Assembly (NCBI GenBank): GCA_021847425.1
Contig: JAJZRF010000031.1
Coordinates: forward strand, 1-38,043
From: Deltaproteobacteria bacterium
GTDB taxonomy: Bacteria; Desulfobacterota; Desulfobulbia; Desulfobulbales; Desulfurivibrionaceae
DNA: 38,043 nucleotides
Direction: 5' to 3'
Shown here piece by piece: positions 1 through 38,043 of the stretch. The notes beneath the pieces were generated by a model that ran no database searches, was not told the origin of the DNA, and worked only from the letters and a program-made list of their open reading frames with translations. Numbering within the stretch: the first letter of the stretch is position 1; every line of letters starts with the position of its first letter. A program made the position numbers and the translations under genes.

Positions 1-73
1 AAAGGCCCGAGTCATAAGCCACCTCCGATCGCTCCAGAACATGCCGGATAAGATCGTCAAGTTTTTCCATCAT
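1..73 (-). CDS. N-terminal fragment of an unknown protein (runs off the window)
   Basis: Reading the minus strand from an ATG-ATG pair at 73-68 gives an open frame, MMEKLDDLIRHVLERSEV and a few more residues, to the window edge. Only about 24 residues are visible, so no family can be assigned. The visible part looks like an amphipathic helix. The gene would diverge from the TIR gene that starts at 112, leaving about 40 bases between them for promoters. A weak purine-rich stretch (GAGAAGG) lies about 17 bases upstream of the ATG. It could equally be a chance open frame. Confidence 0.35.
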   Translation of the reverse strand, partial: MMEKLDDLIRHVLERSEVAYDSGL

Positions 74-111
74 CCGCTCGTTAAATATGCCTTCTCTGTG
101 TCTAGTACCTT

Positions 112-645
112 ATGAACTTATTAATATCTTGGCCACAATTTGCAGAAGAAGTTGGATTCCTATCAATGGAATTCCCCTCTCGATATGACTTTGCCTTATC
201 TTTTGCAGGCTCTGATCGAGACATCGCCGAAGCGCTATTTTGCGCGCTTGAAGACCACGAACTGGAAGTTTTTTACGATCGTAACGAGCAACACCGCATT
301 CTTGCCGAGGATGTTGAGGAGTATCTTGCCCCTATATATGCATCTGATGCGCAATTAGTCGTATGCGTCCTCGGCCCAGATTACCCCAAAAAGGTCTGGA
401 CTAAATTTGAATCAGCACAGTTCAAGCAAAGGTTCAAATCAGGCGAGGTTGTCCCTATAGTTCTTAGCACCTCACCGCTAGGCGTTTTTGATACAGCCAC
501 ACAGGTTGGCTATATAAAGTGGGACAAAGCGGACGACTTCAAAGCCCAGGTTGCATCAGCCGTGAAGCTACTAGTTGGAAAGAGCGTCGAAATCCGTACT
601 CGAAAAAACCGCGAAGCCGAACAAACCATGCAAGCGAATGCATAA
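112..645 (+). CDS. Orphan TIR-domain protein
   Basis: A 177-residue protein that is almost entirely one TIR domain. The fold starts at YDFALSFAGSDRD (about residues 24-36), continues through an ALEDHELEVFYDR strand-helix-strand section, and has an APIYASDAQLVVCVLGPDY segment near residues 75-93. The motif WTKFES (about 96-101) places a glutamate where bacterial TIR NAD hydrolases carry the catalytic Glu. Bacterial TIR proteins commonly cleave NAD+ or make cyclic-ADPR-type signals in antiphage systems such as Thoeris, or act as stand-alone effectors. No partner gene is visible downstream, but the gene reading off the left edge could be one. The start is uncertain: ATG at 112 has no good ribosome binding site, and ATG at 166 (MEFPSRYDF) would begin just before the domain. 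The coding DNA is visibly more AT-rich than the rest of the window, which suggests recent acquisition. Confidence 0.8.
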   Translation: MNLLISWPQFAEEVGFLSMEFPSRYDFALSFAGSDRDIAEALFCALEDHELEVFYDRNEQHRILAEDVEEYLAPIYASDAQLVVCVLGPDYPKKVWTKFESAQFKQRFKSGEVVPIVLSTSPLGVFDTATQVGYIKWDKADDFKAQVASAVKLLVGKSVEIRTRKNREAEQTMQANA

Positions 646-727
646 CTTCACAGCTTAACTCCAACAGAGAAATTAGAGCCGCCGCTCCCCATATTTCCCC
701 ATTGGCACGCAGCCGAGCACCGGAGAG

Positions 728-879
728 GCTGCCGAAAAGGGGATTTGCACTGTTTGAGCGCAGCGAGTTTGCAAAGCCCCGGCAGCATCGAGGAGCGCAG
801 GGCATCCCGCCATCGGCGGGACAAGTGACACGGGTGCCCTTTCTTTGGTTCGTTTCTTTGGGCAAGCAAAGAAATGAAC
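728..879. repeat. Structured dispersed repeat, three hairpins
   Basis: The 266-base gap between the TIR gene and the membrane-protein gene holds three inverted repeats. The first is GCTGCCG at 728-734 pairing with CGGCAGC at 780-786, enclosing further GGGG/CCCC and TTTGCA/TTGCAAA pairing. The second is TCCCGCC/GGCGGGA at 805-821. The third is a 13-base stem, GTTCGTTTCTTTG at 848-860 with CAAAGAAATGAAC at 867-879, with one G:U pair and a GGCAAG loop. I recall similar 'TTTCTTTGG...GGCAAGCAAAGAAA' sequences as dispersed intergenic repeats in other proteobacteria, where they are often mis-called as small proteins. I see no credible gene in the gap. Confidence 0.6.
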
Positions 880-911
880 AACCCCCTTTCCTCTAAACCA
901 ACGAATCCACC

Positions 912-1565
912 GTGCCTCTCATCAACTCCCCAACCGAACTAACAACCAGCGCCACCGATGCCCTGCTGGCCATCGAATGCACCGTAATCATCGCACTCCT
1001 CCTACGCTCTGCAACCACAAACCGCTGGCGAACAACCCTCTGGTGCTCAGTCTTTGCCCTTCTCGCAACCGCCTCCTCCCTCGGCGCCCTGCTACACGCC
1101 CTGGAGCTACCAAAGCCCATGCGCATAGCGCTGTGGACCCCTCTCTACCTGAGCCTGGGAATCCTCGTACTGCTGTTCATCATGGGAGCTGTTGCGGATT
1201 GGCGGGGAAAAGTGGCGGCAAAGCGCCTTGTCCCCTGGGGCATCGGCGTGAGCGCGGCCTTTCTCGGGCTGACCGCGCTGCTGGGCGGAAAGTTCATCGT
1301 CTTCATCGTCTACGCGGCAACGATCCTGCTGAGTACCCTGGCCATCTACACCTTTCTAGCCGCCACCCATCGCGTGAAAGGCGCCGCAGTTATTGCCCTG
1401 GCGATCCTGCTCAATCTGGCCGCAGCCGCAGTGCAGGCGAGCAATTTCTCGCTCCACCTTGTTTTCCCCTTTGACCACAATGGACTCTTCCACCTTGTCC
1501 AGATAGTGAGCACAGCGATCCTCGGGTTGGGGTTGCACCTCGGCATGGCGTCCGCCAAGAGATAA
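912..1565 (+). CDS. Polytopic membrane protein of unknown function (DUF6962-like)
   Basis: A 217-residue protein starting at GTG (MPLINSPTEL) with about seven hydrophobic segments (roughly residues 15-35, 43-66, 72-96, 106-124, 126-148, 156-178 and 192-212). Several histidines lie at membrane edges, notably LLHALE near residue 61 and FDHNGLFHLVQ near 186-196. That pattern recalls DUF6962-type proteins and the ceramidase-like CREST superfamily, but this is from memory and no activity can be assigned. No strong ribosome binding site precedes the GTG, so the start is uncertain. The gene stands alone on the plus strand, just after a structured repeat, and converges on the NYN gene downstream. Confidence 0.7.
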   Translation: MPLINSPTELTTSATDALLAIECTVIIALLLRSATTNRWRTTLWCSVFALLATASSLGALLHALELPKPMRIALWTPLYLSLGILVLLFIMGAVADWRGKVAAKRLVPWGIGVSAAFLGLTALLGGKFIVFIVYAATILLSTLAIYTFLAATHRVKGAAVIALAILLNLAAAAVQASNFSLHLVFPFDHNGLFHLVQIVSTAILGLGLHLGMASAKR

Positions 1566-1609
1566 GTGTGGCGCGAACCTGACGATCCTGCTACGGGCCT
1601 AGGCAAGCG

Positions 1610-1663
1610 CTCAAAAAACCGCCCCACCTCGCTGAACCGATGCACGTCAGACCCAGCCACCAG
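1610..1663 (-). pseudogene. Remnant copy of the 3' end of the PHP phosphoesterase gene
   Basis: These 54 bases align without gaps to 2851-2904, the 3' end of the intact PHP gene, with 46 of 54 identical. All eight differences are transitions. On the minus strand the remnant reads LVAGSDVHRFSEVGRFFERL against LVAGSDAHRPGEVGRFFERL in the intact gene. The similarity stops exactly where the 34-base palindrome at 1664 begins, and nothing upstream of it in the reading frame is preserved. It is therefore a degenerate gene fragment. The NYN gene lies between the two copies. Confidence 0.75.
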
Positions 1664-1697
1664 ATTGTAACCCCCTCGAATTCGAGAGGATTACAAT
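1664..1697 (-). terminator. 34-base palindrome spanning the NYN stop codon
   Basis: A palindrome with 17-base arms and its centre at 1680/1681 (CTCGAATTCGAG core). In minus-strand RNA every position pairs, because the two non-complementary positions become G:U pairs; on the plus strand they would be A/C mismatches. This suggests the structure matters in the NYN transcript. The TAA stop of the NYN gene (1691-1693) lies in the first arm. There is no U-run after it, so it is not a standard intrinsic terminator; a 3'-end stabiliser is equally possible. Confidence 0.5.
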
Positions 1698-2539
1698 TTA
1701 CCCTGACCGGCTGTTCTCCCACGTAGAGCGGTAACAAACAGGCCGCGAATTTTGCGCATCTCATCCGAGGTCAGCCTTCGCTTCATCTCTTTGGCCGTCT
1801 TGGCGATCAGTTTTCCGTCAAACTCAGGTGGAACGACCGTGCTTGTCTTGAGGTGCGCCGCGAGATTCGCCAGGATCTCCTCTTCTGCCCCATCCAGAAG
1901 CGCATTGCAGACGGAACGCGCCGCATCTTCGAGGGAATTATCAGGCGGGGCATCCACCGGCTGGGCCAAGCCAGTGGTTGCCTGCGGCATTGCAGCCGCT
2001 GCAATATTCAAATGCAGCGTGAGCCAGGCGACATCGAGCGCTTCCAGCGAGTCGGCTTCCATCTTGAGCGCCGGGCTCACATTCCTTACCGCATCACCCA
2101 CCGCCAGAATGTGGACGCGAACCCCGTATGTCTGCGCCAGTTGGACGGCGATTCGCAGGTCTTCGTCTCCTGAAACCAGGATGGCGTCCGAAATCGCGCG
2201 ATTGCGGGCAAGTTCAATCAAATCCGTCACGATGAGGGAATCGACACCCTTCTGCTCACCGGCATTGTTCAGGGAACCAAGCCGGACCTTGACCCCAGCC
2301 AAGTGTGCGAGAGCAGACTGTTCCATGGACGGGCGAGGCCCCATCATGGCATCATACCAATACACCCGGAGCAAGGCGGGGGCGGACGATTGCTTTACCC
2401 CGTATGCGCAGAGATCCTTGATGGTAGAGACAGCCGAGGTCAGACTGATATTGTGTCGCGGAACGTGGCTGGAAGTGATTGCGTAGGCACCGGCTGCGAA
2501 GAAATAACCGGCATCGACAAAGATGGCGAAGCGATCCAT
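1691..2539 (-). CDS. NYN-domain (LabA/DUF88-like) putative ribonuclease
   Basis: A 282-residue protein. The N-terminus, MDRFAIFVDAGYFFAAGAYA, carries the first conserved aspartate of the NYN/PIN-like nuclease fold (FVDAG). A second acidic cluster lies at VTDLIELARN and the third at ILVSGDEDLRIAVQLAQ, followed by YGVRVHILAVG. This order is typical of the LabA/DUF88 group of NYN proteins, which are predicted metal-dependent RNases. The C-terminal 100 residues (from about 180) look like a separate helical region that I do not recognise. The ATG at 2539 is chosen because AAAGGAG lies seven bases upstream, and an upstream extension would run through the leader hairpin. A good promoter lies at 2641-2669. 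The gene sits between the intact PHP gene and a degenerate copy of that gene's 3' end. Confidence 0.8.
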   Translation of the reverse strand: MDRFAIFVDAGYFFAAGAYAITSSHVPRHNISLTSAVSTIKDLCAYGVKQSSAPALLRVYWYDAMMGPRPSMEQSALAHLAGVKVRLGSLNNAGEQKGVDSLIVTDLIELARNRAISDAILVSGDEDLRIAVQLAQTYGVRVHILAVGDAVRNVSPALKMEADSLEALDVAWLTLHLNIAAAAMPQATTGLAQPVDAPPDNSLEDAARSVCNALLDGAEEEILANLAAHLKTSTVVPPEFDGKLIAKTAKEMKRRLTSDEMRKIRGLFVTALRGRTAGQGKL

Positions 2540-2569
2540 AAGCGCTCCTTTCAGAGCCTGAAATAAGTA

Positions 2570-2587
2570 AGGCCCCTTTCGGGGCCT
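2570..2587 (-). promoter_or_regulatory. Leader hairpin of the NYN gene
   Basis: AGGCCCC/GGGGCCT with a GAAA tetraloop on the minus strand, about 31 bases before the NYN start codon. It is followed by a U-rich TTACTTATTT. It could be a weak attenuator or an RNA-stability element in the leader. The rest of the interval 2588-2838 holds the promoter and no gene I can support. Confidence 0.45.
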
Positions 2588-2640
2588 GCAATAGGCTGCC
2601 GCAACCAAATACCGTAGGGATTGCGTACAGCGACAACTAG

Positions 2641-2669
2641 AATATAAATGGGGTATCTTGCGATATCAA
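2641..2669 (-). promoter_or_regulatory. Predicted sigma-70 promoter of the NYN gene
   Basis: On the minus strand TTGATA (2669-2664) and TATATT (2646-2641) are separated by 17 bases. The -35 box overlaps a small palindrome, CTTGATATCGCAAG, which could be an operator. Transcription would start near 2634, about 95 bases before the ATG at 2539. Confidence 0.55.
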
Positions 2670-2838
2670 GAAAAAAATTGTTAATGAAGAAAAAACAAGG
2701 GGTTAAAAACAAGATCAAATCTCCGTTTGACCTTTTTCGCTTCGCCATGAAACTATCATCGACCGGGGAATCTCGGCTTGCTTATCCGAATTTTCATGGC
2801 ACACAAGCACCATGATTCCATGCCAATTCCACGCCCCC

Positions 2839-3594
2839 CTACCACAACCTCTCAAAAAACCGCCCCACCTCACCGGGCCGGTGCGCATCGGACCCAGCCA
2901 CCAGCGGAACTCCCAAGGCCACAGCCTCGTCGATCAGTGCGCGCACCGGATACTGCTCCCCCCGATGGGAAAACCCGGAGGTATTCACCTCCAAGGCCAT
3001 GCCCTTTTCGCGCATTCCCTGAAAGATCTCCGTGATCTGGTGCTGATGCGCCCCGGTAAAATGCACCTCGGGATGATGGCGGAGCACTGCATCCAGATGA
3101 CAAAGCACCGTGCCGGGCAGGAGTTCGACCGCCTCCAGCAGAGTGGCAAAGTAGTCGGAGATCACCCGCTCCACCCCCTGCTTGCCAAGAGGCTCCAGAT
3201 TACCCTTGCGGCGGCTCACCACGTTGTAGTGGCGCCCGTTGATCTCGTAGTAATGGAAGGAAATACCGATGCGGTCCCAGGTGTACCGCTTAAGAAAATC
3301 AAGAATCGCGGGGACCTGCTTGGGGTTGTAGCCCACCTCCACCCCGATCCCGATGCGGAGCCGGTCCCCGTAAACCTGTTGCAGCCTCTGGCCTTCGCAA
3401 TGGTAGGCGGCAAAATCCTCCTCGGTCAGCCAGGTATCCTCGCGGTAGCGGATGCCGCATTCCAGGTGCTCGAGAAAGACCAGCTCCTCAAGCCCCTTGG
3501 AGATGGCGGCCACGACATACTCCTCCATCTCGCCGCTGGCGTGATGGCAGAACCGGGTGTGGACATGGCCGTCGCTCTTGGGGTTGATCAGCAT
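2839..3594 (-). CDS. PHP-domain phosphoesterase (histidinol-phosphatase-like)
   Basis: A 251-residue single-domain PHP protein. Metal-binding motifs are visible in order: DGHVHTRFCHHA near residues 8-19, a glutamate/histidine pair in FLEHLECG near 40-47, HYY in the middle (SFHYYEING), CHLDAVLRHHPEVH near 165-178, and the terminal GSDAHRPGE. Proteins of this size and motif set are usually annotated HisK-type histidinol-phosphatases (step 8 of histidine synthesis), but general PHP phosphoesterases share the motifs and no his genes are nearby, so the substrate is open. The protein ends FFERLW-stop. Its last 54 coding bases have a degenerate duplicate at 1610-1663. The start codon has no clear ribosome binding site. 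A 62-residue gene lies 32 bases upstream and may be cotranscribed. Confidence 0.85.
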   Translation of the reverse strand: MLINPKSDGHVHTRFCHHASGEMEEYVVAAISKGLEELVFLEHLECGIRYREDTWLTEEDFAAYHCEGQRLQQVYGDRLRIGIGVEVGYNPKQVPAILDFLKRYTWDRIGISFHYYEINGRHYNVVSRRKGNLEPLGKQGVERVISDYFATLLEAVELLPGTVLCHLDAVLRHHPEVHFTGAHQHQITEIFQGMREKGMALEVNTSGFSHRGEQYPVRALIDEAVALGVPLVAGSDAHRPGEVGRFFERLW

Positions 3595-3626
3595 GGGTTT
3601 GCCGGAGAAGATGGATTTCTCGGAAA

Positions 3627-3815
3627 TTAGGCGTTGCCTCGGGGGAAGAAATGCAGCACCCCGTCGATCTCCGAGGTGTCGCAGACCCGGCCCGGTCCGA
3701 GCTCGACGAACTGTTCAATGCCTTCCATGTTGATGGAAAACTGCTGGCCGTCCGGCATGTGGTACACAACCGTGCGGACCTTGGTTATATCAATTGGCGA
3801 TCCAGCCACTCTCAT
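3627..3815 (-). CDS. Small conserved-looking protein of unknown function, 62 residues
   Basis: I do not recognise this protein. It starts MRVAGSPIDITKV and ends HFFPRGNA. A beta-rich middle, TVVYHMPDGQQFSINMEG, is followed by a short FVELGPGRVCD turn. It has no signal peptide or membrane segment. The ATG at 3815 is preferred over the one two codons earlier because GGTGAGG lies seven bases before it, a suitable ribosome-binding spacing. The gene lies just downstream of the ftsK terminator and 32 bases upstream of the PHP gene, so the two probably form a short operon. Confidence 0.65.
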   Translation of the reverse strand: MRVAGSPIDITKVRTVVYHMPDGQQFSINMEGIEQFVELGPGRVCDTSEIDGVLHFFPRGNA

Positions 3816-3838
3816 ATGCATTCCTCACCCAAATCCTA

Positions 3839-3866
3839 TAAAAAAACAGAACATCGCTGTTCTGTA
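3839..3866 (-). terminator. Intrinsic terminator downstream of ftsK
   Basis: Minus-strand ACAGAACA (3865-3858) and TGTTCTGT (3853-3846) form an 8-base stem with a GCGA loop, followed directly by a run of seven or more T. It lies about 45 bases after the ftsK stop codon, so it probably ends the transcript that enters from nusB and ftsK. Confidence 0.85.
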
Positions 3867-3910
3867 ATTTAGTCATTCGTTAAATAATTACAAGCTGCCT
3901 GCAAAAAAAA

Positions 3911-6067
3911 TCAATACGACTTTCTGGCCAAAACCTCGCGGGGCTTGGAGCCGTCCGCCGGGCCGACCACCCCTTCCTTTTCCATGAGTTCGATCATCCG
4001 GGCGGCCCGGTTGTAGCCCACCCGCAGCCGCCGCTGCACCATGGAGATGGAGGCTTGACCGGTCTCGCAGACCAGGGCCACGGCCTCGTCATACTTTTCG
4101 TCCGACTCCCCACCCTCGTCGCCCTCGCCGGCCTCGGATTCCTCGGCAAGCCTCAGGACGGTTTCATCATAGCGGACAGCGCCCTGCTCCTTGAGAAAGG
4201 TGACGATCCGCTCGGTTTCCTTTTCCGAGATATAGGCGCCGTGGATGCGCTGGAGCTTGCTGGTGCCCGGCGGCATGAACAGCATGTCGCCTGCGCCCAG
4301 CAGGTGCTCGGCCCCGCTCCCGTCCAGGATGGTGCGGGAATCGATCTTGGAGGAGACCTTGAACGACATCCGGGTGGGGAAGTTGGCCTTGATCAAGCCG
4401 GTGAGCACATCCACCGAGGGCCGCTGGGTGGCGAGAATCAGGTGCATGCCCGCGGCCCTCGCCATCTGGGCCAGCCTGGCCACGGAATCCTCGACCTCGC
4501 GGGAGGAAACCATCATCAGGTCGGCCAGCTCGTCGATGATGATGACGATGAGCGGCAGCTTGTCCGCAGCCTCGGCGTTGTAGCTGGCCAGGCTCTTGAC
4601 CTTGGCCTCCTCCATCAGCTGGTAGCGGCGCTCCATCTCCCGCACCGCCCAGAGCAGGGCCCGGCTCGCCAGCTTGGGGTCCACCACCACCGGATGCAGG
4701 AGGTGGGGAATATCCTCGTAGCAGGAAAGCTCGATCCGCTTGGGGTCCACCAGCAGCAGACGGACCTCCTCGGGCGTGGCTCTAAAGAGAATCGAGCAGA
4801 TGATGGTGTTGACCGCCACGCTCTTGCCCGAGCCGGTTGCCCCGGCGATGAGCAGATGGGGCATCCGCGCGAGATCGGCGATCACCGGATTGCCCACCAC
4901 ATCCATGCCCAGGCCGATGGTGAGCCTGGAGGCGGCCTTCTGGAATTTCTCGTGGGCGAAGATGTCGCGGACATAGACGATATTCCGGGTCGGGTTGGGG
5001 ATCTCGATGCCCAGCGCTGCCTTGCCCGGGATGGAGCCGACGATGCGCACGCTCTCGGCCTTGAGCCCCAGGGCCAGGTCGTCGGCCAGGGCGATGATCT
5101 TGTTGATCTTGACCCCAGGGGCCGGGGAAAACTCGTAGGTGGTGATCACCGGACCGGGGGAGATGCCGACAACCTTGCCCACCACCCCGAAATCATTGAG
5201 CTTTTCTTCCAGTTCAGCGCTGACCGCATAGTAGTACTCGCGGTCCACGACCACCTCGGTGTTTTCCGGCTTATCCAGCAAGGACAACGGCGGAAGCCGG
5301 TATTCTCCGCTGGCCACGGGCAGGAGGCGGAAGGAGTCGTCCTCGACCTCGGCCTCGACCCCAAGCTTTACCGGGGCATGCACCTTGGGGACAACGGGCG
5401 CATCTTCGGACAGGCTTGCCCCGGCCTCTGCCGCCACAAGGGAAGCGGCATCCTCTTTTTTACCCTGCCCGGCAGAGCCCTTGGCCTCGACCGCTTGCCT
5501 GGAGGCCCGGCGGCTGGCCAGAAAATCGCGCAGCCGGGCCCCAAGAGAATACGGGGAAAAACTGCTGATCAGCATCAGGGAGATAACCAGCACCACGAGA
5601 AACAACAGGAAGGACCCTGGACCGCCGAAGAGCCTTTGACCATACTGGGCCAACAGCGTGCCCAGAAAACCGGCAACCGGATAGGTGTGATCAAAAACGG
5701 TGAAAGAGGCCGGAGAGGTGAAACCACTGAGTCCCGAGCTGGCCAGGAGGATTCCGGTGCAGCCGAACACGGCCAGGGGCAGGGTCTCCACGGTGTAATC
5801 CGGGGAAAAAAGGCGGAGGGCGAAAAAAAGCAGCAGCAGAGGCAGCCAGAGCGAGGTGACCCCGAGCAGGTCCATGAGCAGCCCGGCGACGAACCGGCCC
5901 ACTGCTCCGCCCCAGTTGGCGGTGACGATCTGGGGCGACGGCTCCGCCGAGGTGTAGCTGACCAGACAGAGGAGCAGAAAAAGGGCGGCAAAGACCCCGA
6001 ATACGGAAAGTATCTCTCGCCCAAGGGTTGGTTTTTCTTTTTCCTGCCTGTTGTTCCCTGGCGCCAT
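3911..6067 (-). CDS. ftsK: DNA translocase FtsK/SpoIIIE
   Basis: A 718-residue septal DNA pump that moves chromosome arms through the closing division septum. Four or five transmembrane helices occupy roughly residues 20-170. A short charged linker follows (about 180-245), which is far shorter than in E. coli FtsK. The motor domain follows with Walker A GATGSGKS at 409-416 and a Walker B-like LIVIIIDELADLM further on. The C-terminal 65 residues form the gamma winged-helix domain (YDEAVALVCETGQASISMVQRRLRVGYNR begins it), which reads KOPS-type orienting sequences and activates XerCD in relatives. The ATG at 6067 has only a weak GAG upstream. The gene is last in the minus-strand run from nusB and is followed by an intrinsic terminator. 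Confidence 0.97.
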   Translation of the reverse strand: MAPGNNRQEKEKPTLGREILSVFGVFAALFLLLCLVSYTSAEPSPQIVTANWGGAVGRFVAGLLMDLLGVTSLWLPLLLLFFALRLFSPDYTVETLPLAVFGCTGILLASSGLSGFTSPASFTVFDHTYPVAGFLGTLLAQYGQRLFGGPGSFLLFLVVLVISLMLISSFSPYSLGARLRDFLASRRASRQAVEAKGSAGQGKKEDAASLVAAEAGASLSEDAPVVPKVHAPVKLGVEAEVEDDSFRLLPVASGEYRLPPLSLLDKPENTEVVVDREYYYAVSAELEEKLNDFGVVGKVVGISPGPVITTYEFSPAPGVKINKIIALADDLALGLKAESVRIVGSIPGKAALGIEIPNPTRNIVYVRDIFAHEKFQKAASRLTIGLGMDVVGNPVIADLARMPHLLIAGATGSGKSVAVNTIICSILFRATPEEVRLLLVDPKRIELSCYEDIPHLLHPVVVDPKLASRALLWAVREMERRYQLMEEAKVKSLASYNAEAADKLPLIVIIIDELADLMMVSSREVEDSVARLAQMARAAGMHLILATQRPSVDVLTGLIKANFPTRMSFKVSSKIDSRTILDGSGAEHLLGAGDMLFMPPGTSKLQRIHGAYISEKETERIVTFLKEQGAVRYDETVLRLAEESEAGEGDEGGESDEKYDEAVALVCETGQASISMVQRRLRVGYNRAARMIELMEKEGVVGPADGSKPREVLARKSY

Positions 6068-6126
6068 TAGTCTCGCAGATCAGTTCCGGCTAGTATTTTT
6101 TTGGCAGCGCCGTTGACACTGCCAAT

Positions 6127-6232
6127 CTCCCCCTCCCTTTACGGGAGGGGGCGGGGGGGGTGGGTGAAGGTGCAACCTGCCGCTCCAGATGTTTCCCCCC
6201 TCTCCCTAACCCTCCCCCGCCAGGGGGGAGGG
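6127..6232. repeat. GC-rich paired-hairpin intergenic repeat
   Basis: Two C/G-run hairpins in the nusB-ftsK gap: CCCCCTCCC/GGGAGGGGG at 6129-6151 and CCCTCCCCC/GGGGGGAGGG at 6210-6232. They are joined by a stretch with GTGGGTG on one side and CTCCCTAACC on the other, so the whole unit is roughly palindromic. This architecture matches widespread extragenic repeats of the form 'CTCCCCCTnnCGGGAGGGGG'. No gene is seen in 6068-6287. Confidence 0.6.
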
Positions 6233-6287
6233 AACTTTCAGCATCCTGCATTTTCTTACCGAACAGAGTAATTAAGCAGGGCAGGCA

Positions 6288-6701
6288 TTACTTTGCCTTG
6301 CCGATATTTTTCAGGATAGCATCCAGGATGCCATTGATAAAGCCCGGAGAATCCTCGGCGCAGTATCGCTTGGCCAGCTCAATGGCCTCGTCGATGGCTA
6401 CCCGGGGCGGCACCTCCTCCTTGAACATCATTTCATAGGCCGCCAGCCTGATGATGTTGCGATCCAGCACCGACATCCGGCTGACCCGCCAGTTCACCGC
6501 GCTTTCCGCGATCTTGGCGTTGATCTCCTCCCATTTGTCGGTGATGCCCCAAACCAGTTCCCTGCCATAGGGAATGGCTTTTTTATTGATCTCAAAATTC
6601 TCGCAGAGCAGCGGAAAATTCTCCACTGCGGAGGTTGCGGTCATCTCCCCTTGGAACAGGGCGTTGAGGGCAAGCTCCCTTGCCTTGCGTCGGTTTCCCA
6701 T
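6288..6701 (-). CDS. nusB: Transcription antitermination factor NusB
   Basis: A 137-residue all-helical protein, the normal NusB length. It starts MGNRRKARELALNALFQGEM, the typical arginine-rich RNA-binding N-terminus, and contains SVLDRNIIRLAAYEMMF and PPRVAIDEAIELAKRY, the signature of the C-terminal half. NusB binds boxA of rRNA leader RNA together with NusE (S10) and allows antitermination. It lies six bases after ribH; the ribH-nusB pairing is widespread in bacteria, and the two are almost certainly cotranscribed. Confidence 0.96.
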   Translation of the reverse strand: MGNRRKARELALNALFQGEMTATSAVENFPLLCENFEINKKAIPYGRELVWGITDKWEEINAKIAESAVNWRVSRMSVLDRNIIRLAAYEMMFKEEVPPRVAIDEAIELAKRYCAEDSPGFINGILDAILKNIGKAK

Positions 6702-6707
6702 GAATGA

Positions 6708-7175
6708 TCAGGCAAGCTGCGGCAAAAGGTTGACCATTTCGATGGCAGTGGCCGCGCACTCGGAGCCCTTGTTCCCGGCCTTGGACCCGGCCCGTTCGAT
6801 GGCCTGCTCGATGGAATCGGTGGTGAGCACCCCAAAGATGATGGGCACTCCGGACTCCATGCTGGCCTGGGCAATCCCCTTGGTCGCCTCGTTGGCCACG
6901 AAATCAAAATGGGGGGTTGAGCCGCGGATCACGGCGCCGAGGCAGATCACTGCATCGTAGCGGCCGGACTTGACCATCTTCTGGGCAACCAGCGGAATCT
7001 CAAAGGCGCCGGGAACCCTGGCCACCTCGATCTCCTTGTCCTTGACCCCGGAACGCATCAGGGTGTCCAGGGCGCCTTCCAGCAGACGCTCGGCAATGAA
7101 CGAATTGAACCGGGCAATGACAATCCCGAATTTCTTCCCTTCGGCCTGCAGTTTTCCTTCAAAAAATTTCGGCAT
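6708..7175 (-). CDS. ribH: 6,7-dimethyl-8-ribityllumazine synthase
   Basis: A 155-residue enzyme that condenses 5-amino-6-ribitylaminouracil with 3,4-dihydroxy-2-butanone 4-phosphate, the penultimate step of riboflavin synthesis. The VPGAFEIP motif (54-61) and [21 protein letters not shown] (80-100) are diagnostic, and H89 is the catalytic histidine. The family usually forms 60-subunit capsids or pentamers. GGAGGAG stands five bases before the ATG. The gene lies 29 bases after ribBA and six before nusB. Confidence 0.97.
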
Positions 7176-7204
7176 CGTTTCTCCTCCAAAAAATGTGCGA
7201 CCGC

Positions 7205-8434
7205 TTAGATATTTTTTGTATCCTTGGTGCCGGTGAAAAGATCCAGCATATGGCCAAGCTTATCCTTCTTGGCCTTCAGGTAATCGATATTTTCCGGCTT
7301 CGGTTCCATCTCGATGGGCAACCGGCCCGTGACCTTAATCCCATATCCTTCGAGGCCGATGATCTTCTTGGGGTTGTTGGTGAGCAACCGCATCTTGCGC
7401 ACCCCCAAATCCCGGAGGATCTGGGCGCCGATTCCGTAATCGCGCAGATCGGCCTTGAAGCCCAGATGCACATTGGCCTCAACCGTGTCCATCCCCCCCT
7501 CCTGAAGGGCATAGGCCTTGATCTTGTTGATCAAGCCGATGCCGCGTCCTTCTTGCTGCATGTAGAGGACAATGCCCGCGCCCTCATGCTCGACCATGCG
7601 CATGGCGCTGTGCAGCTGCCCGCCGCAGTCGCAGCGCTTGGAGCCGAAAACGTCGCCGGTCAGACAGGAGGAATGCACCCGGACCATGATCTCCTTGGTG
7701 GGGTCGATCTCCCCCTTGACCAGGGCAACATGCTCGAGCTCATCCACGTCGTTGGTGTAGACAATGGCCCGGAAATCGCCGTAGCGGGTGGGGATATTGG
7801 CCTCGGCGGCCCGGTGCACCAGCTTGTCCTCGCGGGTCCGGTAGGCGACCAGATCGGCGATGGTGGCGATCTTGAGGTCGTGCTCTTGGGCAAAGATCTC
7901 CAGATCGGGCATCCGGGCCATGGTGCCGTCTTCCTTCATGATCTCGCAGATCACCCCGGAAGGATTCAGCCCGGCCAGCCGGGAAATGTCAACCGAGCCC
8001 TCGGTCTGGCCGGTGCGGACCAGAACCCCGCCCCGCCGGGCGCGCAGGGGAAAGATATGCCCGGGGCTGACGATATCGTTGGGCTTGGCCTTGGGATCGG
8101 CAGCCACCAGGATGGTCCTGGCCCGGTCCGCCGCGGAGATGCCGGTGGTGACCCCGGTGCTCGCCTCGATGCTCACGGTAAAGGCCGTTTCAAAGGGCGA
8201 CTTGTTATTCTGCACCATCATGGGGATCTGCAGCTGCTCCAAATGATCCGGGGTCAGGGTCAGGCAGATGAGGCCCCTGCCATGGGTGGCCATGAAATTG
8301 ATCGCCTCGGGGGTGACCTTTTCCGCGGCCATGTACAGATCGCCCTCGTTTTCGCGATCCTCGTCATCAACCAGGATGATCATCTTGCCGGCCCGGATCT
8401 CGTCAATCACCTCTTCAATGGAACTTACCGCCAT
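7205..8434 (-). CDS. ribBA: Bifunctional DHBP synthase / GTP cyclohydrolase II
   Basis: A 409-residue fusion that provides both entry points of riboflavin synthesis. The N-terminal half (to about 200) is 3,4-dihydroxy-2-butanone 4-phosphate synthase, with the [11 protein letters not shown] acidic metal site near residues 26-36 and [10 protein letters not shown]. The C-terminal half is GTP cyclohydrolase II, with the zinc site [15 protein letters not shown] and QEGRGIGL. The start is taken as the ATG of [10 protein letters not shown], because AGGTGAAG precedes it at a proper distance; a GTG three codons upstream overlaps that ribosome binding site. It lies 40 bases after ribE and 29 before ribH. 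No FMN riboswitch is visible in the cluster. Confidence 0.96.
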
Positions 8435-8474
8435 ATTCTTCACCTGAAAACCTTCGCCGCTTGTGGCCGCACCC

Positions 8475-9134
8475 TTATTTCAAAAAGCCGTGCTCAGCCA
8501 GAAAAGCGGAATTGATTCTTGATTCCACCCCTCCGCCATCAGCATCCTTGGCGGAGAGCAATTTTTCCACATACTTGCCGATCAGATCCACTTCTATATT
8601 CACCACGCTCCCCTGTTTCAGCGCCCCCAGGGTGGTAACCCCGAGGGTATGGGGGATGATGGAGACGGAAAAGGCCTTCGCGTCGATGCTGTTGACGGTA
8701 AGACTGATGCCGTCAATGGCGATGGAGCCCTTTTCGATGATATACTTGCCAAAACCCGCGGGCACCTGGAAGCTGAAGAGCACGAAATCCCCCAGGGGCT
8801 GACGGGTCAGCATGGGGGTCGTGGCGTCCACATGGCCGCTGACCATATGTCCGCCCAGCCGGTCGCTGAGGCGCAGGGCGCGCTCCAGATTGACCACGCC
8901 CCCCACGGCCAGATTCCCGAGATTGGTGCGGTTGAGGCTTTCCGGCGAGATATCGACCACGAAACGTCTGCCGCGTATCTCCTTGGCCGTGAGGCACACC
9001 CCGTTGACCGCGATGGACTCGCCTTCCTCGGGATCGGGCAGATCAAAATCCGCGCCAATGGCAAAAAGCATCCCGCCGCCGGCCGGTCTTTTTTCCAGTA
9101 TTCTGCCCTGCCCCAGTATGATCCCGGTAAACAT
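8475..9134 (-). CDS. ribE: Riboflavin synthase, alpha subunit type
   Basis: A 219-residue enzyme that dismutates two molecules of dimethyl-ribityllumazine to riboflavin. It has the expected internal duplication: the N-terminal barrel begins [13 protein letters not shown], and the second repeat starts around residue 97 with [12 protein letters not shown]. The first half contains GVCLTA and the second contains ISLTVNSI, the paired lumazine-binding motifs. The gene is separated from ribD by an imperfect 106-base fold-back repeat, although both lie in the same direction. Confidence 0.96.
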
Positions 9135-9145
9135 ATTCTATTCCT

Positions 9146-9251
9146 GTAACTGCTCAGCAGCACCGCATCTGCTTTGTCATCGGCCTGCTCATGTGCACCA
9201 GCACACTTCGCAGACCTCTTTCGCGCATCTGCGGCACTGCTGAGCAGTTAC
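9146..9251. repeat. 106-base fold-back repeat between ribD and ribE
   Basis: The element begins with GTAACTGCTCAGCAG and ends with its exact reverse complement, CTGCTGAGCAGTTAC (9237-9251). Pairing continues imperfectly inward (CCGCA..TGC against its complement). It fills almost the whole 131-base ribD-ribE spacer. It has no coding capacity. The uniform 15-base ends and intergenic location suggest a miniature inverted-repeat or REP-like element. Its sequence differs from the TTAGG-ended repeat family found elsewhere in the window, although its length is similar. Confidence 0.8.
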
Positions 9252-9265
9252 TTTCTTTGTTACTA

Positions 9266-10366
9266 CTATCTCCCGATCAGCCCTTCGATCAGCACATCGT
9301 TGCCGAACCGGTGCACCCTGGTGGTGCTGAAACGAGGAGCATCCGCAACCTGTTGCAACCCCAGGGTGTCCACCAGCGGCACTCCGTCGCTGCCGAGAAA
9401 GATCGGGGCCACAAAGATCTGCACCTCGTCCACCAGTTTGGCCCGCAAAAACGCGGTATGCACCCGGCTGCCCCCTTCGACCAGAACGCTGGTAAGCTGC
9501 GCGCGGCCAAGCTCGCAGAGCACTGCACCAAGATCGAGCTGGCCTGCTTCGTCGAGCCGGACCTGCTTGATGACCGCGCCTGCGTCAATCAGGGCCTCGG
9601 CCCGTTTCATATCCGCCTCCGGCCCGCAAAAGATCCAGGTGGGCGCAGAAGACGGCTGTTGCAGCATCCTGGCAGAAACCGGCAGCCTGAGCCCGGTGTC
9701 CAGAACAACCCGCAACGGGTCTCGGCCCCTGCGGCCCACCAATCTGGTGGTGAGCGCCGGATCATCGCACAGGGCTGTCTCACTGCCGATAAGGATGGCA
9801 TCCACCCGATCCCGCAAACGATGCACCTGGCGCCGGGACTGCTCGTTGGTGATCCAGCTGCACTGCCCGGAGGCAAGGGCCAATCGCCCATCCAGACTTA
9901 TCCCGGCCTTCATGATCACCCAGGGCAATCCGGTGGTGATATGCTTGCTGAATGGCCGGTTCAGGCTCCGGCATTCCTCGGCCAGCACGCCCTGCGTGAC
10001 CTCAACCCCCTGCGCAGCAAGGGTCTTGCAGCCCCCTCCCGCAACGAGCGGATTGGGGTCGAGCATGCCCACCACCACCCGCTTGATCCCGCTGGCCAGA
10101 ATGGCCTGGGTGCAGGGAGGGGTCCGGCCCGTATGGTTGCAGGGCTCAAGGGTTACATAGATCGTGGCGCCCCGGGCCTTTGCCCCGGCAGCCCGGAGGG
10201 CGTGCACCTCGGCATGGGGGGTTCCGGCCTTGGCATGAAACCCCGTGGCAATGAGCCGGTTATTCTTGACCACCACCGCGCCGACACACGGGTTGGGCGA
10301 GGTGCGGCCAAGCCCCTTTCTCGCCTCCCTGATGGCCAGCTGCATCCAGGCGCGGTCGTCTTTCAT
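9266..10366 (-). CDS. ribD: Riboflavin biosynthesis deaminase/reductase RibD
   Basis: A 366-residue bifunctional enzyme for the second and third steps of riboflavin synthesis. The N-terminal deaminase domain carries the zinc site H51-A-E53 ([14 protein letters not shown]) and the two cysteines C76 and C85 ([12 protein letters not shown]). The C-terminal reductase domain, from about residue 146, contains [28 protein letters not shown] and the [14 protein letters not shown] motif. Its ATG overlaps the nrdR stop codon (ATGA), so translation is coupled to nrdR. Length and motifs are normal. Confidence 0.97.
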
Positions 10367-10833
10367 TTCGCTGTTTCTTCCGGCCCGCCCAGCATGCCCT
10401 TCAACTCGGCCATGAACTCGCTTAAGTCCTTGAACTGCCGGTATACCGAGGCGAAACGGACATAGGCCACGCCGTCGAGCTTGCGCAAGCCGTCCATGAC
10501 CCGTTCCCCGACCAGCTTCACCGGAATCTCGCGTTCGCCCATGTCCTGCAGCTCCCGCTCCAGGGAATCAACGAACTCGTCGATCTGCTCCATGCTGACC
10601 GGCCGTTTCTCGCAGGCCTTTTGCAGGCCTTCCACCACCTTGTGCCGGTCCCAGGCCTCGCGGCGCCCATCCTTTTTGATCAGCATGGGCATGGTCACCT
10701 CAAGCCGCTCGTAGGTGGTGAACCTGCGGCTGCACGCGTCGCACATCCTCCGCCGGCGGGTGATGGTGAAATCCTTGTTCAGGCGGGAGTCAACAACCCG
10801 GTTTTCCAGATGACCGCAGTACGGACATTTCAT
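10363..10833 (-). CDS. nrdR: Transcriptional repressor NrdR
   Basis: A 156-residue regulator of ribonucleotide reductase genes. The N-terminal zinc ribbon has CPYC at residues 3-6 and CDACSRRF at about 31-38, followed by TTYERLE. The ATP-cone domain follows ([18 protein letters not shown] onward), where ATP/dATP binding controls DNA binding. The C-terminus [15 protein letters not shown] is typical. The gene overlaps ribD by four bases and follows the dCMP deaminase by three bases, so nucleotide and flavin genes share a transcript. Confidence 0.97.
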
Positions 10834-10836
10834 AAC

Positions 10837-11286
10837 TTACCCCAGCTGGACAACAGGGACTTGGGCTTCGTCCAACAGCAAGGAGGAAAGGCTGTCGGCA
10901 TACCCCTCTTTATAATAGATTTTTTCAATCCGTGCATTGATCAGCATCTTGCTGCAGATGGCACAGGGCATGTTGGTGCAGTACAGGGTGGATCCCTCGA
11001 TGCTGAAGCCGTGCAGGGCCGCCTGGATAATGGCGTTCTGCTCGGCATGCAGGCCGCGGCACAGCTCATGCCGCTCCCCGGAGGGAATCCCCTGCTGCTC
11101 GCGCAGGCAGCCGATATCCAGGCAATGGCTGACCTTGGCCGGCGCGCCGTTGTAGCCCGTGGCGATGATGCGCTTGTCCCGCACCAGAATGGCGCCCACC
11201 TTGCGACGCAGGCAGGTTGAGCGCTGGGCCACCATCTCGGTGATCCCCATGAAATATTCGTCCCAGGACGGGCGGGTGTCGGTCAT
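10837..11286 (-). CDS. dCMP deaminase (ComEB family)
   Basis: A 149-residue zinc-dependent deaminase that converts dCMP to dUMP for thymidylate synthesis. The zinc site is H80-A-E82 ([11 protein letters not shown]) with C108 and C111 (PCAICSKML). GYNGAP near residues 44-49 is the usual nucleotide-binding turn. The cysteines around HCLDIGC (54-60) fit the second zinc site seen in some dCMP deaminases. The gene lies seven bases after glyA and three before nrdR. This fits with thymidylate supply, because GlyA makes the methylene-THF that thymidylate synthase uses. Confidence 0.93.
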
Positions 11287-11292
11287 GATCGC

Positions 11293-12564
11293 TTACCCGT
11301 TGTCCCGTTCCATATCCGGATACAGGGGAAAGGCATCGCACAGAGCGCGAACCTCAAGCCGGATACCGTTCAGAACGTCCTTGTTGCCGCGATTCTCGAT
11401 GGCCCGGTTGATCCAATCGGCAATCTTGGCCATCTCCGGCTCCTTGAGGCCGCGGGTGGTCACGGCCGGCGTGCCGATCCGCACCCCGCTGGTGACAAAG
11501 CGGCTCTGCTGGTCAAAGGGAATGGCGTTTTTGTTCACGGTGAGCCCCGCCTCTTCCAGAGCCTCTTCCGCATCCTTGCCGGTTGCCCCTTTGTTGCTCA
11601 GATCGACCAGGAGCAGATGATTGTCGGTGCCGCCGGAAACAAGGCGGAAACCGTGGCGAACCAGTCCTTCTCCCAAGGCCTGGGCGTTTTTGACCACCTG
11701 GGCCTGATCCTTCTTGAATTTTTCTCCCATGGCCTCCCTGAAAGCCACGGCCTTGGCCGCGATGACATGCACCAAAGGGCCGCCCTGGATGCCGGGGAAG
11801 ATCTTGCTATCGAGCTTCTTGCCGAACTCACCCTTGGCAAGGATCAACCCGCCCCGCGGCCCCCGCAGGGTCTTGTGGGTGGTGGTCGTGACAAAATCGG
11901 CGTAGGGCACCGGCGAGGGATGGACCCCGGCCGCCACCAGCCCGGCGATATGGGCCATGTCCACCATGAACAGGGCGCCGATCTTGTCAGCTATGGCGCG
12001 GAAGCCTGCAAAATCGATAACCCTGGGATAGGCGCTCGCCCCGGCCACGATCATCTTGGGCCTGTGCTCAATGGCAACGCGCTCCACCTCCGCCATGTCG
12101 ATGCGCTCGGTTTCCCGGTTCACCCCGTAGGAAACAAACTTATACAGCTGCCCCGAGAAATTCACCCCTGCCCCGTGGGTGAGATGGCCGCCGTGGGCCA
12201 GATCCATGCCCAGCACCGTGTCTCCCGGCTGCAGCGAGGAAAAATAGACCGCCATATTGGCCTGGCTGCCGGAATGGGGCTGGACATTGGCGTATTCGGC
12301 GCCGAAAATCTTCAAGGCCCGCTCAATGGCCAGGGATTCGATCTGGTCGGCATATTCGCACCCGCCATAGTAGCGCTTGCCAGGATACCCCTCGGCATAT
12401 TTATTGGTAAAAATAGAGCCTTGCGCCTCAAGCACCGCCTCGCTGACAATATTCTCGGAGGCAATCAACTCAAGCTGATTGGACTGCCTTGCCAACTCAT
12501 GGCGGATGGAACAATACACCTCCGGGTCACTCTCTTTCAAATACGACACTGCAGTATCCTTCAT
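11293..12564 (-). CDS. glyA: Serine hydroxymethyltransferase
   Basis: A 423-residue PLP enzyme that interconverts serine and glycine and makes 5,10-methylene-THF. Visible motifs are [37 protein letters not shown] and the PLP-lysine segment [14 protein letters not shown]. The length equals the bacterial norm. The region between this gene and rpiB (12565-12700) carries two hairpins but no gene. Its own promoter, if any, was not identified. Confidence 0.97.
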
Positions 12565-12615
12565 GGTTATTTGTGGGTTAAAAACCGCGCGCCCAATATT
12601 CAGACAAAATAATCA

Positions 12616-12693
12616 CGGCCGAAAAATTACTCCAGGTAATTCCGGCCGCGCGATGAAAAACCGTGCATGGAGGCCTGCAACAGGGAGCAGGCC
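12616..12693. other. Two hairpins in the rpiB-glyA spacer
   Basis: CGGCCG at 12616-12621 pairs with CGGCCG at 12643-12648, with AATTAC/GTAATT pairing inside. GGCCTGC (12672-12678) pairs with GCAGGCC (12687-12693) and is followed on the plus strand by CTTTTT. No plus-strand gene would use the latter as a terminator. On the minus strand they form the leader of glyA and might attenuate or process the rpiB-glyA transcript. Confidence 0.4.
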
Positions 12694-12700
12694 CTTTTTC

Positions 12701-13123
12701 CTAGAACATATCAATCCGGCGCTGGTGCCTGCCCCCGGCAAATTCCGCGCCGATCCAGGCCCGGACTATTTCCGCAGCCAGGCCGAAGCCGATAACCCTG
12801 GCGCCAAGACAGAGCACGTTGGCGTCATTGTGCTCCCGGCTCATCCGCGCGGTAAACAGCTCATTGCACAACCCCGCCCGAATCCCCTCGAAGCGGTTGG
12901 CAACCATGGACATCCCCACCCCTGTGCCGCAGATCAGAATCCCGCGCTCACAATCGCCTTTCTGCACCTGCCTGCAGACAGCCTTGGCAAAATCAGGGTA
13001 ATCGACAGACTCCGTGGAATAGCAGCCCTTGTCGTCCACCACATGCCCCATCTCCTGAAGAAGGGGGACGATTTCAGCCTTCAGGCTGATACCGCCATGA
13101 TCGCAACCGATGGCAATCTTCAC
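12701..13123 (-). CDS. rpiB: Ribose-5-phosphate isomerase B
   Basis: A 140-residue isomerase that interconverts ribose 5-phosphate and ribulose 5-phosphate. The N-terminus MKIAIGCDHGGISLK gives the phosphate-binding CDHGG. GCYSTESVDYPDFA follows, then ICGTGVGMSMVANR, which includes the conserved CGTG loop and its catalytic cysteine. The start is the GTG at 13123, which overlaps the fabF stop codon (GTGA); longer frames would extend far into fabF. Coupling to fabF and proximity to glyA are common in Deltaproteobacteria-like genomes. Confidence 0.95.
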   Translation of the reverse strand: MKIAIGCDHGGISLKAEIVPLLQEMGHVVDDKGCYSTESVDYPDFAKAVCRQVQKGDCERGILICGTGVGMSMVANRFEGIRAGLCNELFTARMSREHNDANVLCLGARVIGFGLAAEIVRAWIGAEFAGGRHQRRIDMF

Positions 13124-14367
13124 GGTTTGCCCTCGTATTGCTTCATAATCAACACCGCATTGGTCCCGCCGAAGCCAAAGGAGTTGGACATGGCCGCCCG
13201 GATCTTCATCTTGCGGGCCTGATTGGGGACATAATCCAGATCGCACTCGGGATCCTGGTTTTCCAGGTTCATGGTCGGCGGGGCAATCTGGTGCTTGATG
13301 GCCAAGGCGGTGAAGACCGCTTCGATGCCTCCTGCTCCGCCCAGCATATGGCCGGTCATGGACTTTGTCGAACTGACGGCCAGCTTGTACGCCTGGTCGC
13401 CGAAAACCGTTTTAATGGCCCGGGTCTCGACCACATCGTTCAACGGGGTCGAGGTGCCATGGGCATTGATATAGTCAAGGTCTTCCGGGCTCATGCCCGC
13501 ATCCTTCAAGGCCATCCGCATGCAGCGGGCCGCGCCGTTGCCATCTTCAGGAGGGGCAGCCATATGGTAGCCGTCGCCGCTCAAGCCGTAGCCGGCAACC
13601 TCGGCATAGATCTTGGCGCCACGGGCCAGGGCATGCTCCAACTCTTCGAGGATGAGCACCCCTGCTCCTTCGGAGATAATAAAGCCGTCCCGGTCCCGGT
13701 CAAAGGGGCGGGAGGCTTTTTCCGGCTGGTCATTACGGGTGGACAGAGCCTTCATCGCATGAAAACCGCCAACCGCCAGAGGACAGATCACCGATTCGCT
13801 GCCGCCGGTAATGGCCACATCACATTCATCGTTGGCAATGGAGCGAAACGCCTCGCCCACCGCATGGGTTCCTGCGGCGCAGGCGGTGGTGAGGGAGAGA
13901 TTCGGCCCCTTGGTGCCGTAAATAATGGAAATCTGCCCGGCGCCCATATTGGGGATAACCATGGGGATGAAGAAGGGGGTAATGCGCTTGGTCCCCTTTT
14001 CCAGGGCCACCTGGTGGTATTTTTCTATGGTGGGCAAGCCGCCGAGCCCACAGCCCATGATGCTGGCGATCCGAGGCGCGTTTTCGTCGGTAATCTGCAG
14101 CCCGGCGTTTCGCAATGCTTCACCGGCCGCCGCAACAGCATACTGAACAAAGAGGTCCAGGTGCTTGGCAACCTTCTTGTCGATATGGTCTTCGACCTGA
14201 AAGTCCTTGACCTCGGCCGCAATGTTGACCCCGACCTCACTGGCGTCGAAGCGGGTAATAGGACCGATACCGCTCTTGCCTGCACACAGAGCGCTCCAGG
14301 TTTTTTCCACGCCTGTCCCCAGGGGGGTAACCAGTCCAACTCCTGTGACCACTACTCTTCTGCCCAC
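13120..14367 (-). CDS. fabF: 3-oxoacyl-ACP synthase II (KAS II)
   Basis: A 415-residue condensing enzyme that elongates acyl-ACP with malonyl-ACP. With GTG at 14367 as the start (MGRRVVVTGVGLVTP; GAGG six bases upstream), the catalytic triad falls at C163 (TACAAGTHAV), H303 (NAHGTSTPLND) and H340 (GHMLGGAGG). These are the same numbers as in E. coli FabF, which supports this start over upstream ones. A spacer of about 117 bases separates it from acpP. The stop codon overlaps the rpiB start. Confidence 0.97.
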   Translation of the reverse strand: MGRRVVVTGVGLVTPLGTGVEKTWSALCAGKSGIGPITRFDASEVGVNIAAEVKDFQVEDHIDKKVAKHLDLFVQYAVAAAGEALRNAGLQITDENAPRIASIMGCGLGGLPTIEKYHQVALEKGTKRITPFFIPMVIPNMGAGQISIIYGTKGPNLSLTTACAAGTHAVGEAFRSIANDECDVAITGGSESVICPLAVGGFHAMKALSTRNDQPEKASRPFDRDRDGFIISEGAGVLILEELEHALARGAKIYAEVAGYGLSGDGYHMAAPPEDGNGAARCMRMALKDAGMSPEDLDYINAHGTSTPLNDVVETRAIKTVFGDQAYKLAVSSTKSMTGHMLGGAGGIEAVFTALAIKHQIAPPTMNLENQDPECDLDYVPNQARKMKIRAAMSNSFGFGGTNAVLIMKQYEGKP

Positions 14368-14484
14368 GCTGATCCTCACAATCTGTTTGCAGAGAAAGAA
14401 CAACCCTGGCAGGGAAAATCCCGCCAAGGTCCGTCCTCAGTTGTTCCTGCCAGATACCTATTGCCGATCAAAAAACCGTCCGGA

Positions 14485-14718
14485 TCAACCAGCAACCTTG
14501 TTGATATGATCAATGGCGTTCTGCACGGTGGTGATCTTTTCCGCGACGTCATCGGCGATCTCGATATCGAAAGCCTCTTCCATGGCCATGATAAGCTCAA
14601 CCAGGTCAAGGGAGTCAGCGCCCAGATCATCAATAAAAGAGGCTCCCGGCACAACCTTGTCCTTATCAACGCTCAGCTGCTCGGCAATGATATCAATGAG
14701 TTTTTCCTGTACAGACAT
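14485..14718 (-). CDS. acpP: Acyl carrier protein
   Basis: A 77-residue acidic protein that carries growing acyl chains on a 4'-phosphopantetheine arm. The attachment serine is S36 in the canonical [16 protein letters not shown]. Helix I (residues 4-15) and the C-terminal [12 protein letters not shown] are standard. A strong purine-rich GGAAGGAG-like ribosome binding site precedes the ATG. It lies between fabG and fabF, with a TTAGG-ended repeat immediately upstream of its leader. Confidence 0.98.
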
Positions 14719-14737
14719 GTTTTTTCTCCTTCCTTGT

Positions 14738-14844
14738 TTAGGTGCCGTTAAAAAACAACCTGTGCTTTCTTGACCATCTGGTTACGGCACCTTATGCCGT
14801 TCGCCGGATCATAATCATTCAAGTTATTTTTTAACAACGGCTTA
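14738..14844. repeat. TTAGG-ended dispersed repeat, copy between fabG and acpP
   Basis: About 107 bases. One end is TTAGGTGCCGTTAAAAAAC (14738 onward). The other, read as reverse complement, is TAAGCCGTTGTTAAAAAATAAC. Internally it contains ACGGCATAAGG (as reverse complement, near 14792-14802), which is also found in the copy at 29363-29467. Its orientation is opposite to the other copies. No gene lies in the fabG-acpP gap. Confidence 0.7.
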
Positions 14845-14880
14845 CGGTAACATCTTACCAAGTTTTGCTCTTACAATATA

Positions 14881-15624
14881 TCACATGAACATGCCGCCAT
14901 TGACATGGATAAACTGCCCTGTCACATAGCGCGCATCGTCAGACGCCAGATAGGCAACAGCCCCGGCAATATCCTCCGCCTCGCCCAGCACGCCCATGGG
15001 GATTTCCTCCTTGATCATCTTGGTGACCTCTTCGGAAAGATCCTTGGTCATGTCGGTGACAATATAGCCGGGAGCCACCCCGTTCACCGTGATCCCGCGG
15101 GAGGCAAGCTCCTTGGCCACGGATTTGGTGAACCCGACAATCCCTGCCTTGGCGGCGGCGTAGTTGGCCTGCCCGGCGTTTCCGGCAAACCCGACCACCG
15201 AGGTGATATTGATGATCCTCCCCCAGCGCTGTTTCATCATCCCCCGGCTCACCGCCTTGGTGCAAAGGAACACGCCCTTGAGGTTGGTATTGAGCACCTC
15301 GTCCCACTGCTCATCCTTCATCTTCATGAGCAAGCCGTCCCGGGTGATGCCGGCGTTGTTCACCAGGATATCAACCCGGCCATGCGCATCGAGAATCTTC
15401 TTGAAAGCCGCTTCAATCTCTCCGCCGGAAGCGACATTGAACTGGACCGCTTCGGCCTTGCCGCCCGCACTCCGGATACTCTGCACCGTCTCTTCCGCCG
15501 CAGCCGGGTTGCTCACATAGTTGACGACGACCAAGGCGCCAAGCGCTGCCAAGCGCTGACAGATAGCCCGGCCAATACCCCTGCTGCCCCCGGTGACCAC
15601 GGCAATTTTTCCGCTCAAGCTCAT
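14881..15624 (-). CDS. fabG: 3-oxoacyl-ACP reductase
   Basis: A 247-residue short-chain dehydrogenase that reduces 3-oxoacyl-ACP with NADPH. The Rossmann motif TGGSRGIG is at 11-18, NNAG at 89-92, N114 is in NTNLKG, S142 is in NITSVVG, and Y155/K159 are in QANYAAAKAG, so the catalytic tetrad is complete. The C-terminus DARYVTGQFIHVNGGMFM is typical of FabG. Its ATG overlaps the etfA stop codon (ATGA), which ties fatty-acid synthesis to the ETF genes in one transcript. Confidence 0.97.
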   Translation of the reverse strand: MSLSGKIAVVTGGSRGIGRAICQRLAALGALVVVNYVSNPAAAEETVQSIRSAGGKAEAVQFNVASGGEIEAAFKKILDAHGRVDILVNNAGITRDGLLMKMKDEQWDEVLNTNLKGVFLCTKAVSRGMMKQRWGRIINITSVVGFAGNAGQANYAAAKAGIVGFTKSVAKELASRGITVNGVAPGYIVTDMTKDLSEEVTKMIKEEIPMGVLGEAEDIAGAVAYLASDDARYVTGQFIHVNGGMFM

Positions 15625-16814
15625 GCGCTCTTCCTTTCCTTGAATTTCTCGATAAGCATGGGCACGATCTCGAATACGTCACCGACAATACCGTAGGTGG
15701 CCACATCAAAGATCGGGGCATCGGCGTCACGGTTGATGGCGATAATGGTGTCGGCGGACTGCATGCCTACCAGATGCTGGATGGCGCCGGAGATCCCGCA
15801 GGCGATATACACCTTGGGGGCCACGGTCTTACCGGTCTGCCCGACCTGATGGGGATAGGGGATCCAGCCGCTGTCCACCGCAGCCCGGGAGGCAGCAACC
15901 GCCCCGCCCAGCACATCGGCCAATTCGCGGATCATGGCGAACCCCTTTTCGTTTTCCAAGCCACGTCCGCCGGCCACGACAATATCGGCCTCGCTGAGGT
16001 TCACCCGGTCAAGATCTTCAACCACCGACTCAAGCACCTTGACGCGGGGCTTGAGGAAGGCCGGGTCCAGATGCACCGGGATAATCTCCCCTTTTCGCCC
16101 TCCATCCCCGGCAAGGGGCTTCATTACCAGCGGCCGCACCGTGGAGATCTGCGGGCGGGTATGGGGACAGACAATGGTGGCCATGATGTTGCCGCCAAAG
16201 GCCGGACGGGTCTGGAGCAGCGCGCCATCCTCATCGCGGATCGCCAGGTCCGTGCAGTCAGCGGTGAGGCCTGTGCCGAGAGTTGTGGCAACCCGGGGGA
16301 TAAAGGATCTGCCGATGGCCGTGGCGCCCGCAAGAATAATCTCCGGTTTATGTTTTTTCGCCAGCGCACTCAAGGCATTGCCATACGCATCATCGGTAAA
16401 AGAGGCCAAGGCCGGGTCGTCGACAACAAATACCTTGTCTGCCCCGTGGGCGATGAGCGCTTCGGCCATGCCTGTGATTTTTGAACCCAGGAGAACCGCG
16501 GAAAGGGGAACCCCTCTTTTTTCGGCCAGCTTGCGCCCTGCCCCGAGTAATTCCAAGGCAACGGGGGCGAGTTTGCCATGCCGGCATTCCGCGTACACCC
16601 AGACGCCGGACCAATCGGCAAGATTGCCCTGGGGTGCCTTTTCCTCCCGCTCGATGGAAAGGGCGCCTACCTCACAAACATCCACGCAACTGCCGCACAG
16701 GGTACAGGCATCGCCGACCACGGCATGCCCGTCTTCAACCTTGATGGCTCCGAAAGTACAGGTGCTTTCACAGACACCGCAACCGATACAGGCTTCTATA
16801 TCAATATGTAACAT
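15621..16814 (-). CDS. etfA: Electron transfer flavoprotein alpha subunit with N-terminal 2x[4Fe-4S] ferredoxin domain
   Basis: A 397-residue EtfA, about 70 residues longer than the classical subunit because of a ferredoxin domain. C9, C12, C15 and C19, and C37, C40, C43 and C47, form two CxxCxxCxxxC motifs that bind [4Fe-4S] clusters. The ETF domain follows from about residue 70, with the FAD-binding C-terminal part ([17 protein letters not shown], then [16 protein letters not shown] and [11 protein letters not shown]). The same architecture occurs in CarE, the EtfA of the bifurcating caffeyl-CoA reductase of Acetobacterium woodii. The gene order here, acyl-CoA dehydrogenase-etfB-etfA, equals carC-carD-carE. 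Direct electron exchange with ferredoxin is the likely reason for the extra domain (inference). It is translationally coupled to fabG. Confidence 0.95.
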
Positions 16815-16831
16815 GGAGAATTCCGTTCGTC

Positions 16832-16940
16832 TGAGCCGTTGTTTAAAATAACCAGAACATTAAAACTGTCTTACTCCCGGCACAAGGGGCCGTAACAAAA
16901 TGATCAAAAATCTAAGTAGCTATTTCGTAACAGCCCCTAA
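16832..16940. repeat. TTAGG-ended dispersed repeat, copy between etfB and etfA
   Basis: About 109 bases. It begins GAGCCGTTGTTTAAAATAA and ends TATTTCGTAACAGCCCCTAA. The middle holds CCGGCACAAGGGGCCGTAAC, which aligns with ACGGCATAAGG of other copies. The right end overlaps the etfB coding region, so the last residues of EtfB (GAVTK) and its stop codon are read from the repeat. Confidence 0.75.
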
Positions 16941-17723
16941 AGCCGACAGGAGAGGCGACAATTTCTCATACAGCTGGGAAACCTGCTCACTGGGTGTACC
17001 GACAAGCATGGCCCGTTCCCCTCGCAGTTCCGGCGAGAAGACCCTGACCACCTGGGTGGTGGAACCTTTGAGCCCCAACTGCTCCGGGTCTGCCTCGATA
17101 TCCACTGCGGTCAGCTTGGTGATATCGATTTTTTTCGCCCGCATCTTCCCCTTGAGGGAGGGAATCCTGGGCTCATTGATCTCTTTGACCACAGTGAACA
17201 GCGCGGGCAGCCCCACCTCCACCAGGTCGTAGCCGTCATCCATAAGACGCTCCGCCCGGATGGTATCACCGGTACAGTCATTGATCTTGCGCACATAGGC
17301 GACAAAGGGGATACCAAGACGCTCCGCCAACCCCGGACCCACCTGGGCGGTATCCCCGTCAATGGCCTGCTTGCCGCAGAGGATAAGATCAAAATCATCG
17401 ATTTTTTTGATGGCCATGGAAAGGGTATAGGTGGTCGCCCAGGTATCCGCCCCGGCAAAGGCACGATCCGAGACGAGCACCGCCTCGTCCGCCCCGCAGG
17501 ACACTGCCTCGCGCAGCATGTCCTCTGCCTGGGGCGGACCCATGCTGAGCACGGTTACCGTGCCGCCGTGCTGTTCCTTCAGGCGAACCGCTTCCTCAAG
17601 GGCATGGCGGTCATACGGGTTCATAATGGATTGCACGCCGTCCCGGGCCAGGGTGTTGGTCTTGGGATCCAGGCGGACATCCTTGGCGTCCGGAACCTGT
17701 TTTACGCAAACAATGATCTTCAT
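16920..17723 (-). CDS. etfB: Electron transfer flavoprotein beta subunit
   Basis: A 267-residue EtfB. It has MKIIVCVKQVPDAKDVRLDP at the start, NPYDRHALEEAVRLKE near 35-50, SDRAFAGADTWAT at 85-97 and CGKQAIDGDTAQVGPGLAE around 116-134. The SDRAFAGADT segment resembles that of clostridial-type (bifurcating) EtfB proteins rather than the mitochondrial type, which suggests a second FAD in place of AMP (inference). With EtfA it passes electrons to or from the acyl-CoA dehydrogenase encoded just upstream, whose stop codon overlaps this start by one base (TAATG). The C-terminus runs into a dispersed repeat. Confidence 0.96.
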   Translation of the reverse strand: MKIIVCVKQVPDAKDVRLDPKTNTLARDGVQSIMNPYDRHALEEAVRLKEQHGGTVTVLSMGPPQAEDMLREAVSCGADEAVLVSDRAFAGADTWATTYTLSMAIKKIDDFDLILCGKQAIDGDTAQVGPGLAERLGIPFVAYVRKINDCTGDTIRAERLMDDGYDLVEVGLPALFTVVKEINEPRIPSLKGKMRAKKIDITKLTAVDIEADPEQLGLKGSTTQVVRVFSPELRGERAMLVGTPSEQVSQLYEKLSPLLSALGAVTK

Positions 17724-18877
17724 TAGGACCTCGTGTACTCCTTGTTGAGTTCCTGACCAATAACATTACGCTGGATCTGATTGGTGCCCTCGTAGATCTG
17801 GAGAATCTTGGCATCGCGCATCATCTTCTCCACCGGGTACTCGCGCATATAGCCATAGCCGGCGAGAACCTGTACCGCATCGGTGGCAACCTTCATCGCC
17901 ATGTCGGTGGCAAACACCTTGCACATGGAAGAGGCTTTGGACATGTCATTTTTATGGGCATCGATATGCTTGGCCGCGGAGTAGACCAGGGCGCGGCCGG
18001 CCTCGACCTGGATGGCCATATCGGCCAGAATATGCTGCACCGCCTGGAAGGAGATGATGGGCTTGCCGAACTGGACGCGCTGCTTGGCATAGGTCACCGC
18101 CTCGTCCAGAGCACCCTGCCCCAGACCAACCCCGAGGATGGCGATACCCGGGCGGGATTGGTCCAAAGTCTTCATCACGGTGATAAAGCCCATGCCGATC
18201 CGGCCGATCACCCTGTCCTTGGGAATACGGCAGTCCTTGAAGATCAATTCCCGGGTGGAAGAGCAACGGATACCCAGCTTCTTTTCCTTGACCCCGTAAG
18301 AAAAACCAGGGTCGGTATCCTCGACCACAAACATGGTGGCGCCGCGGGGCCCCTTGCTTTTATCGGTGATGGCAATAACCGTATAGATCTGGGCCTCGCC
18401 GGCATTGGTAATCCACTGCTTGGTGCCGTTTAAAACCCATTCGTCGCCATCAAGAACCGCGGTGGTCTGGATGCCGGAGGCATCGCTGCCGGCATTGGCC
18501 TCGGTAAGGGCAAACGCCGACAATTTCTCCCCGCTGGCAATGAGAGGCATATACTTCTGTTTCAGCTCTTCGCTGCCGGAGATAAGAATCGGGTAGGCGC
18601 CCAAGGCGCTGGCGGCAAAGGCGGTGGCCACCCCGGTACAACCACGGGCAAACTGTTCAAGGGCCAAGACAATCTCAAAACACCCGCCGCCCAAGCCGCC
18701 GTATTCTTCAGGGATATAAAGACCATACAAATCGGCCTTGGCAATAGCGGTTAGGATATCACGCGGATAATCTTCGGTTTCATCCAATTCCGACCTTTGC
18801 GGAATAATCATTTCATCGGTAATCTGTCGAGCAACATCAACGATCATCTGCTGCTCTTCGCTCAGGAAATAATCCAC
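17723..18877 (-). CDS. Acyl-CoA dehydrogenase, short-chain type
   Basis: A 384-residue FAD enzyme with the normal family length. The N-terminal helical domain contains YGLYIPEEYGGLGGG (51-65). The beta domain carries FALTEANAGSD (122-132) and WITNAG (155-160). The C-terminal helical domain carries RVQFGKPI (267-274) and the catalytic base E363 in IYEGTNQIQR. That position is typical of butyryl-CoA/short-chain dehydrogenases and of CarC. It transfers electrons to ETF or, run in reverse, reduces 2-enoyl thioesters. Its place between fabH and fabG, with no fabI or fabK visible, raises the possibility that it reduces enoyl-ACP or primes branched or short acyl chains; that is inference. Confidence 0.94.
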   Translation of the reverse strand: MDYFLSEEQQMIVDVARQITDEMIIPQRSELDETEDYPRDILTAIAKADLYGLYIPEEYGGLGGGCFEIVLALEQFARGCTGVATAFAASALGAYPILISGSEELKQKYMPLIASGEKLSAFALTEANAGSDASGIQTTAVLDGDEWVLNGTKQWITNAGEAQIYTVIAITDKSKGPRGATMFVVEDTDPGFSYGVKEKKLGIRCSSTRELIFKDCRIPKDRVIGRIGMGFITVMKTLDQSRPGIAILGVGLGQGALDEAVTYAKQRVQFGKPIISFQAVQHILADMAIQVEAGRALVYSAAKHIDAHKNDMSKASSMCKVFATDMAMKVATDAVQVLAGYGYMREYPVEKMMRDAKILQIYEGTNQIQRNVIGQELNKEYTRS

Positions 18878-18931
18878 TGTGCCCCCTTGTAGCTCAATTA
18901 CTTTGATATGCGGCTGGGCAATAAAGCGTGC

Positions 18932-19909
18932 CTACCACCTGACCAGGGCTGCGCCCCAGGTAAAGCCGCCGCCGAAAGTACAGATGAGAAGCAAATCTCC
19001 CTGCTGCAACAGGCCTTCCCGGTTCGCCTCGTCCATGGCAATCGGCACGGTCGCCGCCGATGTATTACCATATTTGTGCACATTAATATAGATTTTTTCA
19101 AGCGGCACGCAGAGGTGATCCGCCAGGTTTTTCAGGATACGGATGTTGGCCTGATGGGGCACAATAAGGGAGATATCCGCGATGGTAAGATTTTCTTTAT
19201 TAAGGACGGCGGTGATGGCTTCCGCCATGGCTCGGACCGCGTAGCGGAAAACATCCTTCCCCACCATCTTGATAAAAGATCCTTCACTGTGCTGGCTGCA
19301 GAGGTCAGGATTCAGGCTGGGGGCGCTGTCCATATGGAGCAATTCCCACAACCGCCCATCCGCGTAAAGCTGAGTCGCCAGGATGCCTCGGCCCTGATCG
19401 TTGCCGGTCACCAGGCAGGCTCCGGCGCCATCACCGAAAAGCACACAGGTATTGCGGTCCTGCCAGTTGGTGCGGGCGGAAAGATTCTCCGCGCCGATCA
19501 CCAGAATTTTCATGTCCGGGTTGTGGCGAATGTATTTGTCGGCAAGATCGAGGCCGTAGAGAAAGCCGGAACAGGCGGCGTTGATGTCAAAGGCAAAGGC
19601 ATTGACCGCCTCCAGCTCCTTTTGAACAAGACAGGCGCAGGATGGCATGGCCTTTTCACAGGAAATCGTCCCGAGGACGATCATGTCAACCTCCGCCGGG
19701 GTCACCCCGGCCATGTCCAGGGCGCGACGGGCTGCGACGCTTGCCAGTTTGGAGGTTTCCTCCCCGGCCCTGGCAATATGCCGGGTCTTGATGCCGGTCC
19801 TGGTGGTGATCCATTCATCGGAGGTATCAACCATCTTTTCCAGATCCTCGTTGGTGAGGATCCTTTCCGGAAGACAGGAACCGGTCCCGAGGATAACCGC
19901 GCGGCTCAT
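18932..19909 (-). CDS. fabH: 3-oxoacyl-ACP synthase III (KAS III)
   Basis: A 325-residue enzyme that starts fatty-acid synthesis by condensing an acyl-CoA with malonyl-ACP. The catalytic triad is complete: C113 (NAACSGFLYGLD), H252 (PHQANIRI) and N282 (GNTSAATVP). The N-terminal GTGSCLPERILTNEDLE and TSDEWITTRTGI are family hallmarks. Its ATG overlaps the plsX stop codon by four bases (ATGA). The acyl-CoA dehydrogenase gene follows after 54 bases. Confidence 0.97.
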   Translation of the reverse strand: MSRAVILGTGSCLPERILTNEDLEKMVDTSDEWITTRTGIKTRHIARAGEETSKLASVAARRALDMAGVTPAEVDMIVLGTISCEKAMPSCACLVQKELEAVNAFAFDINAACSGFLYGLDLADKYIRHNPDMKILVIGAENLSARTNWQDRNTCVLFGDGAGACLVTGNDQGRGILATQLYADGRLWELLHMDSAPSLNPDLCSQHSEGSFIKMVGKDVFRYAVRAMAEAITAVLNKENLTIADISLIVPHQANIRILKNLADHLCVPLEKIYINVHKYGNTSAATVPIAMDEANREGLLQQGDLLLICTFGGGFTWGAALVRW

Positions 19910-20964
19910 GAAGTTACCCCGGCAACAGTGTCTTCCGCGGACAAGGGATCATCCTGCTGCACCAGGAGATGATCAAGGGAAAAAAGCTCGAGGATTCGGT
20001 CATTAACCTTGTTGCGGGCCATTTCCGAGGCAAGCCGGATGGCATTTTTTATTGCCACGGCAGTTGAGCGTCCATGGCAGATAATGGCGTTGCCTCGTAT
20101 GCCGAGCAAGGGCGCGCCACCATATTCGGCATAATCAACCCGTTTTTTAAAGGAAACAAAGGCGTCCTTGGCAAGCAGATAACCGAGTTTCGCCTTAAAA
20201 CTCTTGGCAATCTCCTCACCCAGCATGCCCATGACCGCCTCGGCCAATCCTTCGCTGAGTTTCAGACAGACATTGCCGACAAATCCGTCGCAGACCATGA
20301 CGTCGACATCCCCCTGAAAGGTGTCCCGGCCCTCGACATTCCCGATATAATTCAGGGAACTTTGCTGAAAAAGCTCATGTGATTTTTTCACCAGGGCATT
20401 GCCCTTCCCACCCTCTTCGCCGATACTGAGCAGACCGACACGAGGTCGATCCAGGCCAAAGAGAACCTGGGAAAAAGCGGCGGCCATGATCCCGAATTGG
20501 AACAGATGCAGGGAACGACAATCAACGTTTGCGCCGACATCCATCATCACCACCGGGCCTTTCAAGGTGGGAAAAATGCCGGCGATTCCAGGCCGGGAGA
20601 CATGCTCAAGCCGACCAAGCAGCTTGATGGCCGCAGCCAGTGTCGCCCCGGAATTTCCGGCGCTGACAACAGCATCAACCCTGCCCTCTTTGTGGAGGGC
20701 AAAAGCCTTCATGATGGAGGAGTCTTTTTTCCTGCGGATAGCGTCAAAGGGGGATTCATCCATGCCAACAACCTGGGAGGCATGGATGAGATGAATCCGA
20801 GAGGAAGGACGGCCATGGGTTGCCAGGATAGTCCCGAGCCGGGCCTGATCACCAATCAGGCTGATCTCAATATCTGATCCGCTCGCGGCCATAACTGCCC
20901 CGGAAACCAGCTCTTCAGGGCCGCGGTCCCCGCCCATGGCATCCAGGGCAATATGCAACGCCAT
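19906..20964 (-). CDS. plsX: Phosphate acyltransferase PlsX
   Basis: A 352-residue enzyme that converts acyl-ACP to acyl-phosphate for phospholipid synthesis by PlsY. It starts MALHIALDAMGGDRGPEELV, the diagnostic N-terminus. It then contains SAGNSGA, GPVVMMDVGANVDCRS and VMVCDGFVGNVCLK. The position after rpmF and before fabH is the classical order yceD-rpmF-plsX-fabH. The stop codon overlaps fabH. Confidence 0.97.
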   Translation of the reverse strand: MALHIALDAMGGDRGPEELVSGAVMAASGSDIEISLIGDQARLGTILATHGRPSSRIHLIHASQVVGMDESPFDAIRRKKDSSIMKAFALHKEGRVDAVVSAGNSGATLAAAIKLLGRLEHVSRPGIAGIFPTLKGPVVMMDVGANVDCRSLHLFQFGIMAAAFSQVLFGLDRPRVGLLSIGEEGGKGNALVKKSHELFQQSSLNYIGNVEGRDTFQGDVDVMVCDGFVGNVCLKLSEGLAEAVMGMLGEEIAKSFKAKLGYLLAKDAFVSFKKRVDYAEYGGAPLLGIRGNAIICHGRSTAVAIKNAIRLASEMARNKVNDRILELFSLDHLLVQQDDPLSAEDTVAGVTS

Positions 20965-20974
20965 GGCAACTCTA

Positions 20975-21157
20975 TTACTCTTCGGTCAACTTGACAACAG
21001 TACGGCCCTTGTAAGCACCACAGCCAGGACAAAGACGGTGCGGAAGCTTCGGTTCACCACACTGGGAGCATGTTGAAACGGTTACACCACAGAGCGCGTC
21101 ATGGGAACGACGTATTCTGGTACGACAATGGGAATGCCTTCTTTTCGGTAAAGCCAT
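20975..21157 (-). CDS. rpmF: Ribosomal protein bL32
   Basis: A 60-residue ribosomal protein of the large subunit. It starts MALPKRRHSHCRTRIRRSHD. The pairs CSQCG and CPGCG form the zinc-binding version (C+ form) of bL32. GGAGG lies seven bases before the ATG at 21157; earlier in-frame codons belong to the leader. A GTTACAG/CTGTAAC hairpin at 21185-21206 sits in the leader. It is followed by plsX after ten bases. Confidence 0.96.
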   Translation of the reverse strand: MALPKRRHSHCRTRIRRSHDALCGVTVSTCSQCGEPKLPHRLCPGCGAYKGRTVVKLTEE

Positions 21158-21314
21158 TACTTTTCCTCCAATTGGAAAATCTCGGTTACAGCATGTTGTC
21201 TGTAACGGGTTTCTCAAAAAAAATCAACAGGTTCAGCACATAGGACACGTTTTTCTGCTCGGCGAAATCCGTGCCGGGAAACACCTTCGCTGTGTCGGCC
21301 CAAAAATCTCTCTT

Positions 21315-21833
21315 TTACTGGACCTTCAACTTTCCCAAAACCTTGAATGGGGATGCACCTGCATCCCTGGCACAACCACAAGGACAACAATTTAAATTCG
21401 CCCCGCACTCCGGACAAAGCCCCAAGCACTTGTCGCTGCATAGTCTTTTCTCAGGCAAAGCAAGATATACCTGCTCCGCAAGCACGGAGAAAACGTCGAC
21501 AACCGGCTCTGCAAGATAAACAACATCCAGCTCACTGCTCGGGCAAAAATATTCCGAGCCGAGACCAGCCTCTTCCTCTTTGGTAAGCAGCTCAAAAACG
21601 AGTTCGAACTCTTCAGCTAACGTATATGCGAAAGATTCAAGACACCGATCACAGTCAAGAACAACCGGAAGACGCAAGCTTCCGGCAAGCAAAACCCGTC
21701 CCCCCTCTTTTCTAAGGGAAACGGCGCATACTCCTTGGCCTTGCCAAACGACACCATCAACAGGAACCCAAGAGACATCGTCGACACTAAAAGAAAGGCC
21801 GCCCGCCGGTATTTCATCCCACTTGATACGCAC
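21315..21833 (-). CDS. yceD: YceD / DUF177 protein
   Basis: A 172-residue member of the YceD family, linked in E. coli and plants to 23S rRNA accumulation. LRLPVVLDCDRCLESFAYTL (about 53-72) carries the conserved DCxRCL motif. The C-terminal part has CSDKCLGLCPECGANLNCCPCGC, an unusually cysteine-rich stretch (eight cysteines in about 23 residues), likely a metal site. It is the first gene after a good promoter at 21871-21898 and stands before rpmF, as in many bacteria. Confidence 0.92.
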   Translation of the reverse strand: MRIKWDEIPAGGLSFSVDDVSWVPVDGVVWQGQGVCAVSLRKEGGRVLLAGSLRLPVVLDCDRCLESFAYTLAEEFELVFELLTKEEEAGLGSEYFCPSSELDVVYLAEPVVDVFSVLAEQVYLALPEKRLCSDKCLGLCPECGANLNCCPCGCARDAGASPFKVLGKLKVQ

Positions 21834-21870
21834 GCATCACCTGTTCGCAATACAAAAAATGGAACAGATC

Positions 21871-21898
21871 AATATAAATAAACACGGCGCATTGTCAA
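21871..21898 (-). promoter_or_regulatory. Predicted sigma-70 promoter of the yceD-rpmF-plsX-fab operon
   Basis: TTGACA (21898-21893) and TATATT (21876-21871) on the minus strand are separated by 16 bases. The start site would be near 21864, about 30 bases before the yceD ATG. The remaining sequence up to the CNB gene stop at 22004 shows no gene. Confidence 0.65.
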
Positions 21899-22003
21899 GT
21901 AAATTCACGGCAAGCCTTTTTGTTTCATTGACGCCACGCCATCAGGGGCATCTTCGGCAAGCATGGGAACATGACTTGAACAACAAAACGGAATTATTAG
22001 AAA

Positions 22004-22477
22004 TTATAACAACCGGGAGAGACGGCCGCTCGCCTTGCCCAGGCGATGACCAAGCACATGAATAATCTTCCGCAAAAGCTTCAGCCCAAGCGCAGGCGCC
22101 TGATTCAGCATCAATTCCATGTTTTCTCGAGAAAGAATGAGGAGATGACTCTTTTCCGTGGCAACAACAGTGGCATGGCGCCGCCCGGCTTCAACAACAG
22201 AAATTTCACCAATCAAGCTTCCACGCTCAAGTACGGCAACCAGAATAAATTTACCGGGAAATATCGCTTCCATTTTAACCGCAAGTTTCCCCTCCACCAG
22301 AAACCCCATAAAATCAGCAAGATCTCCACCTTGCATCACAATTTCCGCAGGCCGCCACTCGCGAAACTCAAGATAGGAAAACAATTCACCCATCTCTTCG
22401 CAAGATAAAAAAGAAAATATATCATTTAACTCCTCGGGCCTGTATCTCCCAAAAAGCTTTCCTTCATCGATAACCAT
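22004..22477 (-). CDS. Cyclic-nucleotide-binding domain protein
   Basis: A 157-residue protein made of one cNMP-binding domain without a DNA-binding helix-turn-helix. The beta roll is visible from EFREWRPAEIVMQGGD (38-53) through FMGFLVEGKLAVK. The phosphate-binding cassette reads GSLIGEISVVEAGRRHATVVA, with the Glu and Arg that contact the nucleotide in relatives. It follows mlaC after six bases and is the last gene of the mla operon, so it may sense a nucleotide or act as a structural regulator of the Mla system; the function is not established. The ribosome binding site is weak, which fits coupling to mlaC. Confidence 0.85.
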   Translation of the reverse strand: MVIDEGKLFGRYRPEELNDIFSFLSCEEMGELFSYLEFREWRPAEIVMQGGDLADFMGFLVEGKLAVKMEAIFPGKFILVAVLERGSLIGEISVVEAGRRHATVVATEKSHLLILSRENMELMLNQAPALGLKLLRKIIHVLGHRLGKASGRLSRLL

Positions 22478-22483
22478 TTGCGT

Positions 22484-23116
22484 TTACTCAGCCGCCCCCT
22501 TACTGACCTTCTCTTCTAGCCTGGCAATAAGGCCGGCAAAGTTCTCCTTACCCAAAACACTGGCAAACTGGGTCCGGTAATTATTCACCAGACTCACTCC
22601 CTCAACTTCCACATCATAAACCATCCAGCGGTCGTTAGTGTTTTTGAGCATATAATTAACTGGGGTTTCCACATTCTTGCGGATCAGCTCACTATACACA
22701 ATAGCCTTGTTCCCTTGCAGGGCGGCCTTCTTAAAGATAACTTTTTCCCCGGAGTATGTTTCTATTTTGGCTATATATGTGTTCTCCAGCAGGGTTCTAA
22801 ACAAGGAAACAAATCGATCCTGATCTTGGGGGCTCTGATCCTTCCAGTGCCTGGCTAACGCACGCATGGACATCTCGCGAAAATCGAATTTTTTTTCAAC
22901 AATGGTCACAACACGGTTTTTCCTCTCCGACTTATGAGCTGGCCCGGCGAGCTTCTCATCCTGAAGGATCGAAATAATATCGTCGACTGTTTCTTTCATA
23001 AAAGAAACAGGATCCGTTGTCGCCGCATGGGAACCCCCCCGGCACAAAAGAGGGATCGCGATTGCCAGAATTATCACTGCAAAAAACTTAAGATACCATC
23101 TATTACTGTTTTTCAT
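22484..23116 (-). CDS. mlaC: Periplasmic phospholipid shuttle MlaC
   Basis: A 210-residue MlaC/Tol-Tol-Ttg2 family protein. The start at 23116 (MKNSNRWYLKFFAVIILAIA) gives a clean signal peptide, with cleavage probably after SHA near residue 31, and AGAGG precedes it. The mature part has FREMSMRALARHWKDQSPQDQDRF and NTYIAKIETYSGEKV, both typical. It carries phospholipid between the outer-membrane MlaA complex and the inner-membrane MlaFED complex. The gene lies between mlaA and the CNB gene. Confidence 0.93.
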   Translation of the reverse strand: MKNSNRWYLKFFAVIILAIAIPLLCRGGSHAATTDPVSFMKETVDDIISILQDEKLAGPAHKSERKNRVVTIVEKKFDFREMSMRALARHWKDQSPQDQDRFVSLFRTLLENTYIAKIETYSGEKVIFKKAALQGNKAIVYSELIRKNVETPVNYMLKNTNDRWMVYDVEVEGVSLVNNYRTQFASVLGKENFAGLIARLEEKVSKGAAE

Positions 23117-23200
23117 TTTTGCCTCTGCAATTATTCCATGGAGTACCGACACTATTCAACAACCCTGGCTTCACTGAATCCGGGGGCACAGAAAGGGATT

Positions 23201-24190
23201 TTAGTCTCCCAGATCATCCACCTTGACCACCGAATCTTTATTCATGTCCAGCAAAGTTTGCCGCATATCCAAAACCGGTTGCGCATCAACCGAGGTTCCA
23301 ACCTGAACAGAAGAATCGTCGGCAGAAACTGAAGCGGAGTCCACTCCCGAAGAAACAGGGCCAAGCGCTTCCTGGGCATATGTTTTCTCCGCGCCGTCAA
23401 GTGAAGAGCGGTACACGGAATCACTGCCCACAGGAACATCATGTAATTTCTTTTGTCGATATTGACGGTATGCGTCGCGCAAGGCGATATACGGATCAAT
23501 GGCGGACTCCTTGAAATCTTCGTAATCACCCAAAGTAAGGGAAGTATTGTTCACCTCCCTGCCGGCCTCTATTGCCAGCCCCGTCTCAGCGTCAGACCTG
23601 GCAAGATAGGACAGGGGACTCAAGAAAAAATCCCCGGCGAGCCCGATTGTATCACGCACATTCGATGGACCCAAAAAAGGCCAACAAATATATACGCCTT
23701 CCCCAAGTCCATAATTTCCCATGGTGAGTCCAAAATCTTCATCCTTGGGCGCCAGGCCGAACTCATGCTTGGCAGGGTCGGCCAGACCCGCAATCCCAAG
23801 GGTGGAGTTGATAACAAAACGGGCAGTTTCGATCCCACTGTTCGCAACTTTTCCCTGCAAAAGATTATTAACAATCCGGACAGGAGCTATAATATTTTTA
23901 AAAAAGCGCTGCACACACATGCGCACGTCTTCGGCAATAAAATAATCATACCCTTGGGATACCGGCTTAAGCACCCAAAAATAAAACTTGTCATTGAAAT
24001 GAAAAAAAATGCGGTTAACCGGCTCCAGAGGATCCGAGGCCACGCCAATGTCCTGCGCTCCCGCAAAAGACGGTTCATCGTCAGGTATAACGTCCTGCCC
24101 AAGCGCCACGGTCATTGATCCCAACCAGATTGCCAGACAGCAAAAACATACCCGGCACAGCTGGGGGGGGAAACTGTCACATTTTTTCAT
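23201..24190 (-). CDS. mlaA: MlaA (VacJ) outer-membrane lipid-asymmetry protein
   Basis: A 329-residue protein. It starts MKKCDSFPPQLC; AGAGG is six bases before this ATG, and the ATG two codons earlier overlaps the ribosome binding site. An N-terminal signal segment ends near VALGQDV. The VacJ domain includes DPLEPVNRIFFHFNDKFYF, RIVNNLLQGK, FVINSTLGIAGLADPA and DFGLTMGNYGLGEGVYICWP. It removes phospholipid from the outer leaflet in relatives. Two oddities: there is no lipobox cysteine at the predicted cleavage site, and an acidic, serine-rich C-terminal extension of about 80 residues follows the domain. Confidence 0.93.
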   Translation of the reverse strand: MKKCDSFPPQLCRVCFCCLAIWLGSMTVALGQDVIPDDEPSFAGAQDIGVASDPLEPVNRIFFHFNDKFYFWVLKPVSQGYDYFIAEDVRMCVQRFFKNIIAPVRIVNNLLQGKVANSGIETARFVINSTLGIAGLADPAKHEFGLAPKDEDFGLTMGNYGLGEGVYICWPFLGPSNVRDTIGLAGDFFLSPLSYLARSDAETGLAIEAGREVNNTSLTLGDYEDFKESAIDPYIALRDAYRQYRQKKLHDVPVGSDSVYRSSLDGAEKTYAQEALGPVSSGVDSASVSADDSSVQVGTSVDAQPVLDMRQTLLDMNKDSVVKVDDLGD

Positions 24191-24287
24191 GGTCATCCTC
24201 TGTCACCCAATTTATGTATGCCAGATACTCAGTTTTTTGAAAAAGAAATCAAAAACCCCATGTTCACCATACAAGACATGCGTATCA

Positions 24288-24734
24288 TCAAACCTTGCCG
24301 AAAATATATTTACTCACCAACCCCTCAAGGTCAACGGCAGATTCTGTTTCAGAAATCATACCGCCATTGGCCAGCAACGTTTCAGACCCTCCCTCGGTAA
24401 TCTTGATATATTTATCCCCAATGATCCCCTGGGTTTTGACTGAGGCAACTGCATCATCGGTAATCTTTACTCCGTTATTAATCTGAAACTGCACCAGGGC
24501 ACGATCATTTTTATCCAAGGCGATATTGCTCACCTTACCCACATTAACCCCGGCAAGTTCAACAAGGGCTCCGCGCTTAAGGCCGGAGACATTGTCAAAT
24601 TTTGCCTGCAGAACATATGTCTTTTCCATGGAAAAGACGGAAAACTCGCCCAATTGCAGAGACATATAAACAAAAGCCATAAAACCAGCCACAACAAAGA
24701 GGCCAACAATTGCGTCAAAATTTATCTTTTTCAT
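24288..24734 (-). CDS. mlaD: MCE-domain substrate-binding protein MlaD
   Basis: A 148-residue protein with one N-terminal transmembrane helix (about 8-27, IVGLFVVAGFMAFVYMSLQL). An MCE domain follows, with VSGLKRGALVELAGVNVGKV and the TQGIIGDKYIKI strand. MlaD hexamers sit on MlaE and pass lipids to or from MlaC. It lies six bases after mlaF. Confidence 0.94.
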   Translation of the reverse strand: MKKINFDAIVGLFVVAGFMAFVYMSLQLGEFSVFSMEKTYVLQAKFDNVSGLKRGALVELAGVNVGKVSNIALDKNDRALVQFQINNGVKITDDAVASVKTQGIIGDKYIKITEGGSETLLANGGMISETESAVDLEGLVSKYIFGKV

Positions 24735-24740
24735 AAGCCT

Positions 24741-25508
24741 TTATTCCATCTCCCTGCTTAAATAAAGCTTCCCCATCGTGTATTGCACAAAGGCCTGAAT
24801 CTCGGGAAGTTCGCTCTGTTGAATATCTTCAGGGCTGGCAAAGGTGCTAAATTTGCCCTTATTGACCAGAATAACCTGATCTGCCAAATTGAATACCTTG
24901 GGGATATCGTGACTCACTATAACTGACGTATATCCGAATTTTTCCTGGGTCTCCAGAAAAAGCTTGTAAATCTCCAAGGAGTTCTCAGGATCAAGACCAG
25001 TAGTCGGCTCATCGAAAAGCATTATTTCCGGATGCAACATCAGCGCCCTGGCAAGCCCCACCCTTTTTCTCATGCCACCGCTCAGTTGAGCCGGATATTT
25101 GCCCTCATGCCCCGTGAGACCAAGTTGCGCCAGAGTGGCAAGCACCTTTGCTCGAATTTCCTCACTCCCTAATTTTGTCCGCTCTTCTAACGGCAAGGCC
25201 ACATTGGCAAAAACGGTCAAAGAATCGAGAAGCGCCGATCCCTGAAAAAGCACGCCGAATTTTGTCCGCACCCCATTCAACGCCTTGGCGCGCATTTTGG
25301 ATATATCTTGTCCCCCCACCAGAATCTGCCCGGAATCCGGGCGCAAAAGTCCCAGGATGAGCTTCATGGTCACACTTTTCCCCTGGCCACTGGGTCCGGC
25401 GATAACCGTGGTCTTGCCAGCAGGAATCGTCAGATTAACCCTGTCAAGGATGATCTGCTTGCCAAAGGATTTCACGACATCTTTAAACTGGATAACCGCC
25501 TGACTCAT
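24741..25508 (-). CDS. mlaF: Phospholipid ABC transporter ATP-binding protein MlaF
   Basis: A 255-residue ABC ATPase with Walker A GPSGQGKS, the signature LSGGMRKRVGLARAL and Walker B IMLFDEPTTGLDP. It powers the MlaFED complex at the inner membrane. Its ATG overlaps the mlaE stop codon by four bases. MlaB (a STAS-domain partner) is not encoded in this operon. Confidence 0.95.
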   Translation of the reverse strand: MSQAVIQFKDVVKSFGKQIILDRVNLTIPAGKTTVIAGPSGQGKSVTMKLILGLLRPDSGQILVGGQDISKMRAKALNGVRTKFGVLFQGSALLDSLTVFANVALPLEERTKLGSEEIRAKVLATLAQLGLTGHEGKYPAQLSGGMRKRVGLARALMLHPEIMLFDEPTTGLDPENSLEIYKLFLETQEKFGYTSVIVSHDIPKVFNLADQVILVNKGKFSTFASPEDIQQSELPEIQAFVQYTMGKLYLSREME

Positions 25509-26293
25509 AATAGTATCGCCGTAAGCAGATAATCACAGATAAGAATTGCGATTGAAGAAAGCACGACAGCCTGCGTTGTCACCTTGCTCACGCCTTCAGC
25601 GCCAAAACCAGCCCCCCGGATAACATGAACAAAATACCCCCTTCCCGCACACACCCAAACGATCACCAGGGCAAAAACAAAAGACTTTATGATGCCCATG
25701 TTTATATCCTGATTCACAACACTCTGCTCCATGCCTGACCAATACGCACCGGGGTTAACCCCCAACAAGCCGCATCCTGCGAGATACCCGCCGAAGATGC
25801 CGACCACATTAAAATAAAGGGTGAGAATCGGAACCGAGATGAGCGTGGCAAGAAATTTTGGTGTGATGAGATAACGAAAAGGGTCGATGGCCATACATTC
25901 CAGGGCGTCAAGCTGCTCGCTGTTACGCATGATCCCGATTTCGGCGCACATTGCCGAGCCGGCTCGCCCGGTAACCATCAAGGCCGTCAAAACCGGGCCA
26001 AGCTCACGAATCAAGGACAGGGAAACCGCCGAGCCCAAGAGGCCTTCAGAGCCGAATTTGCGCAAGGTATAAAAACCCTGTAAGCCAAGGACCATGCCGG
26101 TGAACCCGGCGATAAAAAATATAACCCAAAAAGAATTGGCACCAATCAGGCGAACTTGTCGTATCGTGGCGGAAAAACGAAATGGCCTTTTAAAGATGCC
26201 GCCAAGACCCAAAACCAGAAAAGAACCCATGCGGCCTGTATCCTCCAGGAACCAAATGGTGTTTCTTCCTATTTTTTCCAGGTAACGGATCAT
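25505..26293 (-). CDS. mlaE: Phospholipid ABC transporter permease MlaE
   Basis: A 262-residue permease with about five or six membrane segments. The family hallmarks are FWVIFFIAGFTGMVLGLQG, RELGPVLTALMVTGRAGSAM and a C-terminal VLSSIAILICDYLLTAI. The ATG at 26293 (MIRYLEKIGRN) follows GAGGAG at good spacing; an upstream frame would add a cysteine-rich leader with no homology that I recognise. It is the first gene of mlaE-F-D-A-C-CNB. A promoter candidate lies about 110 bases upstream. Confidence 0.95.
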   Translation of the reverse strand: MIRYLEKIGRNTIWFLEDTGRMGSFLVLGLGGIFKRPFRFSATIRQVRLIGANSFWVIFFIAGFTGMVLGLQGFYTLRKFGSEGLLGSAVSLSLIRELGPVLTALMVTGRAGSAMCAEIGIMRNSEQLDALECMAIDPFRYLITPKFLATLISVPILTLYFNVVGIFGGYLAGCGLLGVNPGAYWSGMEQSVVNQDINMGIIKSFVFALVIVWVCAGRGYFVHVIRGAGFGAEGVSKVTTQAVVLSSIAILICDYLLTAILL

Positions 26294-26401
26294 ACACTCC
26301 TCGTTGCATGCCCTTGCGAAGCAACACGTTTCACAACAAGCGATTGGGGCAAATCCCATGCTTTGAATGGGTATTCATTTATACCATTCATAAAATTCGT
26401 A

Positions 26402-26431
26402 ATGTTACTCAAGGGACACAGGCGGTGTCAA
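26402..26431 (-). promoter_or_regulatory. Predicted promoter of the mla operon
   Basis: TTGACA (26431-26426) and TAACAT (26407-26402) are separated by 18 bases. Between it and the mlaE start lies an imperfect palindrome, GAATGGGTAT/ATACCATTC at 26365-26389, which could be an operator or a leader hairpin. Confidence 0.45.
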
Positions 26432-26472
26432 GCACTTGCTCCAAGGAAAATCGGAAAACTGAGGAAACCAAT

Positions 26473-26510
26473 AAAAAAAGGGGATCAGCGATACTGGCTA
26501 ATCCCCTTTT
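26473..26510 (-). terminator. Intrinsic terminator after tRNA-Asp
   Basis: On the minus strand AAAAGGGGAT (26510-26501) pairs with ATCCCCTTTT (26485-26476), with inner AGC/GCT pairing and a T-run of at least seven. It lies ten bases after the tRNA-Asp 3' end and ends the two-tRNA transcript. Confidence 0.85.
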
Positions 26511-26520
26511 AATTTTTTCA

Positions 26521-26597
26521 TGGCGGAGTGGACGGGGCTCGAACCCGCGACCCCCGGCGTGACAGGCCGGTATTCTAACCAACTGAACTACCACTCC
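26521..26597 (-). tRNA. tRNA-Asp (anticodon GTC)
   Basis: A 77-base tRNA with an encoded CCA end. The acceptor stem GGAGTGG/CCACTCC, D-loop GTTCAGTTGGTTAGAA, anticodon stem CCGGC/GCCGG around CTGTCAC and T-arm GGTTCGAGCC all fold normally. The anticodon GTC is at plus positions 26561-26563. It is the second tRNA of a pair, following tRNA-Val after five bases. Confidence 0.97.
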
Positions 26598-26602
26598 TCT
26601 TG

Positions 26603-26678
26603 TGGTGGGCGAAACAGGGATCGAACCTGTGACCCTCGGCTTGTAAGGCCGATGCTCTCCCAGCTGAGCTATTCGCCC
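26603..26678 (-). tRNA. tRNA-Val (anticodon TAC)
   Basis: A 76-base tRNA with an encoded CCA end. The acceptor stem is GGGCGAA/TTCGCCC, the D-arm AGCTCAGCTGGGAGAGC, the anticodon loop CTTACAA and the T-arm GGTTCGATCC. The anticodon TAC gives valine. It is the first tRNA of the Val-Asp pair, with its promoter directly upstream. Confidence 0.97.
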
Positions 26679-26695
26679 CACATGAAGTGTGGCAA

Positions 26696-26725
26696 GATAT
26701 ACCCTTGCCACCCATAATACGTCAA
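26696..26725 (-). promoter_or_regulatory. Promoter of the tRNA-Val/tRNA-Asp unit
   Basis: TTGACG (26725-26720) and TATATC (26701-26696) on the minus strand, 18 bases apart, lie just before tRNA-Val. The -10 box sits inside the palindrome GGCAAG-N7-CTTGCC (26691-26709). The rest of 26726-26832 shows no gene; it contains two loosely similar 24-base segments. Confidence 0.55.
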
Positions 26726-26832
26726 GCAAAAAACTTACCGCATGCCAAAAATGATAGCCTCGTAAAGAGGGAACGATGAGCGGTCCACGTTAAAGGAGGC
26801 TTGGCTATCTCGCAGGAACTGTCAAACTTTTT

Positions 26833-26930
26833 TTAGCCACGGCAAAACCTGTGGGGTATCTCATGGAACTTGCGAAATTAAATCGTTTTCTTATCGTGAA
26901 CTTTTCGGGTGAGTCCGACAGCCCCCCTAA
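26833..26930. repeat. TTAGG-ended dispersed repeat, diverged copy at the lon stop
   Basis: About 98 bases between TTAGCCACGGCAAAA and GACAGCCCCCCTAA. The ends match those of the other copies (TTAGCCGTTG and GTAACGGCTCCTAA), but the interior is diverged. The TAG stop of lon (26927-26929) lies inside the repeat's terminal TTAGG. Confidence 0.5.
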
Positions 26931-29338
26931 TGAGCCACATTGGTTGATGGGAGTACACCTTCCACGCCAATCCCAGCAAAAGGAATCTCTTTAAAAAGAA
27001 TATCCCCCTCTTTAAGCACCAAAGCCTTAGTCAGGACTTCGTCCACATGCTCAACCAGTTCCACGGTGAGATCCTTGAGGATCTTCGCCGGGATTTCGTT
27101 CAAATCGGCTTCATTCTCCTTAGGGATCAGAACATGCTTGATATTCCCCCGCCGCGCGGCAAGGAGTTTTTCCGTGAGTCCGCCAATGGGCAAGACTCTG
27201 CCCCGCAAGGTAATCTCACCGGTCATGGCGATATCCCGTCGGACCGGAAGCTTAAGCAAGGCGGAAACCATTGAGGTCGCCATGGTGATCCCGGCAGAGG
27301 GACCATCCTTGGGAATAGCCCCTTCCGGCACATGGATATGAATATCAAGCTTCTGATAAAAATCCGGCAACAAACCAAGCTGCAAGGCCCGAGTCCTTAC
27401 ATAGCTCAACGCCGCCTGGGCGGATTCCTGCATGACGTCACCCAATTTGCCGGTCACGGTCAGATTCCCCTTCCCAGGCATCAGAGCCGTTTCGATCTGC
27501 AGCAATTCGCCTCCCACCTCGGTCCAGGCCAGACCGGTAGTGAGCCCGATTTTATCCCGTTCCTCCGCCAGACCAAAACGGTATCTGACCCCACCCAGAT
27601 ATTTGGCTATGGCCGCATCGTTCAACCGATACCGCTTATCCGTTTTTTTCTTTTGCCGGTCCCGGGCCACCTTACGACAAACCGAGGCAATACTGCGTTC
27701 AAGATTCCGAACCCCTGCCTCCCGGGTATATCTCCGAATAATCTCAAGAATGGCGCCGTCGTTAAAAGTGATATCCTCCCGGTCGAAGCCGTTGGCCTCC
27801 AGCTGCTTCGGCACCAGAAAACCCTGGGCGATGTTCAGTTTGTCCTCTTCCGTATACCCATTGAGCTTGATCACCTCCATCCGATCTTGGAGCGGGACAG
27901 GGATCGCGTGCAGATTGTTGGCGGTGGTCACGAAAAAAACCCCGGACAAATCATAGTCAAGATCAAGATAATGATCGTTAAAAGCGACATTTTGTTCCGG
28001 ATCCAGCACTTCCAACAGGGCAGAGGAAGGATCCCCCCGGAAATCCATGCTCATCTTGTCCACCTCATCAAGACAGATAACCGGATTCACGACCTTTGCC
28101 TTCTGCATGGACTGGATAATTTTCCCCGGCAGAGCGCCAATATAGGTGCGCCTATGCCCTCGGATTTCAGCCTCGTCGCGGACACCGCCGAGAGAGAGGC
28201 GAACGAACTTACGCCCCATGGCGCGGGCCAGGGACTTGCACAGCGAAGTTTTCCCCACTCCGGGCGGTCCAACCAGACAGAGAATCGGTCCCTTGATTTT
28301 CTCAACCTGGGCCTGCACGGCAAGATATTCGAGTATCCGCTCCTTGGGCTTCAAAAGCCCATGGTGGTCCTGGGCAAGGATCTCCTCCGCTGCCTGGATA
28401 TCAATCTTCTCTTCGGTTTTTTCCCTCCAAGGCAGACTGAGAATGCAATCAACATAATTACGGACAACCGTAGCCTCGGCCGACATGGCAGGCATCATCT
28501 TCAGCTTCTTGAATTCCTGCTCCAGCTTGGCGCGAGCCGCATCGGGAAGATTTTTCTCCTGTATTGCCTTGTCCAGCGCCTCGAGCTCGGAGGATGCCTC
28601 CTCGGCGCCCCCCATCTCTTTCTGGATAGCCCGGAGTTGCTCAGCCAGGAAGTAATCCTTCTGGGTCTTATCCATCTTTTTCTTCACTCGGGCACGGATA
28701 ACCTCTTCAAGCTCGGCGATCTCAATTTCCTTATGGATAAGGCTCAAGACCTGCTCCAGCCGCCCGACAACCGAAAAATTTTCCAGAATTCCCTGTTTTT
28801 CCTGCACATTCAGGGGCAGATGCGCTGCCAGCACATCCACAAATTTTGCAGGCCTCTCAATGCGGGCCAAGGACTTGACAACCTCGGCCGGCACCTTTTT
28901 GTTGTATTTGACATACTCCTTAAAACTTGCCTGGATCTCCCGTACATACGCGGTTGCTTCAAGGCCGCCCTCGTCTTCGGCCTCTTCGTTTGCAAGCTGC
29001 ACCAGAAAATAGTCGGGGCTGGACAGGTGCTTCATGATCCTGCCCCTTCTTTTCCCTTCAACCAAGGCCTTGATCGTGCCATCCGGCAGACGGAGCAGTT
29101 GCATGACCGTGGCAACGGTTCCCACCACATGCACGCTATCCTCGGTTGGATCATCCTCCGCCGCATCTTTCTGCGTTACCAGAAAAATCTCCGACCGCTT
29201 GGCCATCGCCTCTTCCAGTGCCTTAATGGAACGCTCCCTGCCAACCACCAGCGGCGCGACCATATAAGGGAAGATCACGATGTCCCGCAAGGGCATCATC
29301 GGATATGCAACTTTCTGTTCAGGATCAAACTCTGCCAT
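26927..29338 (-). CDS. lon: ATP-dependent protease Lon
   Basis: An 803-residue AAA+ protease that degrades misfolded and regulatory proteins. The N-terminal substrate domain begins [19 protein letters not shown]. The central ATPase has Walker [13 protein letters not shown] and [11 protein letters not shown]. The C-terminal protease has the catalytic serine in [14 protein letters not shown] and a lysine in the following helix ([16 protein letters not shown]). I start at ATG 29338 (MAEFDPEQK). A TTG three codons upstream has a somewhat better AAGG spacing and is a real alternative. It is separated from clpX by a dispersed repeat, while its own stop codon lies in another copy. Confidence 0.97.
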
Positions 29339-29362
29339 AATGTTCAATACAACCTTGAGGGG

Positions 29363-29467
29363 TTAGCCGTTGTAATCAAATAAGAAGCCAGTTCGCTGAC
29401 AAAAACGGCATAAGGAACCGGAAAGCAACGGCCAGAATTACACACGTTATTTTGTAACGGCTCCTAA
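29363..29467. repeat. TTAGG-ended dispersed repeat, copy between clpX and lon
   Basis: About 105 bases, from TTAGCCGTTGTAATCAAATAA to CGTTATTTTGTAACGGCTCCTAA. The two ends are imperfect inverted repeats of each other. The centre contains ACGGCATAAGGAACCGG. It starts 17 bases after the clpX stop codon (minus-strand reading) and ends 25 bases before lon, filling the spacer; no gene lies within. Confidence 0.75.
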
Positions 29468-29484
29468 ACAAATTTCTCGCCGAC

Positions 29485-30750
29485 TCAGGCGCTTTTCTTT
29501 GATTCCGCGTCATTATCATACAAAATCACCGGATAATCGCCATTCAGCACCACCTGCTCGCTGATCACGCATTCCCGCACGTTTTCCTTGGAGGGCAATT
29601 CGTACATGATATCAAGCATCGCCTGCTCCAGGACCGTTCTCAACCCCCGGGCGCCAGACTTTCTCTTGATTGCCTGCTGGGCGATGGCCTTAAGCGCACC
29701 CTCGGTGAACCGCAACCGGATATTATCAAAGGCAAAGAGACGCTCATACTGCTTAGTCAGCGCATTTTTGGGCATACGCAGAACGCGGACCATGTCCTCT
29801 TCATCCAGTTCCTCCATGGTCGCCACCACCGGTAGACGGCCAACCAGCTCCGGAATCAGACCGAAACGGAGGAGATCTTCCGCCTGCACCTGGGCAAGGA
29901 TATCCCCCACCGTCTTTTTCGGCTTGCCCACGACCTTGGCCCCGAACCCCATGGACTTGGTGCCGGTCCGCTGCTTGATTACGCCATCAAGCCCGACAAA
30001 GGCCCCGCCGCAGATAAACAGGATGTTGGTGGTATCAATCTTGATATATTCCTGCTGCGGATGCTTGCGCCCGCCCTTGGGGGGAACACTGGCCACGGTT
30101 CCCTCGATGATCTTCAGCAGAGCCTGCTGCACCCCTTCGCCGGAGACATCCCGGGTAATGGAGGCGCTGTCTGATTTCCGGGCGATCTTGTCGATTTCGT
30201 CGATATAGATGATGCCGCGGCTGGCCCGCTGAATATCGTGATCCGCAGCCTGGAGAAGATTGACCAAAATATTCTCCACATCTTCTCCGACATAACCCGC
30301 TTCGGTCAGGGTAGTGGCGTCGGCCATGGCAAAAGGGACATTGAGAATCTTCGCCAGGGTCTGGGCCAAAAGCGTCTTCCCACAGCCGGTCGGGCCGACC
30401 AGCAGGATATTGCTTTTCTGCAATTCGACCTCGCTGCCGTCGCCGCTTCCCTGGGCCTCTATCCGCTTGTAATGGTTGTGCACCGCAACCGCGAGAACCT
30501 TCTTGGCCTTTTCCTGACCGATCACATACTCATCAAGATGGGCCTTGATGTCAGATGGCTTGAGGGTCGACGCCTCCAACTGCGATTGCAGCGCCTGCTG
30601 CCGGTCCTCGCTGACGATCTCGTTACACAGGTCGATGCACTCGTTGCAGATATACACCGTTGGCCCGGCGATCAGCTTCTTGACCTCGTCCTGACTTTTG
30701 CCGCAAAAGGAACAGGTGACTTCCACTTCGCCATTATGATCTTTTGCCAT
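29485..30750 (-). CDS. clpX: ATP-dependent Clp protease ATP-binding subunit ClpX
   Basis: A 421-residue AAA+ unfoldase that feeds substrates to ClpP. The N-terminal zinc-binding domain has C13, C16, C35 and C38 (CSFCGK...CNEC). The Walker A motif is [12 protein letters not shown], and the sensor region includes [14 protein letters not shown]. The IGF-like ClpP-binding loop appears as MGFGAKV. The start at 30750 (MAKDHNG) follows GGAG at seven bases and overlaps the end of clpP by 17 bases in another frame, so the two are coupled. Confidence 0.98.
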
Positions 30751-31354
30751 GCCCACTCTCCTCTTCATGATTCGCCCGCTTCACCAGCACCTTGTCAATT
30801 ACGCCATAATCCCTGGCTTCCTCGGCGCCCATGAAAAAATCCCGGTCCGTGTCAACCTGAATCTTCTTGAGCTTTTGCTTGGTATGCTGCGCCAGAATGG
30901 CGTTCAGGGACTGGCGCATCCGCAGAATCTCCTTGGCGTGGATATCAATGTCGGAGGCCTGTCCCTGAAAACCACCCATGGGCTGGTGCAGCATGATCCG
31001 GGAGTTCGGCAGCGCATACCGCTTTCCCTCCGTGCCGGCGGCGAGGAGCACCGCGCCCATGCTGGCCGCTTGCCCCATGCACAGAGTGACGATGTCACTC
31101 TTCACATAGTGCATTGTATCATAAATAGCCATGCCTGCCGTCACTACACCCCCAGGGGAGTTGATATAAAAGGTGATATCCTTGTCAGGATCATCGGCTT
31201 CCAGAAAAAGGATCTGGGCGATGATTATGTTGGCTATATCGTCGGTTATGGTTGAACCCAAAAAAATAATCCGCTCTTTCAAAAGCCGGGAATAGATGTC
31301 ATAGGCCCGCTCTCCGCGGGGACTCTGTTCAACAACCATGGGAACGAGATTCAT
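30734..31354 (-). CDS. clpP: ATP-dependent Clp protease proteolytic subunit
   Basis: A 206-residue serine protease forming the tetradecameric ClpP chamber. S98 lies in [14 protein letters not shown] and H123 in [11 protein letters not shown]; the third residue is the aspartate of the DTDRDFFM region near 170. The ATG at 31354 ([10 protein letters not shown]) is chosen because GGAG lies seven bases before it; an ATG two codons upstream is only one base from it. The family propeptide is short, as usual. Order tig-clpP-clpX-lon is the classical protein quality-control cluster. Confidence 0.98.
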
Positions 31355-31374
31355 AAACATGCTCCTTCAAAAAG

Positions 31375-32691
31375 TTACTGGGGATCGCTCACACCCTGGG
31401 CGGCAGCCTGCACGATTTTCATCTTAGCGGCGTCAAGCAGGAAACTTAATATTTTTTCATTCAGCAACTCCGCCATGAAGGGCAAGAGATCATCCCTGCT
31501 GGAAAAATATTTTTTCACTTCGCTGATCGGCATATTGTACTGTTCGGATATACGCTTAAACCCTTTGTCGATGTCAGCATTTTCCAGCTTGAGCCCTTCC
31601 TTTTCCGCGACCTTCTTCAAAAGAAAATCGCCCTTGACCCGAGCCTGAGCCGAAAGTTTATACTGTTCGACCAGGGTATCCCGATTAAATCCAGCAGTTT
31701 CCAGGGTTACCCCCTGCCGTTCCAGATTGCTTTCCAGCTCCTTGATCATTGCTTCTATTTCATAAGCCACCAACCGAGGCGGGATCTCGAAATCATGGGT
31801 TTCGATCAGCGCCTTCATCAACTTGTCGGTAAGATCGCCACGCTGGGCATCCTTCTTGGCCTGCAACTTTTTTTCACGGATATGCGTTTTAAGCGCCTCC
31901 AGGGTGGCAAATTCCTCACCCACCTCCTTGGCGAACTCGTCATCAAGGGCAGGCAATACCCGTTCCTTGACATCCTTGACATTAATCTTGAACTCCACCT
32001 TCTTGCCTGCCAGAATCGGATTGGCGAAATTTGCTGGAAAATCTATCTCCTGCACCGCTTCCTCGCCCTTTTTCAAGCCCAGGAGATTCTCTTCAAACTC
32101 TTTTCCATACTGGCCGGAACCGACATCAACCGAATAATTTTCCCCAACCACCTGCTTGATGGCTTTGCCGTCATGGTACCCCTGAAAGTCCACCACCGCC
32201 AGGTGCCCCTTCTCAATGACGCGGCCTTCGACACTTTGCAGGGGAGCCATCTGCTTGCGCAGCGTCTCAAGCTCCTGGGAAATCTCTTCGTCCGTCACCT
32301 CAAGCGCGACCTGTTCGATCTCAAGGCTCTTATACTCACCCAGTTCAAACTGGGGCCGGACATCCACCTCCGCAGTGTAAACAAAGGTTCCGTTCTCGGC
32401 AAATTTTCGCTCACGGATATCAGGGTGAACAACCGCATCGATCTTGCTCTTCTCAAGGGCATCGAAATAGGTGTCCTGGATCAGTTTCTCAGCCAAATCA
32501 TACTCGACCTTTGGCCGATAATTTTTTTCCAGGACCTGCCGGGGCACCTTGCCCTTGCGAAACCCTTTCAGTGAGACTTCAGAGTTCAGTTTCCTATAGG
32601 CGGACTCCAGCTCCTGGGCAACCTGCGCTTCCGGCAGGGTTATAGTCATTTTTTTGGTAAGCGCACTTACATCTTCAACATTGATCTGCAT
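31375..32691 (-). CDS. tig: Trigger factor
   Basis: A 438-residue ribosome-bound chaperone and peptidyl-prolyl isomerase. The N-terminal ribosome-binding domain contains GFRKGKVPRQVLEK, the exit-tunnel (L23) docking signature. The FKBP-like domain spans about 155-245 (GHLAVVDFQGYHDGK onward). The C-terminal helical arms follow. The start at 32691 (MQINVEDVSALTKK) follows GGAAGG. It lies directly downstream of tRNA-Leu. Confidence 0.97.
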   Translation of the reverse strand: MQINVEDVSALTKKMTITLPEAQVAQELESAYRKLNSEVSLKGFRKGKVPRQVLEKNYRPKVEYDLAEKLIQDTYFDALEKSKIDAVVHPDIRERKFAENGTFVYTAEVDVRPQFELGEYKSLEIEQVALEVTDEEISQELETLRKQMAPLQSVEGRVIEKGHLAVVDFQGYHDGKAIKQVVGENYSVDVGSGQYGKEFEENLLGLKKGEEAVQEIDFPANFANPILAGKKVEFKINVKDVKERVLPALDDEFAKEVGEEFATLEALKTHIREKKLQAKKDAQRGDLTDKLMKALIETHDFEIPPRLVAYEIEAMIKELESNLERQGVTLETAGFNRDTLVEQYKLSAQARVKGDFLLKKVAEKEGLKLENADIDKGFKRISEQYNMPISEVKKYFSSRDDLLPFMAELLNEKILSFLLDAAKMKIVQAAAQGVSDPQ

Positions 32692-32804
32692 GCAACACCT
32701 TCCTTGTTTCAAACATTTTCAACAACACAGTCATACTGTGGAGGAACGCCTCAGGGGTTCTCTCCTTACGGTATGGATTAAGATATCTGCCTGTCCCCCG
32801 GCAT

Positions 32805-32834
32805 TCGCACCAGGGCTGTTTTTTGCTGGTGCGA
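32805..32834. repeat. Inverted repeat overlapping the 3' end of tRNA-Leu
   Basis: TCGCACCAG (32805-32813) is the exact reverse complement of CTGGTGCGA (32826-32834), which includes the CCA end and last acceptor bases of tRNA-Leu. On the minus strand the precursor RNA would therefore have a second sequence able to pair with the mature 3' end, separated by a 12-base A-rich loop. The remaining spacer to tig shows no gene. Confidence 0.6.
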
Positions 32835-32910
32835 GAGGGGGGAGTCGAACCCCCATACCAAAGGCGCTGGTTCCTAAGACCAGTGCGTCTACCAATTCCG
32901 CCACTCTCGC
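32827..32910 (-). tRNA. tRNA-Leu (anticodon TAG)
   Basis: An 84-base class II tRNA with an encoded CCA end. The acceptor stem is GCGAGAG/CTCTCGC, the D-arm GGCGGAATTGGTAGACGC, the anticodon loop CTTAGGA, followed by a variable arm (GCGCCTTTGGTAT) and the T-arm GGTTCGACTC. The anticodon TAG reads CUN leucine codons. It stands alone, upstream of tig. Confidence 0.97.
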
Positions 32911-32921
32911 TTGAACATGGA

Positions 32922-32950
32922 AAAATAACCAACTTTCGGATCACAGTCAA
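32922..32950 (-). promoter_or_regulatory. Promoter of tRNA-Leu (and perhaps tig-clpPX)
   Basis: TTGACT (32950-32945) and TATTTT (32927-32922) on the minus strand are exactly 17 bases apart, 12 bases before the tRNA 5' end. No clear terminator separates the tRNA from tig, so read-through is possible. Positions 32951-33103 contain no gene that I can support. Confidence 0.6.
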
Positions 32951-33103
32951 GGACGGCTTGCGATTTTGGCCCGATTTAAAGCCAATTGCCTTCGCCGCGG
33001 CAAGACAACGGGCTGCTTTTCCGCCATGGGCCTAACCCCCGACGCCCATCATCTAAAACATTGATCAGAGAATTATTCTGCCAAAAATAATGAACAGCCC
33101 CAC

Positions 33104-33134
33104 TTGACAGGCGAGGGAAAAAACGTTTTATACT
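33104..33134 (+). promoter_or_regulatory. Promoter of the riboswitch-controlled peptide operon
   Basis: TTGACA at 33104-33109 and a TTTATACT -10 region ending at 33134 (TATACT, 19-base spacer; TTTATA would give 17). Transcription would begin about 10 bases before the riboswitch P1 stem. It faces away from tRNA-Leu. Confidence 0.6.
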
Positions 33135-33145
33135 TGAAAAAATTC

Positions 33146-33345
33146 AAACATTGCCTCATCCCGGAACACGGTGCAAATCCGTGGCGGTCCCGCCGCTGTA
33201 ATCGGGGATGCTGGTCCGCACAGGGAATTTCCCGGCCACTCCCAGAACATTAATGGGGGGAAGGCAGCAGACCAGCAGACGATCCGAAAGCCAGAAGACC
33301 TGATGCTAATGTTTTACGCACGTATTGCTGTTCGTCTGGGTATTC
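33146..33345 (+). promoter_or_regulatory. Cobalamin riboswitch
   Basis: A standard adenosylcobalamin-class aptamer. P1 is AAACATT (33146-33152) with AATGTTT (33308-33314). The conserved core GGTGCAAATCCGTGGCGG and CCGCCGCTGTAATCGG (about 33170-33205) is followed by GGCCACT, then GGGGAAGGC and the B12 box (GCCAGAAGACCTGAT, about 33290-33304). A downstream stem (33315-33340) would form the kissing-loop partner region. The expression platform is the strong terminator at 33358-33397, so cobalamin binding most likely switches the downstream peptide operon off by transcription termination. Confidence 0.93.
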
Positions 33346-33357
33346 TAATGGAAACAG

Positions 33358-33397
33358 AACCCGGAGTGACTCCCATGGGGTTACTCCGGGTTTTTTT
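33358..33397 (+). terminator. Riboswitch expression-platform terminator
   Basis: Two 16-base arms, 33358-33373 and 33377-33392, pair throughout (two G:U pairs) around a CAT loop, followed by seven T. It lies 44 bases after the aptamer P1 and 35 bases before the peptide start codon. Termination here would prevent expression of the peptide and radical SAM genes. Confidence 0.93.
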
Positions 33398-33431
33398 ATG
33401 CACGCAGGTCAACAATCAACAGGAGAACACC

Positions 33432-33560
33432 ATGAAAGCACAAAAAGAGATCATTTCATACCGTCGGCGCTGCAACCTGATAGGCCAGGGCACCGGCCTT
33501 TCCCATTATATTCTGCTCGCCCCCAGCGCCGAGACAACACGAAAGGACGGCAACAAGTAA
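33432..33560 (+). CDS. cbpA: Precursor peptide of a riboswitch-controlled radical SAM system (CbpA-like)
   Basis: A 42-residue peptide. It starts MKAQKEIISYRRRCNLIGQG, continues TGLSHYILLAPSAE and ends TTRKDGNK. AGGAG lies six bases before the ATG. It has one cysteine (C14), a basic RRR patch, a GQGTG turn and a hydrophobic SHYILL segment. The stop codon overlaps the start of the radical SAM gene (TAATG), the usual arrangement of a modified peptide and its enzyme. I recall an NCBI/TIGRFAM pair called CbpA/CbpB with this size, order and riboswitch context, and the match seems good, but I cannot check it. No export signal, leader-peptidase site or transporter gene is visible, so the modified product and its site of action are unknown. 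Confidence 0.8.
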   Translation: MKAQKEIISYRRRCNLIGQGTGLSHYILLAPSAETTRKDGNK

Positions 33561-34951
33561 TGGCACAGACACACAAACAGGCGATGGCGACCATTTTCGC
33601 CAACACCGGCCAGGGCCCAAATTTTTCCGTGCTGGAAATCGGCGACCCTGACCGGGTTGCGGTTGTCGAAGCAGATACGGCCTACTGGGCCTTGATCGAC
33701 CGGCATAATCTCCCCCAGGCCCTGGCTGGCTCCATGACCCAAGAGTTCACCGCCCGCGCCCCGGAATTTCAGGCGGAGATGAATCACCTGCGTGCGGGCT
33801 TGCAGCTCTCCGCCGCCTACCTGAACCCCACCGAACGCTGCAATCTGAACTGCAGCTACTGCTACCTCCCCGAAGAAATGCGCAAAAACGGCATCGACAT
33901 GGGGGAGGAAAAAGTGATGCTCGCCCTCGAAAAACTACTGCAACACTTCCGGAAGATTCTCCCGGAAGGGGTAAAACCGCAGCTGATCTTTCACGGCAGC
34001 GAGCCCATGGTCGCCAGGGATGCCGTATTTGCCGCAATTTCCCGTTTTAAGGATGACTTCCATTTCGGCATCCAGACAAACGCCACTCTGCTTGACGACA
34101 CGGCAATCAACTTTTTAAGAACCCACCGGGTCGGCATCGGTCTGTCCCTGGATGCCCCCACTGCGGAGGTCGCCAACCGCACCAGGAAAAACTGGCAGGG
34201 CAACGGATATTTCGACACCGTTGTTTCGGTGATCAAAAAACTCGTTGATTATCCGGCCCTGAATGTCATTACCACCGTAACTCAAGCCAACGTGCACACC
34301 CTGACCGAGATGGTGGACTTTTATCATGGGCTGGGGGTGCGGGTGGTCATGCTCAATCCGGTTCGCTGCACACGTCAAGGCGGAATGGATCTGAAACCGG
34401 ACAACCATGTTCTGGCCGAGGCTTTCTTCAAGGCGCTGGATCGCTCTTTTGAACTTTTTGAACAAACCGGCAGAAAACTTGTCATCGCCAACTTCGCCAA
34501 TGTCCTGGCCGGAGTTATCGGTCCGACCGGCCGCAGGCTGATGTGCGACATCTCTCCCTGCGGCGGCGGTCGTTGTTTCTTTGCCGTTTCCGCGGACGGC
34601 GAGGTCGTGCCGTGCAGTGAATTCATCGGGATGAACGAGTTTTCCGGAGGAAATATCTTTTGTGACGACCCTGCCGATATTCTTGCCAGCAAGCCCTTCC
34701 AGGAGGTAACGAGCCGGAAAGTAGAAAAAATTCAGCCCTGCGCAGGATGCGCCATCCGGCATTTCTGCGGGGCGCCATGCCCGGCCGAGATCTACAAGGT
34801 GTCCGGAGACATCAATGCGCCGAGCCCTTACTGCAGCTTCTTTGAGGAACAGGTGCGCCATGCCTTCCGGATAATCTCCCAACAACGGGAGGATGCGTAT
34901 CTCTGGGACAGCTGGCGGACCGAAACGGAAATGTCCTATTGCTGGAAGTAA
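33560..34951 (+). CDS. cbpB: Peptide-modifying radical SAM enzyme with SPASM-type C-terminus (CbpB-like)
   Basis: A 463-residue enzyme. An N-terminal region of about 85 residues (possible peptide-recognition domain) precedes the radical SAM motif C94-x3-C98-x2-C101 (CNLNCSYCYLPEE), which binds the SAM-ligating [4Fe-4S] cluster. HGSEPM follows at about 147. The C-terminal SPASM-like part has cysteines in CDISPCGGGRCFFAVSADGEVVPCSEF and CAGCAIRHFCGAPCPAEIYK, then PYCSFF, enough for two auxiliary clusters. Such enzymes form thioether or carbon-carbon crosslinks in peptides. The start overlaps the peptide stop codon (TAATG). The gene is followed by an intrinsic terminator, so the peptide and enzyme form a closed two-gene operon under cobalamin control. 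Confidence 0.92.
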   Translation: MAQTHKQAMATIFANTGQGPNFSVLEIGDPDRVAVVEADTAYWALIDRHNLPQALAGSMTQEFTARAPEFQAEMNHLRAGLQLSAAYLNPTERCNLNCSYCYLPEEMRKNGIDMGEEKVMLALEKLLQHFRKILPEGVKPQLIFHGSEPMVARDAVFAAISRFKDDFHFGIQTNATLLDDTAINFLRTHRVGIGLSLDAPTAEVANRTRKNWQGNGYFDTVVSVIKKLVDYPALNVITTVTQANVHTLTEMVDFYHGLGVRVVMLNPVRCTRQGGMDLKPDNHVLAEAFFKALDRSFELFEQTGRKLVIANFANVLAGVIGPTGRRLMCDISPCGGGRCFFAVSADGEVVPCSEFIGMNEFSGGNIFCDDPADILASKPFQEVTSRKVEKIQPCAGCAIRHFCGAPCPAEIYKVSGDINAPSPYCSFFEEQVRHAFRIISQQREDAYLWDSWRTETEMSYCWK

Positions 34952-34964
34952 CTTCTTGCCGCTC

Positions 34965-34999
34965 AAACCAGCCGGGGCTCTTCCCCGGCTGGTTTTTTT
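34965..34999 (+). terminator. Intrinsic terminator of the peptide operon
   Basis: AAACCAGCCGGGG (34965-34977) and CCCCGGCTGGTTT (34983-34995) form a perfect 13-base stem with a CTCTT loop, followed by a T-run to 34999. It starts 14 bases after the radical SAM stop codon and separates that operon from the flavoprotein gene. Confidence 0.95.
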
Positions 35000-35114
35000 C
35001 TCGAATTCCTTTCCTGTCCTTGCCAATCTCGATTACAATATCTTGGCAGACACACCCCCTAAACGCAGCATAACGCCCCGATACCGTGAGCTGAAAACAC
35101 ATAAGGAGAATGCC

Positions 35115-35693
35115 ATGAAGGTCGTCGCTTTTAACGGAAGCGCCCGCAAGGGCGGGAATACCGCAAAATTGCTGAATACCACCTTGGAAGAGCTGGCTTT
35201 GCAAGGAATCGAAACAGAGCTGGTGGAGCTGTCAGGCCAACCGATCTCCGGCTGCACCGCCTGCTATCAGTGTTTCAAGAACAAAGACAATCGTTGCGCC
35301 GTGGAAAAGGACATCATCAACGATTGTCTTGCCAAGATGATCGAGGCGGATGGCATCCTCCTGGGTTCCCCCACCTACTTCGCCGATGTCTCCGCAGGGA
35401 TGAAGGCCCTGATCGAGCGGTGCGGCATGGTTTCCCGGGCCAACGGCGATCTGTTCAGACGCAAGGCCGGGGCCGGGGTGGTCGCGGCCCGTCGGGCTGG
35501 GGCCTATCAGGTGTTCAACTCCCTCAACGCCTTTTTTCTGATCGGCCAGATGATCGTGGTGGGCTCCTCTTACTGGAACATCGGCATGGGCAGAGAACCA
35601 GGCGATGTGGCCAACGACGAGGAAGGCATGAAAACCATGCGCGACCTGGGACGCAACATGGCCTGGCTTCTCCGGAAAACCAACGCGGAATAG
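35115..35693 (+). CDS. Iron-sulfur flavoprotein / NADPH-dependent FMN reductase family
   Basis: A 192-residue flavodoxin-like protein. GSARKGGNT (8-16) is the FMN-phosphate loop, and GSPTYFADVSAGMKALIER near 78-96 is the second FMN loop. C47, C50, C53 and C61 give the compact CxxCxxCx7C motif that holds the [4Fe-4S] cluster in archaeal/clostridial Isf proteins. Such proteins move electrons between ferredoxin-like donors and small acceptors. AAGGAG precedes the ATG at six bases. It lies on the plus strand right after the terminator of the radical SAM operon and converges on recO (stop codons four bases apart). A functional link to the radical SAM enzyme as an electron donor is only a guess. 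Confidence 0.88.
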   Translation: MKVVAFNGSARKGGNTAKLLNTTLEELALQGIETELVELSGQPISGCTACYQCFKNKDNRCAVEKDIINDCLAKMIEADGILLGSPTYFADVSAGMKALIERCGMVSRANGDLFRRKAGAGVVAARRAGAYQVFNSLNAFFLIGQMIVVGSSYWNIGMGREPGDVANDEEGMKTMRDLGRNMAWLLRKTNAE

Positions 35694-35697
35694 GCAA

Positions 35698-36447
35698 TCA
35701 GTCCAGAAAACCCCAGGATTGCACCTCCCGCTGCAACAGATGGTTGTCGTACCGCCTGAGCAGGGCGATAGCCTCCCGGGTGGCCGCCAAGGGAAACTGG
35801 AGCCGCTCCAGCTTTCCTTGCTCCATCTCCTGAATCCGGCGCAAAAACTGAATGGTCTGAATGGAAAGGGGCTGGGAATTCGCCGTGGCCCGGGGTTCGC
35901 AACGGCTGCAAATCAAGCCGTTGCGCAAGGGGCTGAAACGGTACAAGACCCCAGGGGTGCCAAGGACACGGCAATCAAGACAGCCTGTCAGGTCGGGACG
36001 ATATCCAAGGATATCCAGCAGCCTGACGTGAAAAAAAATGATCGTGCGGTTGACAGCCACTCCCGGCACGGACAACCCCTCCAGCGCCCAGGCAAGCAGC
36101 CGGAAAAGATCTTCGTCACTGTCATGCTCCCTGGTCCAGTGCAGGACAAGTTCGCAAAGGAGGGAGGCGGCGATGTACAGCTCATAGTTTTGCCGCAACC
36201 GTGGAAAAGGGGCCACCAAATCGGCTTGGTCCAAACGCATAAGGGAACTGTGACGGCTTGGGGCGAAATAGATGTCGAGGAGAGAAAACAGCTCAAGCTT
36301 GTTGACAAAACGTTTTTTGCTGCGCTTGGCACCCTTGGCGATAAGCACGATTTTGCCGTGCTCCATGGAGAACACGGTAACAATCTTGTCGGAATCCCCG
36401 TGGTCTTTGACCTGGAGCACAACGGCCTGACTTTGCTGCAAGGACAT
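35698..36447 (-). CDS. recO: DNA repair protein RecO
   Basis: A 249-residue RecFOR-pathway protein that loads RecA onto SSB-coated single strands. The N-terminal OB fold is visible (MSLQQSQAVVLQVKDHGDSD, then VTVFSMEHGKIVLIAKGAKR). A helical domain follows, and C-terminal cysteines (CLDCRVL...CSRC) form the zinc site of many RecO proteins. The start has no strong ribosome binding site. It follows the RodZ-like gene by 15 bases and is probably cotranscribed with it. Confidence 0.95.
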   Translation of the reverse strand: MSLQQSQAVVLQVKDHGDSDKIVTVFSMEHGKIVLIAKGAKRSKKRFVNKLELFSLLDIYFAPSRHSSLMRLDQADLVAPFPRLRQNYELYIAASLLCELVLHWTREHDSDEDLFRLLAWALEGLSVPGVAVNRTIIFFHVRLLDILGYRPDLTGCLDCRVLGTPGVLYRFSPLRNGLICSRCEPRATANSQPLSIQTIQFLRRIQEMEQGKLERLQFPLAATREAIALLRRYDNHLLQREVQSWGFLD

Positions 36448-36462
36448 CGGCCGTTGCCGTGA

Positions 36463-37602
36463 CTATTCGGTCGGGAATGAAACCCGGGCGCTTTCCATTG
36501 ACTTGCCGATGGGCGGGACCGGTTTGCCGTTCAGAGTGAGGACGATGCCTCCGGCGTTCCCAACGAAAAGGGAAATCTTCTTTGCCGCCTGCCAGACCAG
36601 GTGATCTCCTGGCTGGTAAACTGCGGACTTCTTCTTTTCCTTGTCAACCTGCACGGAGAGCCAGGTCGTTGCGGTAAACTTCGCCTCCAGGACATAGTTC
36701 ATTCCGGGGGCTCTTACCAAGGAGGGCGGGGGCGAAACAGCTGCGGCAGGAACCGGCTTGGCCACTTCCCGAGGCTCCGGGGTCTGTCCCGGCTTCTGCT
36801 TGAAAGCCTGCGGCACAATTACGGGTTTACCGTCATCTGTTTTTTTCCCTCCGAGGCCCTGCCCCCCTTCAACCTTCTGGGCTTCCGCAGCCTGCCCGGC
36901 CTTTTCTGGCAAGACCAGGGACTTCTTCTCTTCTTGCCCGGTTTTTTCAGCGCCGGGTCCCGGCGCGGTCAGAGCCGGATCCTGTGCCCCACCCTGCGTC
37001 AAAGGCGGCGGCTCCGTTCCCGCCACGTTGGCAGCACCGGGGCCTGCCCCTGGCTCGCTACGCACGGGAGCGGCGATGGGGGGAGGCTGTAAAACCGGGG
37101 CATGAGGGGTCGCGGCTTTCCGGGAAATATCGGCGGGCGGAGCGGATGAATTTAGAAAATCAAGAATCAGATATCCGGCAAAAAAAAGAGCGCCCACGAC
37201 AATAAAAAAAATAATGACCCGCCCCCAGGGGAAAGTGCGGCCTTCGGCCAGAGCCTCGCCGGCAAGAACCTCCTGGACATTGATTTTTTCCGTTGGCCTG
37301 GCGTCTCCATTATTCTGCTCGATGTACCAGGCCAACGCCTCATTGGGATCAAGGCCAAGATACTGCGCATAATTTTTTATAAATCCCCGGGCAAAAACTT
37401 CCGCCGGCAGAGCCTTGGGATTGTCCTCCTCAATGGCCCGAAGAGTTGAGGCATGGATGCGCGTCTTTTGCGCGACCTCGTCAAGGTCTTTCCCCTGACT
37501 CATGCGATGTTTCTTCAGAAAGCTGCCAAGGGTTTCATCGGATCGTGATAAAGCCGCGGGTTGGCCGGTTGCGTCATCAGCAGATGTTGAGTCCTTGGTC
37601 AT
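36463..37602 (-). CDS. RodZ-like helix-turn-helix membrane protein with DUF4115 domain
   Basis: A 379-residue inner-membrane protein. An N-terminal Xre-type helix-turn-helix (about 26-95, LGSFLKKHRMSQGKDLDEVA onward) is followed by one transmembrane helix near 128-150 (VIIFFIVVGALFFAGYLIL). A long Ala/Pro/Gly-rich linker follows (about 155-300) and then a C-terminal periplasmic DUF4115 domain (TWLSVQVDKEKKKSAVYQPG). This is the architecture of RodZ, which anchors MreB in cell-shape control. The start at 37602 (MTKDSTSADD) removes an unlikely N-terminal extension. The neighbours (PPIase upstream, recO downstream) do not point to a special role. Confidence 0.88.
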   Translation of the reverse strand: MTKDSTSADDATGQPAALSRSDETLGSFLKKHRMSQGKDLDEVAQKTRIHASTLRAIEEDNPKALPAEVFARGFIKNYAQYLGLDPNEALAWYIEQNNGDARPTEKINVQEVLAGEALAEGRTFPWGRVIIFFIVVGALFFAGYLILDFLNSSAPPADISRKAATPHAPVLQPPPIAAPVRSEPGAGPGAANVAGTEPPPLTQGGAQDPALTAPGPGAEKTGQEEKKSLVLPEKAGQAAEAQKVEGGQGLGGKKTDDGKPVIVPQAFKQKPGQTPEPREVAKPVPAAAVSPPPSLVRAPGMNYVLEAKFTATTWLSVQVDKEKKKSAVYQPGDHLVWQAAKKISLFVGNAGGIVLTLNGKPVPPIGKSMESARVSFPTE

Positions 37603-37699
37603 GGAGGGATATCCCTTCGCAGAGGTTATTGGGGACGGACTGGACAAAGCCGTAATAAAAACCGTGCCGCTCACATGGCAAGAGCGGCAACAGCGCCGG

Positions 37700-37744
37700 A
37701 GGCGCTGAGGCTAACGGCAATAATTGTTCCGCAACAGCTCCTAA
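37700..37744. repeat. Partial TTAGG-ended repeat at the PpiC stop
   Basis: Read on the minus strand the segment begins TTAGGAGCTGTTGCGGAAC, close to the TTAGGAGCCGTTACAAAAT of the copy at 29363-29467. Similarity fades after about 25 bases. The TAG stop of the PpiC-type gene is part of the TTAGG end. Two hairpins follow (CAGCGCC/GGCGCTG and GCCGCTC/GAGCGGC, within 37669-37708). Confidence 0.45.
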
Positions 37745-38043
37745 GGTATTTTTTTAATATATGCCTGGTCACGCAGCTCTTTTACCCATTTCTGAAACTG
37801 GCTGTTCAGCGCCTCCTCATACAGATGTTGCCGAATTTTCTCTTTCACGGTTTCAAATGGAGCTTGGTGAGAGACATCTCCCTCATCGGAAAGAAGCTTG
37901 AAAAACTGGTACCCGACCGGAGTCTCCTGAATGGCGCTGATCTGCCCCACCTTCAGGCCGAGAATGCTTGTTTTCATGTAGTCCGCCATTTCCGACTTTT
38001 TGAAGACGCCGATATCGCCCCCATCCTTGGCCGAAGGCAGATC
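37741..38043 (-). CDS. C-terminal part of a SurA/PpiC-type peptidyl-prolyl isomerase (runs off the window)
   Basis: The last 100 codons of a gene entering from the right edge. The visible part begins DLPSAKDGGDIGVFKK, the end of a parvulin (rotamase) domain. GQISAIQETPVGYQFFKLL follows, the last strand of the parvulin fold, and then a C-terminal helix ending QFQKWVKELRDQAYIKKIP, as in SurA-like periplasmic chaperones. These proteins help fold outer-membrane proteins. A signal peptide cannot be checked, because the N-terminus is outside the window. The stop codon coincides with a TTAGG-ended repeat. Confidence 0.9.
   Translation of the reverse strand, partial: DLPSAKDGGDIGVFKKSEMADYMKTSILGLKVGQISAIQETPVGYQFFKLLSDEGDVSHQAPFETVKEKIRQHLYEEALNSQFQKWVKELRDQAYIKKIP

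What the first reader, a model, noticed from the sequence alone, without database searches (positions are those of the whole stretch)
33104..34999. Cobalamin-riboswitch-controlled peptide plus radical SAM enzyme
A compact unit of promoter, B12 riboswitch with terminator, 42-residue peptide, overlapping SPASM-type radical SAM gene and strong terminator stands on the opposite strand from nearly everything around it. Cobalamin shortage should switch on production of a modified peptide. This suggests a role in cobalt or cobalamin acquisition, or in replacing a B12-dependent function, such as a metal-binding peptide. It matches the CbpA/CbpB pair as I recall it; the product and role are, to my knowledge, not established.
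Basis: partly seen in the sequence, partly recalled or inferred. Interest (0 to 1): 0.8.

Follow-up and report, generated by a model that had tools for sequence, protein, structure and literature searches.

The report
B12-switched modified-peptide gene pair
A bacterium makes a tiny peptide and an enzyme predicted to modify it under the control of a vitamin B12 sensor; in some relatives the pair sits inside the vitamin B12 gene cluster beside the cobalt-inserting enzyme and cobalt importer, so it probably helps the cell obtain or handle cobalt for making B12.

Summary
In detail: a cobalamin riboswitch (RF00174, 74.3 bits), a terminator hairpin, a 42-aa peptide, an overlapping SPASM radical-SAM gene and a second terminator lie at 33104-34999. 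The enzyme is CbpB (TIGR04163, 671.6 bits, cut-off 375). The peptide is CbpA-like by position and core, but scores 25.9 against a cut-off of 35.

Family evidence: CbpA precedes CbpB in 35 of 35 full-length loci (window plus phylum scan) and 16 of 16 archaeal loci examined. 33 of the 35 have their own riboswitch; the other two lie inside cobalamin gene clusters with a riboswitch upstream, in the order cbiA-cbiC-cbpA-cbpB-cbiX-cbiM. CbiD (corrin synthesis) occurs in 35 of 36 CbpB genomes but 161 of 359 others. 54 of 55 distinct peptides have exactly one Cys.

Best reading: at low cobalamin a Cys/His peptide is modified and aids cobalt handling for the chelatase (0.45). Gene order and co-occurrence support the pathway; chemistry and cobalt binding are inferred.

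Against: four of 16 further genomes show no corrin marker; the archaeal link is weak; a plasmid copy has no riboswitch nearby. The pair is a named family; I found no paper on its function.

The parts
33104..33134 (+). promoter-like hexamers TTGACA (33104-33109) and TATACT (33129-33134), 19 nt apart
   Evidence: read; not reported by the consensus scan; weak
33163..33299 (+). cobalamin riboswitch aptamer (model positions 47-167 of 189)
   Evidence: RF00174 74.3 bits, E 1.1e-16
33357..33397 (+). intrinsic-terminator hairpin plus T run between riboswitch and cbpA
   Evidence: read; -29.0 kcal/mol; the same kind of element in 39 of 40 riboswitch loci
33420..33425 (+). ribosome-binding-site-like CAGGAG upstream of cbpA
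   Evidence: read
33432..33560 (+). cbpA-like precursor peptide, 42 aa, core YRRRC...GTGLSHYILL
   Evidence: TIGR04164 25.9 bits, below cut-off 35; core conserved in 55 distinct peptides
33560..34951 (+). cbpB, radical SAM/SPASM peptide-modifying enzyme, 463 aa
   Evidence: TIGR04163 671.6 bits, cut-off 375; PF04055 and PF13186 over cut-off; model pLDDT 83.5, nearest solved fold CteB 5why/5wgg
34965..34999 (+). terminator after cbpB
   Evidence: 13-pair stem 34965-34995 and T's

Best explanation
A cobalamin-sensing riboswitch with an intrinsic terminator keeps the unit off while cobalamin is plentiful. When cobalamin runs low, cbpA and cbpB are transcribed and translated together. CbpB, a SPASM radical SAM enzyme whose nearest solved fold is CteB, binds the short peptide and modifies it at or near its single Cys and/or the conserved GLSHY segment. 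The product stays in the cell as a small Cys/His ligand that helps the cell hold or hand over cobalt (Co2+) to the class II cobaltochelatase (CbiK or CbiX) at the sirohydrochlorin branch point of de novo cobalamin synthesis. Shown by sequence: the riboswitch, terminator, gene overlap, enzyme family, peptide conservation, location in cbi clusters of two relatives and co-occurrence with corrin synthesis. Inferred: off/on logic in this organism, that modification occurs and where, that the product stays inside, cobalt binding, and the chelatase as the receiver.
For: Riboswitch directly upstream, same strand, in 33 of 35 full-length CbpB loci (window plus phylum scan) and in 7 of 9 named-contig loci scanned (not in L048, cut off, nor L049, archaeal). 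The two exceptions, G326 and G140, have cbpAB inside a same-strand cobalamin gene cluster between cbiC and cbiX-cbiM, with a riboswitch upstream of each cluster. In G140 cbpB's stop overlaps a possible start of cbiX (ATGA); in G326 cbiX starts 6 nt after cbpB's stop. In G354 the next unit on the same strand is riboswitch-cbiK-FecCD permease; in G060 cbpB faces a cbi cluster. CbiD in 35 of 36 CbpB+ against 161 of 359 CbpB- genomes (Fisher p 8.8e-11; by genus 25 of 25 against 106 of 221, p 8.7e-8). A class II chelatase in 35 of 36 (CbiK 29; strong CbiX in the other 6; G390 neither), so both chelatase types occur; CbiK was not searched in CbpB- genomes, so this is no contrast. Terminator-like hairpin between riboswitch and cbpA in 39 of 40 loci. 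One Cys in 54 of 55 distinct peptides, GLxH in 55 of 55, Cys-His spacing 8-11. No conserved transporter, protease or regulator beside the pair: the largest neighbour cluster spans 9 of 46 loci and 6 of 21 archaeal loci.
Against: Only 4 of 34 fetched phylum-scan neighbourhoods hold cbi genes near cbpAB by tblastn with a few queries, and in two of those only as separate units; a fifth (L060) has a SUMT-type gene about 4 kb away that could be siroheme-related and is not counted. Of 16 further genomes reached through named contigs (one the same genome as G352, one the archaeon) 4 (G396, G401, G402, G410) show neither CbiD nor CbiC nor CbiK, though their completeness is not told. In Archaeoglobales CbiD is in 19 of 28 CbpB+ and 13 of 29 CbpB- genomes (p 0.11), and none of 15 archaeal loci has an Rfam match. 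Methylovirgula plasmid pHY1 carries cbpAB with no Rfam match in the 10.8 kb scanned. CbiM does not separate CbpB+ (34 of 36) from chosen CbpB- CbiD+ genomes (38 of 44). The Fisher tests ignore kinship. One Cys and one His are a thin metal site; nothing here shows cobalt binding.
Confidence: 0.45

Rival explanations
1. The modified peptide assists another step of corrin or lower-ligand synthesis (a small cofactor or redox aid for a Cbi enzyme), not cobalt handling.
For: Same co-occurrence with CbiD and same cluster location, where cbiC is as close a neighbour as cbiX.
Against: In both clusters the next genes downstream are the chelatase and the cobalt importer, and in G354 a cbiK unit is next. 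CbiC and CbiD are present in nearly all carriers (34 and 35 of 36), so neither of those steps is missing; other steps were not tested.
Confidence: 0.25
2. The product is exported and scavenges cobalt or corrinoids from outside (a cobalophore-like peptide).
For: Cobalamin riboswitch; a TonB receptor heads the G140 cluster and FecCD-type permeases lie near in G354 and, by eye, in the own genome's cobalamin cluster.
Against: No exporter or leader protease conserved beside the pair; peptides are about 26-45 aa (start codons chosen by me) with no evident signal peptide (inspection); also present in archaea, which lack an outer membrane of the TonB kind (general knowledge).
Confidence: 0.13
3. The product substitutes for, or supports an alternative to, a B12-dependent function during shortage.
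For: Cobalamin riboswitches are known to control B12-independent isozymes (PMC3766115, passages read).
Against: In the phylum sample CbpB is almost confined to genomes that make corrins (35 of 36) and in two of them is inside the biosynthesis cluster; a bypass would be expected at least as often in non-makers (inference). B12-independent isozymes were not tested, and four named-contig genomes without corrin markers leave room for it.
Confidence: 0.1
4. The modified peptide is a regulator or signal of cobalamin status.
For: Small conserved peptide behind a cobalamin riboswitch.
Against: No conserved regulator or receptor gene nearby; the own genome and G354 already have other riboswitches for cobalamin genes.
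Confidence: 0.05

Closest known systems
CbpA/CbpB (NCBIfam TIGR04164 / TIGR04163)
   Same: Enzyme 671.6 bits against cut-off 375; peptide upstream with the YRxxC...GLSHY core.
   Different: The peptide scores 25.9 against cut-off 35; 4 of 9 other CbpB-linked peptides tested also fall below it, so the short model is narrow.
CteB, the SCIFF thioether maturase (PDB 5wgg, 5why)
   Same: Best sequence-profile match in the PDB (E 5e-38) and best fold match (E 1.6e-18, TM 0.68-0.76); N-terminal strands and helices ahead of the radical SAM part. That these entries are CteB is recalled; the listing names thioether formation in sactipeptide biosynthesis.
   Different: 20-21% identity; SCIFF peptides have six Cys (model name rSAM_six_Cys), CbpA has one.
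PapB ranthipeptide maturase (NF047865)
   Same: Second-best NCBIfam model, 136 bits.
   Different: Far below its cut-off of 340; CbpA has only one conserved Cys, whereas PapB links Cys to Asp or Glu (abstract of PMC9413430, seen in the listing).
Cobalamin riboswitch RF00174 upstream of B12 and cobalt genes
   Same: Same aptamer family, with a terminator downstream.
   Different: Controls a peptide-enzyme pair; PMC3766115 names biosynthesis, B12 transport, cobalt transport and isozymes as its classes (passages).

Membership tests
CbpB (TIGR04163) | score over curated cut-off 375 | tested here: met
   671.6 bits
CbpB (TIGR04163) | radical SAM CxxxCxxC and SPASM cysteines | tested here: met
   C94, C98, C101 and C329, C334, C352, C394, C397, C403, C407, C425 invariant in 45 aligned sequences; PF04055 and PF13186 over cut-off
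CbpA (TIGR04164) | score over curated cut-off 35 | tested here: not met
   25.9 bits; 4 of 9 CbpB-linked peptides from other loci also below
CbpA (TIGR04164) | short ORF upstream of CbpB with the conserved core | tested here: met
   window; 35 of 35 full-length bacterial loci, window included
CbpA (TIGR04164) | is modified by CbpB | not testable with these tools
   needs co-expression and mass spectrometry
Cobalamin riboswitch (RF00174) | score over gathering 31.5 | tested here: met
   74.3 bits
Cobalamin riboswitch (RF00174) | binds cobalamin and switches a terminator | not testable with these tools
   terminator present; switching not shown
Ranthipeptide/sactipeptide (thioether) maturases | thioether formed on Cys | not testable with these tools
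   fold like CteB; chemistry unknown

The most novel reading that the evidence does not exclude
CbpA is the precursor of a ribosomally made, post-translationally modified cobalt-delivery peptide: a Cys/His metallochaperone, shared by Desulfobacterota-type bacteria and Archaeoglobales, that steers Co2+ rather than Fe2+ to the chelatase at the sirohydrochlorin branch point when cobalamin is short. I know of no peptide-based cobalt chaperone for a cobaltochelatase (from memory).
Probability: 0.3. Interest if true: 0.85.

Novelty: new member of a known kind. Interest (0 to 1): 0.58.

Why it matters
CbpA/CbpB is a named family, but ten searches of the open-licence library gave no paper on its function (the listings of 57 and 67 were capped, and most subscription papers are not held). 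The gene order cbiC-cbpA-cbpB-cbiX-cbiM and the near-restriction to corrin-making bacteria turn an open function into a specific question: is the peptide a cobalt-handling factor for the chelatase? If so, it would be a new use of a modified peptide (metal delivery inside a vitamin pathway) and would help explain how anaerobes that share sirohydrochlorin between siroheme, heme and cobalamin favour cobalt.

Tried and rejected
Pseudo-substrate idea: CbpB's N-terminal N-x-G-x-GP motif looked like CbpA's core; hhalign found no similarity, so rejected. Read-through fold of the Geoglobus pair (CbpA, stop read as Q, CbpB) to see docking: mean pLDDT 57.2, peptide blocks about 22-31, uninformative. CbiM as a marker of CbpB genomes: no contrast, 34 of 36 against 38 of 44 chosen CbpB- CbiD+ genomes. 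CbiX as the partner chelatase: only 6 of 36 strong, 29 have CbiK. More cluster cases in the order of G140: CbpB in 1 of 17 genomes. Neighbour clustering for a conserved partner gene: the largest other cluster spans 9 of 46 loci and 6 of 21. The gene-order rows printed there lack 14 of 46 and 2 of 21 loci, because my ORF filter kept long antisense frames or my motif missed the enzyme; the cluster counts cover all loci. In one search three enzymes (L016, L043, L103) were not picked up; their peptides come. The peptides were found with the pattern G[LIVM][STA]H[YF] (first a stricter one, that missed L010, L011 and L022, found by eye), so G and H are fixed by the search; a locus without the core would have shown as a miss, and none did. 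Papers: PMC9062424, PMC4289311, PMC9600662, PMC3766115 and PMC3403914 were searched by passage only. 'Cbp' was a search term only in the first two, where it matched nothing but DOI strings; in the other three no passage tied a radical SAM peptide enzyme to cobalamin.

Full report
What is in the window. At 33104-34999 (+) there are, in order: promoter-like hexamers 19 nt apart, a cobalamin riboswitch (RF00174, 74.3 bits), a hairpin with a T run, a 42-aa ORF, an overlapping 463-aa radical SAM/SPASM gene (TAATG junction) and a terminator. The promoter was not reported by the consensus scan. The enzyme is CbpB by NCBIfam (TIGR04163, 671.6 bits, cut-off 375; next model PapB at 136 bits). The peptide is matched only by TIGR04164 CbpA, at 25.9 bits, below the cut-off of 35. 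The short model is narrow: of nine CbpB-linked peptides from other loci, five pass and four do not. The genome is a 2.70-Mb draft, 81% complete, with one CbpB over the cut-off. Named near relatives are Deltaproteobacteria/Desulfobulbaceae MAGs, eight of them at 90-93% identity.

How conserved is the unit. Of 395 genomes sampled from the phylum, own genome included, 36 have CbpB over the cut-off. These give 35 full-length loci, the window included, and two partial matches that I set aside (G060:C108, G042). A CbpA-type peptide precedes CbpB in 35 of 35. Riboswitch RF00174 lies upstream on the same strand in 33 of 35. Of nine named-contig loci scanned, seven have it; L048, cut off by the contig end, and the archaeal L049 do not; six others (L037, L038, L040-L042, L047) were not scanned. 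A terminator-like hairpin with a T run lies between riboswitch and cbpA in 39 of 40 riboswitch loci (33 plus these seven; L013 and L046 are one genome); the miss, L025, had a weak hairpin under my length limit. Among 55 distinct peptides from 57 loci, 54 have exactly one Cys; the other is a frameshifted copy (L093). GLxH is found in all 55, Tyr follows in 53 and Phe in 2, and Cys-His spacing is 8-11; G and H were part of the search pattern, but no locus lacked the core.

Archaea. The order of Geoglobus (locus L049) has CbpB over cut-off in 28 of 57 genomes. In the 16 loci where I looked for the peptide (L090-L104 and L049) it is there in all, with GGLTHY and a constant C-terminal [ST]PF (L093 frameshifted). 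None of L090-L104 has an Rfam match. So the pair is older or more mobile than its riboswitch. One further carrier, plasmid pHY1 of Methylovirgula sp. HY1, has annotated cbpA and cbpB (51% identity to the window's enzyme) with no Rfam match in 10.8 kb around it.

Where it sits. Usually alone: in 46 neighbourhoods the largest cluster of neighbour genes spans 9 loci, most of them the window's close relatives or ClpX-like ATPases, and in 21 archaeal ones 6 loci. The exceptions inform. The two loci without their own riboswitch lie inside cobalamin gene clusters. In G140 the same-strand order is TonB receptor, aminotransferase/CbiA/GATase fusion, CobA, CbiA, CbiC, cbpA, cbpB, CbiX, CbiM, a 125-aa ORF, ThiC family, CbiQ, CbiO (by eye), CbiD, with a riboswitch before the TonB gene (50.5 bits) and cbpB's stop overlapping a possible start of cbiX. 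In G326 the order CbiA, CbiC, cbpA, cbpB, CbiX, CbiM... CbiD recurs, with cbiX starting 6 nt after cbpB and a riboswitch (105.8 bits) some 10 kb upstream on the same strand. That each is one transcript is inferred. In G354 a riboswitch-cbiK-FecCD unit follows cbpAB on the same strand. In G060 cbpB faces a cbi cluster. That is 4 of 34 phylum-scan neighbourhoods searched by tblastn with proteins of three of these loci, so diverged cbi genes could be missed; L060 has a SUMT-type gene about 4 kb off, not counted. In the own genome the pair is not near the cobalamin cluster, which is on contig 93: two riboswitches, then a CbiK with a signal-peptide-like start, a FecCD-like permease, ATPase, binding protein, CbiA, CbiC, CbiD and methyltransferases (CbiK, CbiC and the riboswitches by model; the others by eye).

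Co-occurrence. In the same 395 genomes CbiD is present in 35 of 36 CbpB+ and 161 of 359 CbpB- genomes (p 8.8e-11; genera 25 of 25 against 106 of 221; genomes at least 90% complete and at most 5% contaminated 33 of 33 against 143 of 294). These tests ignore kinship, but the carriers span 13 families. The exception, G005, is 79% complete. CbiC is in 34 of 36. A class II chelatase is in 35 of 36: CbiK in 29, strong CbiX in six others, neither in G390; CbiK was not searched in CbpB- genomes. CbiM gives no contrast. CbiD is not sufficient: 161 CbiD genomes lack CbpB. Results against: of 16 genomes reached through named contigs (G406 is G352 again, G395 is the archaeon, completeness not told), CbiD is in 11, CbiC in 11 (one a fragment), either in 12; G396, G401, G402 and G410 have neither, nor CbiK. 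The own genome keeps one CbiK on contig 93 with CbiC, and another on contig 11; if these relatives are arranged alike, one missing contig would not explain the gap. In Archaeoglobales CbiD is in 19 of 28 CbpB+ and 13 of 29 CbpB- genomes, p 0.11.

Enzyme. Forty-five aligned CbpB sequences share the three radical SAM cysteines and eight further cysteines in the SPASM part. The model (pLDDT 83.5) has three N-terminal strands and helices ahead of the barrel, and its best fold matches are 5why/5wgg (CteB, thioether formation), then TigE, anSME and ChlB (the sequence profile agrees on the first). This fits a peptide-modifying enzyme but does not tell the chemistry.

Reading. A cobalamin riboswitch, position before chelatase and importer in two relatives, near-restriction to corrin makers in the bacteria sampled, occurrence with either chelatase type, and a peptide whose fixed residues include one Cys and one His point to cobalt handling for de novo cobalamin synthesis. 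Steps shown are sequence and distribution; modification, cobalt binding, site of action and the switch itself are inferred. Sharing of sirohydrochlorin between siroheme, heme and cobalamin in such anaerobes is recalled knowledge, used only as rationale. A replacement of B12-dependent functions is less likely because most carriers make corrins; a secreted cobalophore is less likely because no export or protease gene was found travelling with the pair.

Verdict. A well-formed, conserved member of a named but functionally open family. The new content is the context evidence that narrows its role.

Noticed in passing
L127 (NZ_CP073765.1 plasmid pHY1, Methylovirgula sp. HY1) 11795-13374: cbpA-cbpB on an alphaproteobacterial plasmid, close to pqqADE and a Crp/Fnr regulator, with no Rfam match in 10.8 kb around it.
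   Followed up: partly
L090-L104, L049: Archaeal CbpA peptides end in a constant [ST]PF that the bacterial ones read lack, while the archaeal enzymes lack the bacterial N-terminal N-x-G-x-GP stretch.
   Followed up: partly
L093 (G452:C10): The CbpA ORF is split between two frames (frameshift in genome or assembly) before an intact CbpB.
   Followed up: no
L008 (G005:C179), 1237-1281 -: cbpA ends 414 nt before cbpB, and an Acido-Lenti-1 RNA match (46.2 bits) lies in between on the other strand.
   Followed up: no
L125 (G000:C93:58000-72788), 3636-4847 -: CbiD of the own genome is matched by Pfam in two pieces within one open frame; a proline/glycine-rich stretch that reads like an inserted repeat lies between. 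A similar split match is seen in G399 and G400.
   Followed up: no
window 35115-35693 +: NADPH-dependent FMN reductase downstream of the cbpB terminator; its cluster is seen in 8 of 46 neighbourhoods, the window and close relatives.
   Followed up: partly
L068, L071 (G392, G080): A second radical SAM protein of about 400 aa follows a ClpX-like ATPase (by eye) a little upstream of the riboswitch-cbpAB unit.
   Followed up: no
L083 (G354:C156) about 2150-2900: Repetitive stretch between cbpB and the riboswitch-cbiK unit, seen as repeated peptide stretches in the listed frames.
   Followed up: no
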